Positions 1 through 64,000 of a stretch of 64,000 bases of DNA are shown one piece after another. The translations under genes were made by a program, and so were the position numbers. Numbering within the stretch: position 1 is the first letter of the stretch; each line of letters opens with the position of its first letter. The notes under the pieces were generated by a model. It did not search any database. It was not told the DNA's origin and saw only the letters and a list, made by a program, of their open reading frames with translations. This DNA comes from Leucobacter triazinivorans (GTDB taxonomy: Bacteria; Actinomycetota; Actinomycetes; Actinomycetales; Microbacteriaceae), in assembly GCF_004208635.1 (NCBI RefSeq), contig NZ_CP035806.1:744001-808000 (forward strand), read 5' to 3'.

Positions 1-1
1 G

Positions 2-607
2 ATCTTCGAGTCGCTCGGATTCCAGGCGGCCGCAGCGGTGTTCAACGTGGTGCTCGTCACCGCGGCCCTCTCGGCGATGAACGCAGACATCTTCGGCGCG
101 GGCCGCATGATCCACGGGCTCGCCGAGCAGGGTCAGGCGCCCCAGGCGTTCACGAAGACGACGCGCAACGGCGTGCCCGTCATGACGGTGGCCACGATGA
201 TCGTCGCGCTGCTCATCGGCGTCGTGCTCAACTACTTCTACCCCGACCAGGTGCTCTTCCTGCTCGGGGCGCTCGCCACCTTCGCAACGGTGCTCGTGTG
301 GCTCGTGATCCTCGTGTCCCACATCCGGATGAAGGCGGAGATCGCTCGCGAGCACCGGCTCCCGAGCGAGTTCCCGGTGCCCCTGTGGCCGCTCGCGTCG
401 TACCTGACCGTGGGCTTCATCGTCTTCGTGATCGTCATGGTCGGCATCGTGCCGGAGTCGCGACCCGCGCTCTGGGTCGGTCTCGTCTGGATCGGACTCC
501 TGACCCTCTGCTACTTCGCGTTCGTGCGCGGTGCGGGGCGCAGACCGCACCAGCTGGTCGATCACACCGAGCCGATCCCCGTCATCCCCGTCGACCGCGA
601 GGAGTGA
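2..607 (+). CDS. Amino-acid permease (APC superfamily, AAT-like), C-terminal part
   Basis: The gene enters from upstream of the window; about 201 codons of its 3' part are visible. Roughly five hydrophobic helices can be seen (for example VMTVATMIVALLIGVVLNYF and LFLLGALATFATVLVWLVIL), followed by a hydrophilic tail ending VDREE. The segment GLAEQGQAPQAF followed by TTRNGVPV is typical of the loop after TM8 in AAT-family amino-acid:proton symporters (ProY/HisP/AroP type), so it probably imports an amino acid across the cytoplasmic membrane. The substrate cannot be read from this fragment. About 100 bp separate it from the ureohydrolase gene downstream on the same strand, so the two may be coexpressed. 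Confidence 0.85.
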   Translation: MFESLGFQAAAAVFNVVLVTAALSAMNADIFGAGRMIHGLAEQGQAPQAFTKTTRNGVPVMTVATMIVALLIGVVLNYFYPDQVLFLLGALATFATVLVWLVILVSHIRMKAEIAREHRLPSEFPVPLWPLASYLTVGFIVFVIVMVGIVPESRPALWVGLVWIGLLTLCYFAFVRGAGRRPHQLVDHTEPIPVIPVDREE

Positions 608-705
608 TCCGGGCTGCCGAGGGCCTGGCGGTCGCGTCCGGAATCCCGCACACGACCGCCAGGAAGCCTGGCAGAGCACGTCGAACTCTTGCTAACGTCG
701 CTCAC

Positions 706-1668
706 ATGAGCGCTGCAGCCGAAACCCCGTCCCTGTCGCACGACCCCTCCTGGCCGCGCACCGGCGACTGGCCGGCTCCCGAGATCGCGGGTGACCGCGT
801 CGAGCTGACGATCGTGGGCGTGCCGACGTCGCGCACTTCCCTCTCCCCCACGAATGCGCACGAGACTCCAGCGGCGATCCGACACGCACTGCGGCGCTAC
901 TCCTCACACCTCGTCGCTCCCGGCCACCCCGGCGGCCGCGGCCCGGAGGCCGAGCTGGTGCTCGACGAGGAGCTGCGGATCGCCGACGCCGGAGATCTCT
1001 CCGATCCGGATTCGGACGCCGGCGAGGCCGCCGCCGCCCAGCGGATCGCTGAGCTCTCGGCTCGCTCCGACCTCGTCGTCGCACTCGGCGGCGACAACGC
1101 GCTGACGGTTCCGGCCGCGCTCGGCGTGGCCGGCGGCTCGCTCGAGACCGCCGGCCTCATCACCATCGATGCCCACCACGACCTGCGCGAGGGACGCAGC
1201 AACGGTTCGCCCGTGCGACGCCTCGTCGAAGCCGGCCTCAATCCGCACCGCATCGTGCAGATCGGCATCGCTGACTTCGCCAATTCGCAGGCGTACCGTC
1301 GGCGTGCGCGCGAGCTCGGCATCACGGTCATCCACCGCGATGAGCTGCACGACCGGCCGTTGCGCGAGGTAGCCCAGGAGGCGCTGCACGTCGCCGGTGC
1401 GGGTGGCGGGCCGATCCACGTCGACCTCGACGTGGACGTCTGCGACCGATCGGTGGCCCCCGGCTGCCCGGCCTCGATCCCCGGAGGGCTCGAAGCGCAT
1501 GAGCTTCGCCGCCTCACCCGCCTGCTCGCCGCAGACGCACGAGTGAGCGGCATCGATATCGCGGAGGTCGACGCGACCGCCGACGCCGCCGACGGCCGCA
1601 CGGTGCGCCTCGCGGCGCTTCTGGTGCTCGAGGCCGCCGCGGGCCTCGCGCAGCGCCTCGGCCGCTGA
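706..1668 (+). CDS. Ureohydrolase (arginase/agmatinase/formimidoylglutamase family)
   Basis: A 320-residue protein of the metal-dependent ureohydrolase family, which hydrolyses guanidino or formimino groups. Visible motifs are GGDN (128-131), DAHHDLREG (D155, H157, D159) and DLDVDV (D240, D242), the Mn-binding positions of the family, followed by a variant of the DPxxAPG loop (DRSVAPG). The first metal ligand, usually His in GGDH/GGGH, is Asn here. DAHHDLR resembles HutG-type formimidoylglutamases more than agmatinases (DAHxDT), but the substrate is inferred only. ATG at 706 is chosen because the upstream in-frame extension is Arg/Pro-rich read-through of the permease 3' end. No urocanate or histidine genes are nearby to settle the pathway. 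Confidence 0.75.
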   Translation: MSAAAETPSLSHDPSWPRTGDWPAPEIAGDRVELTIVGVPTSRTSLSPTNAHETPAAIRHALRRYSSHLVAPGHPGGRGPEAELVLDEELRIADAGDLSDPDSDAGEAAAAQRIAELSARSDLVVALGGDNALTVPAALGVAGGSLETAGLITIDAHHDLREGRSNGSPVRRLVEAGLNPHRIVQIGIADFANSQAYRRRARELGITVIHRDELHDRPLREVAQEALHVAGAGGGPIHVDLDVDVCDRSVAPGCPASIPGGLEAHELRRLTRLLAADARVSGIDIAEVDATADAADGRTVRLAALLVLEAAAGLAQRLGR

Positions 1669-1712
1669 GCGGGGTCGTTCGCAGCACCGCGGCTTCGACT
1701 CGCTCCGCTCCC

Positions 1713-2423
1713 TCAACCGGCGGGCGCGCTCTCGCCCACGAGCCCCCACTCCACCGGCGCGGCGCCCTGCTCCCGCAGCGCCGCGTTCGCGCGGCTGAAC
1801 GGTCTCGTCCCGAAGAACCCGCGCGAGGCCGACAGCGGCGAGGGGTGGGGACTCTCGATGCGCGGCGTCGCACCCAGAAGCGGTCCGAGCGAACGGGCGT
1901 CAGCACCCCAGAGGATCGCGACGAGCGGCCCGCCCCGGGCCACGAGCGCACGGATCGCGTGCTCGGTGACCGCTTCCCACCCCTTCCCCCGGTGCGATGC
2001 CGGCACCCCCGCGCGCACGGTCAGCACCCTGTTGAGCAGCATCACGCCGTGATCCGCCCACGCGGTCAGATCTCCGTGGGGCGCCGGAGAAACGCCGAGA
2101 TCATCCTGCAGCTCGCGATAGATGTTCCGCAGGCTGCGCGGGATCGGCCGCACCTCTGGCGCGGTGGCGAAGGAGAGCCCGATCGGATGCCCGGGTGTCG
2201 GGTAGGGATCCTGACCGACGATCAGCACGCGCACCCGGGCCAGCGGACGCTGGAACGCGGCGAGGATCCGATCCTCATCCGGCAGTACCCGATGCCCGTC
2301 TGCGCGCTCCGCGTCCAAGAAGCGCCCCAGCTCGGCCAGACGGTCTCCCACGGGTTCGAGCGCGTCGGCCCAGTCCTCGGCGATGCGGCCGTCTGAGGCC
2401 AGCTCCTGCAGATTCAATCCCAT
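1713..2423 (-). CDS. ung: Uracil-DNA glycosylase, family 1
   Basis: A 236-residue protein that removes uracil from DNA in base-excision repair. It carries the family-1 motifs in order: GQDPYP (water-activating Asp loop), [12 protein letters not shown] (uracil-binding Asn region), and [13 protein letters not shown] (the catalytic His and minor-groove Leu loop). Length fits the family. It is convergent with the ureohydrolase gene (44 bp between stops) and divergent from metY, sharing the 185-bp interval 2424-2608. ATG 2423 gives the expected short N-terminus before the conserved core. Confidence 0.96.
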
Positions 2424-2521
2424 GCCCGCTCCGCCCGTGCGCCGGATTCGATCCTAGCGCGGAGCCGCACCTTCTGCCCTCGCCCGGCCCGGCCCAGGTT
2501 ACGCGGCGTGTCCCGTCGTCG

Positions 2522-2550
2522 TTGTCGTGGGCGCGCACGCTCCGTAGGCT
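2522..2550 (+). promoter_or_regulatory. Predicted sigma70-type promoter of metY
   Basis: TTGTCG (2522-2527) and TAGGCT (2545-2550) are separated by exactly 17 bp and lie 59 bp before the metY start. TAGGCT is a common actinobacterial -10 form. It is a prediction from spacing and hexamers only. No SAM riboswitch structure is recognisable in the leader. Confidence 0.5.
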
Positions 2551-2608
2551 GGTGGCGAGCGCAGCACCGCGCGCCCCCTTTCTCCACCACTCTCAGCGAG
2601 GAGCACCC

Positions 2609-3934
2609 ATGACCGACCAGACCGCCTGGGGTTTCGAGACCAAGCAGATCCACGCGGGCCAGCAGCCCGACCCCTCGACCGGCGCGCGAGCGCTGCCGAT
2701 CCATCAGACCACGGCGTTCGTCTTCGACAGCACCGAGCAGGCGGCCAATCGCTTCGCACTCGCCGAGCTCGGCCCCATCTACACCCGCATCACCAACCCG
2801 ACGCAAGACGTCGCCGAGCAGCGCATCGCGGCGCTCGAGGGCGGCACCGCCGCACTGCTGCTCGCCAGCGGACAGGCGGCGTCGACGTTCGCGGTGCTCA
2901 ACATCGCGAACTCGGGCGACCACATCGTCTCGTCCAGCTCCATCTACGGCGGCACCTACAACCTCTTCAAGTACTCGCTCGCGAAGCTCGGCATCGAGGT
3001 CACCTTCGTCGAGGATCAGGACGATCCGGCCTCGTGGCAGCGCGCGGTGCGACCCAACACCAAGCTCTTCTTCGCCGAGTCGATCGCCAATCCCCGCTCG
3101 AACGTGCTCGACATCCGCGCGATCGCCGACGTCGCGCACGAGAACGGGCTGCCCTTCATCGTCGACAACACGGTCGCGAGCCCCTACCTCGTACGCCCGC
3201 TCGAGCACGGCGCCGACATCGTGCTGCACTCCGCCACCAAGTTCCTCGGCGGTCACGGCACCACCCTCGGCGGCGTCATCGTCGACGGGGGCACCTTCGA
3301 GTGGTCGAAGCACGTCGATCGGTTCCCGGGGCTCACCGAGCCGGATCCCTCGTACAACGGGGTCAGCTACACCGGCGCCGTGGGAGACGCGATCGCCTAC
3401 ATCATCAAGGCGCGTGTGCAGCTGCTGCGCGACCTGGGATCGGCGATCGCTCCGAACAGCGCCTGGCTGCTGCTGCAGGGCATCGAGACGCTGTCGCTGC
3501 GCATGGAGCGCCATGTGCAGAACGCGCAGGACGTGGCCGAATGGCTCGACGATCACGATGACGTCGCGACGGTCTACTACTCGGGACTGCCGACGTCGCC
3601 CTGGTACGCCGCTGCGAACGCGTATGCGCCGAAGGGCGTGGGCGCGGTGCTCTCCTTCGAGCTGAAGGGCGGAGTCGAAGCGGGCAAGGCGTTCGTCAAC
3701 GCGGTCGAGCTGTTCAGCCACGTCGCGAACATCGGCGACGTGCGCTCGCTCATCATCCACCCCGCGTCGACGACCCACTCGCAGCTCACCCCCGAGCAGC
3801 AGCTCACCGCCGGCGTCACTCCCGGCCTGGTGCGGCTCTCGGTGGGTCTCGAGCACATCGACGACATCAGGAACGACCTCGAGCAGGGCTTCGCCGCGGC
3901 GCGCGCGGTCGTCGCCGCCGCCGCGAACTCGTAG
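2609..3934 (+). CDS. metY: O-acetylhomoserine sulfhydrylase (aminocarboxypropyltransferase)
   Basis: A 441-residue PLP enzyme of the Cys/Met metabolism family. It makes homocysteine from O-acetylhomoserine and sulfide in direct-sulfurylation methionine synthesis. The start MTDQTAWGFETKQIHAGQ is the usual MetY N-terminus; the PLP-lysine motif is SATKFLGGHG and the C-terminal Arg region is NIGDVRSLIIHPASTTHSQL. ATG 2609 follows GCGAGGAG with good spacing. The next gene on the same strand, metX, makes its substrate, so the two form a methionine module. A strong hairpin (3953-4005) lies between them and could limit read-through. Confidence 0.95.
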   Translation: MTDQTAWGFETKQIHAGQQPDPSTGARALPIHQTTAFVFDSTEQAANRFALAELGPIYTRITNPTQDVAEQRIAALEGGTAALLLASGQAASTFAVLNIANSGDHIVSSSSIYGGTYNLFKYSLAKLGIEVTFVEDQDDPASWQRAVRPNTKLFFAESIANPRSNVLDIRAIADVAHENGLPFIVDNTVASPYLVRPLEHGADIVLHSATKFLGGHGTTLGGVIVDGGTFEWSKHVDRFPGLTEPDPSYNGVSYTGAVGDAIAYIIKARVQLLRDLGSAIAPNSAWLLLQGIETLSLRMERHVQNAQDVAEWLDDHDDVATVYYSGLPTSPWYAAANAYAPKGVGAVLSFELKGGVEAGKAFVNAVELFSHVANIGDVRSLIIHPASTTHSQLTPEQQLTAGVTPGLVRLSVGLEHIDDIRNDLEQGFAAARAVVAAAANS

Positions 3935-3952
3935 GGGGCGGGCAGCAGAAGC

Positions 3953-4005
3953 CGGAGTCCCGAAGTGCTGCTTCTCCCGGGGTGAAGCGGCAGTTCGGGA
4001 CTCCG
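3953..4005 (+). terminator. Strong hairpin between metY and metX
   Basis: Perfect 12-bp outer arms CGGAGTCCCGAA (3953-3964) and TTCGGGACTCCG (3994-4005) enclose a second stem (GCTTC/GAAGC with flanking GC pairs). There is no U-tract. It probably ends or attenuates metY transcription; a regulatory role for metX is possible but not shown. Confidence 0.55.
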
Positions 4006-4079
4006 ATCTCTGCACGATCGGGATCGGCCGCACGTAACATTCGCCCGGGCTGCGCCGCACCCGGGCAGAATGGGGAACT

Positions 4080-5285
4080 ATGGATTGGCAGACCCCCGAG
4101 GACTCGTTCCCCACCGACTTCATCACGGATGCGCAGTTGCGCGCGCTCATGGGGCGTCCGCCGATCTCAGGCGGCTGGCGCGACGGTGACCCTGTGGGCG
4201 AGCGCCTGTTCGTGCCGATCGGATCGATCACCACCGAGGCCGGCATCGAGGTCCCGGATGTCCGCATCGCGTACGAGACCTTCGGCGAGTTGAACGAGCG
4301 CCGCGACAACGCGATCCTCGTCTTCCACGCGCTCACCGGCGACAGCCACCTCGTCGGCTCGGCCGGGCCCGGCCACCCCACGGATGGCTGGTGGACCGAG
4401 ATCGTGGGCCCGGGCAGGGCGCTCGACACCGACCGGTACTGCATCATCGCGCCGAACGTGCTGGGCGGGTGCCAGGGTTCGACGGGCCCTGGATCCCTCG
4501 ACCCCCTGGGCAGGGAGTGGGGCGGCCGCTTCCCCTACCTCACGATCCGGGATCAGGTGGCCGCCACCGCACGCTTCGCCGACGAGATCGGGATCGCCCG
4601 CTTCGCGGCCGTGATCGGCGGCTCGATGGGTGGCATGCATGCGCTTGAGTGGAGCCTCACCCAGCGGCATCGCACGGCGCGGCTGGCAGTCATCGCGGCA
4701 CCGCCCGTCACCACGGCCGACCAGATCGGTCTCAATCTGGTGCAGCTGGAGGCGATCAGGTCCGACCCCTCGTACCGCGGCGGCAACTACTACGACGCCC
4801 CCGATGGCATCGGCCCGCACCACGGACTCGCGACCGCGCGACGACTCGCGCTCCTCAACTACCGCAGCCATACCGAGCTCGACGACCGTTTCGGCCGCTC
4901 CTGGCAGTCGGCGGTCAGTCCCCTCGGCGGCGGCGGACGCTTCGCCGTGGAGTCGTACCTCGATTTCCACGGCAACAAGTTCACACGCCGCTTCGACGCC
5001 AACAGCTACATCACACTGGTGCAGGCCATGAACTCGCACGACGTGGGGCGCGGCCGGGGCGGGGTGCGCGCCGCGCTCTCGACACTCGACCTGCCGACGC
5101 TGGTACTCGGGATCCCGAGCGATCGTCTCTTCACCCTCGACGGGCAGGACGAGATCGCCCGCCACACGCCCGGGAGTCTCGACGGGGATCGCGCGACGCG
5201 CATCGACTCCCCGTTCGGCCACGACGCATTCCTCATCGAGTTCGAGAAGGTCGGTGCGCAGCTGACGCGGCTGTTGACGGCATAG
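4080..5285 (+). CDS. metX: Homoserine O-acetyltransferase
   Basis: A 401-residue alpha/beta hydrolase that acetylates homoserine with acetyl-CoA, giving the MetY substrate. It shows the nucleophile elbow GGSMGGMHALEW and the C-terminal catalytic His region SPFGHDAFLIE, plus GPSSL-like and oxyanion segments typical of MetX (HALTGDSHL, GPGSLDPLG). Length matches the family. ATG 4080 is preceded by GGGGA. A GC-rich hairpin (GCCCGGG 4043-4049 with CCCGGGC 4060-4066) sits just before the ribosome site and could tune expression. It is convergent with the kinase-like gene, 26 bp away. Confidence 0.95.
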   Translation: MDWQTPEDSFPTDFITDAQLRALMGRPPISGGWRDGDPVGERLFVPIGSITTEAGIEVPDVRIAYETFGELNERRDNAILVFHALTGDSHLVGSAGPGHPTDGWWTEIVGPGRALDTDRYCIIAPNVLGGCQGSTGPGSLDPLGREWGGRFPYLTIRDQVAATARFADEIGIARFAAVIGGSMGGMHALEWSLTQRHRTARLAVIAAPPVTTADQIGLNLVQLEAIRSDPSYRGGNYYDAPDGIGPHHGLATARRLALLNYRSHTELDDRFGRSWQSAVSPLGGGGRFAVESYLDFHGNKFTRRFDANSYITLVQAMNSHDVGRGRGGVRAALSTLDLPTLVLGIPSDRLFTLDGQDEIARHTPGSLDGDRATRIDSPFGHDAFLIEFEKVGAQLTRLLTA

Positions 5286-5311
5286 ACGCGCGCCGCCCGC
5301 AACGCGAAGGG

Positions 5312-6562
5312 CTACCCGGTCAGCGATCCGCCTCCCGCGACAGGCTCACGGCGCTCGTCGGGGCGTGTCTCGCCGCGCAAGGGCAGCTTCACCGTGACAC
5401 GGTACTCGCCATCGGCGCAGACGGCCGTGCAGCTGCCCCCCAGACTTTCGGCACGTTTCACCAGCTGCCGAGGCGCGCTCGCCCGCCTGCTCTCGACGGG
5501 TGTGCGCGACTCGATCACCAACCAGCGCCGCCCATCCTCGACGACGCTCCCGATCCCGAGTGCGCTGGTCACTGGCGCGGAGCCGTGTTGCGCGAGGTTC
5601 GCCAGCAGCTCGCCCAGCATGAACTGCGCTTGCTCAGCCTCTCGAGCAGGGATCTGCTTCGGGAGCTCCCCCACATGCATCGACAGCTCGATTCCAGCGG
5701 CGCCGGCGACCGACCGCATCTCGTTGAGTCGGCGAAGCAGTTCCGTGGAATCCTGCGCTGCGAACGCATCCGGCGACCGCGGATCGCGAAGTCGCTCGAG
5801 CAAGCCCCCGAGCTGGGCCTGTGCACGTCCGGTCTCCAGGGCGAGCTCGCCCAGCATTCGCGCGGTGGTATCCCGATCCCGTTCGACCGCGAGTCGCCGC
5901 ACGATCGCGTCCTGCGCGGTCAAGCAGTGCGCGATCGAGTCCTGCACGTCGGCGGCGACGCCGAGGCGCAGCTGGAGTACCTCTCGTTCGCTCTGCGCAG
6001 CCGACTCCCTGCGCAGATCGGTCTCCCGCCGAATACGCGCCTCCAGCAAGAACGCCGTCACTGCGAGCAGCGCATTCTGAGCCCAGGAGGCCTGCGCCTG
6101 CGCGAGGACATGGACGTGCGTCGGGTCGGCGCTCACCAGCACCCAGTATTCGCCCGCGATGAGGGCGAGGAAGAGGAGCCACCAGCGCCACTGCCCCAGG
6201 CTCAGCAGTACCGCGGCGCCGATGGCGACCGGAGTGTCGAACGGATTCGGCAGCTGCGGGTAGAGAGCGAGGAACACCAGGAACAGCCAGAGCGACACGA
6301 CCGCAGCGGAGCGGGGGACGAACGCGGCTGCAACGATCAGCACGCAGCTCAGATAGTGCAGCAGCAGGTAGACGAATTCCGAGTTGTCCGGTGAGGATGC
6401 TCCGAATCCGGTGACCGCGGCGTGCAGCACGAGCACTCGGATCGGCAAATCGACGAAGCGCGAACCGAGCATCCAGTGCACGACACGAGCGGCTTGCGGC
6501 GACCCCACCTCGAGCCACGCCGGCAAAGGCCAGGTTCGCTGTGCGGCGAGCCGAGTACTCAC
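5312..6562 (-). CDS. Sensor-kinase-like membrane protein lacking the phospho-acceptor His
   Basis: With a GTG start at 6562 the protein is 416 residues. About five or six hydrophobic helices occupy residues 35-172, then a coiled segment, then a HisKA_3-like dimerisation helix and a degenerate HATPase domain. The phospho-acceptor motif of this family (typically IHDxxAHxL) reads VQDSIAHCL here, so His is replaced by Gln207. The ATPase N-box is partly kept (ELLANLAQH) and the C-terminal box ends LGGSCTA...YRVTVKLP. No response regulator is adjacent. It may therefore be a pseudokinase sensor or accessory subunit. It is divergent from the lipoprotein/ABC cassette at 6854, which suggests a linked role. 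A longer ATG start at 6769 is possible, but that extension looks non-native (Arg/Cys-rich). Confidence 0.6.
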   Translation of the reverse strand: MSTRLAAQRTWPLPAWLEVGSPQAARVVHWMLGSRFVDLPIRVLVLHAAVTGFGASSPDNSEFVYLLLHYLSCVLIVAAAFVPRSAAVVSLWLFLVFLALYPQLPNPFDTPVAIGAAVLLSLGQWRWWLLFLALIAGEYWVLVSADPTHVHVLAQAQASWAQNALLAVTAFLLEARIRRETDLRRESAAQSEREVLQLRLGVAADVQDSIAHCLTAQDAIVRRLAVERDRDTTARMLGELALETGRAQAQLGGLLERLRDPRSPDAFAAQDSTELLRRLNEMRSVAGAAGIELSMHVGELPKQIPAREAEQAQFMLGELLANLAQHGSAPVTSALGIGSVVEDGRRWLVIESRTPVESRRASAPRQLVKRAESLGGSCTAVCADGEYRVTVKLPLRGETRPDERREPVAGGGSLTG

Positions 6563-6772
6563 ACCAGAATCACCTGTCCTATCAACAGTGAATTCATACT
6601 CTTCGCCAGGAGCCAGCACGGTGCAGGCATAGTGCCAAACCGTTGCGAGACGATACCGATCCGCGAACTTCGCGCCGCGGCGCGCGGGCAACCCCAGATG
6701 CGACCACCGCCACGGCCGCGCACACAGCGTCCGCCGGGACAATACACACATGAGCACAATTGTGGCCAATAC

Positions 6773-6785
6773 TTGGCATAGCCAA
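6773..6785. promoter_or_regulatory. Inverted repeat in divergent promoter region
   Basis: TTGGC-ATA-GCCAA is a perfect 5-3-5 inverted repeat in an AT-rich stretch between the kinase-like gene and the lipoprotein gene. It may be an operator for the cassette. The regulator is unknown. Confidence 0.35.
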
Positions 6786-6853
6786 CATATGGTAATTTAA
6801 CGATTCATGCGGCGCAGACCCCTCGCCGATGCACATGAATCGAGGTTTTCGCA

Positions 6854-7906
6854 ATGCAGCATTCCGCTTCGCAGCGCGCTTCGCAGCGCACGGCCGCCCT
6901 GTTCGGTGCGCTCACCGGCGCACTCCTCATCCTGACCGGTTGCTCCGTCGTCGACGGGCCCGGCGACGAAGCCTCCGAAGCGGGGCCGCTCGACGCGTAC
7001 ATGTCCGCGCTCTGGGACGGCGAGGAGTACACCCAGGAGCAGCTCGACGCCGAGACGAAGCAGACCGAGGAGCTCATCGCGGAGTGCATGAGCGGGGAGG
7101 GTTTCGAGTACGTTCCCAACGTGCAGAACGGCGGCACGATCATCAGCTCCGAGGAGGGCGACGAGATCGACTGGACCTCCGAGGAGTTCATCGAGCAGCA
7201 CGGCTACGGCATCGTGGACTGGCCGGGCCGGGACGACGCGCAGCACGAGGACCCCGAGGAGTACGTCGACCCCAATCAGGACTACGTCGAGTCGCTCAGC
7301 GAATCGGAGCAGACGGCCTACGTCGAGGCGCTGCACGGGCCGCAGCCCACTGAGGAGGAGCTGGCGGCGATGGAGGACGGCGAGGCGGTGTTCGAGTACG
7401 ACTGGACGACGAGCGGCTGCACCGGCGCGGCGCAGCACCAGGTGCAGTCCGAGAGCGGCGGGGGCATGGCCGCATACGAAGATCCCGAGTTCACGGAGCT
7501 CTTCGAATCCATGAATCTGATCTACGATGCGCTCTGGAGCGGGGACGGCTCGAACGACGACATTCTCGCACTCGACCGCGACTGGGCCGATTGCGTGGCC
7601 GACGCGGGTCACGACGGATTCGCATCTCCCATGGCGGCACAGGAGGCGCTCACGGAGGAGTACAACGAGCTGCACATGCCCGACGACGAATCGGGCGAGT
7701 GGCAGGAGCCGAGCCCGGCCGACGTGAAGAAGTTCCAGGACCGCGAGATCGAGCTCGCACTGGCGGATCTCGAGTGCAAAACGCAGCTCGAGTACGACGA
7801 TCGCATGTGGAAGATCCAGGTCGAACTGGAGCAGGAGTTCGTCGACGCGCACCGGGCCGAGCTCGAAGCGCTGGTGGCGAAGCACGGCGTCGAGAAGAAG
7901 CTGTAG
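6854..7906 (+). CDS. Acidic lipoprotein heading ABC cassette 1
   Basis: A 350-residue protein with a lipoprotein signal (hydrophobic segment, lipobox LTGC, Cys30). The mature part is very acidic and contains Cys residues in short motifs such as AECMSGEGFEY, DWADCVADAG and LECKTQLEY. I do not recognise a named family. The lipoprotein in the second cassette (42490-43116) has comparable motifs (TECLSAYG, AACLVRKG), so the two are probably distant paralogues. The following genes, an HlyD-like adaptor, ATPase and permease, start 4 bp downstream and overlap one another. It may be an extracytoplasmic partner or substrate-binding/immunity component of that transporter (inference). GAGG lies 8-9 bp before ATG 6854. 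Confidence 0.7.
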   Translation: MQHSASQRASQRTAALFGALTGALLILTGCSVVDGPGDEASEAGPLDAYMSALWDGEEYTQEQLDAETKQTEELIAECMSGEGFEYVPNVQNGGTIISSEEGDEIDWTSEEFIEQHGYGIVDWPGRDDAQHEDPEEYVDPNQDYVESLSESEQTAYVEALHGPQPTEEELAAMEDGEAVFEYDWTTSGCTGAAQHQVQSESGGGMAAYEDPEFTELFESMNLIYDALWSGDGSNDDILALDRDWADCVADAGHDGFASPMAAQEALTEEYNELHMPDDESGEWQEPSPADVKKFQDREIELALADLECKTQLEYDDRMWKIQVELEQEFVDAHRAELEALVAKHGVEKKL

Positions 7907-7909
7907 CCG

Positions 7910-9466
7910 GTGGCGCTGCAGAGGAGGGGGCGCCGGGGCGACGTTGCGCGGGATCCCGCAGCGCCGGATCCACCGGCGCCGGATCCCGCAGCGCCGGATC
8001 CACCGGCGCCGGATCCCGCAGCGCAGGATCCCGTGGCGCAGGACCCCGTGGCGCAGGACCCACCCGCGGCGCAGCGGCCGAGGCGCACCTGGTCGGGCAC
8101 GCGGCTGGTCGTCCTCGTCACGGCGGTCGCGGTCGTGTCCCTGCTCGCCGGCGTCGCGGTGATGCAGTTCGTCGTCTCGCCGGCCGAGATCGCGGCGCGC
8201 ACCGCCCCGCCCGAGCCGGGTCCGGTCACGGCACCCGTCGAGGAGCGGGTGATCGAGAACACCATAGTGGCGCGCGGCGAGGTCACCTACGCCGACGCGA
8301 TCGATGTGACGATCGACGCCGCGGCCGGGGAGGAGCGCCCCGTCGTCACGGGGCACGTGCCCGAGATCGGAACCGTGTTGAAGCCCGGCAACATCGCGCT
8401 GGAGGTGGCCGGACGGCCCGTCATCGTGCTGCCGGGGACGCTTCCCGCCTACCGCATGCTCAGCGTGGGCATGCGCGGCCCCGATGTCGTTCAGCTGAAG
8501 GACGCGCTGGGCGCCCTGGGCTACGCGGCCGGAGATCCCGGATCGGATCTCTTCGACTACGACACCGCCGCGGCGCTCGGCGCGCTCTACGAGCAGACCG
8601 GCTACGAGGCGGCCGACGGCGGCTCGGAGGCTCGGCTCGCGCTGCGCGACGCCGAGCGCGCGGTGCGCGACGCCAACACCGCGGTCGCGCAGGCTCAGGC
8701 CGACCTGAAGGATGCGAGCGACGGCGGTGCCAGGAACGTGATCGGCGAGCAGGCTGCGGTGAACTCGGCGTGGGTCGAACTCACCGACGCGCAGGAGTCC
8801 CTCGTCACCGCCCAGGAAGGGGTGCTGCCCCGGCTCCCGTCGAGCGAGGTGCTCTTCCTCGGCGATCTGCCGCGTCGCGTCGACGACGTCTCGGTGGCGC
8901 GCGGCGATATCCTCTCGGGCTCGCCGATGAGCGTCTCCGGCGCAGCGCTCACCATCATCGGATCACTGTCGAAGCAGGACGCCGAGCTGCTGAGCGAGGG
9001 AGACGAGGCCTTCTACCCGGGGCCCGGCGGCGAGGAGCTGCACGCGACCGTGCAGCGGATCGCGGCACCCGCTTCGCGCGGCGAATCCGAGGACGGGAGC
9101 CAGGAGGAGGGAGCATCCGACGGGAACGGGGGCGGCGGCCAGAGCGGCGGCGACCGCTACACGGTGACGCTGTCTCCCGGCGATCTCACGTCCGAGCAGA
9201 TCGAGGCGCTGCGCGGCACGAACGTGCGACTGCGCCTGCCGATCGCCTCGACCGACGGAGAGGTGCTGGCGGTGCCGCTCGCCGCACTCTCGGCGGGATC
9301 CGGCGGAGAGAACCGCGTCGAGCTGCTGATCGATGCGAAGAACGGGGCCGACGCCGAGACCGAGATCGTCGAGGTCGAGGCCGGGCTGGCGGCCGACGGC
9401 TATGTGGAGATCATCTCAGAGGAGCCGCGACTCGTCGCGGGAGCCAAGGTCGTGGTCGGCCGGTGA
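7910..9466 (+). CDS. HlyD/MacA-like adaptor with peptidoglycan-binding-like domain
   Basis: A 518-residue protein with a GTG start 4 bp after the lipoprotein stop. Order of parts: cytoplasmic Asp-Pro-Ala repeat region (residues 15-55), one transmembrane helix (about 65-88), a beta-rich barrel-like segment, a PG_binding_1-like stretch (VGMRGPDVVQLKDALGALGY, about 187-206), a coiled coil (about 235-300), and C-terminal MacA-like barrel domains with a Gly/Ser/Glu-rich insertion. This is the actinobacterial version of a periplasmic-adaptor-type subunit that works with MacB-like ABC transporters. It overlaps the ATPase gene by 4 bp (GTGA), indicating translational coupling. Confidence 0.8.
   Translation: MALQRRGRRGDVARDPAAPDPPAPDPAAPDPPAPDPAAQDPVAQDPVAQDPPAAQRPRRTWSGTRLVVLVTAVAVVSLLAGVAVMQFVVSPAEIAARTAPPEPGPVTAPVEERVIENTIVARGEVTYADAIDVTIDAAAGEERPVVTGHVPEIGTVLKPGNIALEVAGRPVIVLPGTLPAYRMLSVGMRGPDVVQLKDALGALGYAAGDPGSDLFDYDTAAALGALYEQTGYEAADGGSEARLALRDAERAVRDANTAVAQAQADLKDASDGGARNVIGEQAAVNSAWVELTDAQESLVTAQEGVLPRLPSSEVLFLGDLPRRVDDVSVARGDILSGSPMSVSGAALTIIGSLSKQDAELLSEGDEAFYPGPGGEELHATVQRIAAPASRGESEDGSQEEGASDGNGGGGQSGGDRYTVTLSPGDLTSEQIEALRGTNVRLRLPIASTDGEVLAVPLAALSAGSGGENRVELLIDAKNGADAETEIVEVEAGLAADGYVEIISEEPRLVAGAKVVVGR
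7951..8070 (+). repeat. 15/30-bp coding tandem repeat
   Basis: Two identical 30-bp units (7951-7980, 7981-8010) are followed by four diverged 15-bp half-units to 8070. They encode the (D-P-x-A-x)n region at the adaptor's N-terminus. The reading frame is kept because units are multiples of three. Confidence 0.9.
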
Positions 9467-10275
9467 GCAGCGTCGAGGGCACTTCTCCGGGATCCCGCGC
9501 GGCCGACCGTCGGGTGGTCCGTGCAGCGCGTCGCCGGGCGCGCGCCCGGGCCCGCGCGGCGAGCTCCGGCGTCGCAGGGGACATCTGCACCCCCGACGGC
9601 TCGGGCCCGCTCATCAGTCTCGACGACGTCACGCGGTTCTTCCCGGGCCCGCCTCCCGTGGCTGCGCTGCGCGGAGTCGATCTCACGGTCGAACGCGGCG
9701 ACTACCTGGCGATCGTCGGTCCGTCGGGCTCGGGCAAGTCGACGATGCTCAACACGCTCGGACTGCTCGACCGGCCGAGCACGGGCCGCTTCCTCTTCGA
9801 GGGCGTCGACGTCTCGCAGCTCGGCGATGACGAGCGCGCCGCGCTGCGCAGCCGGGCCATCGGCTTCGTATTCCAGTCGTTCCATCTGCTGTCCACCCGC
9901 ACCGTGCTCGAGAACGTGATGCTGGCGGGAGCGTACGCCGGTGCAGGCAGGGAACAGCGGGAACCGCTGGCCCGGGCGGCTCTCGAGCGCGTCGGCCTCT
10001 CGCATCGCGTCGACTTCTCCCCCGCAACGCTCTCAGGCGGCGAGCGCCAGCGCGTCGCGATCGCACGGGCCGTCTGCACCTCTCCGAGGCTGCTGCTGGC
10101 CGACGAGCCCACCGGCAACCTCGACCGCGAGAACTCCGCGTCGATCATGCGACTCTTCGACGAGCTGGGCGCCGATGGCCTCACGATCGTGATGATCACC
10201 CACGACGAGGCGGTCGCGGCGTCGGCGGGCCGGCGGGTGCGCATGCACGACGGCGAGCTCTCGGAGCTGGCATGA
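9463..10275 (+). CDS. ABC transporter ATP-binding protein (MacB/LolD type)
   Basis: A 270-residue ATPase. Walker A is GPSGSGKST, the Q-loop FVFQSFHLLS, the signature LSGGERQR and Walker B LLLADEPTGNLD, with the H-loop at MITHDEA. TRTVLENVMLAGAYAG after the Q-loop is typical of the MacB/LolD/FtsE class. An Arg/Ala-rich N-terminal extension of about 45 residues precedes the core when translation starts at GTG 9463, which overlaps the previous stop (GTGA). It powers the FtsX-like permease encoded next, whose start overlaps this gene's stop by 4 bp. Confidence 0.9.
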   Translation: MSSVEGTSPGSRAADRRVVRAARRRARARARAASSGVAGDICTPDGSGPLISLDDVTRFFPGPPPVAALRGVDLTVERGDYLAIVGPSGSGKSTMLNTLGLLDRPSTGRFLFEGVDVSQLGDDERAALRSRAIGFVFQSFHLLSTRTVLENVMLAGAYAGAGREQREPLARAALERVGLSHRVDFSPATLSGGERQRVAIARAVCTSPRLLLADEPTGNLDRENSASIMRLFDELGADGLTIVMITHDEAVAASAGRRVRMHDGELSELA

Positions 10276-11552
10276 CGCGCCGGGAGCGCGCCGGTCGGCG
10301 CGGTGCGCTGCTGCGGTTCAGAGGTCGCGACCGCGCACGACAGCCGGCGATCTCGCTGCGCGATCTGGCGCACGAGTCGCTCGAGGGGGTCGGTGCACGG
10401 CCGTCGCGCCTCGTGATCACCCTGATCGGCACGGTGCTCGGGATCGCCTCGCTCGTCGCGACGATCGGTTTCGCCCAGACCGCCGCGGGGCAGATCGCCC
10501 AGCAGTTCGACGCGCTGGCGGCGACACGTGTCACCGTCGAGCCAGGAACGACGAGCACTCCGGGCGGAAAGGAGCGCGCCACATCCCGCATTCCGTGGGA
10601 CGCCGTGGAGCGCACGGAGACGCTCGCCGGCGTCGAGCGCGCGGCGCTCTACGCGAAGGTGCCGAACGCACCCCGGGTGGACGCGGTGCAGGTGCAGGAT
10701 CCCTCGGCCGCGCAGCGGAGCTCACCACCCGTGATCGCGGCCTCGCCCGAGCTGCTCGACGTGGTGCGCGGATCGGTGCAGACGGGGCGCTTCTTCGATG
10801 CCGGGCACGAAGAGCGGAAGGACCGCGTCGTGGTGCTCGGAACTGGCGCGGCCGAGCAGCTCGGGATCAACCGCGTGACGGGACAGCCCGCGGTCTTCAT
10901 CGGCGACCGGGCCTACACGGTCATCGGCATTCTCGGAGACGTGGGCACGCGCAGCGGGTTGCTCGACTCCGTGATCGTTCCGGTGAGCACGGCCCGTGCC
11001 GGGCTCGGACTCGCCGCGGCCGACAGCCTCGACCTGCGCATCGACATCGGAGCGGGCTCGGTAGTCGCGCGGCAGGCTCCGCTCGCACTCGATCCCAACG
11101 CCCCCGAATCCTTCACCGTGTCGGCCCCAGGCACCGCGAACGAGCTCCAGGCGAACGTCGAAGCCGACATCAACGTGCTCTTCCTCGCGATCGGCGTCGT
11201 GGCGCTGCTGGGCGGCGGGATCGGCATCGCCAACGTGACGCTGCTCTCCGTGACGGAGCGACGCGGCGAGATCGGTCTGCGGCGAGCGCTGGGGGCGAGA
11301 ACAGGAGACATCGCCCGCCAGTTCATCCTCGAGTCGCTCACCACGGGCGTACTGGGCGGGCTCATCGGGGTGTCCATCGGCCTCTTCGCGCTCATCGGGG
11401 TGTGCCTGATCCAGCATTGGACCCCCGTGATCGCGCTTTGGGCCGCTCCCCTGGGCGTGGTCGTGGGCGCGCTCGTCGGTCTCGCAGCGGGAGCCTACCC
11501 CGCAGTGAAGGCGGCGCGGATCGAGCCGGTGGACGCGCTGCGCGACGCTTAG
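10272..11552 (+). CDS. MacB-like ABC permease (FtsX domain)
   Basis: A 426-residue permease with the MacB plan: cytoplasmic start, TM1 (about 46-66), a large extracytoplasmic domain, then three TM helices in the FtsX domain (LFLAIGVVALLGGGIGIANV, TGVLGGLIGVSIGLFALIGV, and a last helix before AAGAYPAVKAARIEPVDALR). The RRGEIGLRRALGA segment is characteristic. With the preceding ATPase and adaptor it should form a mechanotransmission-type export or resistance complex; the substrate is unknown. It is the last gene of cassette 1 and is convergent with the MarR gene. Confidence 0.9.
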   Translation: MTRRERAGRRGALLRFRGRDRARQPAISLRDLAHESLEGVGARPSRLVITLIGTVLGIASLVATIGFAQTAAGQIAQQFDALAATRVTVEPGTTSTPGGKERATSRIPWDAVERTETLAGVERAALYAKVPNAPRVDAVQVQDPSAAQRSSPPVIAASPELLDVVRGSVQTGRFFDAGHEERKDRVVVLGTGAAEQLGINRVTGQPAVFIGDRAYTVIGILGDVGTRSGLLDSVIVPVSTARAGLGLAAADSLDLRIDIGAGSVVARQAPLALDPNAPESFTVSAPGTANELQANVEADINVLFLAIGVVALLGGGIGIANVTLLSVTERRGEIGLRRALGARTGDIARQFILESLTTGVLGGLIGVSIGLFALIGVCLIQHWTPVIALWAAPLGVVVGALVGLAAGAYPAVKAARIEPVDALRDA

Positions 11553-11589
11553 CGGGCGGCGCGACGCACCGCGGCTCGCCGCCCGCGCG

Positions 11590-12153
11590 CTACGTCGCCG
11601 TCGGAGACTCCGCCTCGAGCAGCTCCGCCTGCGGCCGATCCGCGGCAGCGAGGTCGGTGAAGAACCGGATGAGGGTGTCTCGCTCTTCGGGGTCCATGGC
11701 CGCGACGACGGCAAAGCGACGCGCGTGCTGGCGTCCGATGGTGTCCCGCGCGGTTCTGCGCGTCGACTCGGTGACGCTGATGACGGTCGTGCGCCGATCG
11801 GTGGGGTGGGCCGAGCGTGTGAGATGCCCGGCGGCGACGAGACGGTCGATGAGCTTCGTAGTCGAGGCCGGCGAGATGTCGACGGCGCGCGCGATGTCCT
11901 TGGGCGTCATCGTCTCTCCCCTGCGCTGCGCGCCCATGATCATGCGGATCGCACGCATGTCGGTCTCGTTCAGCCGCATGTACCGGGCCGACAGCTTCGC
12001 CAGCGCCCGCCAAGACTCCTGCCACACGGCCAGCGCCTCCATCACGGCGAAGGCCTGGGCCGTGTCCGATGCGGAGAGACCATGCGTGTCCACGAGCGTC
12101 GGATCGAGAGATGCGCGTCGTGCGGAGGCGTCGGTCTCGCTGCGTCTGCTCAT
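11590..12153 (-). CDS. MarR-family transcriptional regulator
   Basis: A 187-residue protein with a winged-helix domain (about 65-135): MTPKDIARAVDISPASTTKLIDRLVAAGHLTRSAHPTDRRT, which contains the recognition helix and the DxR wing typical of MarR. It is divergent from hemH with an 85-bp AT-rich gap holding an inverted repeat (12189-12201), so it may regulate itself and hemH. Its stop faces cassette 1's permease (37 bp), so control of that exporter is also possible but less direct. The ligand is unknown. Confidence 0.88.
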   Translation of the reverse strand: MSRRSETDASARRASLDPTLVDTHGLSASDTAQAFAVMEALAVWQESWRALAKLSARYMRLNETDMRAIRMIMGAQRRGETMTPKDIARAVDISPASTTKLIDRLVAAGHLTRSAHPTDRRTTVISVTESTRRTARDTIGRQHARRFAVVAAMDPEERDTLIRFFTDLAAADRPQAELLEAESPTAT

Positions 12154-12188
12154 GGTCCCAGTATATATTTGTTATGCTAGGTTTAATA

Positions 12189-12201
12189 TTAGCCAAGCTA
12201 A
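12189..12201. promoter_or_regulatory. Inverted repeat in marR/hemH divergent region
   Basis: TTAGC-CAA-GCTAA, a perfect 5-3-5 inverted repeat, lies between the MarR and ferrochelatase genes in the only AT-rich part of the gap. A MarR operator is the simplest reading. The outer TTA/TAA pattern also faintly resembles a DtxR/IdeR box, but the match is poor. Confidence 0.4.
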
Positions 12202-12238
12202 CGAAATGGCGCGCAGCGGAATACGACTGGAGATGACG

Positions 12239-13471
12239 ATGACCCGTTCGACCAAGCAAGCGAGCGCCGCCGGCGAGCGGCGCGAGACGAAGCCGCCGCA
12301 GGCGGCCGCCGCCCGCTTCGCACCCGGCGCCCGGGTCGCCTCGGCGACCCCCGCCGCGGTCGCGGGCCCCGCTCACGTGGAACAGCCCATGGCCTACGAC
12401 GCGATTCTGCTGTCGGGGTTCGGCGGCCCCGAGGGCCCCGAGGACGTCATGCCCTTCCTCAGGAACGTGACGCGCGGGCGGGGCATCCCCGATGAGCGGC
12501 TCGAAGACGTGGCTCACCACTATCACGCGTTCGGCGGCGTGAGCCCGATCAACGAGCAGAATCGAGAGCTGCGTTCTGCCCTCGAGTCCGCCCTGCAGAC
12601 GGCAGGGATCCGGATCCCCGTCTACTGGGGCAACCGCAATTGGGCCCCCTACCTGGATGACGTGCTGGCCCAAGCCGCTGCCGATGGCGTGCGCCGCATG
12701 CTCGCGATCCCGACGAGCGCCTACTCGTCGTATTCGTCATGCCGCCAGTATCGCGAGGACTGGGCCGACGCCCTCGAGTCGGCCGAGCTGCAGGAGGTGA
12801 TGCAGATCGACAAGGTGCGTCAGTTCTTCTCCCACCCGGGATTCGTGCAGCCCTTCGTCGACGGCCTGCGCGCGGCGATCCAGGCCGCGGAGGCGGAAGG
12901 GCACGAGCGCTCGCGGATGGAGGTGCTCTTCTCGACGCACAGCATCCCCACCGCCGACGCCCGGCTCTCCGGGGCCGGCCTCTTCGACGGTGTGGAGGGC
13001 GGCGCCTACGCCGCGCAGCACCTGGCCGTCGCCGAGCGGGTGATGGCCGAGGCCGCGCCCGGGGTGGCCTGGCAGCTCGTCTACCAGTCGCGCTCCGGCT
13101 CGCCGTCCACACCCTGGTTGGAGCCCGATATCAACGACGCCATCGAGGCCCTCGAGCATCGCTCGGCCGTGCTCGTCGTGCCGATCGGCTTCGTGAGCGA
13201 TCACCTGGAGGTGCTGTGGGACCTCGATCACGAGGCCCGTGAGACCGCGGAGCGCGTGGGGCTGCAGATGCACCGAGTGCCCACGCCCGGCACCGACCCC
13301 GCCTTCGTCGCCGCGCTCGTCGATCTGGTCCAGGAGCGCGTCGTCGGCCGACCCGTCGGGCGCCGCAGGAACACCACCGGCATCGGGCCCTGGTTCGACG
13401 TGTGCCGGCCCGGCTGCTGCGCGAAGGGCGGAGCCTCCCCCCGCCCCGCCATCGCGGGCCTCGTCCCCTAG
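12239..13471 (+). CDS. hemH: Coproporphyrin/protoporphyrin ferrochelatase
   Basis: A 410-residue ferrochelatase that inserts iron in haem synthesis (coproporphyrin III in the actinobacterial pathway). The core begins AYDAILLSGFGGPEGPEDVMPFL; the catalytic His region is FSTHSIP, and LVYQSRSGSP...WLEPDI and VVPIGFVSDHLEVLWDLD are conserved. Cys168 and the C-terminal CRPGCC (389-394) are positioned as the [2Fe-2S] ligands of actinobacterial enzymes. The first 50 residues are a low-complexity Ala-rich extension. ATG 12239 has GGAG 6 bp upstream; 12206, 12233 and 12389 are alternatives. It is divergent from the MarR gene. Confidence 0.93.
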   Translation: MTRSTKQASAAGERRETKPPQAAAARFAPGARVASATPAAVAGPAHVEQPMAYDAILLSGFGGPEGPEDVMPFLRNVTRGRGIPDERLEDVAHHYHAFGGVSPINEQNRELRSALESALQTAGIRIPVYWGNRNWAPYLDDVLAQAAADGVRRMLAIPTSAYSSYSSCRQYREDWADALESAELQEVMQIDKVRQFFSHPGFVQPFVDGLRAAIQAAEAEGHERSRMEVLFSTHSIPTADARLSGAGLFDGVEGGAYAAQHLAVAERVMAEAAPGVAWQLVYQSRSGSPSTPWLEPDINDAIEALEHRSAVLVVPIGFVSDHLEVLWDLDHEARETAERVGLQMHRVPTPGTDPAFVAALVDLVQERVVGRPVGRRRNTTGIGPWFDVCRPGCCAKGGASPRPAIAGLVP

Positions 13472-13485
13472 GATCGTTCGCACAG

Positions 13486-13548
13486 AACACGGAACACGCA
13501 ACACGGAGCACGCAACACGCAACACGGAGCACGCAACACGGAGCGCAC
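13486..13548. repeat. 14-bp tandem repeat after hemH
   Basis: Four near-identical 14-bp units of AACACGGAGCACGC plus one 7-bp half-unit run through 13486-13548. It is not coding and has no spacer structure. It lies between hemH and the SDR gene, 47 bp before the latter's start. Confidence 0.9.
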
Positions 13549-13594
13549 AGGGCGGCACGTCCGATACCGGCGCGAGCGGAAGGCGAGGGGTCTC

Positions 13595-15205
13595 ATGACG
13601 GGTGACGAAGAGGCGACGCGCACGGGTTCCGTCGCGTTCAGCACTCCGGCGGGCTCCGAGGAGTACCTCCGAGCACGACCGAATCCCGATGGCTCGGCCC
13701 CCCGAGCACTCGTGCTCGGGGGAACGGGATACGTCGGGGGTCGGCTGATCCCGCGACTGCTCGCCGGCGGGTACCGCGTCCGCGTGCTCACCCGCACGCG
13801 GGAGCGCGCATCGGCGGCCGCCTGGGCGGACCGGGTCGAGATCCTGGTCGGTGACGCGTCGGATCGCGACGCCGTGCTGGAGGCGGCCGCGAGCGTGGAC
13901 GTGCTCTATCACCTGCTGCACTCGATGTCTTCCGGCGCGCACTTCGCCGAGGCCGACCGCCGGATCGCCCGCAACGTCGCGCGCGCCGCCGACGAGCAGG
14001 GCGTGCGACGAGTGATCTACCTCGGCGGCCTGCATCCCGAGCACGAGCGCCTCTCCCCGCACCTGGCGTCACGGCGGGAGGTCGGCGAGATCCTCCTCGG
14101 GGCGTCCACACCGGCGCTCGTGCTGCAGGCGGGCGTGATCATCGGCTCGGGCTCGGCATCGTTCGAGATGGTCCGGCACCTGACGGAGGTGCTGCCGGTG
14201 ATGCCGGCGCCCCGATGGGTGCGCAACTTCATCCAGCCGATCGCGATCCGCGACGTGCTGCACTACCTCCTGGCCGCACCGCGCATCGATGCCGAGCTGA
14301 ACGCCGCGCTCGACATCGGTGGGCCGGACGTGCTGCGCTACGGGCAGATGATGAACGGGTACGCCGTCGAGGCCGGACTGCCGCAGCGGCGGATCGCCTC
14401 GCTCCCGGTGCTCACCCCGAAGCTCGCCTCCCACTGGGTGGGGCTCGTGACGCCCGTACCCCGCCAGATCGCGCGCCCGCTGGTGGAATCGCTGCAGCAC
14501 GACTGCGTCATGCGGAACCACGATATCGACGCGTGGATCCCGCCGCCCCCGGAGGGGCTCACCGGGTACCGCCGCGCAGTGCGGCTCGCTCTCGGCCGCA
14601 TCGAGCTCGACGAGGTGGAGACGAGCTGGGTGGATGCGCGAATGCCCAGCGCACCGAGCGACCCGATGCCGAGCGATCCCGAGTGGGCGGGGCGGACGGT
14701 GTTCGTTGATGCGCGCCGGAAGACGTCGGCGGCGGATCCCGCGGCCGTCTGGCGATCCATCACCCAGATCGGCGGGGCGACCGGCTGGTACTCGGCGCCG
14801 GTACTGTGGGCGCTTCGCGGATTTCTCGACAGATGCCTCGGCGGGGTCGGCCTGCAGCGCGGCAGGCGGTCGCGCGCACGGCTGGCCGCCGGCGACGCCC
14901 TCGACGTCTGGCGCGTCGAGACGCTGGTGCCGGAGCGCCTGCTGCGGCTGCGCGCCGAGATGCGCGTTCCCGGCGAAGCCTGGCTCGAACTCGGCGTCGA
15001 GCCGCAGGGAACGGGGTCCACCTACCGTCAGCGCGCGGTGTTCTTCCCTCGAGGTCTCAGCGGCCGACTGTACTGGCTGGCGATGCTGCCCTTCCACGGG
15101 CTGATCTTCAGTGGAATGGTCAATCGCATCGTGACCCGGTCCGAAGCCGAGTCGGCGCCCGAACCCCGATCGCAGCCCGACTCGGCGACTCCGACGAGCG
15201 GCTGA
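13595..15205 (+). CDS. SDR-type NAD(P)-binding protein with DUF2867-like domain
   Basis: A 536-residue two-part protein. Residues about 35-330 are an atypical short-chain dehydrogenase/epimerase-like Rossmann domain (VLGGTGYVGGRLIPRLLAGG nucleotide-binding loop, then YHLLHSM and RVIYLGGL). Residues about 365-520 resemble the DUF2867/polyketide-cyclase-like fold (TVFVDARRKTSAADPAAVWR ... LYWLAMLPFHGLIF). Such fusions are annotated as SDR oxidoreductases with DUF2867; their substrate is unknown. ATG 13595 follows GAGGGG. It stands alone between hemH and a small lipoprotein gene. Confidence 0.8.
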   Translation: MTGDEEATRTGSVAFSTPAGSEEYLRARPNPDGSAPRALVLGGTGYVGGRLIPRLLAGGYRVRVLTRTRERASAAAWADRVEILVGDASDRDAVLEAAASVDVLYHLLHSMSSGAHFAEADRRIARNVARAADEQGVRRVIYLGGLHPEHERLSPHLASRREVGEILLGASTPALVLQAGVIIGSGSASFEMVRHLTEVLPVMPAPRWVRNFIQPIAIRDVLHYLLAAPRIDAELNAALDIGGPDVLRYGQMMNGYAVEAGLPQRRIASLPVLTPKLASHWVGLVTPVPRQIARPLVESLQHDCVMRNHDIDAWIPPPPEGLTGYRRAVRLALGRIELDEVETSWVDARMPSAPSDPMPSDPEWAGRTVFVDARRKTSAADPAAVWRSITQIGGATGWYSAPVLWALRGFLDRCLGGVGLQRGRRSRARLAAGDALDVWRVETLVPERLLRLRAEMRVPGEAWLELGVEPQGTGSTYRQRAVFFPRGLSGRLYWLAMLPFHGLIFSGMVNRIVTRSEAESAPEPRSQPDSATPTSG

Positions 15206-15290
15206 TCGCGCGGCGGATCGCGACGTTGGGCCGCTTCCCACCTTCGGGGCGTAGTCTCAGCGGGTACGCCGGACACGAGGGATCGGGGCT

Positions 15291-15878
15291 GTGGCAGTGG
15301 TGGAGATGAGTCGCTCTGCGAGAACCATCGGGTTCGTCGCGACGGTGTCTGCTGCGCTGCCCCTCTGCCTCGTCGGCTGCGCCGCAGCTCCGAGTGCGAG
15401 CGTGCAGGCGGCCGAACTGCGCGCCGCGGTCGATTCCGATCTACTCGAGGTGCCGGCGACGCGTGTCTACGACGTCTCGGGAACGCGCCTGCTCGCTCCG
15501 GGGGACAATCCGGTGCTGGAGTCCCTGCTCGACGAGCGCGTCACGTCGGCGGGATACCTGGTGCTCAACGACGGCGTGATCACGGAGGCGAGATACGAGG
15601 TGAACGCCGAGGGATTACCCCGGGCCGAGTTCGTGCTCACCGAGCCGACGGCCCTGCGACGGGCGAACAGCGAGGTCGGCACCGTGACCGTCACGGGCAC
15701 GCTCTCGGTGAACGGCTCCGTGCGCAACGGCACGAGTGTTCGACTGACGCCGACGGCGCTGAGCGAGGACGCCGCAGAGTTCGACGTCACGCTCAGCGTG
15801 CCAGACAACCCGCTGATCGCGAGCGGCGAGCTCCCGATCGACGAGATCTCGGCGCACCTCGTGCTCGTCGCCCGCTGA
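15291..15878 (+). CDS. Hypothetical lipoprotein
   Basis: A 195-residue protein from GTG 15291 (GAGGG 9 bp upstream); an internal ATG at 15306 is the alternative. A signal with lipobox LVGC near residue 30 predicts a membrane-anchored extracytoplasmic protein. The mature part is beta-rich-looking (TVTVTGTLSVNGSVRNGTSV, then FDVTLSVPDNPL). No family recognised. It is convergent with the CNNM gene pair (19 bp). Confidence 0.65.
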   Translation: MAVVEMSRSARTIGFVATVSAALPLCLVGCAAAPSASVQAAELRAAVDSDLLEVPATRVYDVSGTRLLAPGDNPVLESLLDERVTSAGYLVLNDGVITEARYEVNAEGLPRAEFVLTEPTALRRANSEVGTVTVTGTLSVNGSVRNGTSVRLTPTALSEDAAEFDVTLSVPDNPLIASGELPIDEISAHLVLVAR

Positions 15879-15897
15879 GCAGGCGCTCGCCGGCCGA

Positions 15898-16944
15898 CTA
15901 CTCGTACCGCTGCCGCTTGGTCGCGTCGTGGATCTCGCCGACGAGCTCTTCGATCACGTCCTCGAGGAACACGACGCCCAGCTCGGCACCCTCCGAATCG
16001 TGGATGCGGGCGAGATGGATCCCGCGCGCCTGCATGCGGGCGAGCACGTCTTCCAGCTCGGTCGCCGCGTGGATCGAGATCATCTCGCGAATGCGCTTCG
16101 GCGGGATCGGCTCCGCGATGCGCTCCTCCCCGAGGCGCACCAGATCCTTGATGTGCACGTAGCCGTCGAGCTCGCCGTCGGTGCCCGCGATGGGATAGCG
16201 GGAGAATCCGCGCCTGGCGACCGCAGCCTCCACATCGCCCGGAGTGGCGCCCGCCGGCAGCATCACGAGTCGATCGAGCGGCACGAGCAGATCCTCGGCG
16301 CGCTTGGTGGTGAACTCGAACGCCGCGGTCAGCGCACCGCTGCGATCCTCCAGCACGCCCTCTCTCGTCGAGTGGCTCACGATGCTCGCGACTTCCTCGA
16401 GCGTGTAGGTGCTGGTGGTCTCGGACTTCGGTTCGACGCCGAACAGCCGAAGCACACCGTTCGCGATCGCGTTGAGCGCGGCGATCACGTGGCGCAGCAG
16501 CCGCGACACCGCGACGAGCGGCGGCGCGAGCAGCAGAACCGCCTGATCCGGCATCGAGAACGCCGCGTTCTTCGGCACCATCTCGCCGAACACCACGTGC
16601 AGGTACGAGACGCCGAGCAGCGTGAGCACGAACGCCGTGATGCTCACCGCTTCGGGCGCCAGACCCGTCCACGCGAGCGGCCCCTCGAGCAGGTGATGGA
16701 TCGCGGGCTCCGACACGTTCAGGATCAGCAGCGAGCACACGGTGATGCCGAGCTGACTCGTCGCCAGCATGAGCGTGGCATGCTCCATCGCGTAGAGCGC
16801 GGTCTTCGCGCGTTTCGACCCGGCTTCGGCCCGAGGCTCGATCTGGGAGCGGCGGGCGGAGATGACGGCGAACTCCGCGCCCACGAAGAACGCATTGACC
16901 ACGAGCAGCAGCACGAGCCAGACGATGCCCAACCAGTCGCTCAT
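15898..16944 (-). CDS. CNNM/CorC-type membrane protein (DUF21 plus CBS pair)
   Basis: A 348-residue protein. The N-terminal DUF21/CNNM membrane domain has about four helices (IVWLVLLLVVNAFFVGAEFA; LGITVCSLLILNVSEPAI; VSITAFVLTLLGVSYLHVVF), followed by two CBS motifs (LLVPLDRLVMLP..., RIREMISIHAATELEDVLARM). These proteins are linked to Mg2+/Co2+ homeostasis and are often misnamed hemolysins. The C-terminal CorC_HlyC domain of the upstream partner is absent here. Its ATG overlaps the stop of that partner (ATGA), so the two form a coupled pair. Confidence 0.9.
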   Translation of the reverse strand: MSDWLGIVWLVLLLVVNAFFVGAEFAVISARRSQIEPRAEAGSKRAKTALYAMEHATLMLATSQLGITVCSLLILNVSEPAIHHLLEGPLAWTGLAPEAVSITAFVLTLLGVSYLHVVFGEMVPKNAAFSMPDQAVLLLAPPLVAVSRLLRHVIAALNAIANGVLRLFGVEPKSETTSTYTLEEVASIVSHSTREGVLEDRSGALTAAFEFTTKRAEDLLVPLDRLVMLPAGATPGDVEAAVARRGFSRYPIAGTDGELDGYVHIKDLVRLGEERIAEPIPPKRIREMISIHAATELEDVLARMQARGIHLARIHDSEGAELGVVFLEDVIEELVGEIHDATKRQRYE

Positions 16945-18281
16945 CGTCCGTCCTCCCGGTGCGCCTGATCCTCGACCCCGTCGGGCAACGGCGCGCTCGT
17001 GTAGCGCAGGCGGGCGATCCGGCGCCCGTCCATGCGCTCGACGCGCAGCGTGCCGCCGTCGGCGAGCACGACCTCGTCACCCGGCTCGGGTATGCGCCCG
17101 AGCTCGCGCAGCACGAACCCGGCGACCGTGTCGTACTCGTCGCCGCCCGGGATATCGATGCCGGTTTGCTCGAGCACCTCGTCGGGCCGCAGATCCGCCG
17201 GGAAGGTCATCTCCTCGGCCGTGCCCACCACGCCCGCGGCCGCGCGATCGTGCTCGTCGGCCACTTCTCCGACGATCTCCTCGACGAGGTCCTCGAGCGT
17301 CACGATGCCCGCAGTGCCGCCGTACTCGTCCACGACGATGGCGAGCTGGAAGCCGGTGGCGCGCAGCTCCTCGAGCAGCTGGTCGAGCCGCATCGTCTCG
17401 GGCACGCGGACCGGATCCTCCGCGAGCGCAGCGACGGGAACTTCGGGGCGCCGCGCCCGCGGCACGGCCACCGCCTGCTTGACATGCACGACCCCGACCA
17501 CGTCGTCGCGATCCTCGTCGATCACCGGGAAGCGCGAGAAGCCGGTGCGGCCCGACAGCTCGAGCACCGCCGTCGCGGGTTCGAGCCGCTGCAGGCTCTC
17601 GACTTTGAGCCGGGGCGTCATGACGTCGGCCGCCGTGAGTTCCGAGAAGCGGAGGGTGCGATCGAGCAGCGTCGCCGTGTCGGCCTCGAGCAGACCCGCA
17701 CTCGCCGAGTGGCGCACGAGCGACGAGAGCTCCTCGGCCGACCGCGCCCCGGAGAGCTCCTCCTTGGGCTCAATGCCGATGCCGCGGAGGATGCCGTTGG
17801 CACTGCCGTTGAGCACGAGGATCGCCGGCTTGAACGTCGTGGTGAACGCCGCCTGAGCCGGCATCACGAGCCGCGCCGTGGCGAGCGGCCGGGCGAGCGC
17901 GAAGTTCTTGGGGACGAGCTCGCCGACGATCATGGAGAATACCGTGGCGAGGGCGACGGCGACGGGCGCGCTGATCGCGCGCCGCAGGCCCTCCGGCACG
18001 CCCAGCGCCCCGAGCGGGCCGTCGAGGAAGCCGCTGATGGCCGGCTCCAGGGTGTATCCCGCGAGCAGCGTCGTCAGAGTGATGCCCAGCTGGGCGCTCG
18101 AGAGATGCGTCGAGGTGATGGACAGGCCGCGGATCACGCGGTCGAGACCGCGCTCGCCCGCCGTGCGGCGCCGCTCGAGGTCCTGGCGATCGAGCGCCAC
18201 GAGCGAGAACTCGGCTGCGACGAAGATGCCGGTGCCCGCCGTGAGCAGGATGCCGATGAGCAGGAGTATCCAGTCGTTCAC
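16941..18281 (-). CDS. CNNM/CorC-type membrane protein with CorC_HlyC domain
   Basis: A 446-residue protein with a GTG start (18281) after CGGAGTCGCC. Parts: DUF21 membrane domain (about 1-200, beginning WILLLIGILLTAGTGIFVAAEFSL), a CBS pair (about 215-335, with VDEYGGTAGIVTLEDLVEEI near its end), and a C-terminal CorC_HlyC transporter-associated domain (EYDTVAGFVLRELGRIPEPGD ... RIARLRY). It likely regulates divalent cation efflux. It is the first of the overlapping pair. The 246 bp between it and kgd holds both genes' promoters. Confidence 0.9.
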   Translation of the reverse strand: MNDWILLLIGILLTAGTGIFVAAEFSLVALDRQDLERRRTAGERGLDRVIRGLSITSTHLSSAQLGITLTTLLAGYTLEPAISGFLDGPLGALGVPEGLRRAISAPVAVALATVFSMIVGELVPKNFALARPLATARLVMPAQAAFTTTFKPAILVLNGSANGILRGIGIEPKEELSGARSAEELSSLVRHSASAGLLEADTATLLDRTLRFSELTAADVMTPRLKVESLQRLEPATAVLELSGRTGFSRFPVIDEDRDDVVGVVHVKQAVAVPRARRPEVPVAALAEDPVRVPETMRLDQLLEELRATGFQLAIVVDEYGGTAGIVTLEDLVEEIVGEVADEHDRAAAGVVGTAEEMTFPADLRPDEVLEQTGIDIPGGDEYDTVAGFVLRELGRIPEPGDEVVLADGGTLRVERMDGRRIARLRYTSAPLPDGVEDQAHREDGR

Positions 18282-18527
18282 CGGCGACTCCGGGTGGATG
18301 CGTCGGGCCGCGCCGCAGCGCGGCCGGTACTCGGGGGCTCCGCCGGTCTTCGAGAGTCTGCGTCCATAGGCTACGAAACTCTAGCAGCTGAGATCCCGGA
18401 TTCGGCTGTGAGTATGGCGGCATCACCATGCCGAAAGGCGTAGGCTTGGGTGCGGTACGGCTATGGAGCCTCACCCCCGGCTACTACACCTGTTGCCTCA
18501 CCCGGCATGAAACGAGAGGACGTCGCT

Positions 18528-21500
18528 TTGGCGGAGCGAACGGAGACCACCGGACACGCTGGTCCCGCAGAAGATTTCGGTGCAAACGAGTGGCTCGTCG
18601 ATGAGCTGTGGAAGCAGTATCAGGTCGACAAGAACTCCGTGGACCGCTCCTGGTGGCCGGTTCTCGAGAAGTACGGCGCCTCGGCGCCGAGCCCCACAGT
18701 CCCGCAGCCGCAGCAGCAATCGCAGCCGCAGGTCAGCACGGGCCCCTCCACCACTCCGATCACCACTCCGGCCCAGCCCGCGCGCACCACGAACGCCGCT
18801 CCCCGAGAGGCGCCGATCCCGGCGGACGCTCCGCGCACCGCGCCCCGTGTCGAAGCCGCCGAAGCCGCCGAGACGCAGGAGGACTCGGTCACTCCGCTGC
18901 GCGGCATGGCCCGCACGCTCTCCAAGAACATGGATCAGAGCCTCACGGTCCCGACCGCCACGAGCGTGCGCACCGTCCCGGCGAAGCTGCTGATCGACAA
19001 TCGAATCGTGGTCAACAATCACCTGCGCCGCAGCCGCGGCGGCAAGGTGTCGTTCACCCACCTCATCGGCTGGGCGCTGATCCAGTCCCTCAAGGAGTTC
19101 CCCAGCCAGAACGTGGCCTACGCCGAGGTCGACGGCAAGCCCTCGATCGTGGCGCCCGCCCATATCGGGCTCGGGATCGCCATCGACGTGCCGAAGCCGG
19201 ACGGCACGCGTTCCCTGCTCGTCCCGTCCATCAAGCGCGCCGAGACGCTCGACTTCAACGAGTACCTCGCGGCATATGAGGATCTGGTGAAGCGGGCGCG
19301 CGACAACAAGCTCACCGCCGGAGACTTCCAGGGCACGACGCTCTCGCTCACGAACCCCGGCGGCATCGGCACCGAGCACTCCGTGCCGCGCCTCATGCAG
19401 GGGCAGGGCTGCATCATCGGCGCGGGCGCCCTCGAGTACCCGGCCGAGTTCCAGGGAGCCTCGCAGGAGGTGCTCACCAACCTCGGCATCGGCAAGACGA
19501 TCACGCTCACGAGCACCTACGATCACCGCGTGATCCAGGGGGCCGGTTCGGGCGAGTTCCTGAAGCTCGTGCACGAGCGCCTCACGGGAAGCCACCGCTT
19601 CTTCGAGGAGATCTTCGCTGCGCTGCGCATCCCCTACAAGCCCGTGCAGTGGGCCTCCGACATCCACGTCGACATCTCAGGGGCCGTCGACAAGACTGCG
19701 CGCGTGCAGGAGCTCATCAACTCATTCCGCGTGCGCGGCCACATGATGGCCGACGTCGACCCGCTCGAGTACCAGCAGCGCACCCACCCCGACCTCGAGA
19801 TCGAGTCTCACGGGCTCACGTTCTGGGATCTCGATCGCGAGTTCGTCACCGGCGGCATCGGCGGCAAGCGCGCCATGAAGCTGCGCGACATCCTGGGCGT
19901 GCTGCGCGACTCGTACTGCCGCAAGATCGGCATCGAGTACATGCACATCCAGGATCCCGCGCAGCGCCTCTGGCTGCGCGAGCAGCTCGAGGTGCCCTAT
20001 GCCAAGCCGAGCCGTGACGAGCAGATGCGCATCCTCGAGAAGCTCAACGAGGCCGAGGCCTTCGAGACCTTCCTGCAGACCAAGTACGTCGGCCAGAAGC
20101 GCTTCAGCCTCGAGGGCGGCGAGTCGGTCATTCCGCTGCTCGACGCGATGCTCATCGACGCGGCGGAGGACGGCGTCGACAGCGTCGACATCGGCATGGC
20201 GCACCGCGGCCGCCTCAATGTGCTCTCGAACATCGCCGGCAAGACCTACGGCCAGATCTTCCGGGAATTCGAGGGCGCGCAGGCCCAGAAGGGCGGATCC
20301 GGCGACGTCAAGTACCACCTCGGCACCTCGGGGGTGTTCACCGCCCCGAATGGCACCCAGGTGCCCATCCACCTCGCCGCCAACCCGTCCCACCTGGAGA
20401 CGGTCAACGGCGTGCTCGAGGGAATCGTGCGTGCCAAGCAGGATCTCAAGCCGATCGGTTCGTTCACCACACTCCCGATCCTCGTGCACGGCGATGCGGC
20501 GATGGCCGGCCAGGGAGTCGTGTACGAGACCCTGCAGATGTCGCAGTTGCGCGGCTACCGCACCGGCGGCACGATCCACATCATCATCAACAACCAGGTG
20601 GGCTTCACAACGCTGCCCATCGATTCCCGCTCCGGCGTCTACTCCTCCGAGGTCGGCAAGGTGGTGCAGGCCCCGATCTTCCACGTCAACGGCGATGACC
20701 CCGAGTCTGTCGTGCGCGTGGCGAAGCTCGCCTACGAGTTCCGTCAGCGCTTCCACATCGACGTCATCATCGACCTCGTGTGCTACCGCCGACGCGGTCA
20801 CAACGAGGGCGACGATCCGTCGATGACCCAGCCGCTCATGACCGACCTGATCGAGGCCAAGCGCTCGACCCGTCGTCTGTACACGGGCGCGCTGGTGGGT
20901 CGCGGCGATATCACCGAGGAGGAGTACGAGAAGGCGAAGCAGGACTTCCAGGATCGCCTCGAGCTCGCCTTCCAGGAGACGCACGCCGCGCAGACGGGAT
21001 CGATCCCGGTCGTGGGCGCGAGCGGGATCGCCGAACTCGGCGAGGTCGGGGGCCCCGGCCCCGCCCCGCTCGAGACGGCGGTCGACCGCAGCGTCGTCGA
21101 ACGAGTGGGCGACGCCTTCGGCAACAAGCCCGAGGGCTTCACCGTGCACCAGAAGCTGCAGCAGCTGCTCAACAAGCGCGTCGAGATGAGCCGCGAGGGC
21201 GGGATCGACTGGGGCTTCGGCGAGCTGATCGCGCTGGGATCCCTGCTGGTCGAGGGCACCGCGGTACGCTTCGTCGGACAGGACGCGCGCCGGGGCACCT
21301 TCGCACAGCGCCACGCGGTCTTCCACGACCGCAGGAACGGGCAGGAGTGGATCCCGCTGCTCAACCTGTCTGACGAGCAGGCGCGGTTCTGGATCTACGA
21401 CTCTCTGCTCTCGGAGTACGCCGCACTCGCCTTCGAGTACGGCTACTCGCTGCAGCGGGAGGACGCCCTGGTGCTGTGGGAGGCGCAGTTCGGCGACTTC

Positions 21501-22232
21501 GCGAACACGGCGCAGGCCGTCATCGACGAGTACATCGCCGCGGCCGAGCAGAAGTGGGGGCAGCGCTCGTCGGTCGTGCTGCTGCTGCCGCACGGCTACG
21601 AGGGGCAGGGACCCGACCACTCCTCCGCCCGCATCGAGCGCTACCTGCAGCTCTGCGCCGAGGACAACATGATCGTCGCCCGCCCGTCGACTCCGGCCAA
21701 CTACTTCCACCTGCTCCGCCGTCAGGCCTACGCCCGTCCGCGCAAGCCGCTCATCGTCTTCACCCCGAAGTCGATGCTCCGCCTGCGAGGCGCCACCTCG
21801 TCCGTCGACGAGTTCACGAGCGGCACCTTCCAGCCCGTGCTCGACGACCCCCGCATCGAGGATCAGCAGGCCGTCGAGCGCGTGCTGCTCGTGTCCGGCA
21901 AGATCTACTACGATCTGCGCACGGCACTCGAGAAGCGCCCCGATCCGCGCGTCGCGCTCGTGCGCGTCGAGCAGTACTACCCGATCCCCGGCCCCCAGCT
22001 CGGGCGGGTGCTCACGCAGTACGCCGGCGCAGAACTCGTCTGGGTGCAGGACGAGCCCGAGAACCAGGGGGCCTGGCCCTTCATCTCGCTCGAACTGTCG
22101 AAGCACCTGGCGAACGACCGCATTCGCGTGATCTCCCGCCCCGCGTCGGCAGCGCCCTCCACCGGATCCGCCAAGGTGCACGCAGTCGAGCAAGAGGCCC
22201 TGCTCGCACGCGCCCTGCAGTTCGACGCCTAG
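18528..22232 (+). CDS. kgd: Multifunctional 2-oxoglutarate dehydrogenase E2-E1 (KGD/OdhA)
   Basis: A 1234-residue fused enzyme of the TCA cycle, like mycobacterial Kgd and corynebacterial OdhA. N-terminal E1-type segment NEWLVDELWKQYQ (about 20-35), a Pro/Thr/Ala linker, an E2 acyltransferase domain (about 120-370, catalytic motif TYDHRVIQGAGSGEF) with no lipoyl domain, then a complete ThDP-dependent E1 (MAHRGRLNVLSNIAGKTYG, GDAAMAGQGVVYETLQMSQL, INNQVGFTT). The start is taken as TTG 18528 because GAGAGGA lies 7 bp upstream; ATG 18507 has no such site. A TAGGCT hexamer at 18441-18446 is a possible -10. The GntR gene starts 11 bp after its stop. Confidence 0.96.
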   Translation: MAERTETTGHAGPAEDFGANEWLVDELWKQYQVDKNSVDRSWWPVLEKYGASAPSPTVPQPQQQSQPQVSTGPSTTPITTPAQPARTTNAAPREAPIPADAPRTAPRVEAAEAAETQEDSVTPLRGMARTLSKNMDQSLTVPTATSVRTVPAKLLIDNRIVVNNHLRRSRGGKVSFTHLIGWALIQSLKEFPSQNVAYAEVDGKPSIVAPAHIGLGIAIDVPKPDGTRSLLVPSIKRAETLDFNEYLAAYEDLVKRARDNKLTAGDFQGTTLSLTNPGGIGTEHSVPRLMQGQGCIIGAGALEYPAEFQGASQEVLTNLGIGKTITLTSTYDHRVIQGAGSGEFLKLVHERLTGSHRFFEEIFAALRIPYKPVQWASDIHVDISGAVDKTARVQELINSFRVRGHMMADVDPLEYQQRTHPDLEIESHGLTFWDLDREFVTGGIGGKRAMKLRDILGVLRDSYCRKIGIEYMHIQDPAQRLWLREQLEVPYAKPSRDEQMRILEKLNEAEAFETFLQTKYVGQKRFSLEGGESVIPLLDAMLIDAAEDGVDSVDIGMAHRGRLNVLSNIAGKTYGQIFREFEGAQAQKGGSGDVKYHLGTSGVFTAPNGTQVPIHLAANPSHLETVNGVLEGIVRAKQDLKPIGSFTTLPILVHGDAAMAGQGVVYETLQMSQLRGYRTGGTIHIIINNQVGFTTLPIDSRSGVYSSEVGKVVQAPIFHVNGDDPESVVRVAKLAYEFRQRFHIDVIIDLVCYRRRGHNEGDDPSMTQPLMTDLIEAKRSTRRLYTGALVGRGDITEEEYEKAKQDFQDRLELAFQETHAAQTGSIPVVGASGIAELGEVGGPGPAPLETAVDRSVVERVGDAFGNKPEGFTVHQKLQQLLNKRVEMSREGGIDWGFGELIALGSLLVEGTAVRFVGQDARRGTFAQRHAVFHDRRNGQEWIPLLNLSDEQARFWIYDSLLSEYAALAFEYGYSLQREDALVLWEAQFGDFANTAQAVIDEYIAAAEQKWGQRSSVVLLLPHGYEGQGPDHSSARIERYLQLCAEDNMIVARPSTPANYFHLLRRQAYARPRKPLIVFTPKSMLRLRGATSSVDEFTSGTFQPVLDDPRIEDQQAVERVLLVSGKIYYDLRTALEKRPDPRVALVRVEQYYPIPGPQLGRVLTQYAGAELVWVQDEPENQGAWPFISLELSKHLANDRIRVISRPASAAPSTGSAKVHAVEQEALLARALQFDA

Positions 22233-22243
22233 GCGGCGCGCAG

Positions 22244-23029
22244 GTGCAGCAGCCGCTCCTCGGACAGACGCCTTCGCGGGGTGAGAGCACGCCCGCGGGG
22301 CCGAACGTCGGCGGTATCGCACAGCGCATCGCGTCCGCCATCTCGATGGGCATGCTGAGCGTGGGCGAGCGGCTGCCGCCCGAGGCCGAGCTGGCGAGCC
22401 AGTTCGGGATCGCGGTCGCGACGCTGCGCAAGGCGCTGGCGACGCTGCGCGCGCAGGGCGTGGTCGAGACGCGGCGCGGCCGTAACGGCGGAACGTTCGT
22501 GGTGCAGGCGCCGTTCCCGTCGTCAGAGGCGCTGCAGGCCTCGTTGCACGCCACGAGTCTCGTGGCGCTGCGCGACTTCTTCGACGAGCACGCCGCCGTG
22601 TCCGGCATGGCCGCCCGACTCGCTGCCGAGCGCACGGAGCCCGGGCGTCGCACCCGGCTCGCCGAGTTCGCCTTTCAAGCGCGCGAGGCTCGGAACGCGC
22701 GCGAACGGTCGATGGCCGACAGCCGGTTCCACTTCGAGGTCGCGGTGCTCAGCCATTCGCAGCGACTGCTGGCGGCCGAGCAGCGGCTGCAGTCGGAGCT
22801 CTCGCCGTTCCTCTGGTGCGAGGGCGTCTGCCACGCTTCCGCACAGCTCGCGTTCACCGAGCACCTCGCCATCACCACCGCGATCGAGCAGCAGCGGGCC
22901 GAGGAGGCGCAGCAGTTGGCGGTCGACCATGTCAGGGGGAACATGCGGTTGATCATCGACGGGAAGATCGCTCTCGGGCGCGTGCGGGGCACGACCAGGC
23001 CCGCCGGCGCCCTCGAGGGGTTCCGATGA
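22244..23029 (+). CDS. GntR-family regulator (FadR/FCD type)
   Basis: A 261-residue protein from GTG 22244. The N-terminal winged helix (about 20-90) contains GERLPPEAELASQFGIAVAT and GVVETRRGRNGGTFV; the C-terminal all-helical FCD-like domain (about 100-245) contains FDEHAAVSGMAARLAAE and SRFHFEVAVLSHSQRLLAAE (ligand/metal-binding His positions). Such regulators usually control organic-acid or amino-acid catabolism. It overlaps the Cache-like gene by 4 bp (ATGA). The two open the amine-catabolism region and probably regulate it (inference). Only 11 bp separate it from kgd, so its promoter would lie inside kgd. Confidence 0.88.
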   Translation: MQQPLLGQTPSRGESTPAGPNVGGIAQRIASAISMGMLSVGERLPPEAELASQFGIAVATLRKALATLRAQGVVETRRGRNGGTFVVQAPFPSSEALQASLHATSLVALRDFFDEHAAVSGMAARLAAERTEPGRRTRLAEFAFQAREARNARERSMADSRFHFEVAVLSHSQRLLAAEQRLQSELSPFLWCEGVCHASAQLAFTEHLAITTAIEQQRAEEAQQLAVDHVRGNMRLIIDGKIALGRVRGTTRPAGALEGFR

Positions 23030-23736
23030 GCACTCCGGAGACGGTGCAGTCGGCGGTCGACCGGCTGAGCGAGTGGTTCATGCAGCACTTCGAACGCCTC
23101 GACGCCCTCGCCGACGAGCTCATCTCGACGCTGCGGTTCAACGACGCCGGTCACCTCGAGATCAGCGACTCCACGCGGCGGCGCCTGAAGTCGGCCGCGG
23201 TGCGCTTCCTCGCCGACGACGAGACCATCGACGGCTGCGGCCTCATCTTCGCGCACTCCGCGCTGGGCACCGAGAACGGCCACCTCGAGTGGTGGGTGCG
23301 CGAGGACGAGTCTCGCTTCGCGCGCTACTCGTTCGGTGTGGTGCCCGGAGCCGATCGCTACTACGACTACGAGCATCACGAGTGGTTCATCCGCTCGTTC
23401 CACGAGGGGACCCCCGCGCTCGTCGGGCCCTACATCGACTACCTCGGCGTGGAGGCCTACGTGCTCACGCTCACGGTGCCGGCCGAGATCGGCGGATCGC
23501 GGGTGGGCGCCGTCGGCAACGACATCCAAGTGTCGGATCTCGAAGCGGTGCTGCTCCCCGTACTGCTGGAGCATCGCTCCCCCATGGCGCTGATCGGGCG
23601 CCACGGCAACGTCATCTTCGGCAATTCATCCCGGTTCCTCCCCGGCGACTTCGTGCCCGATTCGCTGCCGGGCTTTCGCCGGGCGCGAATCGCTCCCGAA
23701 CAGGCGGGCGTGCAGTTGCTCTACGCCGAAGACTGA
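23026..23736 (+). CDS. Cache-domain-like soluble protein
   Basis: A 236-residue protein with no signal peptide or membrane helix. The central part (SRFARYSFGVVPGADRYYDY ... EHHEWFIRSFHEGTPALVGPYIDYLGVEAYVLTLTVPA) is like Cache/PAS-fold ligand-sensing domains (WF..., GPY.D, TL..P), although these are normally extracytoplasmic. It is translationally coupled to the GntR regulator (ATGA), so it may be a cytosolic ligand sensor for the regulator or an accessory catabolic protein. Function is inferred only. Confidence 0.6.
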   Translation: MSTPETVQSAVDRLSEWFMQHFERLDALADELISTLRFNDAGHLEISDSTRRRLKSAAVRFLADDETIDGCGLIFAHSALGTENGHLEWWVREDESRFARYSFGVVPGADRYYDYEHHEWFIRSFHEGTPALVGPYIDYLGVEAYVLTLTVPAEIGGSRVGAVGNDIQVSDLEAVLLPVLLEHRSPMALIGRHGNVIFGNSSRFLPGDFVPDSLPGFRRARIAPEQAGVQLLYAED

Positions 23737-23772
23737 CCGCCCCGCGGAGGTCGCCCAGCGGCGCCCCCACCC

Positions 23773-23811
23773 GTCATCCTGCGCGAAGGTCGCCCAGCGG
23801 CGCCCCCACCC
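23773..23811. repeat. Partial copy of dispersed palindromic repeat
   Basis: The outer-left part of the repeat family (GTCATCCTGCGCGAAGGTCG and flank, 23773-23799) stands directly before an intact copy, with the same GCGCCCCCACCC lead sequence (23761-23772 and 23800-23811). It is a local tandem duplication of the repeat edge. Confidence 0.85.
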
Positions 23812-23902
23812 GTCATCCTGCGCGAAGGTCGCCCAGCGACCGCAGTCGCAGGATCCACACCCGGGGTGGATCCTGCGACTCGCTCCGCTCGCGCAGGATG
23901 AC
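23812..23902. repeat. Intact copy of dispersed palindromic repeat (about 91 bp)
   Basis: A palindromic element whose two ends are GTCATCCTGCGCGA (left) and TCGCGCAGGATGAC (right), with a central perfect 15-bp stem AGTCGCAGGATCCAC (23844-23858) and GTGGATCCTGCGACT (23866-23880) around a 7-nt loop. Related copies or halves occur at 23952-24001, 24323-24358, 31371-31452, 32861-32910 and 45824-45859. It would fold into a long hairpin on either strand. Confidence 0.9.
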
Positions 23903-23951
23903 CGAAGGGCCTGAGCTCGCGCAGGATGACCGAGGGGCTCCGCCCCCACCC

Positions 23952-24358
23952 GTCATCCTGCGCGAAGGTCGCGCAGCGACCGCAGTCGCAGGATCCACAC
24001 CTCACTCGTACCACCCGGCCGCGAGATCCTCCCACGACGGATTCTCACGCTCGATCAGGTCGATCTTCCAACGCCTCGAGCGATTCTTGATCTTCTTCTC
24101 GAGCGCGATCGCGTCGACGATGTTCTCTCCTGCGACGTACCAGACGAGGCTCGTCACGTCGTAGCGATCCGTGAACCCGGGAACGAGGTGGTTCCGATGC
24201 TCGTACACGCGGCGGGCAAGATCGGAGGTGACCCCGACATAGAGCGTGCCATTGTAACCGCTGGCGAGCAAATAGACGTACGCATGCCGATTCATACAGA
24301 CATCATCGCCGATGGGGGCGGATGGATCCTGCGACTCGCTCCGCTCGCGCAGGATGAC
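23952..24358. mobile_element. Palindromic repeat split around a GIY-YIG gene
   Basis: The left half of the repeat (23952-24001, ending GCAGGATCCACACC) abuts the stop codon of the GIY-YIG gene. The right half (24323-24358, TGGATCCTGCGACTCGCTCC onward) begins 27 bp upstream of its start. The gene thus occupies the centre of an otherwise normal copy. Whether this is a mobile unit is inference. Confidence 0.5.
24002..24295 (-). CDS. GIY-YIG nuclease domain protein
   Basis: A 97-residue single-domain GIY-YIG endonuclease. The motif pair appears as YVYLLAS (6-12) and LYVGVT (18-23), with Arg28/Arg29 in the following helix (DLARRVYEH), Glu66 in ALEKKIK as the metal-binding acidic residue, and the C-terminal ENPSWEDLA typical of the small YhbQ/UPF0213-like group. 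It should cleave DNA; the target is unknown. It has no operon partner and lies between inverted halves of the dispersed palindromic repeat, which suggests that it recognises or mobilises that repeat (inference). Confidence 0.85.
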   Translation of the reverse strand: MNRHAYVYLLASGYNGTLYVGVTSDLARRVYEHRNHLVPGFTDRYDVTSLVWYVAGENIVDAIALEKKIKNRSRRWKIDLIERENPSWEDLAAGWYE

Positions 24359-24385
24359 CGAGGGTCGCAGCGCCCGCTGAACGCG

Positions 24386-25138
24386 CTACGCCGAGGCGGG
24401 AGCGCTCGTGGCGCGCACCTGCGCCTCCGCCAGCGCAGCGAAGCGGTCGGCGACGGCGCCCCACACCCGGCGCAGCTCGGGCTCGGCGGCCAGCACCTCG
24501 TCGACGACCGCGTCCTCTGCGAGACCGAGATCCACGAGCCCCTGCCGATCCTCATCGACCCAGTCCCGCGCGGTGCCGCCGAGTGCCTCGGGATGGAACT
24601 GCACGCCCCAGGCCGCCTCGCCGATGCGGAACGCCTGATTGCGGCAGGGCCCGCTCGACGCGAGCAGGCGCGCGCCGGCCGGCAGCTCGCCGGCTTCGAG
24701 GTAGTGCCACTGCACCGCGACGGCATCGCTCGCGGCGAGTCCGTCGAAGAGCGGGTCGCCCGCGGCGTCGGCAGCGAAGGAGACCGTGTGCAGTCCTACC
24801 TCCGGGCCCGCCACCGCCTCGCGCACGCGCCCGCCGGTCGCGGTGACGAGCAGCTGCGCACCGAGGCAGATCCCCAGCGTCGGCACGCCGCGCGCGACGC
24901 CCTCCACCAGCAGGCGCCGAGTGGCCGGCAGCCACGGCGCGTCCCCGTCATCGGTCGGCCCCATCGACCCTCCGAGCACGATCAGGCCGTCGTACCCGTC
25001 GAGCGATGCCGGCACCTCGGCGCCCGCATCGGGGCCCACGGTCTCGAGCACCACGCCCTGCGCGGCGATCCTCTCGCCGAAGAGCCCGATCCCGGCATTC
25101 TCCTGATGCTCCACCACGAGCACTCTCGCGCCGCTCAT
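24386..25138 (-). CDS. Class I glutamine amidotransferase-like protein
   Basis: A 250-residue protein with a class-I GATase fold: nucleophile elbow GICLGAQLL (Cys) and GVQFHPEAL (His-Glu). The start RVLVVEHQENAG and GGSMGPTDD resemble the GMP-synthase-like subgroup. It has no synthetase domain, so it may hydrolyse gamma-glutamyl compounds or act as a free glutaminase. ATG 25138 overlaps the stop of the PuuD-like gene (ATGA). It is the last gene of a five-gene minus-strand operon that starts with the P450. Confidence 0.85.
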   Translation of the reverse strand: MSGARVLVVEHQENAGIGLFGERIAAQGVVLETVGPDAGAEVPASLDGYDGLIVLGGSMGPTDDGDAPWLPATRRLLVEGVARGVPTLGICLGAQLLVTATGGRVREAVAGPEVGLHTVSFAADAAGDPLFDGLAASDAVAVQWHYLEAGELPAGARLLASSGPCRNQAFRIGEAAWGVQFHPEALGGTARDWVDEDRQGLVDLGLAEDAVVDEVLAAEPELRRVWGAVADRFAALAEAQVRATSAPASA

Positions 25139-25869
25139 ACCCGCTCCTCCGCACTCGTCCTCATCCGCGCCCGATCCACGAGCCAATCGAAGAGGGCCTG
25201 CTGCCGCGCGTCCATCGCGGCGGTGTCCTCCGGATGCCACTGTACCGCGATCAGTTCGGCATCCTCGCGCTCGACGGCCTCGACGACTCCGTCCGGGGCC
25301 CGCCCCACGACGCGCAGCCCCGCCCCCACTCGATCCACCGCCTGATGGTGGTAGGACGAGACCGGCAGCGTGGATATCCCGAGCGCTCCCGCGAGCGCCG
25401 AATCGGGCTCGAGCGTCACCTCGTGCACCTCATTGCGATGCGGGCTGTCGGCGGGAAGATCCTGCACCAGAGTGCCGCCGTGCTCGACGTTCAGCAGCTG
25501 GAAGCCGCGGCAGATCGCCAGCACCGGGATCCCGAGGCGCAGGGCCGCCTCCATCATGTCGGCCTCGAACTGATCCTGCGCGGCGAAATCCGCGGGGGCC
25601 GTCGCATCGATCGGCGCCTGCCCGTAGCGGCGGGGATCGACGTCGGCTCCGCCGGGCACGAGCAGCCCGTCGAGGCCCTGCAGCCGCTCCTCGGCAGGCG
25701 CGGCGCTCTCGGCGAAGAGCGTCAGCGGCTCGCCACCCGCCCGGATCACGGAGCGCAGCACCGCTGCCGCGACGGCGCTCCCGTCGAAGCGCAGGCCGTG
25801 GATCCGGTTCGACCACATCCCGGTCACTCCGATGCGCGGGGTCGCCCCGCCGCCGCGGATATCGGTCAC
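25135..25869 (-). CDS. Gamma-glutamyl-GABA hydrolase-like (PuuD, peptidase C26)
   Basis: A 244-residue class-I GATase-fold hydrolase. The nucleophile is in AICRGFQLLNVEHGGTLVQD and the His-Glu pair in AVQWHPED, with GGADVDPRRYG near the start, all typical of PuuD-type gamma-glutamyl-gamma-aminobutyrate hydrolases. It would release glutamate from a gamma-glutamylated intermediate made by the glutamine-synthetase-like ligase in the same operon. GTG 25869 is chosen because it lies 2 bp after the preceding stop with GAGG upstream; ATG 25914 would overlap that gene by 43 bp. Confidence 0.88.
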   Translation of the reverse strand: MTDIRGGGATPRIGVTGMWSNRIHGLRFDGSAVAAAVLRSVIRAGGEPLTLFAESAAPAEERLQGLDGLLVPGGADVDPRRYGQAPIDATAPADFAAQDQFEADMMEAALRLGIPVLAICRGFQLLNVEHGGTLVQDLPADSPHRNEVHEVTLEPDSALAGALGISTLPVSSYHHQAVDRVGAGLRVVGRAPDGVVEAVEREDAELIAVQWHPEDTAAMDARQQALFDWLVDRARMRTSAEERV

Positions 25870-25871
25870 GG

Positions 25872-26606
25872 TCAGTCCTCGCTCTGCAGCGGGAACGGCA
25901 GCAGCGGCATCCACCTGCTCCAGACCTGTTCCAGGGAGCCGTCGGCGATGATCGCCTCGAGTGCGGCGTCGATCTCCTCGCGCAGCGCATCGTTGCCGGG
26001 AGCGACCCCGATGCCCCAGCGATTGCCGGTGAGCACGGTGAACGCCTCGACGAAGTCGGGATCCTCCTGCCCCAGCGGGATCATCACCACGTCGTCGTCG
26101 ACGAACCCGTCGATCTCACCGGAACGAGTGGCCGCGATCATGTCGCCGAACACGTCATCGCTCGCACCGAAGCTCACGAGCTCCGCCCCGGCGAACGTCT
26201 CGGCGAGCTTCATATTGGTGGAGTTCGCGATCGCGCCGATGCGGTACCCCTCGAGTTCGTCGGCAGAACGGGCGGGATCGTCTGCGCGCACGATGAGCGT
26301 CTCGTTGAAGACGGCGTACGGGTGCGTGAAGTCGACGAGGGCCGCCCGCTCCTCCGTCATGCCCTGGCCGCACCAGACGGCGTCGGCATCACCGCGGCGC
26401 ACCGCGGGGATCATCTCCTCCCACGGCACCATGACCCACTCGATGTCGGCGCCGAGGCGCTCCGCGACGAGCGCGGCCGCCTCCGGCTCGTAGCCGCCGC
26501 GGGTGCGGCCGTCGGTGCTCTTCGAGAAGAGCGGCAGCGCTTCCGAATCGATGCAGGCCAGACGGATGGTCCGAGCTTTCTGTGCTCCGGTATCGGTGGT
26601 GGTCAC
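25872..26606 (-). CDS. Solute-binding-protein family 3 domain without signal peptide
   Basis: A 244-residue protein with the SBP_bac_3 plan: RTIRLACIDSEALPLF ... GGYEPEAAALVAERLGADI ... EEMIPAVRRGDADAV ... MTEERAALVDFTHPY ... NSTNMKLAE. GTG 26606 overlaps the stop of the ligase gene (GTGA). The N-terminus (VTTTDTGAQKA) has no signal peptide or lipobox, and the longer in-frame extension lacks one too. It therefore looks cytoplasmic, unlike normal ABC importer receptors, and no ABC permease or ATPase is next to it. It may be a ligand sensor or a repurposed enzyme. Confidence 0.75.
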   Translation of the reverse strand: MTTTDTGAQKARTIRLACIDSEALPLFSKSTDGRTRGGYEPEAAALVAERLGADIEWVMVPWEEMIPAVRRGDADAVWCGQGMTEERAALVDFTHPYAVFNETLIVRADDPARSADELEGYRIGAIANSTNMKLAETFAGAELVSFGASDDVFGDMIAATRSGEIDGFVDDDVVMIPLGQEDPDFVEAFTVLTGNRWGIGVAPGNDALREEIDAALEAIIADGSLEQVWSRWMPLLPFPLQSED

Positions 26607-28039
26607 GGAATCGCCTCCCAGTACTGTTCGAATTCCCACTGTGTGATCTGGCCGCAGTAGCGCGCCCACTCATCCCGCTTCAGCTGCAGGAAGATCCGGG
26701 TGAGCTCCTCCGGCATCGCCGCCATGAGGTACTCGTCGGCCTCGAAGGCCTCGATCGCGCTGCCGAGCGTGTTGGGTACCACGACTCCGGCGATCGCGTC
26801 GCTCGGCACCCCCGGGTCTCCCGGATCCATCTGCGCCTCGAGCCCGTGCTCGATCGCGGCGAGCAGATAGAGGTGCGAGAGATATGGATTGACGCTGGCA
26901 TCCGGCAGACGGTACTCCATACGGCCGTTGGCCGAGATCCGGATCGCGACGCCCCGGGTGTCGAGCCCCCAGTCGGCCCCCGACGGCGCGAACTGGCCCG
27001 CGTCCCAGTAGCGCTTGTAGGAGTTGACGGTCGATCCCATGACGAGCATCGATCCTGGGGTGTGCAGCAGCATGCCGGCGATCGCCTGACGAGCGGTCTC
27101 GGTGGCGTGCAGCTCCACCCGCCCGTCCTCGATCACGTTCTCGGCCGAGCCGTCATCGGCGAGCCGCCACAGGCTCAGGTTGTGGTGGCAGCCGTTGCCC
27201 ATCTTGCCGTTGTACGGCTTCGGCATGAAGCTGGCCTGCAGACCGAGCTCGCGCGCCACCTGCTTGCAGATCTGGCGGTAGGTGGTCATGCGCTCCGAGG
27301 TGCGCTCGGCCCGGTCGTAGTTCCAGTTCAGCTCGATCTGGCCGTCGTCCTCATAATCGCCCTGGATCATGTCGAAGTCGAGCGCCTGGCCGTAGCTGAT
27401 GACCTTCTTGAATACGGGACGCATCTTCTCGAGGTTCTCGACCTGGTAGGCGGGGCTCTGATCGTCCTTCGTGACGACCTCGATGCCGGGCCCGACCCAG
27501 GTCATCTCTGGCTCGAGACCGCTGCGCAGCTCGAGCCCGGTGCGCTCGGAGAACGCGCGGTGCGCCGCGGTGAAGAGCGCGCGGGTGTCGAGCGGGATCA
27601 GGCGGCCGCCGTCCTCGCCGAGGTGGGGCGGGTCGTAGGCGGTGCAGAAGATGCGGCCCACTTCGGGATCCCACGGCAGCACCTGGAAGGTCTCCGGTTC
27701 GGGCAGCCCCCAGAACTCGTGCGCTTCGACGCCGCCGCCGATGAGCTCGCCCTCCCTGCTGGTCTGCAGATCGGTGAGCGCGGTGCGGTGGAAGGCGATG
27801 CCCTTGCGCAGCATGCGCTCGTAGTGCTCGGCGGGCACCACCTTGGCAACGGTGCGGGCGCCGAGCGTGGGGATCATGTAGTAGATGTACTTGACGCCGG
27901 TCTCGCGGATTCGCGCGCCGAGCGCCGCCACGGTGTCGGGTGCGAGGTTCGCCTCCTGATGCCGCGCGAACGCCATCTTATCGGCGAGGATCTCGCGCAG
28001 CGAAGCACCGAAGCTTCCGCCGCTCTGAGGGTCGGACAT
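26603..28039 (-). CDS. Glutamine-synthetase-like gamma-glutamyl-amine ligase
   Basis: A 478-residue member of the glutamine synthetase family, closer to PuuA/GlnT-type ligases than to nitrogen-assimilating GlnA. Visible pieces: the GS C-terminal fold with GNGCHHNLSLW (ATP/His region), GSTVNSYKRYWD, and YRLPDASVNPYLSHLYLLAA (the RxPxxxxNPYL catalytic region). It probably joins glutamate to an amine using ATP. GAAAGGAAC precedes ATG 28039. It is followed by overlapping genes for an SBP-like protein and two amidotransferases, the set expected for a gamma-glutamylated amine route. Confidence 0.87.
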   Translation of the reverse strand: MSDPQSGGSFGASLREILADKMAFARHQEANLAPDTVAALGARIRETGVKYIYYMIPTLGARTVAKVVPAEHYERMLRKGIAFHRTALTDLQTSREGELIGGGVEAHEFWGLPEPETFQVLPWDPEVGRIFCTAYDPPHLGEDGGRLIPLDTRALFTAAHRAFSERTGLELRSGLEPEMTWVGPGIEVVTKDDQSPAYQVENLEKMRPVFKKVISYGQALDFDMIQGDYEDDGQIELNWNYDRAERTSERMTTYRQICKQVARELGLQASFMPKPYNGKMGNGCHHNLSLWRLADDGSAENVIEDGRVELHATETARQAIAGMLLHTPGSMLVMGSTVNSYKRYWDAGQFAPSGADWGLDTRGVAIRISANGRMEYRLPDASVNPYLSHLYLLAAIEHGLEAQMDPGDPGVPSDAIAGVVVPNTLGSAIEAFEADEYLMAAMPEELTRIFLQLKRDEWARYCGQITQWEFEQYWEAIP

Positions 28040-28080
28040 GGGGTTCCTTTCGTCGTTGGAAGGTCTGTCGTGCCGCTCGC

Positions 28081-28116
28081 GTCGACCCCGCGGGGTCGAC
28101 GCGCCGCGCTCGGCGC
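28081..28116. terminator. Two hairpins between P450 and ligase genes
   Basis: GTCGACCCCGCGGGGTCGAC (28081-28100) is a perfect 20-bp palindrome and is followed at once by GCGCCG-CGCT-CGGCGC (28101-28116), ending 1 bp from the P450 stop. They may lower expression of the distal genes relative to the P450. Confidence 0.45.
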
Positions 28117-28117
28117 G

Positions 28118-29341
28118 TCAGCGCACGGTGAAGTCGATCGGGAGCTTGACGGGGCCGTGGTTGCCGGAGTCGGGCAGCCACTCGTCGCCGCCCGGGCAGC
28201 TCACATCGGTGATGGCCTGCGCCAGCATCGGCAGCGCCACGCTCATGTCGGCGCGCGCGATGTAGTGCCCGAGGCACTTGTGGATCCCGCCGCCGAAGGT
28301 GTGATGCTGCTTGCGGCTCGGGATCTGGATGTCGATGTCGGGATCGGGGTAGGCCTCGGGATCGGTGCCGCTCGACATCGTGAACAGATGCACGGTCGTG
28401 CCCTTGGCGATGTGGAGACCGTTGAACTCGAAGTCCTCGTTCGCCTCCCGGGTCACCCAGCGCGTGGTCGGGTTGACGCGCAGCGCCTCCTCGAGCGCGG
28501 GACGGGTGAGCTCCTTCGGCCGCTCTGCCAGCAGCTCCCACTGCTCGGGATTGCGCATGAAGGTCTGCAGGACGAGGCCGAGCTGATTGCGAGTCGTGTC
28601 CATGCCGCCGAAGAGCATGAGCACGAGGGCGTTGCGCAGCTCCTCGCCGCTGAGCGTGTCTCCGTCCTGGGACGATACCTGGAGCAGGGTGGACACCATG
28701 TCGTCGCCCGGATCCGCCCGCCGCTCCTCGATGAGCTGCTCGACGAAGTCGTAGAGCTCTTGCACCGCGACGTCGACGCGTGCGATGTCCTCCTTGATCG
28801 TCACGCTCAGCGCGTATCCGACCGTGTTCGCCCGCGAGGCGATGAAGGGCCAGTGCTCGTGCGGCAGCCCCATCATCGCGCAGAGCGCACGCGTTGCGAA
28901 CGGCTCGGAGAAGTCCGCGACGAATTCCACCTGCTCGCCGCGCGCCTGCTTGGCCGTCATGTCGGCGATCAGCTCGGCGGCGATCGCCGCAAACTCCGGT
29001 TCGAGCCTGCGCGCGACCCCGGGAGAGAACGCGGGGTTGAGCAACCGGCGGATGCGGTCGTGCTCGTCGCCCTCGAGCACGAGCAGGTTCTTCGCCCACC
29101 AGTCGTAGAACACGCCGGAGTGGACGCCGTGGTGATCGGGCCACTTGGCGCTCCCCTGGTTGAGGCTCGCGTGCTTCAGCAGCTCGGTGACCTCCTTGTA
29201 CCGCAGCACGCCGATCCCGTAGTTGGTCCTCGCGTACCAGCTCGCGCTGCGCGCATCGCGCACCGCCTCGGAGTTCATCGCGAACTCCGGCGATGCGATG
29301 TCGAGATACGGCACCGCTTCCGATGCCACCTGTCCGGTCAT
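28118..29341 (-). CDS. Cytochrome P450
   Basis: A 407-residue soluble bacterial P450. The I-helix motif is LMLFGGMDTTRNQLG (O2 activation), the K-helix ExxR is EEALR, and the haem loop is FGGGIHKCLGHYIAR with the Cys ligand. ATG 29341 follows GAAGGAG. Its electron partners are very probably the divergently encoded FAD reductase (29565) and flavodoxin (30860). It heads the operon with the GS-like ligase, SBP-like protein and amidotransferases. By analogy with the CYP151 secondary-amine (piperidine/morpholine) monooxygenase clusters, which also lie next to GS-like genes, it may oxidise a cyclic or secondary amine. That is inference. Confidence 0.93.
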   Translation of the reverse strand: MTGQVASEAVPYLDIASPEFAMNSEAVRDARSASWYARTNYGIGVLRYKEVTELLKHASLNQGSAKWPDHHGVHSGVFYDWWAKNLLVLEGDEHDRIRRLLNPAFSPGVARRLEPEFAAIAAELIADMTAKQARGEQVEFVADFSEPFATRALCAMMGLPHEHWPFIASRANTVGYALSVTIKEDIARVDVAVQELYDFVEQLIEERRADPGDDMVSTLLQVSSQDGDTLSGEELRNALVLMLFGGMDTTRNQLGLVLQTFMRNPEQWELLAERPKELTRPALEEALRVNPTTRWVTREANEDFEFNGLHIAKGTTVHLFTMSSGTDPEAYPDPDIDIQIPSRKQHHTFGGGIHKCLGHYIARADMSVALPMLAQAITDVSCPGGDEWLPDSGNHGPVKLPIDFTVR

Positions 29342-29409
29342 TCGTACTCCTTCGTCGAATCCGTTCCCGCGTCGTGCTGCAAGCGGTCGATTAGCAAATA
29401 AGTTATCTA

Positions 29410-29481
29410 TGAATGTTTTACAAAGCAAGTTATTTCAAGGAAGTTCGGGAAAAATTCTCCAACATTGATATAAAACATTCA
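29410..29481. promoter_or_regulatory. Widely spaced 11-bp inverted repeats in P450/reductase promoter region
   Basis: TGAATGTTTTA (29410-29420) and TAAAACATTCA (29471-29481) are perfect inverted copies, 61 bp apart start to start, in an AT-rich 223-bp divergent region. The right copy overlaps the predicted -35 of the reductase promoter. They look like paired operators, perhaps for DNA looping by a dimeric regulator. ATGTTTTnC and CAAGT elements nearby recur upstream of the APC permease. Confidence 0.5.
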
Positions 29482-29506
29482 CTTGAGCAATCTTTAACGC
29501 TACACT
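29478..29506 (+). promoter_or_regulatory. Predicted promoter of reductase-flavodoxin operon
   Basis: TTCACT (29478-29483) and TACACT (29501-29506) with a 17-bp spacer, 59 bp before the ATG. Prediction only. Confidence 0.4.
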
Positions 29507-29564
29507 GGTGCCACACGCCGGATCCAGACGTATCGGATCCGCACGATCACGCAAAGGAGCTGTG

Positions 29565-30863
29565 ATGCCGACTCCCTCGGGCCCGAAGATCGCCATCGTC
29601 GGCAGCGGGCCGTCCGGCTGCTACCTCGCGCAGTCCCTGCTGCGCGCTGCACCGGGCTGCGAACTCACGATCTTCGATCGCCTGGTCTCGCCCTTCGGAC
29701 TCGTGCGCTACGGCGTCGCCGCAGACCATCAGCACACGAAGGCCATCGCGCGGCAGTTCGACCGTCTGTTCCAGCACGAGGCGGTGCGCTTCGCCGGCGA
29801 CATCGAGATCGGGCGCGATCTCGGTCTCGACGAGCTGCGCGAGCACTTCGACGCGGTGGTGCTGGCCACCGGGCTCTCCGCAGACCGCGGCCTCGGCATT
29901 CCGGGCGGTGATCTGCCCGGCGTGGTCGGAGCCGGCGCGCTGACCCGGGTGCTCAACGCGCATCCGGACGCCGGCGCTCTGCTTCCCGCGCTCGGAAGCG
30001 ATGTCGTGATCATCGGCGCCGGCAACGTGGCGCTCGACGTGCTCCGATTCCTCGTGAAGGGCGCCGACGACTACGCCGACAGCGACGTGGCCGACCCGGC
30101 GCTCGACGCGTATCTCGCGGCACCCGCCGCGCGGGTGACGCTCGTGAGCCGATCGAGCGCGGCGCAGTCGAAGGGCGACCCGCAGATGCTGCGCGAGCTG
30201 GCGCAGCTGCCTCGGGCGAACTACACGATGATCGGCGACGCGGGATCCGCCACCGAGTCCGCGCTCGATCGAGCCGCGCAGGGGCGCGTCGCCGCGATCG
30301 GCGAGATGACCGCCGCAGAGCGCCCCACGAGTCCGGGGCCCGACGTCGCCCTCCGTTTCGGCTGGTCGCCCGTGCGCGTGCTCGGCGCCGAGCGTGTGGA
30401 GGGCGTCGAGCTCGCCCGGGGCGACGAACAGGTCGTGGTATCCGCGACCTCCGTCGTGACGGCGATCGGATTCGCCTCGACGGGGGGCGATGCGCTCGCG
30501 CGCCTCATCTCCGATCTGGAGGCCGACCCCGGGACCGGACGCATCGAGGCCGGCCTCTATCGTGCGGGGTGGGCCCAGCGCGGGCCGCGCGGCGCGATCC
30601 CGGAGAATCGCACGTACGCGAAGCTCGTCGCCGATGAGATCGCGGCCGATCTGCGCTCCGGCGCGCTCGCCCTGCATCCCGAGCGGCGGGGATTCGCCGG
30701 CCTGCCCGGCTCCGTGCGCACGCGCGCCGTCGGCTACGACCAGTGGCTCGCGCTCGACGCGCACGAGCGCGCGCTCGCCCCCGAGGGGCGGGTGCGCCGC
30801 AAACTTCCCGACCACGAACGGATGGCCGCCATCGCCCGCGGGGCGGCGGAGTCCGAGCGATGA
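29565..30863 (+). CDS. FAD-dependent NADP-ferredoxin/flavodoxin reductase (FprA/adrenodoxin-reductase type)
   Basis: A 432-residue reductase. The FAD loop is IAIVGSGPSGCYLAQSLL, followed by the diagnostic FDRLVSPFGLVRYGVAADHQ; the NADP loop is VVIIGAGNVALDVLRFL; GWAQRGPRGAIPENRTYAK is the C-terminal FAD region of the adrenodoxin-reductase family. ATG 29565 has AAAGGAG 5 bp upstream. It overlaps the flavodoxin gene by 4 bp (ATGA), and the pair is divergent from the P450, so it most likely passes NADPH electrons to the P450 through the flavodoxin. Confidence 0.92.
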   Translation: MPTPSGPKIAIVGSGPSGCYLAQSLLRAAPGCELTIFDRLVSPFGLVRYGVAADHQHTKAIARQFDRLFQHEAVRFAGDIEIGRDLGLDELREHFDAVVLATGLSADRGLGIPGGDLPGVVGAGALTRVLNAHPDAGALLPALGSDVVIIGAGNVALDVLRFLVKGADDYADSDVADPALDAYLAAPAARVTLVSRSSAAQSKGDPQMLRELAQLPRANYTMIGDAGSATESALDRAAQGRVAAIGEMTAAERPTSPGPDVALRFGWSPVRVLGAERVEGVELARGDEQVVVSATSVVTAIGFASTGGDALARLISDLEADPGTGRIEAGLYRAGWAQRGPRGAIPENRTYAKLVADEIAADLRSGALALHPERRGFAGLPGSVRTRAVGYDQWLALDAHERALAPEGRVRRKLPDHERMAAIARGAAESER

Positions 30864-31348
30864 CCACACTCGACGAGAGGACACCCCCTGTGAAGTTCAC
30901 CATTCTGTACGGCACCGAATCCGGCAATGCGGAGCTCATCGCCGAGGATCTCGGCGCCGCGCTGAGCGAGCAGCACGACGACGTCGCGGTGCACGATCTG
31001 CAGCAGACCGATCCCGGATCACTCTCGCCGGACACCTTCTACCTGATCGTCTGTTCCACCCACGGCGAGGGCGATCTGCCGAACTCGGCGATCCCGTTCG
31101 CCGAGGCGTTCGACGCGACTCCCCCGGACCTCACCGGGGTGCGGTACGCCATGTTCGGCCTCGGCGACACCTTCTACGAGGAGACCTACAGCCAGGGCAG
31201 CGAGCACATCGATCGCCGCTTCGCGGCGCAGGGCGCCGAGCGGGTGGGCGAGTACGGCCGGCACGACGCCTCGTCGTGGGAGCTCGGCAGCGACGCTGCG
31301 CTCGAGTGGCTGCCCGGCGTGCTCGAGTCCGCCGCGATCCCGGCCTGA
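30860..31348 (+). CDS. Flavodoxin (MioC-like, P450 electron carrier)
   Basis: A 162-residue protein with the FMN-binding plan of short flavodoxins: ILYGTESGNAELIAEDLG (phosphate loop TESGNA), LIVCSTHGEGDLPNSA, and MFGLGDTFYEETYSQG. Translation from ATG 30860 overlaps the reductase stop; GTG 30891 after GAGAGG is an alternative that trims the first 10 residues. Use of a flavodoxin instead of a ferredoxin to feed a P450 is uncommon but known for P450cin (cindoxin). The operon stops here because the dispersed repeat and IS110 element follow. Confidence 0.88.
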   Translation: MTTLDERTPPVKFTILYGTESGNAELIAEDLGAALSEQHDDVAVHDLQQTDPGSLSPDTFYLIVCSTHGEGDLPNSAIPFAEAFDATPPDLTGVRYAMFGLGDTFYEETYSQGSEHIDRRFAAQGAERVGEYGRHDASSWELGSDAALEWLPGVLESAAIPA

Positions 31349-31370
31349 CGCCCCGCCGCGGGGAGGCACC

Positions 31371-31452
31371 GCACCCCGTCATCCTGCGCGAAGGCGAGGA
31401 ACGAGCCGCACCCCGTCATCCTGCGCGAAGGCGAGGAACGAGCCGCAGTCGC
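31371..31452. repeat. Left part of dispersed palindromic repeat, duplicated and cut by IS110
   Basis: A 37-bp unit (31371-31407) is repeated exactly at 31408-31444; each contains CCCGTCATCCTGCGCGAAGG. The sequence then runs GCAGTCGC and stops at 31452, where the IS110 element begins. The missing half resumes at 32861 with AGGATCCACAC. Confidence 0.85.
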
Positions 31453-31509
31453 TGTGAGTCTTGGGGTGGCTGGTCTGGGACTGGCTGGCAGGGTAGATAT
31501 CGGCCGTTA

Positions 31510-31705
31510 CTTCCCTGAGTGTGTGGCTCTCTCAGTCGCTGACCCCGGCCCGTTGTTGTGATCGGGTGGGTGTCTGGATCCTGATTTGTCCACCCTGTGG
31601 GCGGAGGCGCGGTCGGTGCTGCCCTGCCCACTCCAATGACTTGATCAGAAGAACGCCCGCCCCGGGTGAGAAGGGGTGTGGCTCGTCACAGTGTTGTCTT
31701 GGCGT
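31510..31705 (+). ncRNA. Candidate IS110 bridge RNA
   Basis: Two internal-loop hairpins are visible. Target loop: CAGTCGCT (31533-31540), then a stem GAC/GTC, CCC/GGG, CCCG/CGGG (31541-31574), then TGGATCCTG (31575-31583). The first segment equals the left target half and the second is the reverse complement of the right half CAGGATCCA. Donor loop: AGAAGAA (31647-31653), a stem GCC/GGC and CCCC/GGGG (31655-31682), then TCACAG (31686-31691), inside an outer stem CCAA.GAC (31633-31640) with GTC.TTGG (31696-31702). AGAAGAA matches the element's right end (32852-32858) and TCACAG is complementary to its left end CTGTGA (31452-31457). This is the arrangement known for IS621-type bridge RNAs. RNA ends are estimates. 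Confidence 0.65.
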
Positions 31706-31776
31706 GAATTTTCCCCAGGTCAGCACCGGCCGCGTGACGGTCGGTACCGATCCTTTGGAAGAAAGACACCACCGCC

Positions 31777-32844
31777 ATGACTATTGTCGCGCATCAGCAT
31801 CCGTATGTGATTGGGGTCGATACCCACGCCCGTACGCACACCTACGCGGTCCTGTCCCCGCTCGGGGAACTCCTGGACATCGCCCAGTTCCCGACGACGA
31901 CCGCGGGGATGCAACGAGCAATCTCGTGGGGTGCGCGCCGCACTGGTGGTGATCTCGACACGCTCTGGGTGATCGAAGGCACCGCTTCCTATGGCGCACG
32001 ATTGGTGATGCTCGTCGCGAGCACCGGATACGAAGTCGTGGAAGCGCCGGTGACGCCTGGGCGGGTGCGGGCCGGGAAAGGGAAATCGGATCCGTTCGAT
32101 GCCCGCCAGATCGCGGCTGCCGCACTCCCGCTGCAGGAGATAGAGTTGCGTCGTCCTCGGGCCGGGCACGGGTATCGTCTGGCATTGCGTGTGCTATTGA
32201 CCGCGAGAGATGATCTCACGCACGAGCACACGCAGAAGATGAATGCGCTCACGGCATTGCTGCGAGTGCATGATCTCGGCATCGATGCCCGCCGCCCACT
32301 CACACGTACCCAGGTCGCACAGATCGCGAAGTGGCGATGTCGCTCGGAAGAGATCGCGCTGCAGATCGCGCGTGCAGAAGCTGTTCGGCTTGCGAAACGA
32401 TTGAGCGAGCTCGCGTTGGAGATCCGTTCAAACCAAGACCAGATCCATACCCTGCTCCAGGCCACACCAGCGAGCGAGTTGCTCGAGATCACAGGAATCG
32501 GTCCCATCGGGGCGGCCGTGATCTACACGGCCTGGTCGCATCAGGGGCGGGTTCGTTCGGAAGCATCGTTCGCGGCACTGGCGGGGGTGTCCCCGGTTCC
32601 CGCGTCGTCGGGGAACACCGTCCGGCACCGATTGAACCGCGGCGGGGATCGGAGAGTGAACCGGGCACTACATCTCGCCGCGGTCACCAGAGCGCGTTGC
32701 GACGAAGAAACCAAAGCATATATTGCGAAACGGACCGCGCAAGGACGCACCCCGAAAGAGATTCGCCGCTGCCTGAAACGCTACCTCGCACGCCGCGTCT
32801 ACAAGATCCTCAACGCAGCAACAACACCCCCGACCCCGAATTGA
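31777..32844 (+). CDS. IS110-family transposase (DEDD recombinase)
   Basis: A 355-residue transposase. The N-terminal RuvC-like DEDD domain shows GVDTH (Asp15), WVIEGTASYG (Glu67) and GKGKSDPFDARQIA (Asp105/Asp108). The C-terminal Tnp domain has LLEITGIGPIGAAVIYTAW and FAALAGVSPVPASSGNTVR, the helix-hairpin and Ser-containing motif of the family. Length is typical. Codon use is poorer in G/C-ending codons than in its neighbours, fitting recent transfer. GGAAGAAAG precedes ATG 31777. It is expected to act with the upstream bridge RNA. Confidence 0.96.
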   Translation: MTIVAHQHPYVIGVDTHARTHTYAVLSPLGELLDIAQFPTTTAGMQRAISWGARRTGGDLDTLWVIEGTASYGARLVMLVASTGYEVVEAPVTPGRVRAGKGKSDPFDARQIAAAALPLQEIELRRPRAGHGYRLALRVLLTARDDLTHEHTQKMNALTALLRVHDLGIDARRPLTRTQVAQIAKWRCRSEEIALQIARAEAVRLAKRLSELALEIRSNQDQIHTLLQATPASELLEITGIGPIGAAVIYTAWSHQGRVRSEASFAALAGVSPVPASSGNTVRHRLNRGGDRRVNRALHLAAVTRARCDEETKAYIAKRTAQGRTPKEIRRCLKRYLARRVYKILNAATTPPTPN

Positions 32845-32860
32845 CAAACATAGAAGAATC

Positions 32861-32910
32861 AGGATCCACACGCCTGGATCCTGCGACTCGCAAGCTCACG
32901 CAGGATGACC
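32861..32910. repeat. Right part of dispersed palindromic repeat, after IS110
   Basis: AGGATCCA-CACGCC-TGGATCCT hairpin followed by GCGACTCGCAAGCTCACGC and AGGATGACC. It completes the copy whose left part ends at 31452. Confidence 0.85.
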
Positions 32911-32925
32911 GGAAACCCGCTCCGC

Positions 32926-33708
32926 TCACCCGCGGGCGCGCGCGACGAGTGCCTCGAAGAGGCGAGCCCGGTCCTGCGTGTCTGCCTGCGGCTCCTCGGG
33001 ATGCCACTGAACGCCCAGCACCCAGCTCGCCTCACGGTGCTCGGTGCCCTCGACGATGCCATCGTGAGCGCGGGCCGTCGCCCGCAACGCGGGAGCCACT
33101 TCGGCCACGGCCTGGTGGTGGCCGTTGCGCACCGTGACGTCGGTGCGGCCCAGGATCCGCGCGATCTCGGAGCCGGGCTGCAGCCGCACCCGCTCGTCGA
33201 TGAACAGCGGCTCCCCGACGCCGCCGTGGTGCATCTCCCAGTCGGCGATGTCGGGGATCAGGGTGCCCCCGAACGCCACGTTGAGCAGTTGCGAGCCGCG
33301 GCAGATCGCCAGTGTCGGCAGATCTCTGCGCACGGACTCCCGGATCAGGTCGAGGCAGTAGTCGTCCCCTCGGCGGTCGACGCCGTAGAGGTTCGCCGGC
33401 ACGGGCCCATCGTACGCGTAGCAGGCGACATCCACGTCGCCTCCGCCGAGGAACACGATCCCCCGCGCGTCGGCGAACACCTCGTCGGAGGCGGCGAGTC
33501 GCTCTGCCGCCGAATCGACCAGCCGGGGCCGTCCGCCGGCCTCGCGCACCGCCGCGAAGGCGATCCTCGTGAACTCGTCCTGCAGATCGTGCGCCCCGCG
33601 GTCCATCCCGGGGAAGGTGAGCGACACCACCATCGGGATCAGCGGCCCGTTCGGGTCCTCTGCCTCAGGCGTCAGGAAGGGTGCGGGATCCACGGCGAGG
33701 TCGGCCAT
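32926..33708 (-). CDS. Second gamma-glutamyl-GABA hydrolase-like protein (PuuD family)
   Basis: A 260-residue class-I GATase-fold hydrolase with the same plan as the one at 25135: GGGDVDVACYAYDGP, nucleophile AICRGSQLLNVAFGGTLIPD, NGHHQAVAEV and GVQWHPEE. ATG 33708 follows AAAGGA. Two PuuD-like enzymes in one region suggest either two gamma-glutamyl substrates or substrates of different chain length. It follows the APC permease on the same strand, separated by a 25-bp perfect hairpin, and its stop lies 15 bp from the repeat that flanks the IS. Confidence 0.88.
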   Translation of the reverse strand: MADLAVDPAPFLTPEAEDPNGPLIPMVVSLTFPGMDRGAHDLQDEFTRIAFAAVREAGGRPRLVDSAAERLAASDEVFADARGIVFLGGGDVDVACYAYDGPVPANLYGVDRRGDDYCLDLIRESVRRDLPTLAICRGSQLLNVAFGGTLIPDIADWEMHHGGVGEPLFIDERVRLQPGSEIARILGRTDVTVRNGHHQAVAEVAPALRATARAHDGIVEGTEHREASWVLGVQWHPEEPQADTQDRARLFEALVARARG

Positions 33709-33759
33709 CGGAAGTCCTTTCGGGTGCGGTGCGATGTGCACGGGATTCGGGTGACGGAG

Positions 33760-33814
33760 CAGGAGTCCCGCTGCGCTGCTACGCCGGGTGCGTAGCAGCG
33801 CAGCGGGACTCCTG
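33760..33814 (-). terminator. 25-bp perfect hairpin after the APC permease
   Basis: Arms 33760-33784 and 33790-33814 are perfect 25-bp inverted copies (starting CAGGAGTCCCGCTGCG) around the 5-nt loop CGGGT. There is no U-run. It lies between the permease stop (33843) and the start of the PuuD-like gene, so it should strongly attenuate or end the permease transcript. Confidence 0.7.
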
Positions 33815-33842
33815 TCTGCCGGGTGCGACGAGACTCTCGGGA

Positions 33843-35348
33843 TCAGCCCACGGCCGTCGTCGTCTTGATCGGACCGCTCGCGTCGCCGGCCGGCGCGTCG
33901 CCGCGCTGGTAGGCCTTCGAGGCGAGCATGTAGATCCAGCCGACCGCGATCACACCGACGGTGGTCATGATCAGCAGGTAGTCCTCGGCCCAGCCGCCAC
34001 CGGTCTCGCGCGGCCAGATGATATTGGCCACCGCGGCGACACCCCAGATCAGCGCCAGGATGTTGACCGGGTAGGCCCAGGCTCCGAGACGGAACTTTCC
34101 GGCAGGCTTCCATCCGAGCACCCGGGCGCGCAGCGCCGCGAGCACCACCATCTGGAAGCCGATGTAGATGCCGACGGTACCGAATCCGACCATCGCGGTC
34201 AGCGCGTCCTCGAGCATCAGCGAGAGCACGACCACGGCCGCGGGGAAAAACGCTGCCGTGAGCAGCGCATTGCTGGGCACGTGACGCTTCTCATTGAAGC
34301 GGGCGAGGAAATTCGATGCCGGGAGGAAGCCGTCGCGCGCCATCGAGTAGACGAGACGGCTCGCCGCGGCCTGCAGGCTCGTGATGCACGAGATGAACGC
34401 GATCACCACGATGAGCATGACGATCGGGAACACGGGCCCGAAGGCACTCTGCAGCGCCTCGCCGATCGGGTCGGCGACGTCGCCGCTCGCGACGGCGGCG
34501 AAGTCGGGAACCGCGAACACGAGCGAGAAGACGAGCACGTTCGCCGCGAATCCGCCGATGTAGAGCGTCATCCGCATGGCCTTGGGTACGCGAGCGCTCG
34601 GATCCTTGATCTCCTCGGCCACGTCGCCGTTCGCCTCGAAGCCGTAGTAGGCGAACATGCCGATGAGCGCAGCGGCCGCGAAGGCGCCGAAGTACCCGCC
34701 CGGAGCGTTGTCGCCGATGCCCTGGTTGTCGAAGACGACCGACCAGTCCTGCTTGCGGTGGAAGATCAGCAGGTACAGGCTGATGCCGACCGCGCCGATC
34801 ATCTCGGCGGTGAGACCGATCGTGGCCGCGAGGCTCAGCACACGAGTGCCGGAGAAGTTCAGGATCGTGGCGATCACGAGCGTGCCGAGGGCGATCAGCA
34901 CGGTGCCGCCGGCACCGACTCCTCCGCCGAAGATCGAGGCGACGAACGGCGCGGCGCCGTAGGCCACAGCGGCGAGCGTGCCCACCAGTGCCACGACGTA
35001 GATCCAGCCGTTCATCCAGGCCCACTTGCGACCCCAGAGACGGCGCGACCAGGGGTAGACCCCGCCCGCCACCGGATAGTTCGACACCACCTCTCCGAAG
35101 ATCAGCGCGACGAGGAACTGGCCGACGAGTGCGATCACGAGGGCCCAGGCCATGGGCGGACCCGCCTGGCCGAGCGAGATCGCGAACATCGAGTAGACGC
35201 CCGCGATCGGAGAGAGATAGGTGAAGCCGAGCGAAACGTTGCCCCAGAAGCTCATCTCGCGCTTGAAGGTCGTGTCGTAGGAGTAGCCGAGCGACGCGAG
35301 GTGTGCCGCGTCCTCGTCGTGCTCCACGACGTCGTTGTTGTGTGACAT
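33843..35348 (-). CDS. APC-superfamily amino-acid/amine permease
   Basis: A 501-residue permease with about 12 hydrophobic helices and the APC signature near TM1 (FWGNVSLGFTYLSPIAGVYSMFAISLGQAGPP is the TM1 region; only part is needed to see the unwound-helix SPI.GVYS). ATG 35348 gives MSHNNDVVEHDEDAAHLASLGY, a typical acidic start of this subgroup, near the BAT1/GABA-permease-like type. It probably imports the amine or amino acid used by the neighbouring catabolic genes. GGGAG lies 11 bp upstream. The promoter region has palindromes at 35421-35430 and 35442-35455. Confidence 0.9.
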   Translation of the reverse strand: MSHNNDVVEHDEDAAHLASLGYSYDTTFKREMSFWGNVSLGFTYLSPIAGVYSMFAISLGQAGPPMAWALVIALVGQFLVALIFGEVVSNYPVAGGVYPWSRRLWGRKWAWMNGWIYVVALVGTLAAVAYGAAPFVASIFGGGVGAGGTVLIALGTLVIATILNFSGTRVLSLAATIGLTAEMIGAVGISLYLLIFHRKQDWSVVFDNQGIGDNAPGGYFGAFAAAALIGMFAYYGFEANGDVAEEIKDPSARVPKAMRMTLYIGGFAANVLVFSLVFAVPDFAAVASGDVADPIGEALQSAFGPVFPIVMLIVVIAFISCITSLQAAASRLVYSMARDGFLPASNFLARFNEKRHVPSNALLTAAFFPAAVVVLSLMLEDALTAMVGFGTVGIYIGFQMVVLAALRARVLGWKPAGKFRLGAWAYPVNILALIWGVAAVANIIWPRETGGGWAEDYLLIMTTVGVIAVGWIYMLASKAYQRGDAPAGDASGPIKTTTAVG

Positions 35349-35420
35349 GGTCGTTGGTACTCCCTTGTACATCCGCCAGTGGAACGGGTGCTCGATGCCG
35401 AGCACCGCACATACAACCTA

Positions 35421-35455
35421 CATCTAGATGTTTTTCTCAGGCAAGTGTTTACTTG
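35421..35455. promoter_or_regulatory. Palindromes upstream of APC permease
   Basis: CATCTAGATG (35421-35430, perfect) and CAAGT-GTTT-ACTTG (35442-35455, perfect 5-4-5) lie in AT-rich sequence. ATGTTTTTC between them resembles ATGTTTTAC in the P450/reductase region, so the same regulator may act at both sites. The rest of the 35349-35618 gap holds no gene. Confidence 0.4.
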
Positions 35456-35561
35456 AATCCTGCGAAGAGAATTGCCAAATCAGCTTTTCATTCATGCATA
35501 TGTAAATGAATTATTTCAGCGAGATGTCGAATGACGGTCGCGTCCGCCCGGGCGCACAGCA

Positions 35562-35604
35562 GCGCGGCGGGGCCCGGCGCCCGCGGCACCCGGCCCCGCC
35601 GCGC
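35562..35604 (-). terminator. Terminator-like hairpin after cupin gene
   Basis: Perfect 13-bp arms GCGCGGCGGGGCC (35562-35574) and GGCCCCGCCGCGC (35592-35604), 15 bp beyond the cupin stop. No U-tract. Confidence 0.5.
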
Positions 35605-35618
35605 GGAGACACTCGAGT

Positions 35619-35975
35619 TCAGAGCATCACGTAGAACTTCTCGAGCGCCTCCGTGATCTCCCAGGTGCCCTTCCACCCGGCGGGGAACGAGGCGACGCTC
35701 CCCGGAAGCAGCTCGACCGGCTCTCCCCCGTCCTCCGTCGCGACGAGGCGCCCCTTGAGCACGTGGATCACCTCGCCCATGTCGACGAAGTTCCACTCCG
35801 ACACTCCCGGCTCGCAGCGCCAGAAGCCGGTGTGCACACCCTTCTCGGCGTCGCTCGTGAACTCTTCGAGCCACGTGCGCGTGGGCCCGGTCGTCGAGGT
35901 GCCGAGCGGCGCCTCCAGATCTCCGGCCTCGGGGATTCGATCGAAGACCTCTGCCACCACTGCATGCTGCGTCAC
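35619..35975 (-). CDS. Small cupin protein (DUF861/cupin_3-like)
   Basis: A 118-residue single-domain cupin from GTG 35975 with GGAGG 6 bp upstream. FWRCEPGVSEWNFVDMGEVIHVLKGRLVATEDGGEPVELLPGSVASFPAGWKGTWEITE contains the two beta-motifs (shown here by their ends WRCEPG and FPAGWKGTWEI), typical of cupin_3/DUF861 proteins, which often sit with amine or ureide catabolism genes. The usual His metal ligands are not obvious, so an enzymatic role is uncertain. It lies 59 bp after the NTF2-like gene on the same strand. Confidence 0.75.
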   Translation of the reverse strand: MTQHAVVAEVFDRIPEAGDLEAPLGTSTTGPTRTWLEEFTSDAEKGVHTGFWRCEPGVSEWNFVDMGEVIHVLKGRLVATEDGGEPVELLPGSVASFPAGWKGTWEITEALEKFYVML

Positions 35976-36034
35976 TGCAACCTCCTCAGATGCGGTCGAC
36001 CATCGACGCGCACGAGATGACCTTACCCGCAACC

Positions 36035-36385
36035 TCAGACGGTCGTGAACACCTTACTGGTGATGCGCCACTCGCCGCCCCGCCGGATCAGCCCGAAGAA
36101 GTTGCGGAAGTCGGCTCCCAGGAAGCCCCGCTCGTCGAGTACCGCACTGGCGACGTCGCCGACGATCTCGATGCTGTGGATCTCGGAGGAGTACCCGCTT
36201 CCCGCAGGCTGCGCGGTGCCCACGACGTTCGCGGCGAAGTCGGCGCCGCTCATCGTGACGTAGTCCGCACCCAGATACCCCCACATGACCGCGTGGTCGT
36301 CGAAGGCGTCGCGCACGCGCTCCGCATCGGCCGCCGCGCAACCGTCGACGTATTTCTGGACCGCGGCTCTCACTGCTTCGTGCAT
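36035..36385 (-). CDS. NTF2-like/SnoaL-like small protein
   Basis: A 116-residue cone-fold protein: VQKYVDGCAAADAERVRDAF at the N-terminus, IHSIEIVGDVASAVLDE in the middle, and FFGLIRRGGEWRITSKVF at the end, matching the putative lumazine-binding/NTF2-like group. Function is not predictable. It is divergent from agmatine deiminase across a 141-bp gap containing a palindrome (36475-36488), and heads the cupin gene. Confidence 0.75.
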   Translation of the reverse strand: MHEAVRAAVQKYVDGCAAADAERVRDAFDDHAVMWGYLGADYVTMSGADFAANVVGTAQPAGSGYSSEIHSIEIVGDVASAVLDERGFLGADFRNFFGLIRRGGEWRITSKVFTTV

Positions 36386-36474
36386 GACGCCATGATAGCC
36401 GAGAAGAATCTACGATTGGAGAAATATACGACCACACCCGATCTCCGAGCGGGCGCGTGCTTATTGGTCATACT

Positions 36475-36488
36475 GCCAGTAGACTGGC
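36475..36488. promoter_or_regulatory. Operator-like palindrome upstream of agmatine deiminase
   Basis: GCCAGT-AG-ACTGGC is a perfect 6-2-6 inverted repeat 38 bp before the start codon. It contains TAGACT, a possible -10 hexamer, so a bound regulator would block the promoter. Confidence 0.45.
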
Positions 36489-36526
36489 GCTCACCCACTA
36501 TCCCCGCAGGATCATAAGGAGCACCG

Positions 36527-37552
36527 ATGACGACGTGGCGCATGCCCATCGAAGGACACGAGCAGGAGCGGCTCTGGCTCGCGTGGCCGACGAGCGGCTA
36601 CACGCTCGGCGACACGGAGGCCGAGGTCGAGGAGGCGCGCACCACATGGGCGGCCGTCGCGAATGCGGCCAGTGAGTTCGAGGCCGTCACCGTGGTCGTG
36701 AACCCCGGCGATGAGGGCATTGCGGCACAGTACCTCTCGGCGCAGATCGACCGCATCACCGCGCCCCTCGACGACGCCTGGATGCGCGACATCGGACCGA
36801 GCTTCGTGATCGGCGACGACGGCCGGCTCGGTGCGGTGAACTTCGTCTTCAACGGCTGGGGCGCTCAGGACTGGGCCAGCTGGGAGCACGACCAGCACAT
36901 CGGCCGCATCGTCGCCGAGGCCGCCGGAGCGGAGCTGATCGACTCGGAGATGACGAACGAGGGCGGCGGCATCCAGGTCGACGGCACCGGGCACGTCATC
37001 CTCACGAAGACCGTGCAGCTCGATCCGGGCCGCAACCCCGGGTGGACCGAAGAGCGGGTGGAGGCCGAGCTGGCCCGCACGATCGGCACCACGAGCGCGA
37101 TGTGGCTGCCCCGCGGCCTCACCCGCGACCACGACACCTTCGGTACCCGCGGCCACTCCGACATCCTCGCCGCGTTCGCGTCGCCCGAGGTGCTGCTCAT
37201 GCACCGGCAGGACGCCGAATCCCACCCCGATCATCTGATCGCGCAGACCAACCGCGCGGTGGCGGAGCGGTACCGCGCGGACACCGCCTCGAGCTTCGAG
37301 ATCCTCGATCTCCCCGCGCCGACGACACTGCGCGACGAAGAGGGCTTCGTCGACTACAGCTACATCAATCACGTCGTGCTCAACGGCGCGGTGCTGGCCT
37401 GCGCGTTCGACGACCCGGCCGACGACCAGGCCCTCGCCACCCTGCGCGAGGTGTATCCCGGACGCCGGGTGATCGGGATCGACGCGCGCCCGCTGTTCGC
37501 CCGCGGCGGCGGGATCCACTGCATCACCCAGCAGCAGCCGAAGGTCGGCTGA
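36527..37552 (+). CDS. aguA: Agmatine deiminase (guanidino-modifying family)
   Basis: A 341-residue member of the peptidyl-arginine-deiminase-like family, which converts agmatine to N-carbamoylputrescine. Motifs: AWMRDIGPSFV (substrate Asp), NEGGGIQVDGTGHVILT, RGHSDILAAFASPEVLL (catalytic His region) and the nucleophilic Cys in RGGGIHCITQQQP at the C-terminus. ATG 36527 follows AAGGAG. The context (permease, PuuD-like enzymes, GS-like ligase, aldehyde dehydrogenase) supports polyamine or guanidino-amine breakdown, although no N-carbamoylputrescine amidase is in the window. Confidence 0.88.
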   Translation: MTTWRMPIEGHEQERLWLAWPTSGYTLGDTEAEVEEARTTWAAVANAASEFEAVTVVVNPGDEGIAAQYLSAQIDRITAPLDDAWMRDIGPSFVIGDDGRLGAVNFVFNGWGAQDWASWEHDQHIGRIVAEAAGAELIDSEMTNEGGGIQVDGTGHVILTKTVQLDPGRNPGWTEERVEAELARTIGTTSAMWLPRGLTRDHDTFGTRGHSDILAAFASPEVLLMHRQDAESHPDHLIAQTNRAVAERYRADTASSFEILDLPAPTTLRDEEGFVDYSYINHVVLNGAVLACAFDDPADDQALATLREVYPGRRVIGIDARPLFARGGGIHCITQQQPKVG

Positions 37553-37590
37553 GCCGCACCGTCGCCCGGGGGCCTTGCCAGCACTTCGCA

Positions 37591-37634
37591 CGCACACTCC
37601 CGCACGGTTCACGCCTGCGGGAGTGTGCGTTTCT
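37591..37634 (+). terminator. Terminator after agmatine deiminase
   Basis: Perfect 14-bp arms CGCACACTCCCGCA (37591-37604) and TGCGGGAGTGTGCG (37616-37629) followed by TTTCT. The best intrinsic terminator in the window. Confidence 0.75.
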
Positions 37635-37730
37635 GCCACAGGCGACGACAACGCTTCATGCCAGGATGGCCTCATACTCCGCTCCATCGACAGAGCGGCT
37701 GCATCGGCACCCGAACACTAAGGAACCCGC

Positions 37731-39251
37731 ATGTCCCACGAGACCCTCTCTCCCGAGCTCGAGGCCGTCGTCGCGCGCGCCGCCGCGGCAGCTCCCGCGT
37801 TCGCCGCGACCAGCCCCGAAGACCGCGCCCGCGCGATCGTCGCCGTCGCCGATGCGCTCGAAACCGCGAAGAGCGACCTCGTCACCATCGGCATCCGCGA
37901 GACCGGCCTCACCGAAGCCCGCCTCTCCAGCGAGGTCACCCGCACCGCCGTGCAGCTGCGCCTCTTCGCAGACACCCTCGTCGACGGCGGCTACCTCGAC
38001 GCCCGCATCGATCCCGCAGACCCCGACTTCGCCCTCGGCGTGCGCCCCGACATCCGCCGCACCCACCTGCCCCTCGGCCCGGTCATCAACTTCTCGGCCT
38101 CCAACTTCCCCTTCGCGTTCTCCGTCATGGGCGGCGACTCCGCCGCGATCCTCGCCGCCGGCTGCCCCCTGATCGTCAAAGCCCACTCCGGCCACCCCGA
38201 ACTCTCCGACGCGACCGCCGAGGTCGCCGCGACCGCCCTCGCCGCCGCCGGCATGCCCGACGGCGTGTTCCACCTCATCCACGGCCGCGAAGCCGGCGTC
38301 GCCGTCCTCAAGGATCCCCGCATCAAAGCGGGCGCCTTCACCGGCTCCATCACCGTCGGCCGCCTCCTCGCCGACATCGCCGCGAACCGCCCCGCCCCCA
38401 TCCCGTTCTACGGCGAACTCGGCAGCGTCAACCCCGTCTTCATCACCGCCGGCGCCATCGCCGAACGCGCCGACGTGATCGCGAGCGGCTACCTCACCAG
38501 CGTCTCAGGCTCCGCCGGACAGCTCTGCACCAAACCCGGCTTCGCCTTCATCCCCGCAGGATCCGCCCTCCCCGAGGCGATCCGCGCCGCAGCCGACGAA
38601 CTCCCCGAGCACCGCCTCCTCGACCCCCGCATCGCGCGAAGCTTCGCCGAGCGCCGCGACGCGATCCTCGCCTCCCCCGGCGTGCGCCCCGTCATCGACG
38701 GCGGCATCCGCTTCGACGAGCACGGGCACGGCTGGGCCACCCCCACCATCGTCGCCGTCTCCCTCGACGACTTCCGCCACAGCAAGGAAGCCCTCGTCGA
38801 AGAAGCCTTCGGCCCCCTCTCCATCCTCGTCGAAACCCCCGCCGACACCGACCACGCCGCCCTCATGCCCGAGTTCACCGAAGGCAACCTCACCGGCACC
38901 CTCCACCTCAGCGCAGACGAAGCCACCGGCGACACCCCCAACGCCGCCGAACTGCACGCCCTCGTCGACGCCCTCGCCCAGCAAGTCGGACGCGTCCTCT
39001 TCAACGGCTGGTCCACCGGCGTCGCCGTCACCCCCGCACAACAACACGGCGGCCCCTGGCCCGCCACCACCAACGACTCCAGCACCTCCGTCGGCACCGC
39101 CGCCATCACCCGATTCCTCCGCCCCGTCGCCTACCAGAACGCCCCCACCGCATTCCTCCCCGCACCCCTCCGCGACGACAACCCCCTCAGCGTGCCACAA
39201 TCCATCGCACCCGCCGGAGAATCCAAGAGCTGGGGACACCGCTGGCACTGA
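37731..39251 (+). CDS. NADP-dependent aldehyde dehydrogenase (2,5-dioxovalerate type)
   Basis: A 506-residue aldehyde dehydrogenase of the alpha-ketoglutaric-semialdehyde group. It shows INFSASNFPFAFSVMGGDSA, the cofactor loop FTGSITVGRLL, the general-base Glu in YGELGSVNPVF and the nucleophilic Cys in SGSAGQLCTKPG. It would oxidise an aldehyde formed from an amine or sugar acid. It follows a terminator, so it has its own promoter. Codon use differs from the neighbours: Glu is often GAA and third positions favour C over G, which hints at separate acquisition. Confidence 0.9.
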   Translation: MSHETLSPELEAVVARAAAAAPAFAATSPEDRARAIVAVADALETAKSDLVTIGIRETGLTEARLSSEVTRTAVQLRLFADTLVDGGYLDARIDPADPDFALGVRPDIRRTHLPLGPVINFSASNFPFAFSVMGGDSAAILAAGCPLIVKAHSGHPELSDATAEVAATALAAAGMPDGVFHLIHGREAGVAVLKDPRIKAGAFTGSITVGRLLADIAANRPAPIPFYGELGSVNPVFITAGAIAERADVIASGYLTSVSGSAGQLCTKPGFAFIPAGSALPEAIRAAADELPEHRLLDPRIARSFAERRDAILASPGVRPVIDGGIRFDEHGHGWATPTIVAVSLDDFRHSKEALVEEAFGPLSILVETPADTDHAALMPEFTEGNLTGTLHLSADEATGDTPNAAELHALVDALAQQVGRVLFNGWSTGVAVTPAQQHGGPWPATTNDSSTSVGTAAITRFLRPVAYQNAPTAFLPAPLRDDNPLSVPQSIAPAGESKSWGHRWH

Positions 39252-39306
39252 CACGCCCCGCTGAAAATCACTGCGGAAATCCGCTCGACGGCTCTATGCT
39301 GAGGCT

Positions 39307-39693
39307 ATGAAGAAGACACTTGCGGTTCTGGGCCTGCTGGCGACCGCGCTCCTCGGACTGTCCGCATGCGCCGCCGCGGCCAGCACCGATCTCGTCGGCG
39401 TCTGGGGCGACCCGGAGAACGAGGGCAGCCCGTCGCTGGAGTTCACCGCGGGCGCCGACGACGCCGAGGGCGAGTACAGCGGCACCGACGGCTGCAATCG
39501 CGTCGGCGGCGCCTACACGGTGAGCGGCACCACCGTCGATCTCGGCATGATGCGCTCGACCCTCATGTTCTGCGAGGGCGTCGACACCTGGCTCTCCGAG
39601 GCGCGCACAGCGACGCTCGAGGGAGATGCGCTGGCCTTCCTCGACGAGGACGGCCAGCAGATCGGAACGCTCGCGCGCCAGAGCGGCTCCTAG
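39307..39693 (+). CDS. META-domain-like lipoprotein
   Basis: A 128-residue protein with a lipoprotein signal (lipobox LSAC, Cys21). The mature part (LVGVWGDPENEGSPSLEF, TDGCNRVGGAYTVSGTTVDL, MMRSTLMFCEG) has the GxW...GxDGCN pattern of META/HslJ-like domains. The role of these envelope proteins is unknown. TATGCT just upstream (39295-39300) could be the -10. It is convergent with cassette 2. Confidence 0.75.
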   Translation: MKKTLAVLGLLATALLGLSACAAAASTDLVGVWGDPENEGSPSLEFTAGADDAEGEYSGTDGCNRVGGAYTVSGTTVDLGMMRSTLMFCEGVDTWLSEARTATLEGDALAFLDEDGQQIGTLARQSGS

Positions 39694-39721
39694 GACGTCC
39701 CGGCCGGTCGAGCGAGCGCAG

Positions 39722-40795
39722 CTAGCGGTTCTTGAAGTATCGGAAGAGGTGCGTCTCTCGAGTCGCCGCGAGCGCCAGGCCCGATCCGAGGAATGCGAAC
39801 ACGGCAGCCGGGGCGATGATGCGCAGGCCGAGGACGGCCGCTGACGGAGCATCCGCCGGGATCCCGCTCGCGGCGAACGCGGCGGCGGCCATTCCCGAGA
39901 ACACCACCGCGGGCGCGACCCAGGAGAGCACTTCGAGCCCTGAGATGCACGCGAGATCGGTCTTTTTCATTCCGGCGTGCATCGCGGACGCGAGCTGGAG
40001 CCTTCGCGTTCGCATCGCGACGCAGCCGAGCCCGAGGGCGGTCGCGCCCGCAGCGCCGGCCGCGAAGCGGGTGATCCGCTGCTCGAATCGTTCCGCGCCG
40101 TCGAATGCTCGTCCGAGCGAGGGGTTGAGCTGCGCCAGCGCTGGAGGCTCCGCGTTCTCGCCTCCGCTCGCGAGGGTGGTCTGCATGAGCGCGGGGATCT
40201 CATCCGAGGTCGGCCAGACGTCCACCCAGCACTCGTCGAACCGGCCGTTCGAGCCGGCCGGCGCCAGGGCGGCATACCCGAAGCCCGAACGTCTGCCGTC
40301 CGAGGGATACTCGTAGACGCCGGCCACTGCGACGGGTGCGGAGTACCTCGCAGGGAACTCCTCGCCCGACTCGACGCCCAGCGCGTTCGCGGCGTCCCGG
40401 GAGAGGTAGACGCCGGCCGCATCGTCACGCTGCGGATCGAGCAGGTCGGGGAAGCCGCCGGTGACCTCGAACAGCGGAATCGTCGAGGATGGGAGCGTGG
40501 ACGCGGCGATCCCGGTCTCCATGGATCTGACGGCGCCGCTCGCACGCGCGTTGGGAACCGTCGCAAGCGCATCGCATGCAGCACCGTCGATGCGCCCCGG
40601 GGCGGTGATGGTCATGATCGAGGCCCCGGACCGTTGATACCGCAGAGCGTCGTCCGAGATGGTGCGTACCGCGAGGAGTTCCGCGGCGACCAGGCCCGTC
40701 GTCACGATAGAGAGCAGCGAGGCCAGCAGCACCGTGCGCGCGGTCCCGGACGCGATGTTCCGGCCGGCCTCGCGAAGGATCGCACGCAGCCTCAC
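39722..40795 (-). CDS. ABC permease of cassette 2 (MacB/FtsX-like)
   Basis: A 357-residue membrane protein with one N-terminal helix (VLLASLLSIVTTGLVAAELL), an extracytoplasmic domain of about 180 residues, and three C-terminal helices (ITRFAAGAAGATALGLGCVA; VLSWVAPAVVFSGMAAAAFA; LGLRIIAPAAVFAFLGSGLA). The plan is MacB/FtsX-like, but the sequence is shorter and more diverged than the cassette 1 permease. Its start overlaps the ATPase stop by 4 bp. It is the last gene of a five-gene operon headed by a small secreted peptide. Confidence 0.8.
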   Translation of the reverse strand: MRLRAILREAGRNIASGTARTVLLASLLSIVTTGLVAAELLAVRTISDDALRYQRSGASIMTITAPGRIDGAACDALATVPNARASGAVRSMETGIAASTLPSSTIPLFEVTGGFPDLLDPQRDDAAGVYLSRDAANALGVESGEEFPARYSAPVAVAGVYEYPSDGRRSGFGYAALAPAGSNGRFDECWVDVWPTSDEIPALMQTTLASGGENAEPPALAQLNPSLGRAFDGAERFEQRITRFAAGAAGATALGLGCVAMRTRRLQLASAMHAGMKKTDLACISGLEVLSWVAPAVVFSGMAAAAFAASGIPADAPSAAVLGLRIIAPAAVFAFLGSGLALAATRETHLFRYFKNR

Positions 40796-41421
40796 GGTCC
40801 GGCATCCCGAGACGGGGCGACCTGATACTTCCGGAGGTCCACGATGTCGGTGCAGGCGTCGCGCGTCCGCTCATCGTGCGTCGCCACGACGACGATCGTG
40901 TCTTCGGCGGAGATCCGCGCGAGCGAGTCGTTCACCTCACGTGCTGTGGCGAGGTCGAGCTGCGCCGTCGGTTCGTCGACGAGCAGCAGTGCCGGCTCGC
41001 AAGCGATGCCGCGCGCGAGCATGAGACGCTGCGCCTCTCCTCCGGAGAGCGCGCTGAACGGCCGACCGGCGACACGCGCGAGCCCGAACCGCTCGAGCAG
41101 CAGGCGCGCATCGGCGTCGGCACGGGCCGGCTCCTCACCACGGGCGAGACCCGGAAGCGCGACGTGATCGAGCGCGGTACGGTTCGGAACGCCATGAGGG
41201 TTCTGAAACACCCAGGCGACCCTGCCGTCGCCGATCCGCTTGACCGATCCTTCGAGGGGCGCCTCCCATCCGGCGAGCAGGCTGAGCAGCGTGCTCTTGC
41301 CCGAGCCCGATGGGCCGGTGAGCGCGTAGACGTGACCGGGGAGGAAGTCCGCAGTCAGCCCCCGGAACAGCCAGTGCCCGTCCCCGAAGCGATGCCCCAG
41401 CCGGTACGCGCTCACTCGCAT
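40792..41421 (-). CDS. ABC ATPase of cassette 2
   Basis: A 209-residue compact ATPase: Walker A TGPSGSGKST, Q-loop WVFQNPHGV, signature LSGGEAQR, Walker B LLLVDEPTAQLD, H-loop VATHDERT. It lacks the Arg/Ala-rich extension of the cassette 1 ATPase. It overlaps the adaptor gene by 10 bp and the permease gene by 4 bp, so the three are translationally coupled. Confidence 0.9.
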   Translation of the reverse strand: MRVSAYRLGHRFGDGHWLFRGLTADFLPGHVYALTGPSGSGKSTLLSLLAGWEAPLEGSVKRIGDGRVAWVFQNPHGVPNRTALDHVALPGLARGEEPARADADARLLLERFGLARVAGRPFSALSGGEAQRLMLARGIACEPALLLVDEPTAQLDLATAREVNDSLARISAEDTIVVVATHDERTRDACTDIVDLRKYQVAPSRDAGP

Positions 41422-42467
41422 GCTGCGGCTCCGTCCGGCTTCAGCAGCACTTCGGCCGGAGCCTCCTTCACATCGAAGACGATGAAGCTCTGGCCGAGTT
41501 CTGAGCCGATGATCCGCACCCGGTAAGGCTTCCCGTCGCGGTCCAGCACGCAGCCGTTCGAATCTTCGACGGCGAAGATCGCGGGAGGCGGGACCACCGC
41601 GATCTCGATCGGGTTCTCTAGCGCGAACTTCGCTGAGACCGACGTCGCCGATTCGCCGAGCGCCGCGGTAAACGAGGGAGTGAGGGCGAGCGCTTGCAGC
41701 GCCGCCGCATCCGTCACCTCCCCGCTCTCGGAGACCTTCAGGCTCTCACCGTCGATGAGCAGCGAGCGCGCGCCCTCGATGAGGTCCGCCGGCAGGCGTG
41801 CGACTGCCGCGCTGGAGAGGGCGCCGGGAGTATCCGCAAGCGCGTCGCCCGGTGCAACGCTCGCCCCGATCGAGACAGTGCAGGTCTTGATCGGCGTGGA
41901 GGCGGCCGGAATCCAGAGGACCCTCTCGAGGGGAACGATCGGTTCGGCGAAGTCGGTGTCGCCTGCTCGGTGGATCAGATCCGAGACGGCTGCGATCGCG
42001 TCGGGCCACATCGTGCCGTCGGTCGCGACCTCGTAGCCGAGTCGCGCGAGTTCCTGCTGCAGCGCCGTGACATCGGCGCCGGATGCGCCGACCGGGATGT
42101 CGCGCCAGAGCGGGACCGACGTCGCGAGGCTCAGCACGGGCCGTCCATCGATTGAGAGCACCGACTCGCCCGAGGCGAGTTCCGATCCCGCGCTGCACAC
42201 GAAGCGGGTCGCCTTGCCCGCCATCGGCGCCTGGAGCACCCCATCGGCGCCCATCGAGAAACCGACCTCGACGGCGCGGGCGTCGTCGTACTCCCGCTGG
42301 ATGACAGGGACGGCGGTCACCGTTTCGGCGTCGCGCAGGGTCGAGGGCGTGCCGTGGGCGGAGGAGAGCAGGCCTGCGGTGATCGCCAGTGCAGTGGCGG
42401 CCCCCACCGCCGCTGCGACGAGCAGGGTGAGAGCCGAGAGCCCGAGACGTGGGAGTCGTCGCCTCAT
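41412..42467 (-). CDS. HlyD/MacA-like adaptor of cassette 2 with PG-binding-like domain
   Basis: A 351-residue membrane-anchored protein (TM about 10-35: SALTLLVAAAVGAATALAIT). Like the cassette 1 adaptor it has a PG_binding_1-like stretch (VGASGADVTALQQELARLGY) within a beta-rich extracytoplasmic region, but it is shorter and has no long coiled coil. It should link the ABC permease to the cell envelope or to the exported substrate. It lies 22 bp after the lipoprotein gene. Confidence 0.75.
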   Translation of the reverse strand: MRRRLPRLGLSALTLLVAAAVGAATALAITAGLLSSAHGTPSTLRDAETVTAVPVIQREYDDARAVEVGFSMGADGVLQAPMAGKATRFVCSAGSELASGESVLSIDGRPVLSLATSVPLWRDIPVGASGADVTALQQELARLGYEVATDGTMWPDAIAAVSDLIHRAGDTDFAEPIVPLERVLWIPAASTPIKTCTVSIGASVAPGDALADTPGALSSAAVARLPADLIEGARSLLIDGESLKVSESGEVTDAAALQALALTPSFTAALGESATSVSAKFALENPIEIAVVPPPAIFAVEDSNGCVLDRDGKPYRVRIIGSELGQSFIVFDVKEAPAEVLLKPDGAAACE

Positions 42468-42489
42468 CCGAAGATCGACCTCCTCCGGC

Positions 42490-43116
42490 TCACTCGAAGA
42501 GCCCCAGAGGATCGGTGGAGCACTCCACGAGATCGTTCCGGCCGTGCCCGCTGAGATACGGGAAGTCTTCCACGGCCTGGTTCTGATCGAAGTCGGTAGC
42601 CGAGTACGACGGGTCGACCGCCCCCTTCCTCACCAGGCACGCGGCCATGATGGTGGACTCGTCGAGATTCTCGGGATTCCGCTTCATCCAGTGGTAGAGG
42701 GCGTTGATGCCCCCCTCTCCCGATTCCTTGGAGCACTGCTCCACCTGGGCGACACCCTCATCGTCGTTCGATCCCTTGGGAGAGTTGAAGGTGAAACCCC
42801 CGTCGTCGCCGAAGTCGATGTCGTAGTGCCCATATGCCGAGAGGCACTCGGTGAAACGGTCGAGCGTCTCAGCATACTCCTGGTCGGTGACCTTCCCGTC
42901 CGAGAGCACCTGGCGCTCGAAGTCCGACCCCGCGCGCTCATACATGCTCGAGAACGTCGACGCCCACGGGCCGTCGAACTCGGGGGCGCTTCCCGAGGCC
43001 GCGCTCGGGCCCGTTCCCGCGGCGGAGGCGGAGCCTCCGGGATCCACCCCCGAGCACCCGGAGAGGAACAGAACAGCACCGCACACCGCGACCAGCGCGA
43101 TCCGCACATGCGTCAC
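42490..43116 (-). CDS. Acidic lipoprotein of cassette 2
   Basis: A 208-residue lipoprotein (lipobox LSGC, Cys21). The mature part is acidic and has four further Cys in short motifs (TECLSAYG, VEQCSKES, AACLVRKG, VECSTDP). TECLSAYGHYD resembles AECMSGEGFEY in the cassette 1 lipoprotein, which suggests common ancestry. An acidic membrane-anchored protein next to a cationic secreted peptide could bind or neutralise it, as an immunity or chaperone protein (inference). It begins 15 bp after the peptide gene. Confidence 0.7.
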   Translation of the reverse strand: MTHVRIALVAVCGAVLFLSGCSGVDPGGSASAAGTGPSAASGSAPEFDGPWASTFSSMYERAGSDFERQVLSDGKVTDQEYAETLDRFTECLSAYGHYDIDFGDDGGFTFNSPKGSNDDEGVAQVEQCSKESGEGGINALYHWMKRNPENLDESTIMAACLVRKGAVDPSYSATDFDQNQAVEDFPYLSGHGRNDLVECSTDPLGLFE

Positions 43117-43131
43117 CGCTGCCCCCTCGCT

Positions 43132-43404
43132 CTAGCGCGCCTGAGAGCCGTAATTCTTGACGCCGGGGGAGCAGAACGGCTGGTACGAGGTGCTCCTCTT
43201 CACAACCCAGGCTGCGTAGCTCGTACCGAAGGAGCCGCTGTTCCAGTGGCGGGCCTGGTTGCAGCGCTGGTTCGTCGCACTGTAGGTGTATGCCGTCGCG
43301 CACCCGGCGGCCTCAGCCGGTGCGGCGTCGGAGAGAGTGAACCCGACGACCGCAGTCGACGCGATGGCGATCGCTCCCAGCAATGCACCAATTCGCTTGT
43401 TCAT
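43132..43404 (-). CDS. Small secreted cationic Cys-containing peptide
   Basis: A 90-residue pre-peptide. Residues 1-32 are a clear Sec signal (MNKRIGALLGAIAIASTAVV, cleavage after APAEA). The mature 58 residues have three Cys (35, 48, 78), six Lys/Arg, no Asp or Glu, and many Tyr/Ser/Asn/Trp (for example NQARHWNSGSFGTSY). I do not recognise the family; it lacks lactococcin-972 hallmarks. It has the best ribosome site in the operon (AAAGGAG) and is the first gene, followed by a lipoprotein and a MacAB-like transporter. A bacteriocin-like or signalling role is inferred from size, charge and context. Confidence 0.75.
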   Translation of the reverse strand: MNKRIGALLGAIAIASTAVVGFTLSDAAPAEAAGCATAYTYSATNQRCNQARHWNSGSFGTSYAAWVVKRSTSYQPFCSPGVKNYGSQAR

Positions 43405-43429
43405 GATAATCTCCTTTGATTTTTTGTGT

Positions 43430-43452
43430 AATCATGCCTGATTGCCATGATT
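43430..43452 (-). promoter_or_regulatory. Inverted repeat in peptide-operon leader
   Basis: AATCATG-CCTGATTGC-CATGATT, perfect 7-bp arms, 26 bp upstream of the peptide start, plus the palindrome ATTCATGAAT at 43456-43465. They could be an operator or a leader hairpin. Confidence 0.4.
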
Positions 43453-43481
43453 TTTATTCATGAATCAGCAAAGCGATCTTC

Positions 43482-43510
43482 ATGCTATCCATACCGATAT
43501 CGAACTGCAA
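43482..43510 (-). promoter_or_regulatory. Predicted promoter of peptide operon
   Basis: On the minus strand TTGCAG (43510-43505) and TAGCAT (43487-43482) with a 17-bp spacer, in a markedly AT-rich 150-bp region unlike the rest of the window. The gap 43405-43725 holds no gene. Confidence 0.45.
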
Positions 43511-43674
43511 GCTGATAGTTATCTCATTCAATGATCACTGAATACATCAGAGACGCCATGAATTAGCACATGAAATCGACAGCGCAAGACGCCGCATCGT
43601 CACGGCCACAAGACAGCGTTGCCTCCGGAAGAGCGGCGCCCTCGCTCAGCAGCGAGAGGCGGGCTCACACGCAG

Positions 43675-43704
43675 AAGGGGCGGGATCCGTGGACCCCGCC
43701 CCTT
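43675..43704 (-). terminator. Terminator-like hairpin after small membrane protein gene
   Basis: Perfect 10-bp arms AAGGGGCGGG (43675-43684) and CCCGCCCCTT (43695-43704), 21 bp past the stop at 43726. No U-tract. Confidence 0.5.
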
Positions 43705-43725
43705 TCCTGCTGCTGCTTCGCCGAC

Positions 43726-44079
43726 TCAGCGCCAGAGCACCGCCAGCACCACGTTGAGCAGCGAGAGACCGGCGATGGCGCCGAGCACGCCGCCCGAGAC
43801 GCTCTCCTTCTTGCGATTGACGAGGATGACCACGATCATCGCGATGAGCACGAGCGTCTTGACACCGATCTTCGCGTTGTTCGGCTCGCCGCCCAGCATG
43901 TAGATCGATGCGACCAGCAGAAGCCCCGTTGCGAACAGCAACGACGCGCCGTGCAGGATCCCCGGCGTGATGCGAGCCTTGGCCTCCTTCACGGCGGGCA
44001 GCTGCGCCAGCGTGCTGCCGAAGACCGCACCGAAGCCGACGAGGTGCAGAACGACCAGAATCCCCTTGACGATTTCCAT
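43726..44079 (-). CDS. Small four-helix membrane protein
   Basis: A 117-residue protein with four predicted helices (IVKGILVVLHLVGFGAVFGS; GILHGASLLFATGLLLVASI; VLIAMIVVILVN; LGAIAGLSLLNVVLAVLW). No family name is certain; it resembles small actinobacterial integral membrane proteins encoded next to purH. It follows purH by 26 bp on the same strand and probably belongs to that transcript. Function unknown. Confidence 0.7.
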   Translation of the reverse strand: MEIVKGILVVLHLVGFGAVFGSTLAQLPAVKEAKARITPGILHGASLLFATGLLLVASIYMLGGEPNNAKIGVKTLVLIAMIVVILVNRKKESVSGGVLGAIAGLSLLNVVLAVLWR

Positions 44080-44105
44080 ATTCCCTCTCTTTCACGCCTC
44101 CACGA

Positions 44106-45764
44106 TCAGTGGAAGAAGTGCCGTTCGCCGGTGAAGTACATCGTGACGCCGGCCGCCTCCGCTGCCGCGATCACTTCCGCGTCGCGCACGGAGCCGCCGG
44201 GCTGCACGACCGCGCGCACCCCCGCGTCGAGCAGCACCTGCAGGCCGTCGGCGAAGGGGAAGAACGCGTCCGACGCCGCGACGGCGCCCGACGCGCGATC
44301 TCCGGCGCGCTCGACGGCGAGGCGGCAGGAATCGACCCGATTGACCTGCCCCATGCCCACTCCGACCGAGGCGCCCCCCGCGGCCAGCAGGATGGCGTTC
44401 GACTTCACGGCCCGGCAGGCGCGCCAGGCGAACTCGAGCTCGGCGAGCGTCTCGGGATCGGCGGGGGCTCCGGTGGCGAGCTCCCAGTCCGACGCCGGCG
44501 CGAACGAGCGATCGGCGTCCTGCAGCAGGAAGCCGCCAGACACCTGCCGCAGTTCGACGGGATTCGGCGCGAAGTCGGCCGGCAGGACCAGCAGTCGCAG
44601 GTTCTTCTTCTGCGTGAGGATGGCGAGCGCCTCCGGCTCGAAGCCGGGCGCCACGATCACCTCGGTGAAGATGCCGGAGACGGTCTCGGCCATCTGAGCG
44701 GTGACCTCGCGGTTCGCAGCGATCACGCCCCCGAACGCCGACATCGGGTCGCAGGCGTGGGCGAGGGCGTGGGCTGCCGCGATCGGGTCATCGGCGTCGG
44801 CAGGGGCGACGGCGATGCCGCAGGGGTTGGCGTGCTTGATGATCGCCACGGCGGGGCGCTCATGGTCGAACGCCGCGCGCAGCGCGGCGTCGGCGTCGAC
44901 GTAGTTGTTGTACGACATCTCCTTCCCGTGCAGCTGGGTCGCCTGGGCGATGCCGGCCCCCTCGTTCTCGGTGAAGAGCGCCGCGCGCTGGTGGCTGTTC
45001 TCGCCGTAGCGCAGCACGGCGTCGCGCAGGCCGAAGATCTCGTACCCCACGTATCCTTCAGCGCTCTCGAAGATGCTGTCGATCGAGGGCTCGCCCTCCG
45101 GGGTCTCGTCGTCCGGTGCGTCGCCCCAGCCGCGATCCTCCTGGTCCAGGAACCAGTTCGCCACCGCGGCGTCGTACTGCGCGGTGTGCACGAACGCCTC
45201 GGTCGCGAGCGCGCGGCGCTGGGCCAGGCTCGTGCCGCCGGCGCGCACGGCCGCGATCACCTCGTCGTAGCGCTGCGGCGAGACCACGATGGCGGCGTTG
45301 GCGTGGTTCTTCGCCGTGGCCCGCACCATGGCGGGGCCGCCGATGTCGACGTTCTCGATGACGTCGGCGGCCGGCTTGCCCGAGGCCACGGTCTGCTCGA
45401 AGGGGTAGAGGTTGACGACGACGAGCTCGAACGCGGTGAAGCCGAGCTGCTCGAGCTGGGCGCGATGATCGGCGAGGCGCAGGTCTGCGAGCAGCCCCGA
45501 GTGCACCGCGGGGTGCAGCGTCTTCACCCGACCGTCGAGCGCCTCGGCGAATCCGGTGACCTCTGAGACATCGGTGACGGCGTGGCCGGCCTCCCGGATG
45601 CTCGCGGCAGTGGAGCCCGTCGACACGATCTCGACTCCCGACTCGGCGAGGGCCGCCGCGAGGTCGAGCAGACGGGTCTTGTCGCTCACCGAGATGAGCG
45701 CCCGCCGCACCGGGACGACGTCGCGGTGCTCGTACAGGCTGGGGTCGTGGCTCTGGACTGCCAT
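44106..45764 (-). CDS. purH: Bifunctional AICAR formyltransferase/IMP cyclohydrolase
   Basis: A 552-residue enzyme for the last two steps of IMP synthesis. The N-terminal IMP cyclohydrolase (MGS-like) domain has [20 protein letters not shown] and [14 protein letters not shown]; the C-terminal transformylase has [39 protein letters not shown] (catalytic Lys-His) and [12 protein letters not shown]. Length and domain order are standard. It follows purN; the 103-bp gap carries a half copy of the dispersed repeat. Confidence 0.97.
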
Positions 45765-45823
45765 CGGGCTCCTTCGTGGGGGGTCGTTCTGCGCGGAGTC
45801 GCAGAGTCTGTTCGGTTCGGTTC

Positions 45824-45859
45824 TGGATCCTGCGACTCGCTCCGCTCGCGCAGGATGAC
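45824..45859. repeat. Half copy of dispersed palindromic repeat inside the purN-purH transcript
   Basis: The right half only (TGGATCCTGCGACTCGCTCC onward to AGGATGAC). It matches 24323-24358 exactly over 36 bp. It lies between purN and purH, so it would be transcribed with them. Confidence 0.9.
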
Positions 45860-45867
45860 GGGATGGG

Positions 45868-46479
45868 TCAGCGAGATGCTAGGCCGGCGAGATCCAGCTC
45901 GCCGAGCGCGATCTCGCGCACGGTCTCCACGAGCAGCGGGCGTTCGAGGCGCTTGATGCGCTCGTGCAGTTCTTCCTCGGAATCGTGCTCGCGCACCTCC
46001 ACCGCGGCCTGCCGCAGCACCGGCCCCGTGTCCACCCCCTCGTCGATGATGTGCACCGTGACGCCCGTCTCGGTCGCACCGGCGGCCAGCGCGTCGCGCA
46101 CGGCGTGCGCGCCGGGGTAGAGCGGCAGCAGCGCAGGGTGGGTGTTGATGAGGTGCGGCGAGAACTCCCGCACGAACCCCGCGGGCAGGATGCGCATGAG
46201 GCCCGCGCTCACCACGAGACCCGGCTCGGGGCCGGTCCCGACTCCGTGCTCCTGGATAGCCGCGGCGAGCACCTGTCCCCACTCCTCACGGGAGTCGGAG
46301 TCGCCGGGGCGCACGACGAAGGTCGGCACGCCCGCCGCCTCGGCGTGCGCCAGCCCCGGGGCATCGGTGTCGGACCCGACGCAGACGATGCGCGCCGGGA
46401 ACTGCGGATCCGCGGCAGCGTCGAGCAGCGCTTTCAGGTTGCTGCCGCCGCCGGAGATCAGAACCGCAAGTTTCAGCAC
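45868..46479 (-). CDS. purN: Phosphoribosylglycinamide formyltransferase
   Basis: A 203-residue GAR transformylase (10-formyl-THF dependent) of purine synthesis. [18 protein letters not shown] is the phosphate-binding start; [21 protein letters not shown] holds the catalytic Asn-His; [19 protein letters not shown] holds the catalytic Asp region. The start is GTG 46479 after GGGGGAG. It is upstream of purH as in other actinobacteria, though the usual direct neighbour (polytopic protein) is displaced by the thiamine operon here. Confidence 0.96.
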
Positions 46480-46508
46480 TCCCCCAGTCTACCGTTCCGG
46501 AGCGCGGG

Positions 46509-46597
46509 CTCAGGCGCAGTGCCGGGTTCGGGCTCAGGCGCACTGCCGCGCGGGGCCTCAGGCGCAGGTCCGAGTCCAGCCTCAGGCGCAGTGCAGC
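46509..46597. repeat. 24-bp tandem repeat (3.7 units) between kinase and purN
   Basis: Units at 46509-46532, 46533-46556 and 46557-46580 start CTCAGGCGCAG/C; a fourth partial unit (46581-46597) forms the last codons of the kinase gene. The repeat therefore seems to have grown from the 3' end of that gene. Confidence 0.85.
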
Positions 46598-47124
46598 ACT
46601 TCATCGGCGAGCAACCACGGCTGATGCTCGCCGAAGAGACGGTCCTCCTGCGCCGCCCAGCGCTCCCAGTGCGGGGCGTAGGTCTCCCCGTCCCGCGAGA
46701 GCGCGCGGGATCGCCGCACCTCGACCGGGCACTCGATCCAGACGCTCCGCACGATCGCGCCCCGCCCCGGCCCCGCCGCGCGATCGGCCCACCGTCGCGC
46801 GGCGGCCAGGTTGCGCGCGGTGACGGCCCCGCAGCCCTCCACGAGCAACGGGCGATCCGTCGTCACGGCCACCCGATCGGCGAACGCCTCGGCCGCCCAG
46901 TCGTAGCGCCGGTACGCGCCGGAGTCGAGGGCCTCGGCGAGGGCGCGGGATCCCGCGGCGAGTCCGTCCCATCCCGGGTACAGATCCTCGACGCGCAAGA
47001 GCTGCGGCTCGCGTCCGATCTCGCGCAGCCGATTGGCGATCCGCGCGGCAAGATCGGTCTTGCCCGCGCCGGAGCGGCCGTCGATCAGCATCGCGTCGAG
47101 GACTTCGAGGTCGTACCCAGGCAT
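46582..47124 (-). CDS. P-loop kinase (uridine-kinase-like)
   Basis: A 180-residue P-loop NTPase. Walker A is DGRSGAGKTDLAAR; RVEDLYPGWDGLAAGS and YDWAAEAFADRV follow the uridine-kinase-like pattern; SVWIECPVEVRRSRALSRDG is the lid region. The substrate is unknown. Its ATG overlaps the stop of the thiamine-type permease (TGATG), so it is cotranscribed with the TPP-regulated importer; a role in phosphorylating the imported compound is possible (inference). It takes the place where an ABC ATPase would be expected. Confidence 0.75.
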   Translation of the reverse strand: MPGYDLEVLDAMLIDGRSGAGKTDLAARIANRLREIGREPQLLRVEDLYPGWDGLAAGSRALAEALDSGAYRRYDWAAEAFADRVAVTTDRPLLVEGCGAVTARNLAAARRWADRAAGPGRGAIVRSVWIECPVEVRRSRALSRDGETYAPHWERWAAQEDRLFGEHQPWLLADEVLHCA

Positions 47125-48794
47125 CAGAACTCAACCTTACCGTCGACGCGCAGCCGCTCGGCAAGCAGCATGACCGCAGCGGTGATCACCGCGAGCACCA
47201 CCGCTCCGGCCAGGCCGGCTCCGTAGCTGCCCGGAGCCTGATGCCCGATCAGCTCGGCCACCACCACGGGGAGGGTCTGCGCGCCGGGGCGCACGAGGAA
47301 CGAGGTGGCACCGAACTCCCCGAGCGACACGGCGAACGCGAAGCCCAGCGCCAGCCCGGCCGATCGGCCGAGCATGGGCAGGTCGATCGTGCGCAGCACC
47401 GCGAACGGCCTCGCCCCGAGCACCCCCGCGGCGAAGCGCAACTGCGGGTCGATGCCGCGCAGCACGGGCAGCAGCGTGCGCACCACGAGCGGCAGCGATA
47501 CGAGCGCCTGCGCGATCGGGATCAGCACGACCGAGGTGCGCAGATCGAATCCGATGCCGAGCGGACGGTGCATGGTGAGCAGCAGCCCGAATCCGAGGGT
47601 GACCGCCGATACCCCGAGCGGCAGCATCACGAGGCCGTCGAAGACCGCGAGGCTCCGCCTGAGGGTCGCGGACGCCGGCCGCCGCGAGAGCACGAGTGCG
47701 ATGAGGATCCCGAGCACCATCGCGATCGCCGCCGCGGCGACCGCCAGGCGGAACGACAGCCCGATGGCTTCGAGCACGGAGCCGTCGAGGGGCCACTCCT
47801 CCGGCGGCCGCACGAGGGCGGCGTAGTTGGCGAGCGACCACGCGCCGTCGCGATCGCGCAGGGACCGTGCGATGAGGGCGAGTACGGGGGCCGCGTGCAG
47901 CAGCAGCGTCGTCGCCCCGAACACGAGCAGCACGGGGAGGTCTCCGCGCCCCGGCCGAGCGGCGCGATCGGTCTCCTCGCGCAGCTCGACCGCGCGCTCC
48001 CCCGATCGGCGCAGTCGCGCCGAGACGACGAGACTCGCGCCGACAATGGCGAACTGCGCGAGCGAGAGCACGGCAGCGCTGCGCAGGTCGAGGAACTGCA
48101 CTGTGAGCCGGTAGATCTCCGTCTCGACGTTGGAGAACTCGCGGCCGCCGAGGATGAGCACGATCCCGAACGAGGTCGAGCTAAAGAGGAACACCAGCGA
48201 CGCAGCGGAGGCGATCGCCGGTGTCAGCGCGGGCAGCGTCGCGGTGACCCAGGCGCGCACCCGGCCCGCGCCGAGCACGCGGGCGGCGAGCTCCGAACTG
48301 CGGTCGAGCCTGGCCCAGAAACTGCCGACCGTCCGCGCGACGACGGTCACGTTGAAGAACGCGAGCGCGGCGACGATGACGGTCATGCTGCGCTCCAGCC
48401 CCAGCGGCGCGAGCGGTCCGCCGGGCCCGAGCAGCGCGGAGAAAGCGACCCCCACCACCACGGTCGGCAGCACGAACGGCACGGTCAGCAGCCCGCGCAG
48501 CGCGGTCCTGCCCGGAAAATCGAGCCGGTAGAGCACGTAGGCGGCCGGAAGACCGAGCGCGATGGAGAGCAGCGTCGCAAGGCCCGCCTGGGCCAGCGTC
48601 TGTCCGATGACCCGCCAGGTGCGCGGGGCAGCGAAGACTTCGGGGATCCCGCTCGGATCGAAGCGCCCGTCGTCGACGAATCCCGTGGCAACGAGCGACG
48701 CGACCGGCCACAGGAAGAAGACGGCGAGGAACGCGAGCGGGATCGCCGCGGCCAGGGTCCAGGCGGCGACGCCCCACGCGCTCCCGCGGTGCAC
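47124..48794 (-). CDS. ABC importer permease, fused two-domain (ThiP/FbpB type)
   Basis: A 556-residue permease with two BPD_transp_1 domains (about 12 helices). Each half has the EAA loop (GAGRVRAWVTATLPALTPAI in the first; GARPFAVLRTIDLPMLGRS in the second). Fused permeases of this type serve Fe3+ or thiamine importers. The TPP riboswitch upstream of the operon points to thiamine or a precursor. GTG 48794 directly follows the TAG of the binding-protein gene. No ATP-binding subunit is encoded in the operon, so an ATPase from elsewhere must serve it. Confidence 0.88.
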   Translation of the reverse strand: MHRGSAWGVAAWTLAAAIPLAFLAVFFLWPVASLVATGFVDDGRFDPSGIPEVFAAPRTWRVIGQTLAQAGLATLLSIALGLPAAYVLYRLDFPGRTALRGLLTVPFVLPTVVVGVAFSALLGPGGPLAPLGLERSMTVIVAALAFFNVTVVARTVGSFWARLDRSSELAARVLGAGRVRAWVTATLPALTPAIASAASLVFLFSSTSFGIVLILGGREFSNVETEIYRLTVQFLDLRSAAVLSLAQFAIVGASLVVSARLRRSGERAVELREETDRAARPGRGDLPVLLVFGATTLLLHAAPVLALIARSLRDRDGAWSLANYAALVRPPEEWPLDGSVLEAIGLSFRLAVAAAAIAMVLGILIALVLSRRPASATLRRSLAVFDGLVMLPLGVSAVTLGFGLLLTMHRPLGIGFDLRTSVVLIPIAQALVSLPLVVRTLLPVLRGIDPQLRFAAGVLGARPFAVLRTIDLPMLGRSAGLALGFAFAVSLGEFGATSFLVRPGAQTLPVVVAELIGHQAPGSYGAGLAGAVVLAVITAAVMLLAERLRVDGKVEF

Positions 48795-49946
48795 CTAGAG
48801 CCCGATCTGCTCGCTCAGGGTCTTCAGCCAGCCCTCGCGGCCGCGCTCGATGTCCGCTGCGGGCAGGTCGTGGGTCTGGTCGGGCCCGGGCTCGGGGGCG
48901 AAGCGCGCCCAGGCCTCCGGCATTTCGATCGAGTCGTCGACGGGCGTCATGTACATAGCGTCGGGGATCGTCTGCTGGAACTCGGACGAGACGAGGTAGT
49001 CGACCACCGCCCTCGCACCCGCCTCGTTGGCCGCGCCGGCGAGCACACCCGCGTACTCGACCTGGCGCGTGCAGGTGTCGAGCAGCGCCTTCGTCGACGA
49101 CGCGGACCCGTCCTCGGACACGGTGAACGCCGGGGAGGACGCGTACGAGAGCACGATCGGCCGGGTGCCGCCCTCTCCGCCCTGGGTGAACTGGCCATAG
49201 TAGGCATCGCTCCACCCCTGCTCGATCCGCGCGCCGTTGTCCGCGAGACGCGACCAGTAGTCGGCGAACCCGTCCTCGCCGAACTCCGCGACCGTGCCGA
49301 CGAGGAACGAGGCCCCGGTCGACGAGGCGGTCGGATCCAGCAGCACGGTCAGGTCACGGTACGCGGGATCTGCGAGATCCTCGTAGCTCCGGGGCTCGGC
49401 GACGCCCTCGGCGGCGAACCAGTCGCTGTCGACGTTGATGCAGACCGCCCCGAGATCGACCGGCACGAGTGCGAACGGCGTCTCGCCTGCGCCGCCCGCG
49501 TCAGCGGAGGCCTCCGCCTCCGCCTCGGGATCGAGGATCGCGTAGTCGTTCCCGCTCTCGGGGAAGCCGACGGGACGGTGCGGCACGACGACGTCGTTCT
49601 CGACGATGCGCGACGCGAAGATGGTGTCGACGCCGAAGAAGGCGTCGGCGATGGGCGCCCCCTTCGTGAGCACGAGCGTGTTGGTCAGCTCGCCGCCGTC
49701 TCCCGCCGAGACCACTTCGACCTCGTAGCCCGTCGCCTCGCTCGCGGCCTCCGCGAACGCCTCGTTGGGAAACGAGTCGTGCACGGCGAGGGTGACGGTG
49801 CCGGCGGCGTCCCCGCCGGCCTGGCCGGGCCCGTCGGACGGTGTCGCCGCGCAGCCCGCGAGTGCGAGCCCCCCTGCGACGGCGAGCGCGACGGCCGGCG
49901 GCGCCGCCCGGTATCCGAGACTCTTCGAGAAGCGTGCAGACGTCAT
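48795..49946 (-). CDS. thiB: Thiamine-type ABC substrate-binding lipoprotein
   Basis: A 383-residue binding protein with lipobox LAGC near residue 32. The mature part matches ThiB/TbpA: TVTLAVHDSFPNEAFAEAAS, TNTLVLTKGAPIADAFFGVDTI, VVPHRPVGFPESGNDYAILD, and the C-terminal VVDYLVSSEFQQTIPDAMYMTPVDD. It would capture thiamine at the cell surface. It is the first gene after the TPP riboswitch (49957-50041), so thiamine pyrophosphate should repress it. ATG 49946 is preceded by GGAAGGAAG, which lies just at the 3' edge of the riboswitch. Confidence 0.9.
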   Translation of the reverse strand: MTSARFSKSLGYRAAPPAVALAVAGGLALAGCAATPSDGPGQAGGDAAGTVTLAVHDSFPNEAFAEAASEATGYEVEVVSAGDGGELTNTLVLTKGAPIADAFFGVDTIFASRIVENDVVVPHRPVGFPESGNDYAILDPEAEAEASADAGGAGETPFALVPVDLGAVCINVDSDWFAAEGVAEPRSYEDLADPAYRDLTVLLDPTASSTGASFLVGTVAEFGEDGFADYWSRLADNGARIEQGWSDAYYGQFTQGGEGGTRPIVLSYASSPAFTVSEDGSASSTKALLDTCTRQVEYAGVLAGAANEAGARAVVDYLVSSEFQQTIPDAMYMTPVDDSIEMPEAWARFAPEPGPDQTHDLPAADIERGREGWLKTLSEQIGL

Positions 49947-49956
49947 CGAGGCTTCC

Positions 49957-50041
49957 TTCCTCCGCTGGCATGAACCAGATCAGGTTGAACGGTCGGAGCT
50001 CGCGTGCTCCCTCTCAGCCCGCCGCGTGCGGACTCCCGTGG
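49957..50041 (-). promoter_or_regulatory. TPP riboswitch (THI element)
   Basis: Read on the minus strand: ACGGGAGTCCGC ... GGGCTGAGAGGGA ... ACCGTTCAACCTGATCTGG, then TTCATGCCAGCGGAGGAA. These are the conserved CTGAGA, AACCTGATCTGG and GCCAGCGGAGG segments of the TPP aptamer in the right order. The RBS of the thiamine binding-protein gene overlaps its 3' end, so translational control is likely. Confidence 0.96.
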
Positions 50042-50055
50042 ATTGCCCCTCCAGA

Positions 50056-51771
50056 TTAGTCGCTCCTGCGCGGCCAGCGCCAACCGGTGCGCCGGGCGCG
50101 GGCGGTGTCGCGGTCGCCGCCGACGTCATCGCGATCCCACGCGAACGCGCGCAGCAGCTCGTCCTCCTCGGGATCCTTGGGCTTTCGGGGCTCCCCCGGC
50201 GCGGCAGTGACGTCCGAGCCGCCCGAGCCGCCCGAGCCGTCGCCCGAAGCATCGCTCCGGTCGGGCTCCTCGGCAGCTGGTGCTTCGGGCGCCGCACCCC
50301 GCGCGTCGCGATCGGCTCCGTCGGAGACGCCGGGGCCGGGGTCGACGCCGGTGGAATCCCGCGCATCGCGGATCGCGTCGTCGAGCGGCACCGTCTCCAG
50401 AGCGTCGTCGAGCGGCACCGTCTCGAGCGCGTCGTCGAGCGGCGAGGTCTCCTGTCCGGCCGCCTCCCGGGCATGCGGATCGCGCCGGCCCCGCACGCGC
50501 TCGAACATCTCCGCACCCGGCACGCCGCGCGACATCGCGGTGCGGATCCGCGCGTAGTCCACCCTGCCCGCCACCACGCCGAGCACCAGGCCGATCCCGA
50601 GCTCGGCCGCGGCGAGTCCTCCCGTGCGCCACGGGTGCACTCCGGCCTCCGCGAGACGCCCGGGCCCCAGGGATCCGCTCGCCAGCGCGCAGAGACCCGC
50701 GATCGCGAGCCCCGCGATCGCCGCGGCGACGACCGGGATCACGAGGGCGGCGCTCCACGGGGCTCGGCGCGCCTCGGGTCGGCGCGAGGCGAGGATCCCG
50801 ACCCCCAGGCCTGTCAGTACGAGCAGCGCCGGTGCCAGCGCCCCGAGTGCGTCCCATCCCTGCGGGATCGCCCCGAAGAGCGGGAGCGCCGGCATCGGTC
50901 CGAGCAGCGTCTCGAACGGAGTGACCGAGCTTCCCGCCCCCACGGAGAAGCCGGCGCCGGTCAGCCAGGCGAGCGCCCACGCGACCGCCACCGGCACCAG
51001 TGCGAGTTGGATCAGGAAGAGCAGCACCGATCCCAGCGGGTCGAGCTGCAGGCTCTGGGTGAGTCCGATGATCTCGGGATAGCCGACGACGAGGGCGACG
51101 GCGAGCGCGAGCGCAGCGACTCCGATCGCCGCGGCGAGCAGGGCGATGGCGAGCAGCACGGTCTGCGCGGCGCGGGCGGGGAGCGTCGCCGCGTCGCCCC
51201 AGCCGAGAAACGCCGATCCGCGCTGCACCGCACGCAGCACCGAGGTCCACCACGCGTGGTCGTCGCGCGCGGCACGGGCGACGAACGCGACCGCCGCGAC
51301 CGCTCCGTAGACCGACGCGATCACCAGCGTCACGAGCCAGCCCGGCCACGCCGTGCTCGGCGAGACCACCGACACCACCAGCAGGCCGATGGCACCGAAT
51401 CCCAGGGCTCCGCCGAGCACGCCGGCGGCTCCGGTGCCCCCGCGACCCCCGAAACGCCAACCGGCGCGGGCGGCGAGCAGCACCGTGATGAGGGTGAGGC
51501 CGAGCGGCGCCAGCGAGAGCGCGAAGCTCAGATCCTCGGGCGGCTGTCCCAGGCCCAGCGCCGTCTCGGGGTCGAGCTGGAAGCCCATCGGCACCCAGTG
51601 CGCGAGCAACCAGATTCCGCCGATGGCGGAGAGCACCGTCGACGGCTCGGCTGCGAGCTCGAACGTCACGACCCACAGCAGCAGGGCCGGTACGGCGACG
51701 ATCACGAGCCCGGCGAGCCCGACGGCAGCCGCCTCGATCGCCGCGATCGCCGCCGTCACTATGGATCTCAT
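50056..51771 (-). CDS. Polytopic membrane protein (DUF6350-like)
   Basis: A 571-residue protein from ATG 51771. About 14 hydrophobic helices span residues 1-410 (for example AAAVGLAGLVIVAVPALLLW; IALLAAAIGVAALALAVALV), followed by a charged cytoplasmic tail (415-571) with a 9-residue repeat LETVPLDDA and ending in RRTGWRWPRR. In actinobacteria a protein of this kind commonly lies between sucCD and purN-purH, and that gene neighbourhood is kept here in outline, which supports the DUF6350 assignment. Its function is unknown. Confidence 0.75.
   Translation of the reverse strand: MRSIVTAAIAAIEAAAVGLAGLVIVAVPALLLWVVTFELAAEPSTVLSAIGGIWLLAHWVPMGFQLDPETALGLGQPPEDLSFALSLAPLGLTLITVLLAARAGWRFGGRGGTGAAGVLGGALGFGAIGLLVVSVVSPSTAWPGWLVTLVIASVYGAVAAVAFVARAARDDHAWWTSVLRAVQRGSAFLGWGDAATLPARAAQTVLLAIALLAAAIGVAALALAVALVVGYPEIIGLTQSLQLDPLGSVLLFLIQLALVPVAVAWALAWLTGAGFSVGAGSSVTPFETLLGPMPALPLFGAIPQGWDALGALAPALLVLTGLGVGILASRRPEARRAPWSAALVIPVVAAAIAGLAIAGLCALASGSLGPGRLAEAGVHPWRTGGLAAAELGIGLVLGVVAGRVDYARIRTAMSRGVPGAEMFERVRGRRDPHAREAAGQETSPLDDALETVPLDDALETVPLDDAIRDARDSTGVDPGPGVSDGADRDARGAAPEAPAAEEPDRSDASGDGSGGSGGSDVTAAPGEPRKPKDPEEDELLRAFAWDRDDVGGDRDTARARRTGWRWPRRSD
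50375..50455. repeat. 27-bp coding tandem repeat
   Basis: Two full 27-bp units (50375-50401, 50402-50428) and a partial third encode LETVPLDDA-type repeats in the cytoplasmic tail of the polytopic protein. Confidence 0.85.
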
Positions 51772-51853
51772 CGACCAGAAGCTTACTCTGCGGCGTTGGG
51801 AGACGTCTCGTGCGGAACGCGCCGAGCGACGGCGCGCGAACCGGCGCCGGCCG

Positions 51854-52903
51854 TCACCAGGCGGCGGCGACGGCGCGGTGGGTTTCGAAGAGCGGAACCG
51901 CCGCGCCCTCGGGCGCACGGCCGAAGCCGCACTCGGTAGCGACGCCGAATGGGCGGTGGACGTGCCGCTCGGCCGCGGCGATTCGTCGGCCCGCTCCCGC
52001 AGCGCCGTCCTCCCGATGCACGAGCCCGAGGTAGAGCTCCGTCGTCTCCGGGATGCGCAGCTCTTCCAGCGGCGCGAAGTAGGCGTCGTCGTCGCGCTCG
52101 ATCGGCACGGGCAGGTGCACCCAGGTCAGCGGGCGTGCGGCAGCGGCGACCGCGAGGTTCGCGAAGCGCACGAGGTTGGCGGTGTCGGCCGGCTCGACGA
52201 AGTGCTTCTCGGCCACGTCGCCGTAGCAGAGGTGCACCCCGACCTCGACGTCGCCGGGCACCCGGTCGATCTGCCGCGCGAGCCGCTCGCTCGTGCCGGC
52301 CCACACGTCGTCGAACCACTCGTAGGGCTCGCCAGTGTAGCCCCGCAGCCCCTCGAGCATCGCGAACTCCAGGGCCGCATCCCACTGGATCGCCAGTTCG
52401 TCGTGCGGGATCGCGGCGAGGATCCGCTCCAGCTCGGCGGCGAGCGCCGCCTCGTAGACGGGTTCGAACGCCGCGCGGTCGGCCGCGGCGACGAAGCTCC
52501 CCACCACTCCGAGCGGCGTGGGCAGAGAGACCTGGAAGCGCGTCGCCGCGGGCACGGCGCCCGCCGCCTTCAGCCGGGAGAACACCTCCCAGGAGTCGAG
52601 CGCCGCGTCGGCGTAGCCGAGCGGCGGCAGCTCGAGATCCTCGGCCCGCACTCCGTCGGCGATGCGCACCGGGCGCATGTCGAGCGTGCGCAGCGGGATC
52701 GGGGTGTCGCCCACGCGCTCGATGCCGGCGGCCTGCCCCAGACGATCGGCCTGGAAGACGATCCAGTGGAATCGCTCGCCCACCTCGCCGTCGGGGATGC
52801 GCTTGAGTCGGTCTCCGAGGTGCTCGGCGGCGGTGCGGATGGTCGTCTCGGCATCGTCGAAGTTGATGCTGCCGACGAGGTGCGCTCCCTGGGGTGCAGT
52901 CAT
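51854..52903 (-). CDS. MetE C-domain-like (cobalamin-independent methionine synthase superfamily) protein
   Basis: A 349-residue single TIM-barrel-like protein. HLCYGD (His224, Cys226) and ATECGFGR (Cys325) are placed as the zinc ligands of the MetE C-terminal domain, and RIPDGEVGERFHWI is near the N-terminus. It lacks the N-terminal half of true MetE (about 750 residues) so it is probably a methyltransferase or related enzyme using another methyl donor. It stands alone and is divergent from the sulfite-oxidase-like gene across 54 bp. Confidence 0.75.
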   Translation of the reverse strand: MTAPQGAHLVGSINFDDAETTIRTAAEHLGDRLKRIPDGEVGERFHWIVFQADRLGQAAGIERVGDTPIPLRTLDMRPVRIADGVRAEDLELPPLGYADAALDSWEVFSRLKAAGAVPAATRFQVSLPTPLGVVGSFVAAADRAAFEPVYEAALAAELERILAAIPHDELAIQWDAALEFAMLEGLRGYTGEPYEWFDDVWAGTSERLARQIDRVPGDVEVGVHLCYGDVAEKHFVEPADTANLVRFANLAVAAAARPLTWVHLPVPIERDDDAYFAPLEELRIPETTELYLGLVHREDGAAGAGRRIAAAERHVHRPFGVATECGFGRAPEGAAVPLFETHRAVAAAW

Positions 52904-52957
52904 GACTCCCAGTCTACGAGCCTTCCGGCGTCGCGAGCGGCGGCGTATCCTCGGAGC

Positions 52958-54469
52958 ATGACGGAGCGGATGAGCACCGGCGCCGCTGCCTGGGCGGGGA
53001 TCTCGGCCGCCATCGCGGCCACCGGGGCCGGCGAGGTCGCCGCCCTGGTGCTGGCTCCGGCCTCGAGCCCGGTGGCGACCATCGGCTCGGCGATCATCGA
53101 TCTTGCTCCGGCGTGGGCGAAGGATCTCGTCATCGCGCTGTTCGGCACCGCAGACAAGCTCGCCCTGCTCGCGCTGATCGGCCTCGCGCTCGCCGCTCTG
53201 GGCGCGGCGGCGGGCATCCTGCAGCGCGCACGGCCGCCCTGGGGCGCCGTGCTCGTCGGGTCGATCGGGGCACTCGGACTGCTGGCGAGCCTCACCCGGG
53301 ATCAGCCCGACCCGCTCGCCGCGGTCCCGTCGATCCTCGCGGCAGCCACCGGGATCCTCTGCATCCACGTGTTCGTCCGGCCGCGTGCGCGCGGCGGCTC
53401 AGGACCCGTGTCGCGCCGCGGCTTCCTCGTGGCGAGCGGCTCCGCGGCGGTCCTGGGCGCTGCGGCCGTCGTCGCCTCGACTCTGGGGCGGACGGCCGAC
53501 CGTTCCGTGCGCGCCATCCGCCGCGCACTGCGCCTGCCGGCCGCGACCGCCGTCGCGGCGGTGCCGGCGGGCGCCGAGCTCGCCGTGCCGGGGCTCGAGC
53601 CGGTCATCACGCCGAACCCCGAGTTCTACCGCATCGACACCGCGCTCATCGTGCCGCAGCTCGACCCGTCGGAGTGGGAGCTGCGCATCCACGGACTCGT
53701 CGATCGCGAGGTGGTGCTCACCTGGGACGAGCTGCTCGCACTTCCGCTCGAGGAGTCCGTGACCACGCTCAGCTGCGTGTCGAACGAGGTCGGAGGAGAT
53801 CTGGTCGGCACGGCCGTCTGGCTGGGGTACCCGATCCGGCACCTGCTCGCCCGCGCCGGCGTGAGGCCGGAGGCCGACATGGTGCTCTCCCGCGCGCAGG
53901 GCGGATTCACCGCGGGCACGCCGCTCGAGGCGCTGGTCGACGAGCGCAACGCGATCCTCGCCATCGGCATGAACGGCGAGCCGCTGCCCCTCGAGCACGG
54001 GTTCCCGGCGCGGCTGGTCGTGCCCGGCCTGTACGGCTACGTCTCGGCCACGAAGTGGGTCGTGGAGCTCGAGGTCACCCGTTTCGACCGGGCCACGGCG
54101 TACTGGACGGATCGCGGCTGGTCGGCCCGCGGTCCGATCAAGCTGCAGTCGCGCATCGACGTGCCGCGCGGGCGGGAGGTCCCCGCCGGGGAGACCGTCG
54201 TCGCGGGTGTGGCCTGGCAGCCGCACGTCGGCATCGACGGTGTGGAGGTCCGCGTCGACGGCGGCCCTTGGCGGCCGACGGACCTCGCGTCCGCGATATC
54301 TGATGACACGTGGGTGCAGTGGATGCTCCGCGTGGATCTCGGCCCCGGCGAGCACGAGCTCACCTGCCGGGCGCGCAGCGCGGCGGGCGAGGTGCAGACC
54401 GAGGCCCGGTCTCCGGTCGCACCCGACGGTGCGACCGGCTGGCACACCGTGCGCGTCACCGCTGCGTAA
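52958..54469 (+). CDS. Membrane-anchored molybdopterin oxidoreductase (sulfite-oxidase-like)
   Basis: A 503-residue protein. The N-terminal region (1-175) has about four to five helices and an Arg-Arg motif before the last hydrophobic stretch (SRRGFLVASGSAAVLGAAAV), a Tat-like element. The catalytic Mo-cofactor domain (about 215-395) includes TLSCVSNEVGGDLVG with the Mo-ligating Cys, and AKWVVELEV-like segment TKWVVELEVT. The C-terminal beta domain (about 400-500) resembles the Mo-co dimerisation domain. It likely oxidises or reduces a small extracytoplasmic substrate; no haem partner gene is adjacent. Confidence 0.88.
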   Translation: MTERMSTGAAAWAGISAAIAATGAGEVAALVLAPASSPVATIGSAIIDLAPAWAKDLVIALFGTADKLALLALIGLALAALGAAAGILQRARPPWGAVLVGSIGALGLLASLTRDQPDPLAAVPSILAAATGILCIHVFVRPRARGGSGPVSRRGFLVASGSAAVLGAAAVVASTLGRTADRSVRAIRRALRLPAATAVAAVPAGAELAVPGLEPVITPNPEFYRIDTALIVPQLDPSEWELRIHGLVDREVVLTWDELLALPLEESVTTLSCVSNEVGGDLVGTAVWLGYPIRHLLARAGVRPEADMVLSRAQGGFTAGTPLEALVDERNAILAIGMNGEPLPLEHGFPARLVVPGLYGYVSATKWVVELEVTRFDRATAYWTDRGWSARGPIKLQSRIDVPRGREVPAGETVVAGVAWQPHVGIDGVEVRVDGGPWRPTDLASAISDDTWVQWMLRVDLGPGEHELTCRARSAAGEVQTEARSPVAPDGATGWHTVRVTAA

Positions 54470-54566
54470 CGGCTCCCAGCGGGCGAGCCCCCGGGATCGG
54501 TGACCACGGATCCGGATCCGAGCCCGCCGAGCAGCCCGGGCGGGATCGCACCCCTAGGCTGGCCTC

Positions 54567-55550
54567 ATGACCTCGGATGCCCAGGACCACTCGACGCGCG
54601 GCCGGATCGTGATCGGAGGTGCGGGCGGTTTCATGGGCCGATACCTCGCCGAGCGCTCACGGGCCGCCGGGCGCGAGGTGGTGACGATCGGGCGATCCGG
54701 AGCGGATCTGCGCTGGGACGACGCGCACGGGATCGCCGCCGCGGTCGACGGCGCTGCGCTGGTCGTCGGTCTCGCGGGCAAGAGCGTGAACTGCCGGTAC
54801 ACCCCGGCGAACCGAGCCGAGATCTTCCGCTCCCGGCTCGACACCACCGCGGCGCTGTCCCGGGCGATCGCGGCCGCCGCGACGCCGCCTGCGCTGTGGG
54901 TCAACGCCGCCACCGCGACGATCTACCGGCATGCCGAGGACCGGCCGATGACGGAGCAGGGCGGAGAGATCGGCAGCGGCTTCTCCGTCGAGGTCGCGAA
55001 GGCCTGGGAGTGCGCGCTCTTCGCCGACGAGCTGCCCGCGACGCGCCGGGTGGCGCTGCGGACCGCGATCGTGCTGGGGCACGGCGGCGTGCTGGCCCCG
55101 ATCCGCCGGCTCGCGCGCCTGGGTCTCGGCGGGCCGCAGGTCGACGGGTGGTGGCCGACGACCCGGTCCCGGCGCGAGGCCGGAACGCTCCACCTGCGGG
55201 GTTCTGGCCGGGGCAGGCAGCGCTTCAGCTGGATCCACATCGAGGACGCGGCGCGGATCATCGACTTCCTGGAAGATCATCCGGAGCTCGACGGTCCGGT
55301 GAACGCGAGCTCGCCTCGGCCCGTCGACAACCGGGAGTTCATGGCGGCGGTGCGGCGGGTGCTCGGGGTGCGCTTCGGGCCTCCGACGCCGCGCTGGGCG
55401 CTGGAGATCGGCGCCATCGGCATCCGCACCGAGACCGAACTCGTGCTCAAGAGCCGCTGGGTGCTCCCGGAGCGCCTCGAGTCCGCGGGGTTCGCATTCG
55501 CCTACCCCGAGCTCGAGCCCGCGCTGCGCGAGGCGTTCAACCGGGCGTAG
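54567..55550 (+). CDS. TIGR01777-type NAD-dependent epimerase/dehydratase-like protein
   Basis: A 327-residue SDR-fold protein. Nucleotide loop GGAGGFMGRYLAERS, then VVGLAGKSVNCRYTPANRAEI (hallmark of the TIGR01777/YfcH group), RFSWIHIEDAARIIDFL and a C-terminal DUF1731-like segment (VLKSRWVLPERLESAGFAFA). Substrate unknown. ATG 54567 fits the family start. It is convergent with sucD; a nested hairpin (55568-55622) lies between. Confidence 0.87.
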   Translation: MTSDAQDHSTRGRIVIGGAGGFMGRYLAERSRAAGREVVTIGRSGADLRWDDAHGIAAAVDGAALVVGLAGKSVNCRYTPANRAEIFRSRLDTTAALSRAIAAAATPPALWVNAATATIYRHAEDRPMTEQGGEIGSGFSVEVAKAWECALFADELPATRRVALRTAIVLGHGGVLAPIRRLARLGLGGPQVDGWWPTTRSRREAGTLHLRGSGRGRQRFSWIHIEDAARIIDFLEDHPELDGPVNASSPRPVDNREFMAAVRRVLGVRFGPPTPRWALEIGAIGIRTETELVLKSRWVLPERLESAGFAFAYPELEPALREAFNRA

Positions 55551-55567
55551 TCTCCCGAGACCGAGCC

Positions 55568-55622
55568 GATTGTTCCAGCCCGAGCACTTCAGCGGTGCTG
55601 AACGCCTCGGGTTCGCACAATC
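55568..55622. terminator. Nested bidirectional hairpin between convergent genes
   Basis: Arms GATTGT/ACAATC (55568-55573, 55617-55622), CCCGAG/CTCGGG (55579-55584, 55606-55611) and TTCAGC-GGT-GCTGAA (55588-55602) nest in one structure. It lies between the TIGR01777 gene and sucD and could stop transcripts from both sides. Confidence 0.6.
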
Positions 55623-55724
55623 AAGTCGGTTTCGGCGTTCTCCGCCGGTAGAGCGAGCGGAGCGGGCCGGAACTCACCGGGATGGTGGGTTGCGGCCCGC
55701 TTCGCTCGACCGGCGCCGGCGCGG

Positions 55725-56627
55725 TTACAGCGCGGCGTAAGCCTGGCGCAGCAGCTCCGCGGTCTCGGTGGGCGTCTTGCCCACCGCGACGCCGGCGGCC
55801 TCGAGGGCCTCCTTCTTCGCCTGGGCGGTGCCCGCGGAGCCCGACACGATGGCGCCGGCGTGGCCCATCGTCTTGCCCTCGGGCGCCGTGAAGCCCGCCA
55901 CGTAGCCCACGACCGGCTTCGTCACGTGCGCCTTGATGTACTCGGCCGCGCGCTCCTCGGCGTCGCCGCCGATCTCGCCGATCATCACGATCGCCTGCGT
56001 CTCGGGATCCGCCTCGAACGCCGCGAGGGCGTCGATGTGCGTCGTGCCGATGACGGGGTCGCCGCCGATCCCGATCGCGGTCGAGAAACCGAGATCGCGC
56101 AGCTCGTACATCATCTGGTAGGTCAGCGTGCCCGACTTCGAGACGAGACCGATCGGCCCCTTGCCGGTGATCGTCGCCGGCGTGATCCCCGCGAGCGCCT
56201 CGCCCGGCGTGATGATGCCCGGGCAGTTCGGCCCGATGATGCGAGTCGTGCCGCCCGTCGCCTTCGCGTGCGCCCACAGCTCAGCCGAGTCCTTGACGGG
56301 CACGCCCTCGGTGATGATGACGAGCAGGCCGATGCCCGCGTCGATGGCCTCGATCGCGGCGTCCTTGGTGAAGGCCGGGGGCACGAACGCGACCGACACG
56401 TCGGCACCGGTCTCGGCCATCGCCTCGGCGACCGACGCGAAGACGGGCAGCTCGACCGTCGCGCCCGAGGCGTCGACGTGCGAGACGGTGGTGCCGGCCT
56501 TGCGGGCGTTCACACCGCCCACGATCTGCGTGCCGGCAGCGAGCATGCGCGCGGTGTGCTTGGTGCCCTCGCCGCCGGTGATGCCCTGGACGATGACCTT
56601 GGAATCCTTGTTCAGGAAGATCGACAT
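55725..56627 (-). CDS. sucD: Succinyl-CoA synthetase alpha subunit
   Basis: A 300-residue ADP/GDP-forming ligase subunit of the TCA cycle. [20 protein letters not shown] is the CoA-binding start; [28 protein letters not shown] and [20 protein letters not shown] (phospho-His loop region) follow. It starts 30 bp after sucC and the two are one operon. Confidence 0.97.
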
Positions 56628-56657
56628 TCTGTTGCTTCTTTCCGTGAGTCTCGTCGG

Positions 56658-57824
56658 TTAGCGGGCGTTGGCCAGTTCGGCGGCCTTGTCGGCGCCCTCG
56701 TCCATGGTGGCGGCCTGCGTCACGAGCGGGTGCGCGGCCTCGTCGAGGATCCGGCGCCCCTCCTCGACGTTGTTGCCGTCGAGACGCACCACGAGCGGCT
56801 TGTTCGCGGCGTCGCCGAGCTTGGCGAGCGCTCCCACGATGCCGTTGGCGACCGCGTCGCACGCGGTGATGCCGCCGAAGACGTTGACGAACACCGACTT
56901 GACCTGCGGGTCGCCGAGGATCACGTCGAGGCCGGCGGCCATGACCTCTGCCGAGGCGCCGCCGCCGATGTCGAGGAAGTTGGCGGGCTTCACCCCGCCG
57001 TGGTTCTCTCCCGCGTAGGCGACGACGTCGAGCGTCGACATCACGAGGCCCGCACCGTTGCCGATGACGCCCACCTCGCCATCGAGCTTCACGTAGTTGA
57101 GATCCTGCGCCTTGGCCTTCGCCTCGAGCGGGTCCTCCGCCGCCTTGTCCTCGAGCGCCTCGTGCTCGGGCTGGCGGAAGTCGGCGTTGGCGTCGAGCGA
57201 GACCTTGCCGTCGAGCGCGATGATCTCGCCGGCGCCGGTGAGCACGAGCGGGTTCACCTCGACGAGTGTCGCGTCTTCGCCCGTGTACACGTCGTAGAGC
57301 TTCTGGAACACCGGCACGACCTTCGCGACGAGCTCCTCGGGGAAGCGCGCGGCCCGGGCGATCTCCTCGGCCTTTGCCGCGTCGATGCCGACGAGCGGGT
57401 CGACCTCGATGCGCGCGAGCGCCTCGGGCTTCTCGACCGCCAGCTGCTCGATCTCCATCCCGCCCTCGACCGAGCAGAGCGACAGATACGACCGGTTGGC
57501 GCGGTCGAGCAGCACGGAGAAGTAGAACTCCTGCGCGATGTCGGCGCCCGCGGCCACCATGACGCGCTGCACGACGTGCCCCTTGATGTCGAGACCGAGG
57601 ATCGCCTGCGCGGCGGCGAACGCCTCGTCGGGGTTCTTCGCGACCTTCACGCCGCCGGCCTTGCCGCGGCCGCCCGTCTTCACCTGCGCCTTGACGACGA
57701 CCACGCCGCCGATCTTCTCGGCCGCGGCGCGCGCCTCCTCCGGCGTATCCGCGATGAGGCCGGCGAGCACCGGCACTCCGTATCGCTCAAAGATGTCTCG
57801 TGCCTGGTACTCGTACAGATCCAC
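56658..57824 (-). CDS. sucC: Succinyl-CoA synthetase beta subunit
   Basis: A 388-residue ATP-grasp subunit: [65 protein letters not shown] and [13 protein letters not shown]. It partners SucD to make succinate and a nucleoside triphosphate. A perfect palindrome in its leader (57868-57881) is a likely operator. In the same window kgd supplies its substrate, succinyl-CoA. Confidence 0.97.
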
Positions 57825-57867
57825 GTACTGTCCTTCGCTTGTCGGGGTGATCCGAGGCAGAAAAGTG

Positions 57868-57881
57868 TCTCGATGTCGAGA
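57868..57881. promoter_or_regulatory. Operator-like palindrome upstream of sucCD
   Basis: TCTCGA-TG-TCGAGA is a perfect 6-2-6 inverted repeat 44 bp before the sucC start. The cognate regulator is not identifiable here. Confidence 0.45.
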
Positions 57882-57930
57882 TAAGTCGACCAGTCCGAAA
57901 TTCTATCACCGCAGGATGTGGGCGCAGCGT

Positions 57931-58956
57931 TCAGCGGCGCTGCTTGCTGCGGTAGAGCGCCGAGTCGGCCCGGCCCGTCGCCGATTCGAGTGCCTCGTCC
58001 GGCTCGACCAGCACGGCTCCCCAGGTCCAGGAGTGACGCGCCGTCTGCTGCGCGTGCCGCAGGAGCGACTCGGCGGCGTCGAGACCCAACGGCAGCAGCA
58101 GCACGAACTCGTCGCCCCCGATCCGCGCCACGATCCCGTTGGAGCGGTCCCAGGCGCCGCGCATCCCCACCAGCTCGCGCCACGCGTGCGCCGATTCGCG
58201 CAGTGCGAGATCGCCGGACGAGTGCCCGCCCTCCTCGTTCACCAGCCTGAAGTCGTCGAAGTCGATGATGACGAGGGTCACGGGGAGGCCGCGGCGCGCC
58301 GCGCGCTGGCGCAGGCGCTGCGCGGCCCCGCGGAGACCGCGCCTATTGAGCACGCCCGTGAGCGGGTCGGTGGCGGCCTGCGTGCGCACCTGCCGACGCA
58401 CGAGACGCGCGCCGGCGAAGGTGAACAGTGCGATCAGCACTGCGTAGCTCACGAGCGTGAGCGGCGAGCCGACCCCCGCTCCGAGGGAGGGATTCCACAC
58501 CAGCGTCAAGCAGACGCGCAGCGCGCTCAGCGCCATGAAGGGGACGGCGATGCGCGCGGGGAAGAACCACCCGATGTAGAGTGCGGAGAGGGGCAGCGCG
58601 AGCAGCGCGTTGATCTCGGCGTGGGTGTGATGCGAGAACACGAGGAAGTAGGTCGACCACGCTTCGATCCCCACCGCCAGGATCAGCCCCAGCTGCCGCG
58701 AGTAGAGCCGCCCGAGGGCCAGGGGCACGGCCGCGCCCAGGGTGTACAGCACGAGCCACCACGTCACGATGTCGCGCTGGATCTCGGGATGCCCCACGAC
58801 GAGGTCTACGGCGAAGACCAGCGCCAGGAGCAGCGAGATCATGGAGCTGACGAACGAGAAGGGCGTCTGCCAGCGCACGAATCGCGAGGCGAGCACGCGT
58901 GCGCGCTCGACGCCGTGCGCCCAGGCACTCGGCCGATCGGAGTGCCGCCTATGCAC
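57931..58956 (-). CDS. Membrane diguanylate cyclase (GGDEF), second of a pair
   Basis: A 341-residue protein from GTG 58956. Six or so N-terminal helices (for example SSMISLLLALVFAVDLVVGH; LGLILAVGIEAWSTYFLVFS) precede a GGDEF domain: TDPLTGVLNRRGL, VIIDFDDFRLVNEEGGHSSGD, and the active-site RIGGDEFVLLLP. The full GGDEF motif predicts cyclic-di-GMP synthesis. No RxxD inhibitory site is evident. It overlaps the end of the paralogous gene by 8 bp, so the two are coupled. Confidence 0.87.
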   Translation of the reverse strand: MHRRHSDRPSAWAHGVERARVLASRFVRWQTPFSFVSSMISLLLALVFAVDLVVGHPEIQRDIVTWWLVLYTLGAAVPLALGRLYSRQLGLILAVGIEAWSTYFLVFSHHTHAEINALLALPLSALYIGWFFPARIAVPFMALSALRVCLTLVWNPSLGAGVGSPLTLVSYAVLIALFTFAGARLVRRQVRTQAATDPLTGVLNRRGLRGAAQRLRQRAARRGLPVTLVIIDFDDFRLVNEEGGHSSGDLALRESAHAWRELVGMRGAWDRSNGIVARIGGDEFVLLLPLGLDAAESLLRHAQQTARHSWTWGAVLVEPDEALESATGRADSALYRSKQRR

Positions 58957-59917
58957 GCAGATCACCCCGCTTGCGGTGCTTCTGCTCGTAGAGCGCGCTG
59001 TCGGCGCGGGCCAGCAGCTCATCCGCCGTATCCCCGGGCACCGCCTCGGCGATCCCCCACGACCACGCGTTCACGGACCCCTGCTGCAGCCGCTGCACCA
59101 CCGCGGTGCCCCCGGCGGCGTCCACCCCGGGCAGCAGCAGCACGAACTCGTCGCCGCCGATCCGGGCGACCACGTCGCCCGAGCGCATCTCCTCGCGCCA
59201 GGACTCGACGGTCGAGATGAGCGCCGCATCGCCCGCGGCGTGCCCGTGCGCGTCGTTCAACCGCTTGAAGTCGTCGAAATCGACGGCGACGACGCAGAAT
59301 CCGCCGCGCCGCGCGGTGAGGCGCCGCAGCCGGGAATCGAGCCGCTCCACGAACCCCCGACGGTTGCACACCCCGGTGAGCGGATCGGTGGCGGCCACGC
59401 GCAGCTGCCGCCACCACAGCGTGAAGCCGACCCCGTAGCAGAACACCAGGCTCAGGAGTCCGTGCACCGCGACGGGCGTACCGATAGCGCCGTCGGGCCA
59501 CAGGAGCGGGTTCCCCGCGATCACCGCGCTGAAGGCGCTCAGACTCACGAGAAGCAGAGGCACTGCGAACGCGGGGCGCACGAACCAGCCGAGGTAGAAC
59601 GCGATCACCGGCATCTGCTGCAGCGATGAGATGACCGATTGCGGATCATCGGCGAGGCTGAGGAAGTACGACTGCGCGCCGATGAAGAGCATCACCCCGA
59701 CGATCCCGATCCAGTTCGGCACGCTGCGCCCGAACGCGAACGCGGCGACACCCCCGACGAGACAGGCGATCAGCAGCAGCCAGACGAGCCACGGGCTGAT
59801 CTGGTTGCTATGGAACAGCAGGTCGATGACGAGCGTGAGCGCGAGGAGCAGCGTCGCGAAGGTGAGGTAGAGAGAATGCGGGCTCTGACGTCGAAGCTGG
59901 TGAGACAGCCAGGCCAT
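58949..59917 (-). CDS. Membrane diguanylate cyclase (GGDEF), first of a pair
   Basis: A 322-residue protein from ATG 59917 (GGGGAAG upstream). It has about six N-terminal helices, then TDPLTGVCNRRGFVERLD, VAVDFDDFKRLNDAHGHAAGD and the active-site RIGGDEFVLLLP. It is clearly a paralogue of the following gene (same fold, similar loops), pointing to a tandem duplication with divergence in the sensor part. No EAL or HD-GYP phosphodiesterase is in the window. Confidence 0.88.
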   Translation of the reverse strand: MAWLSHQLRRQSPHSLYLTFATLLLALTLVIDLLFHSNQISPWLVWLLLIACLVGGVAAFAFGRSVPNWIGIVGVMLFIGAQSYFLSLADDPQSVISSLQQMPVIAFYLGWFVRPAFAVPLLLVSLSAFSAVIAGNPLLWPDGAIGTPVAVHGLLSLVFCYGVGFTLWWRQLRVAATDPLTGVCNRRGFVERLDSRLRRLTARRGGFCVVAVDFDDFKRLNDAHGHAAGDAALISTVESWREEMRSGDVVARIGGDEFVLLLPGVDAAGGTAVVQRLQQGSVNAWSWGIAEAVPGDTADELLARADSALYEQKHRKRGDLRA

Positions 59918-60090
59918 CGCGCACTTCCCCTCGTGCCGGATTCGCCCGCTCCGGCTGTTCGTATCCTTAGCGTACACAATTCGCCGGTTAGGAGCTTGAC
60001 CGCACACTGCACGGTTCGTGCGCCGACCCGGATTCTCAGACTGGACGAGTACGCTGGTCTCGTTATTGCGCGGGATCTCCCCGCCGGGCG

Positions 60091-60741
60091 ATGACGAGAA
60101 TCGAGCGACTGGTGAACCGCACAGAAGAACCGAAGCCGGAGGGCCTCAGAGCGCGCAAGCGCCGGGCCACGGAGAACGCCATCGAGTCGTCGGCGGTCGC
60201 ACTCGCCCTCGAGCTCGGCGTCGAGAACGTCACTGTCGAGGCCATCTGCGAGATGGCCGACATCTCTCGCAGCACGTTCTTCAACTACTTCTCGTCGCGC
60301 GACTACGCCATCGTGGGCCGCGCCGTCGGCATACCCGAGGGCAACGAAGCGTTCGCCATGCTCGACAGCGCTCCAGGCGACCTGGTGCTCGGCATCTTCC
60401 GCCTGTACTTCGCGGCGATCGGTCACTCCCACGTCAACTCTGACGTGGCGCGCCTGCGGATGCAGCTCATCGCCGAGCAGCCCGAGGCCGCTCGGCTCTC
60501 CCTCACCACCTTCCTCGAGTCCTCGTACCAGCTCACGGCGACCACGACGGCCTGGCTTACTGCGCACCCGGAGCACGCTCGGCTCGACGATCCGTTGCGC
60601 GAGGCCACACTCGCCGTGACCCTGGTGAATGGTCTGATCGCAGCGCAGATGAACGAGTGGTCCACCGGAAGCGGCGACACCTCCGCCACCGAAGACGGGG
60701 TGCGCGGGATCATGGACGACTACCGCGCGATCCTCGGCTGA
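60091..60741 (+). CDS. TetR-family transcriptional regulator
   Basis: A 216-residue regulator. The N-terminal HTH (about 25-75) reads RATENAIESSAVALALELGV then VEAICEMADISRSTFFNYFS, the usual TetR pattern; the C-terminal ligand domain is all-helical. ATG 60091 has a weak ribosome site; GTG 60112 is an alternative. It is divergent from the GGDEF pair over 173 bp and may control it. Targets unknown. Confidence 0.88.
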   Translation: MTRIERLVNRTEEPKPEGLRARKRRATENAIESSAVALALELGVENVTVEAICEMADISRSTFFNYFSSRDYAIVGRAVGIPEGNEAFAMLDSAPGDLVLGIFRLYFAAIGHSHVNSDVARLRMQLIAEQPEAARLSLTTFLESSYQLTATTTAWLTAHPEHARLDDPLREATLAVTLVNGLIAAQMNEWSTGSGDTSATEDGVRGIMDDYRAILG

Positions 60742-60780
60742 TCGGCGCCGGCCGACTGAGCGGGGCGCAGCAGCGCAGCC

Positions 60781-60825
60781 GAGCCCGCCGGTTGCGAGCC
60801 CGCCGGTTGCGAGCCCGCCGATTGA
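60781..60825. repeat. 15-bp tandem repeat
   Basis: GAGCCCGCCGGTTGC at 60781-60795 and 60796-60810, then a diverged third copy to 60825, between the convergent TetR and helicase genes. Confidence 0.85.
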
Positions 60826-60834
60826 GCGAGGAGA

Positions 60835-63432
60835 TCAATCGATCTTGGTGATCGGAGACAGCTTCACCAGCAGCTTGCGCTCACCGACCGAGTCGAAGAC
60901 GACGTGAGCGATCCGCTTCGAACCGGATCCCGTGACCGCCGAGACCCTGCCGTCGCCGTACTCGTCGTGACGAATGCGGTCCCCCGGCGCGAGTTCGAGG
61001 TCGCCGTTGTCGCGCGCCGCGCCCCCGATCATGTTGGGGAAGCCCCCGCCCGCCGCCTGCGCCTCTTTGGCGAGACGCTTGCGCTCGCGCCACTTGTCGA
61101 GCGCCGACTGCATGTTGCCGCTCGCCGGCTCGCTGACCGCAGCGGAACCGCTGGACCGGCCGCCCCCGGCACCGGACCCCCCAGAGAACGACACCGACGA
61201 GTCCACGCCGCGCGAGCGAGACGCCGCACCCCCGTACCCCGATCCCGAGCCGCGCGGCGCGTTGAGCGCTCGCGAGGACGATCCCCCGCGCCCCGTGACC
61301 TCGCCCGGCGACTGCCGCCAGTCGATGAGCCCCTCGGGGATCTCCTGCAGGAAGCGCGAGGGCATGGCGACCGAGACGTCGCCGAAGGTGGCGCGGGTCG
61401 ACGCGAGCGTGAGGTAGAGCCGCTCGCGGGCCCGAGTGATGCCCACGTACATGAGCCGGCGCTCCTCACTGATGCCGCCCACCTCGTCGACCGACATCTG
61501 GTGCGGCAGCAGCCCCTCCTCGACGCCGGTGATGAATACCGCCTTGAACTCGAGCCCCTTGGCCGTGTGCATGGTCATGAGCGAGACGGTGCCGCTCGTG
61601 TCGTCGAGATCGTCGGCGGCCGCGACGAGGCTGACCTCCGTGAGAAACGCCAGCAGGCCGGCGCCCGGCTGCTTCACGTCGAACTCGCGGGCCACGGCCA
61701 CCAGCTCCTCGAGATTCTCGGCGCGCGCATCGTCCTGCGGGTCGCGCTTGGCCCGCAGCTTCTCGATCATCTCGGTCTCGTCGAGGATCAGCTTCAGCAC
61801 ATCCCCGACGGGCGCGGGCGTCGCCTCCTCGCCCGACACGTCCGTCGCGCCGCCCCCGGCGGCCATGCGAGCCGCACGCACCAGCAGCTCTCCGAGGGCC
61901 CGCACCGTGCCGCGCACCTTCGGGCCGAGCGCGCCCACCTCGTCGGCCCGCAGCATCGCGTCGTGGAACGAGATGGCGTGCGTCTCCTGGAAGTTGGCGA
62001 GGTGCGCCTCGGCCATCGGGCCGACACCGCGCTTGGGGGCGCCGAGCATGCGCGACCACGCGATCGGATCGTAGGGGTTCGCGATGCTCGTGAGATACGC
62101 CATCGCGTCCTTGATCTCGGCGCGCTCGTAGAACTTGGTGCCGCCGAGCACGCGGTACGGGATCGCGGAGCGGATCAGCAGCTCCTCGAGGGCGCGGGTC
62201 TGCGAGTTGGTGCGATAGAACACGGCGACATCGCTGTACGCCACCCCGGCGCGGTGCAGATCCTCGATCTCCTCGGCCACGAAGCGCGCCTCGTCGTGCT
62301 GCGAGTACCCCGTGAACCCGACGATCCTCTCGCCATCGCCCTCGGTGGTGAAGAGGTTCTTCTCCTGGCGGTCGAAGTTGTTGCCGATGACGGCGTTCGC
62401 CGCGGAGAGGATGTTCTGCGTCGAACGGTAGTTCTGCTCGAGCTTCACCACCTCGGCGCCGCGGAAGTCGCGCTCGAACTCGACGATGTTGCGGATGTCG
62501 GCGCCGCGGAACGCGTAGATCGACTGATCCGAGTCGCCCACCACCGTGAGACTCGACGCCGGCACGCGCCCGCTCCCGTCGAGCTCCCGCTCGCGCACCG
62601 GCGGCACGAGGCGCTCGACCTGGTCGGGCTCGATCGGCCGGGTCAGCTCGCGAATGAGGGCGTACTGGGCGTGGTTCGTGTCCTGGTACTCGTCGACGAG
62701 GATGTGCCGGAAGCGGCGCTGGTACACGGCGGCGACATCGGGGTGGGCCCTGAAGAGGTGCACGGTCTGCCCGATGAGATCGTCGAAGTCGAAGGCGTTG
62801 GCGCGGCGCAGCTCCTGCTCGTACATCTTGAAGATCTCGACGAACAGGCGATCGCGCGGGTCGCTCTCGTTCATGGTCGCCGCGTAGCCGTCGGCGTCCG
62901 TGAGTTCGTTCTTCAGCCGCGAGATCTTGGAGCCGGCGTTCGCCGGGGTGAAGCCGTAGGTGTCGGCGTCGACCTCCTTGATGATGCGCTTGAGCAGCGC
63001 CCGCGAGTCGGCCGAATCGTATATCGTGAAGCCGGCGACGTACCCGAACCGCTCCGCCTCGCGGCGCAGGATGCGCACGCAGGCCGAGTGGAACGTCGAG
63101 ACCCACATGCCCTCGATACCCGCGCCGAGCAGCCCCTCGAGTCGCTCCCGCATCTCGGCGGCCGCCTTGTTCGTGAAGGTGATCGCGAGGATCTGGCTGG
63201 GCCAGGCCTCGCGGCCCCGGATCAGCTGCGCGATGCGGTGGGTGAGCACGCGGGTCTTGCCCGATCCCGCACCCGCCACGATCAGCAGCGCGGGGCCGCG
63301 CGCGATCACCGCGCGCTCCTGCGCCGGGTTCAGTCCGTCGAGCAGCGGATCGCGTCCGTCGAAGCCGTCGCCGCCCGCCGCGTCGAAGCCGCCGATCGGA
63401 GCCCCGGGCTCCAGAAGTTCAAAGTCGCTCAT
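60835..63432 (-). CDS. pcrA: ATP-dependent 3'-5' DNA helicase, UvrD/PcrA type
   Basis: An 865-residue superfamily-1A helicase for nucleotide-excision and replication-linked repair. LNPAQERAVIARGPALLIVA (Q-motif) and GAGSGKTRVLTHRIAQLI (Walker A) open it; ILVDEYQDTNHAQY is motif II, VVGDSDQSIYAFRGAD motif III, LEQNYRSTQNIL motif IV, TMHTAKGLEFKAVFITGVEE motif V and YVGITRARERLYLT motif VI. The C-terminus has a Gly/Ser-rich linker and a Tudor-like PcrA tail (GDRIRHDEYGDGRVSAV). Length is normal for actinobacterial PcrA. Confidence 0.96.
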   Translation of the reverse strand: MSDFELLEPGAPIGGFDAAGGDGFDGRDPLLDGLNPAQERAVIARGPALLIVAGAGSGKTRVLTHRIAQLIRGREAWPSQILAITFTNKAAAEMRERLEGLLGAGIEGMWVSTFHSACVRILRREAERFGYVAGFTIYDSADSRALLKRIIKEVDADTYGFTPANAGSKISRLKNELTDADGYAATMNESDPRDRLFVEIFKMYEQELRRANAFDFDDLIGQTVHLFRAHPDVAAVYQRRFRHILVDEYQDTNHAQYALIRELTRPIEPDQVERLVPPVRERELDGSGRVPASSLTVVGDSDQSIYAFRGADIRNIVEFERDFRGAEVVKLEQNYRSTQNILSAANAVIGNNFDRQEKNLFTTEGDGERIVGFTGYSQHDEARFVAEEIEDLHRAGVAYSDVAVFYRTNSQTRALEELLIRSAIPYRVLGGTKFYERAEIKDAMAYLTSIANPYDPIAWSRMLGAPKRGVGPMAEAHLANFQETHAISFHDAMLRADEVGALGPKVRGTVRALGELLVRAARMAAGGGATDVSGEEATPAPVGDVLKLILDETEMIEKLRAKRDPQDDARAENLEELVAVAREFDVKQPGAGLLAFLTEVSLVAAADDLDDTSGTVSLMTMHTAKGLEFKAVFITGVEEGLLPHQMSVDEVGGISEERRLMYVGITRARERLYLTLASTRATFGDVSVAMPSRFLQEIPEGLIDWRQSPGEVTGRGGSSSRALNAPRGSGSGYGGAASRSRGVDSSVSFSGGSGAGGGRSSGSAAVSEPASGNMQSALDKWRERKRLAKEAQAAGGGFPNMIGGAARDNGDLELAPGDRIRHDEYGDGRVSAVTGSGSKRIAHVVFDSVGERKLLVKLSPITKID

Positions 63433-63564
63433 CGTCCCCCAAGTCTAGGCTGCGCCCCTGACACCGGTCTCCCCGCCCGGCGCGGCCCACCGGCGCAGAG
63501 GATCCGCGCACCGGTTCGACAGACCCCGCCGCAGGAGACCGCCTGGGTACGGGAGAATGGAGCA

Positions 63565-64000
63565 ATGTCCGCACCCCAGCGCCCCACCGTGCTCGTCTTC
63601 GCGACGGGCGGCACCATCGGCATGCACCAGACCGACAGCGGCCTGGCGCCCGATCCCGACTTCCCCGAGGTGCTCGATCGCCTCGTGAGCGGCATCTGCG
63701 CTCCGCTCGGGATCGACGCCCGCATCAACCACCTACTGCCCGCCATCGACAGCGCCAACGCCGACGCCGAGACGGCCCCGCGCATCGCTCGCGCGATCAG
63801 CGCCAGGGTGCGCACGCATCGGCCCCGCGGCGTCGTCATCCTGCACGGCACCGACACCCTCGCCTACACCGCGGCCCGGATCGCCTTCGAGCTGTCCGGC
63901 CTCGGAAGTCCGGTGGTCGTGACGGGCAGTCAGCTCCCCCACGGGGCAGGGGGGACCGACGCCGCCGACAATCTGAGTCTCGCCATCCGCGCGGCGGTCA
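63565..64000 (+). CDS. L-asparaginase (type I-like), 5' part
   Basis: About 145 codons are visible before the window ends. The start MSAPQRPTVLVFATGGTIGM carries the first catalytic Thr in ATGGTIG, and VVILHGTDTLAYTAARIAFE carries the second motif (HGTDT). SQLPHGAGGTDAADNL continues the family pattern. It hydrolyses asparagine to aspartate and ammonia, probably in the cytoplasm since no signal peptide is present. GGAG lies 3 bp before ATG 63565. It is divergent from pcrA. Confidence 0.92.
   Translation, partial: MSAPQRPTVLVFATGGTIGMHQTDSGLAPDPDFPEVLDRLVSGICAPLGIDARINHLLPAIDSANADAETAPRIARAISARVRTHRPRGVVILHGTDTLAYTAARIAFELSGLGSPVVVTGSQLPHGAGGTDAADNLSLAIRAAV

Follow-up and report, generated by a model that had tools for sequence, protein, structure and literature searches.

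The window, by which we mean the whole 64,000-nucleotide stretch of Leucobacter triazinivorans DNA that was analysed, carries an IS110-group element that very probably moves by bridge-RNA-guided recombination and whose RNA appears to direct it to one arm of a dispersed, REP-like palindrome. This reading is built on the ends of the element, its guides, the covariation between guides and flanks, the covariation within the RNA and an asymmetry of the two junctions, all of which are read from sequence. Moreover, we consider it probable that this IS110 clade, mostly actinobacterial by its named records, recombines on a core of one base: the overlap of the two target guides is a single C with the handshake bases directly beside it, any base read by the guide may follow this C, and the top strand would be cut one base earlier than in IS621 relative to the right guide and the handshake.

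The element and its bridge RNA

The complete insertion sequence spans 31453..32860 on the forward strand (1408 bp), from a T at 31453 to a C at 32860, the same ends that a first-pass annotation had proposed. The ends were set by comparing the flanks with those of a second copy (G000:C1:2253827-2255234) in the 3.48-Mb, one-contig genome, which aligns over positions 1-1408 with one mismatch. The flanks of the two copies are unlike beyond the junction words that they have in common (GCAGTCGC at the left junction, AGGATCCACAC at the right one), and both left flanks hold related repeat sequence farther out. Since the outer flanks differ, the copies represent two separate insertions and not one duplicated segment.

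The recombinase gene (31777..32844, forward strand, 355 aa) was assigned by Pfam domains and by alignment with IS621. Its product contains DEDD_Tnp_IS110 (8.1e-19) and Transposase_20 (9.3e-21), aligns with the IS621 recombinase (PDB 8wt6; phmmer, 6.7e-14) including the regions of the D, E, D..D and Ser-Gly motifs, and is also related to the recombinase of ISCro4, which has been solved like that of IS621. The two domains together with the Ser-Gly motif are those of the IS110 family and the IS110 group. A coupling of the residue corresponding to IS621 G63, which contacts the core T, with changes of the core was considered and dropped; the corresponding residues vary within the group.

The non-coding left end measures 324 nt (31453-31776) and the right end 16 nt (32845-32860), and such a long, RNA-bearing left end with a short right end is the layout of the IS110 group. 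IS1111 elements have the opposite layout, with the long and short ends swapped. Among inverted repeats of at least 10 nt, none joins the two tips in the manner of long subterminal inverted repeats; one pair (I1) connects the right target guide with the right junction. The left tip TGTGAGTC (31453..31460, forward strand) is the right donor sequence, its first bases being complementary to the right donor guide, and the right tip AGAAGAATC (32852..32860, forward strand) is the left donor sequence and matches the left donor guide. TTGACA lies in the right end (32841..32846, forward strand), and TTGAC is found at the same place in all 70 parsed loci described below. It is likely the -35 box, with no clear -10 box, of a promoter spanning the joined ends of a circle.

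The bridge RNA region (31471..31741, forward strand) was defined by RNAalifold and pair counts over 20 left ends. Their consensus, with 62 pairs in nine helices, combines a 5' stem with one loop for target binding and one for donor binding, and four guides are located inside its two internal loops. In these left ends 93.0% of the cells are paired versus 83.8% in shuffles, and 37 of the 62 pairs are changed on both sides versus 21.6 in shuffles; neither value was reached by any of 500 shuffles. When the partners were slid by 1-3 columns as a control, only 32-46% of the cells were paired. Thus, the left ends contain two internal loops in a covarying structure, as a bridge RNA does. The single-sequence fold of the left end in the window is also better than all of 200 shuffles (z -2.78), with loops that only partly match the consensus, so the structure rests on the alignment. 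No Rfam family was found in the left end; the only match at gathering score in the window was a TPP riboswitch elsewhere (49940-50049, reverse strand, 57.9 bits).

The target-binding loop (31517..31597) has an outer stem at 31517-31527/31588-31597 and an apical stem at 31541-31546/31568-31574 (helices 5 and 6). It contains the 9-nt left target guide CTCAGTCGC (31531..31539), which ends at the shared C, and the right target guide TGGATCCTG (31575..31583), antisense to CAGGATCCA, both delimited by their footprints over 23 guide classes. These are followed by the handshake guide AT (31584..31585), antisense to the donor bases just 5' of C, as judged from cognate and non-cognate scores. The donor-binding loop (31629..31706) has an outer stem at 31629-31640/31696-31706 and an apical stem at 31655-31662/31674-31682 (helices 7 and 8). 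It contains the left donor guide AGAAGAA (31647..31653), which matches the right tip of the element, the right donor guide TCACAG (31686..31691), antisense to C followed by TGTGA, and the handshake guide TG (31692..31693), antisense, with a single G-U pair, to the target bases immediately 5' of C. All these parts lie on the forward strand. The first-pass annotation had described two hairpins flanked by guides and had suggested a covariation check; all of the pieces are present and the hairpins covary. Its left guide word CAGTCGCT is present as well, but it extends to 31540, one base beyond the guide.

Both loops contain a motif pair GTGRCYC/TGYCC, which occupies the outer side of the target loop and the inner side of the donor loop (A1 columns 77-83, 141-145, 211-215 and 242-248). 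This placement agrees with the pseudo-symmetric loops described for IS621.

Guides and flanks among the relatives

Relatives were collected by recombinase searches at four taxonomic levels, namely the genus (54 genomes, E ≤0.001), the family (398 genomes, 1e-90), the order (396 genomes, 1e-85) and the class (394 genomes, 1e-85), and in plasmid records. These sets overlap, and loci were taken among the matches listed; a scan of genome contigs gave one relative (L001). Eighty-two loci among the matches listed were put through a parser that reads the guides by a fixed anchor rule, and 70 of them gave both ends and both loops. The 12 unparsed loci (L039-L045, L080, L084, L096, L103 and L112) had an end that was lost, truncated or diverged. 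Partial or distant matches (L046-L050, L054-L058 and L061-L063) and further copies of distant elements (L052, L053 and L060) were kept out of the parser. The 70 loci carry 34 different guide pairs, which were merged into 23 guide classes by joining guides alike at ≥10 of 14 letters, and it is by this merging only that kinship is handled in the permutation test. The parser demanded a C before a listed left tip starting with T, and TC at the right tip. These end bases were part of the search patterns, so the constancy of the left-junction T, of the preceding C and of the right-tip TC is partly built in. The free base after the shared C in the target (N), the guide letters and the C of the right guide were unconstrained. 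Two left ends given by the script were wrong (L083 and L118), and L099 shows an apparent loss of three bases at the left junction.

With the 23 classes as the unit, the left guide scored 7.43 of 8 against its own flank versus 3.31 against non-cognate ones at the best of three registers, and 5.96 of 8 versus 2.49 in a fixed register, while the right guide scored 4.30 of 5 versus 1.23. The handshake guides also followed their partners, the one in the target loop with 1.83 of 2 for cognate and 1.29 for non-cognate donors, and the one in the donor loop with 1.57 of 2 for cognate and 0.54 for non-cognate targets. The left donor guide scored 6.13 of 7 versus 5.36; the donor signal is weaker because the donors are conserved. 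None of 20,000 permutations reached any of the six guide measures, which means that the agreement is more than chance. The loops therefore covary with both target and donor, as is characteristic of bridge RNAs, and the match of the target guides to their own flanks across all 23 classes supports the bridge-RNA interpretation that the first-pass annotation had offered.

The footprint of the left guide covers offsets -8..0 (0.78-1.00) and drops to 0.35 at -9 and 0.13 at +1, with the register fitted on -7..0. That of the right guide covers offsets 0..+5 (0.74-1.00) and drops to 0.26 at +6 (23 classes). The two right-guide bases beside the shared C agree with the donor (0.87 and 0.96) rather than with the target (0.30 and 0.00).

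Twelve plasmid loci, fetched among the 20 matches listed of 1926 matching records (H6 and H14-H20 were left out), served as a hold-out. Five of them were parsed at both ends and seven were not, and the right guide reads N in all five. In L142 and L149 the left guide matches at just 3 of 8 positions, whichever allowed register is taken, and the guide of L138 belongs to a class already represented. The loci L143-L146 and L148, on plasmids of Arthrobacter and Pseudarthrobacter, have a readable left end and target guide, and no pattern-matching right tip in the 200 bases scanned past the match.

Some other loci deserve mention. In two genomes of one genus (G561 and G548; L093, L095, L118-L121 and L126-L129), two IS110 elements with different guides occupy two sites of what appears to be a single palindromic repeat (TTACTACCTGACGGCGGCCCAG... 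/ ...CTGGGCCGCCGTCAGGTAGTAA), and G548 holds both elements. The left tip of L111 abuts what appears to be the left target guide of the element itself, so that the left end is partly repeated; recombination may have occurred at the DNA of the guide itself, which spells the left target half.

The core, the cut and the target repeat

The junctions read C-T on the left and C-N on the right. Over the 70 loci N is C in 26, A in 25, G in 10 and T in 9, so that it is unlike the donor T in 61. The right guide reads N in 69 loci (the miss is L090) and in the first member of all 34 guide pairs, and it codes the shared position as C in 70 of 70. Distant relatives, as read by eye, have another donor base than T after C, namely A in L043 and G in L039 and L040. 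An IS621-type core, with CT in both DNAs and an almost invariant T, does not describe these loci, since the target has T in only 9 of 70. The first-pass annotation had inferred CT on the left and CA on the right; this mismatch is borne out and is systematic, only the C being common in the group. Its appeal to IS621-type logic holds for the way in which the guides work, but not for the CT core. At the two handshake positions, the left junctions keep the guided target bases in 52 of the 70 loci and are donor-like in one (L099), the other 17 being uninformative or matching neither.

These junctions bear on where the strands are exchanged. The target guides overlap on C only, which would place the top-strand exchange at that C. 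The handshake bases stay those of the target and yet the next base is that of the donor, and a cut at C accounts for such a junction without repair. Because C is common to target and donor, the cut may fall before or after it. The left guide of IS621 is 9 nt long and ends at the last base before the cut (PMC11208158); since our left guide is also 9 nt long and ends at C, a cut just after C is favoured. Counted from such a cut, the right guide reaches +5, like an artificially extended right guide of IS621. The wild-type right guide of IS621, with 4 nt (PMC11208158), is shorter than our footprint, so the register is supported only by the left guide and the extended IS621 form. The overlap of the two guides would thus shrink from two bases in IS621 to one.

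We infer the transcription of the RNA, its binding, the circle and the exact cut from these features and propose the following cycle. The element would be excised as a circle in which the right tip is joined to the left tip through C, and the RNA of the left end would be transcribed and then bound by the recombinase. The first loop would pair with the genomic target, using 9 sense nucleotides for the left half and at least 6 antisense nucleotides for the right half, and the second loop with the circle junction, while the two-base handshake guide in each loop would pair with the strand coming in from the other DNA. The top strands would be exchanged at C, most likely just after it, leaving the target N at the right junction and the donor T at the left. 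In the present element the RNA would be programmed for CAGTCGC followed by AGGATCCA, one arm of the dispersed REP-like palindrome.

The left target half CAGTCGC lies outside the element at 31446..31452, its final C being the shared core base, and the right target half AGGATCCA, whose first base is N, at 32861..32868 (both on the forward strand). Both halves are identical at the second copy, and a G precedes the left half in both. The word CAGTCGCAGGATCCA is dispersed through the genome. The pattern CAGTCGCNGGATCCA has 134 matches at ≤1 mismatch in the 3.48 Mb, versus 0 and 1 on the two strands for the reversed-pattern control; within the window, a related pattern with W at N has six matches at ≤2 mismatches versus 0.41 expected. 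Among the 21 perfect genomic matches N is A in 20 and T in one, which means that an intact site has CA where the left junction has CT. In the other genomes of the genus (53 searched), CAGTCGCNGGATCCA is abundant in three (64 matches in G005, 38 in G053 and 22 in G028) and has 0-10 matches in the remaining 50. Both insertions sit at CAGTCGC, although exact matches make up only 21 of the 134 sites and 62 of the 79 listed one-mismatch sites start with GAGTCGC, while the left guide spells CAGTCGC; with two insertion events this preference is only suggestive. The first-pass annotation had proposed a look at other insertions of the element, and the one further copy found in the genome agrees with it in both the loops and the target halves.

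A gene for a GIY-YIG nuclease of 97 aa (PF01541, 8.5e-13) is located at 24002-24295 on the reverse strand of the window, and copies of the palindrome targeted by the IS110 element flank it on both sides (23843-23881, 23983-23997 and 24323-24337). This nuclease may contribute to the spread of the repeat.

The guided reading with a one-base core has to be weighed against three others, one of which concerns the cut. The top strand of IS621 is cut after CT, where T is almost invariant and the first base can be changed, AT, GT and TT having worked as well (PMC11208158, PMC11208160). Judged from the right guide and the adjoining handshake, our C sits at the first core base of IS621, and the cut might accordingly fall one base after C, with the N/T mismatch repaired in the same way each time. 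However, the scheme for IS621 includes a heteroduplex over four positions before the cut (PMC11208158), and our junctions mostly keep the target handshake bases. A donor base after C despite those target bases would require a split repair, nearly always in the same direction. Moreover, N is read by the right guide in nearly every locus and yet is seldom T. We therefore regard a cut at the IS621 position as unlikely.

Recognition of the palindrome or hairpin itself by the recombinase or host factors, with the guide matches as by-products, has a precedent in the earlier proposal that transposases recognise palindromic REPs (PMC1525189), and the target of the window copy is indeed one arm of a 14-bp perfect inverted repeat. 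On the other hand, about 400 bp of downstream sequence hold no inverted partner arm for the repeat copy in which the second element lies. What is targeted is therefore a linear word of about 15 bp, with no need for the hairpin. In 20 of 24 loci of relatives (one of them, L118, with a wrong left end) the inverted repeat is no better than those of more than 5 of 100 simple letter shuffles, and guides and flanks vary together over the 23 classes. We hold this reading to be very improbable, and the palindromy of the target seems incidental: both copies (2 of 2) lie in the dispersed palindrome, one in a full palindrome and the other in a single arm. The palindrome targeting of the first-pass annotation is thus retained as guidance to a dispersed repeat, on the strength of the guide/flank agreement and the two copies, but not as a need for the hairpin as such. 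Chance matches between a GC-rich leader and GC-rich flanks could be imagined in so GC-rich a region, with some of the words being short. The permutations described above and the slid-structure controls, which fall far short, leave this reading with next to no probability.

Comparison with known IS110 elements

Bridge RNAs and the targeting of REPs by IS110 elements are already established (PMC11208160, PMC11208158, PMC11187229, PMC1525189), and palindrome targeting in itself is ordinary for the family. The part of our results worth keeping is the one-base core with a free neighbour that is read by the guide. Moreover, the 70 loci with their 23 guide classes provide a clean natural record of repeated reprogramming within a single recombinase clade, and the guides for target, donor and handshake each vary with their partners. 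Where IS110 recombinases cut thereby becomes a specific, testable question, which bears on the target rules of bridge-RNA tools. In a literature collection that excludes bioRxiv preprints and most subscription papers, the two IS621 papers were the only ones found on IS110 core dinucleotides, and a one-base core rule was not found in the available parts.

Like ISPpu9, ISPpu10, ISPa11 and ISRm19, which are IS110-family elements with all tabulated copies in dispersed palindromes (PMC1525189), the present element is inserted in such repeats. The work on those four elements is older than guide RNAs, and the word "Actinobacteria" has no occurrence in the available part of its text.

ISEc21 and its seekRNA (PMC11187229) resemble our element in having target-matching words in the upstream non-coding region, with the bottom-strand match before the top-strand match. 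ISEc21 is reported to insert without duplicating its target (PMC11187229). This is compatible with a core of one base at most, and the lack of a CT duplication is hence not entirely new. Neither a donor loop nor a free base after one shared C is among the features described in the available part of that account, with which we compared by description only. Targets of ISEc21 lie within transposase genes of other insertion sequences (PMC11187229), and L087, L122, L038 and L091 similarly lie in or beside open reading frames that by appearance resemble other transposases (...GTSNGPTEAI and ...FVDWYN at the junction).

The closest parallel is IS621 of E. coli (PMC11208160, PMC11208158), which shares with our element a related, if distant (phmmer, 6.7e-14), recombinase, a long left end, a two-loop RNA, handshake guides and a REP target. 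As in IS621, the left guide (9 nt) is in sense and the right guide in antisense. In contrast to the CT core that IS621 has in both DNAs, target and donor have only the C in common here, and the next base of the target is free. The CT core of the model system thus seems not to be general, one C being sufficient in this clade. If this is true, a one-base core drops the requirement for T that holds in IS621 and broadens both the natural and the programmable targets.
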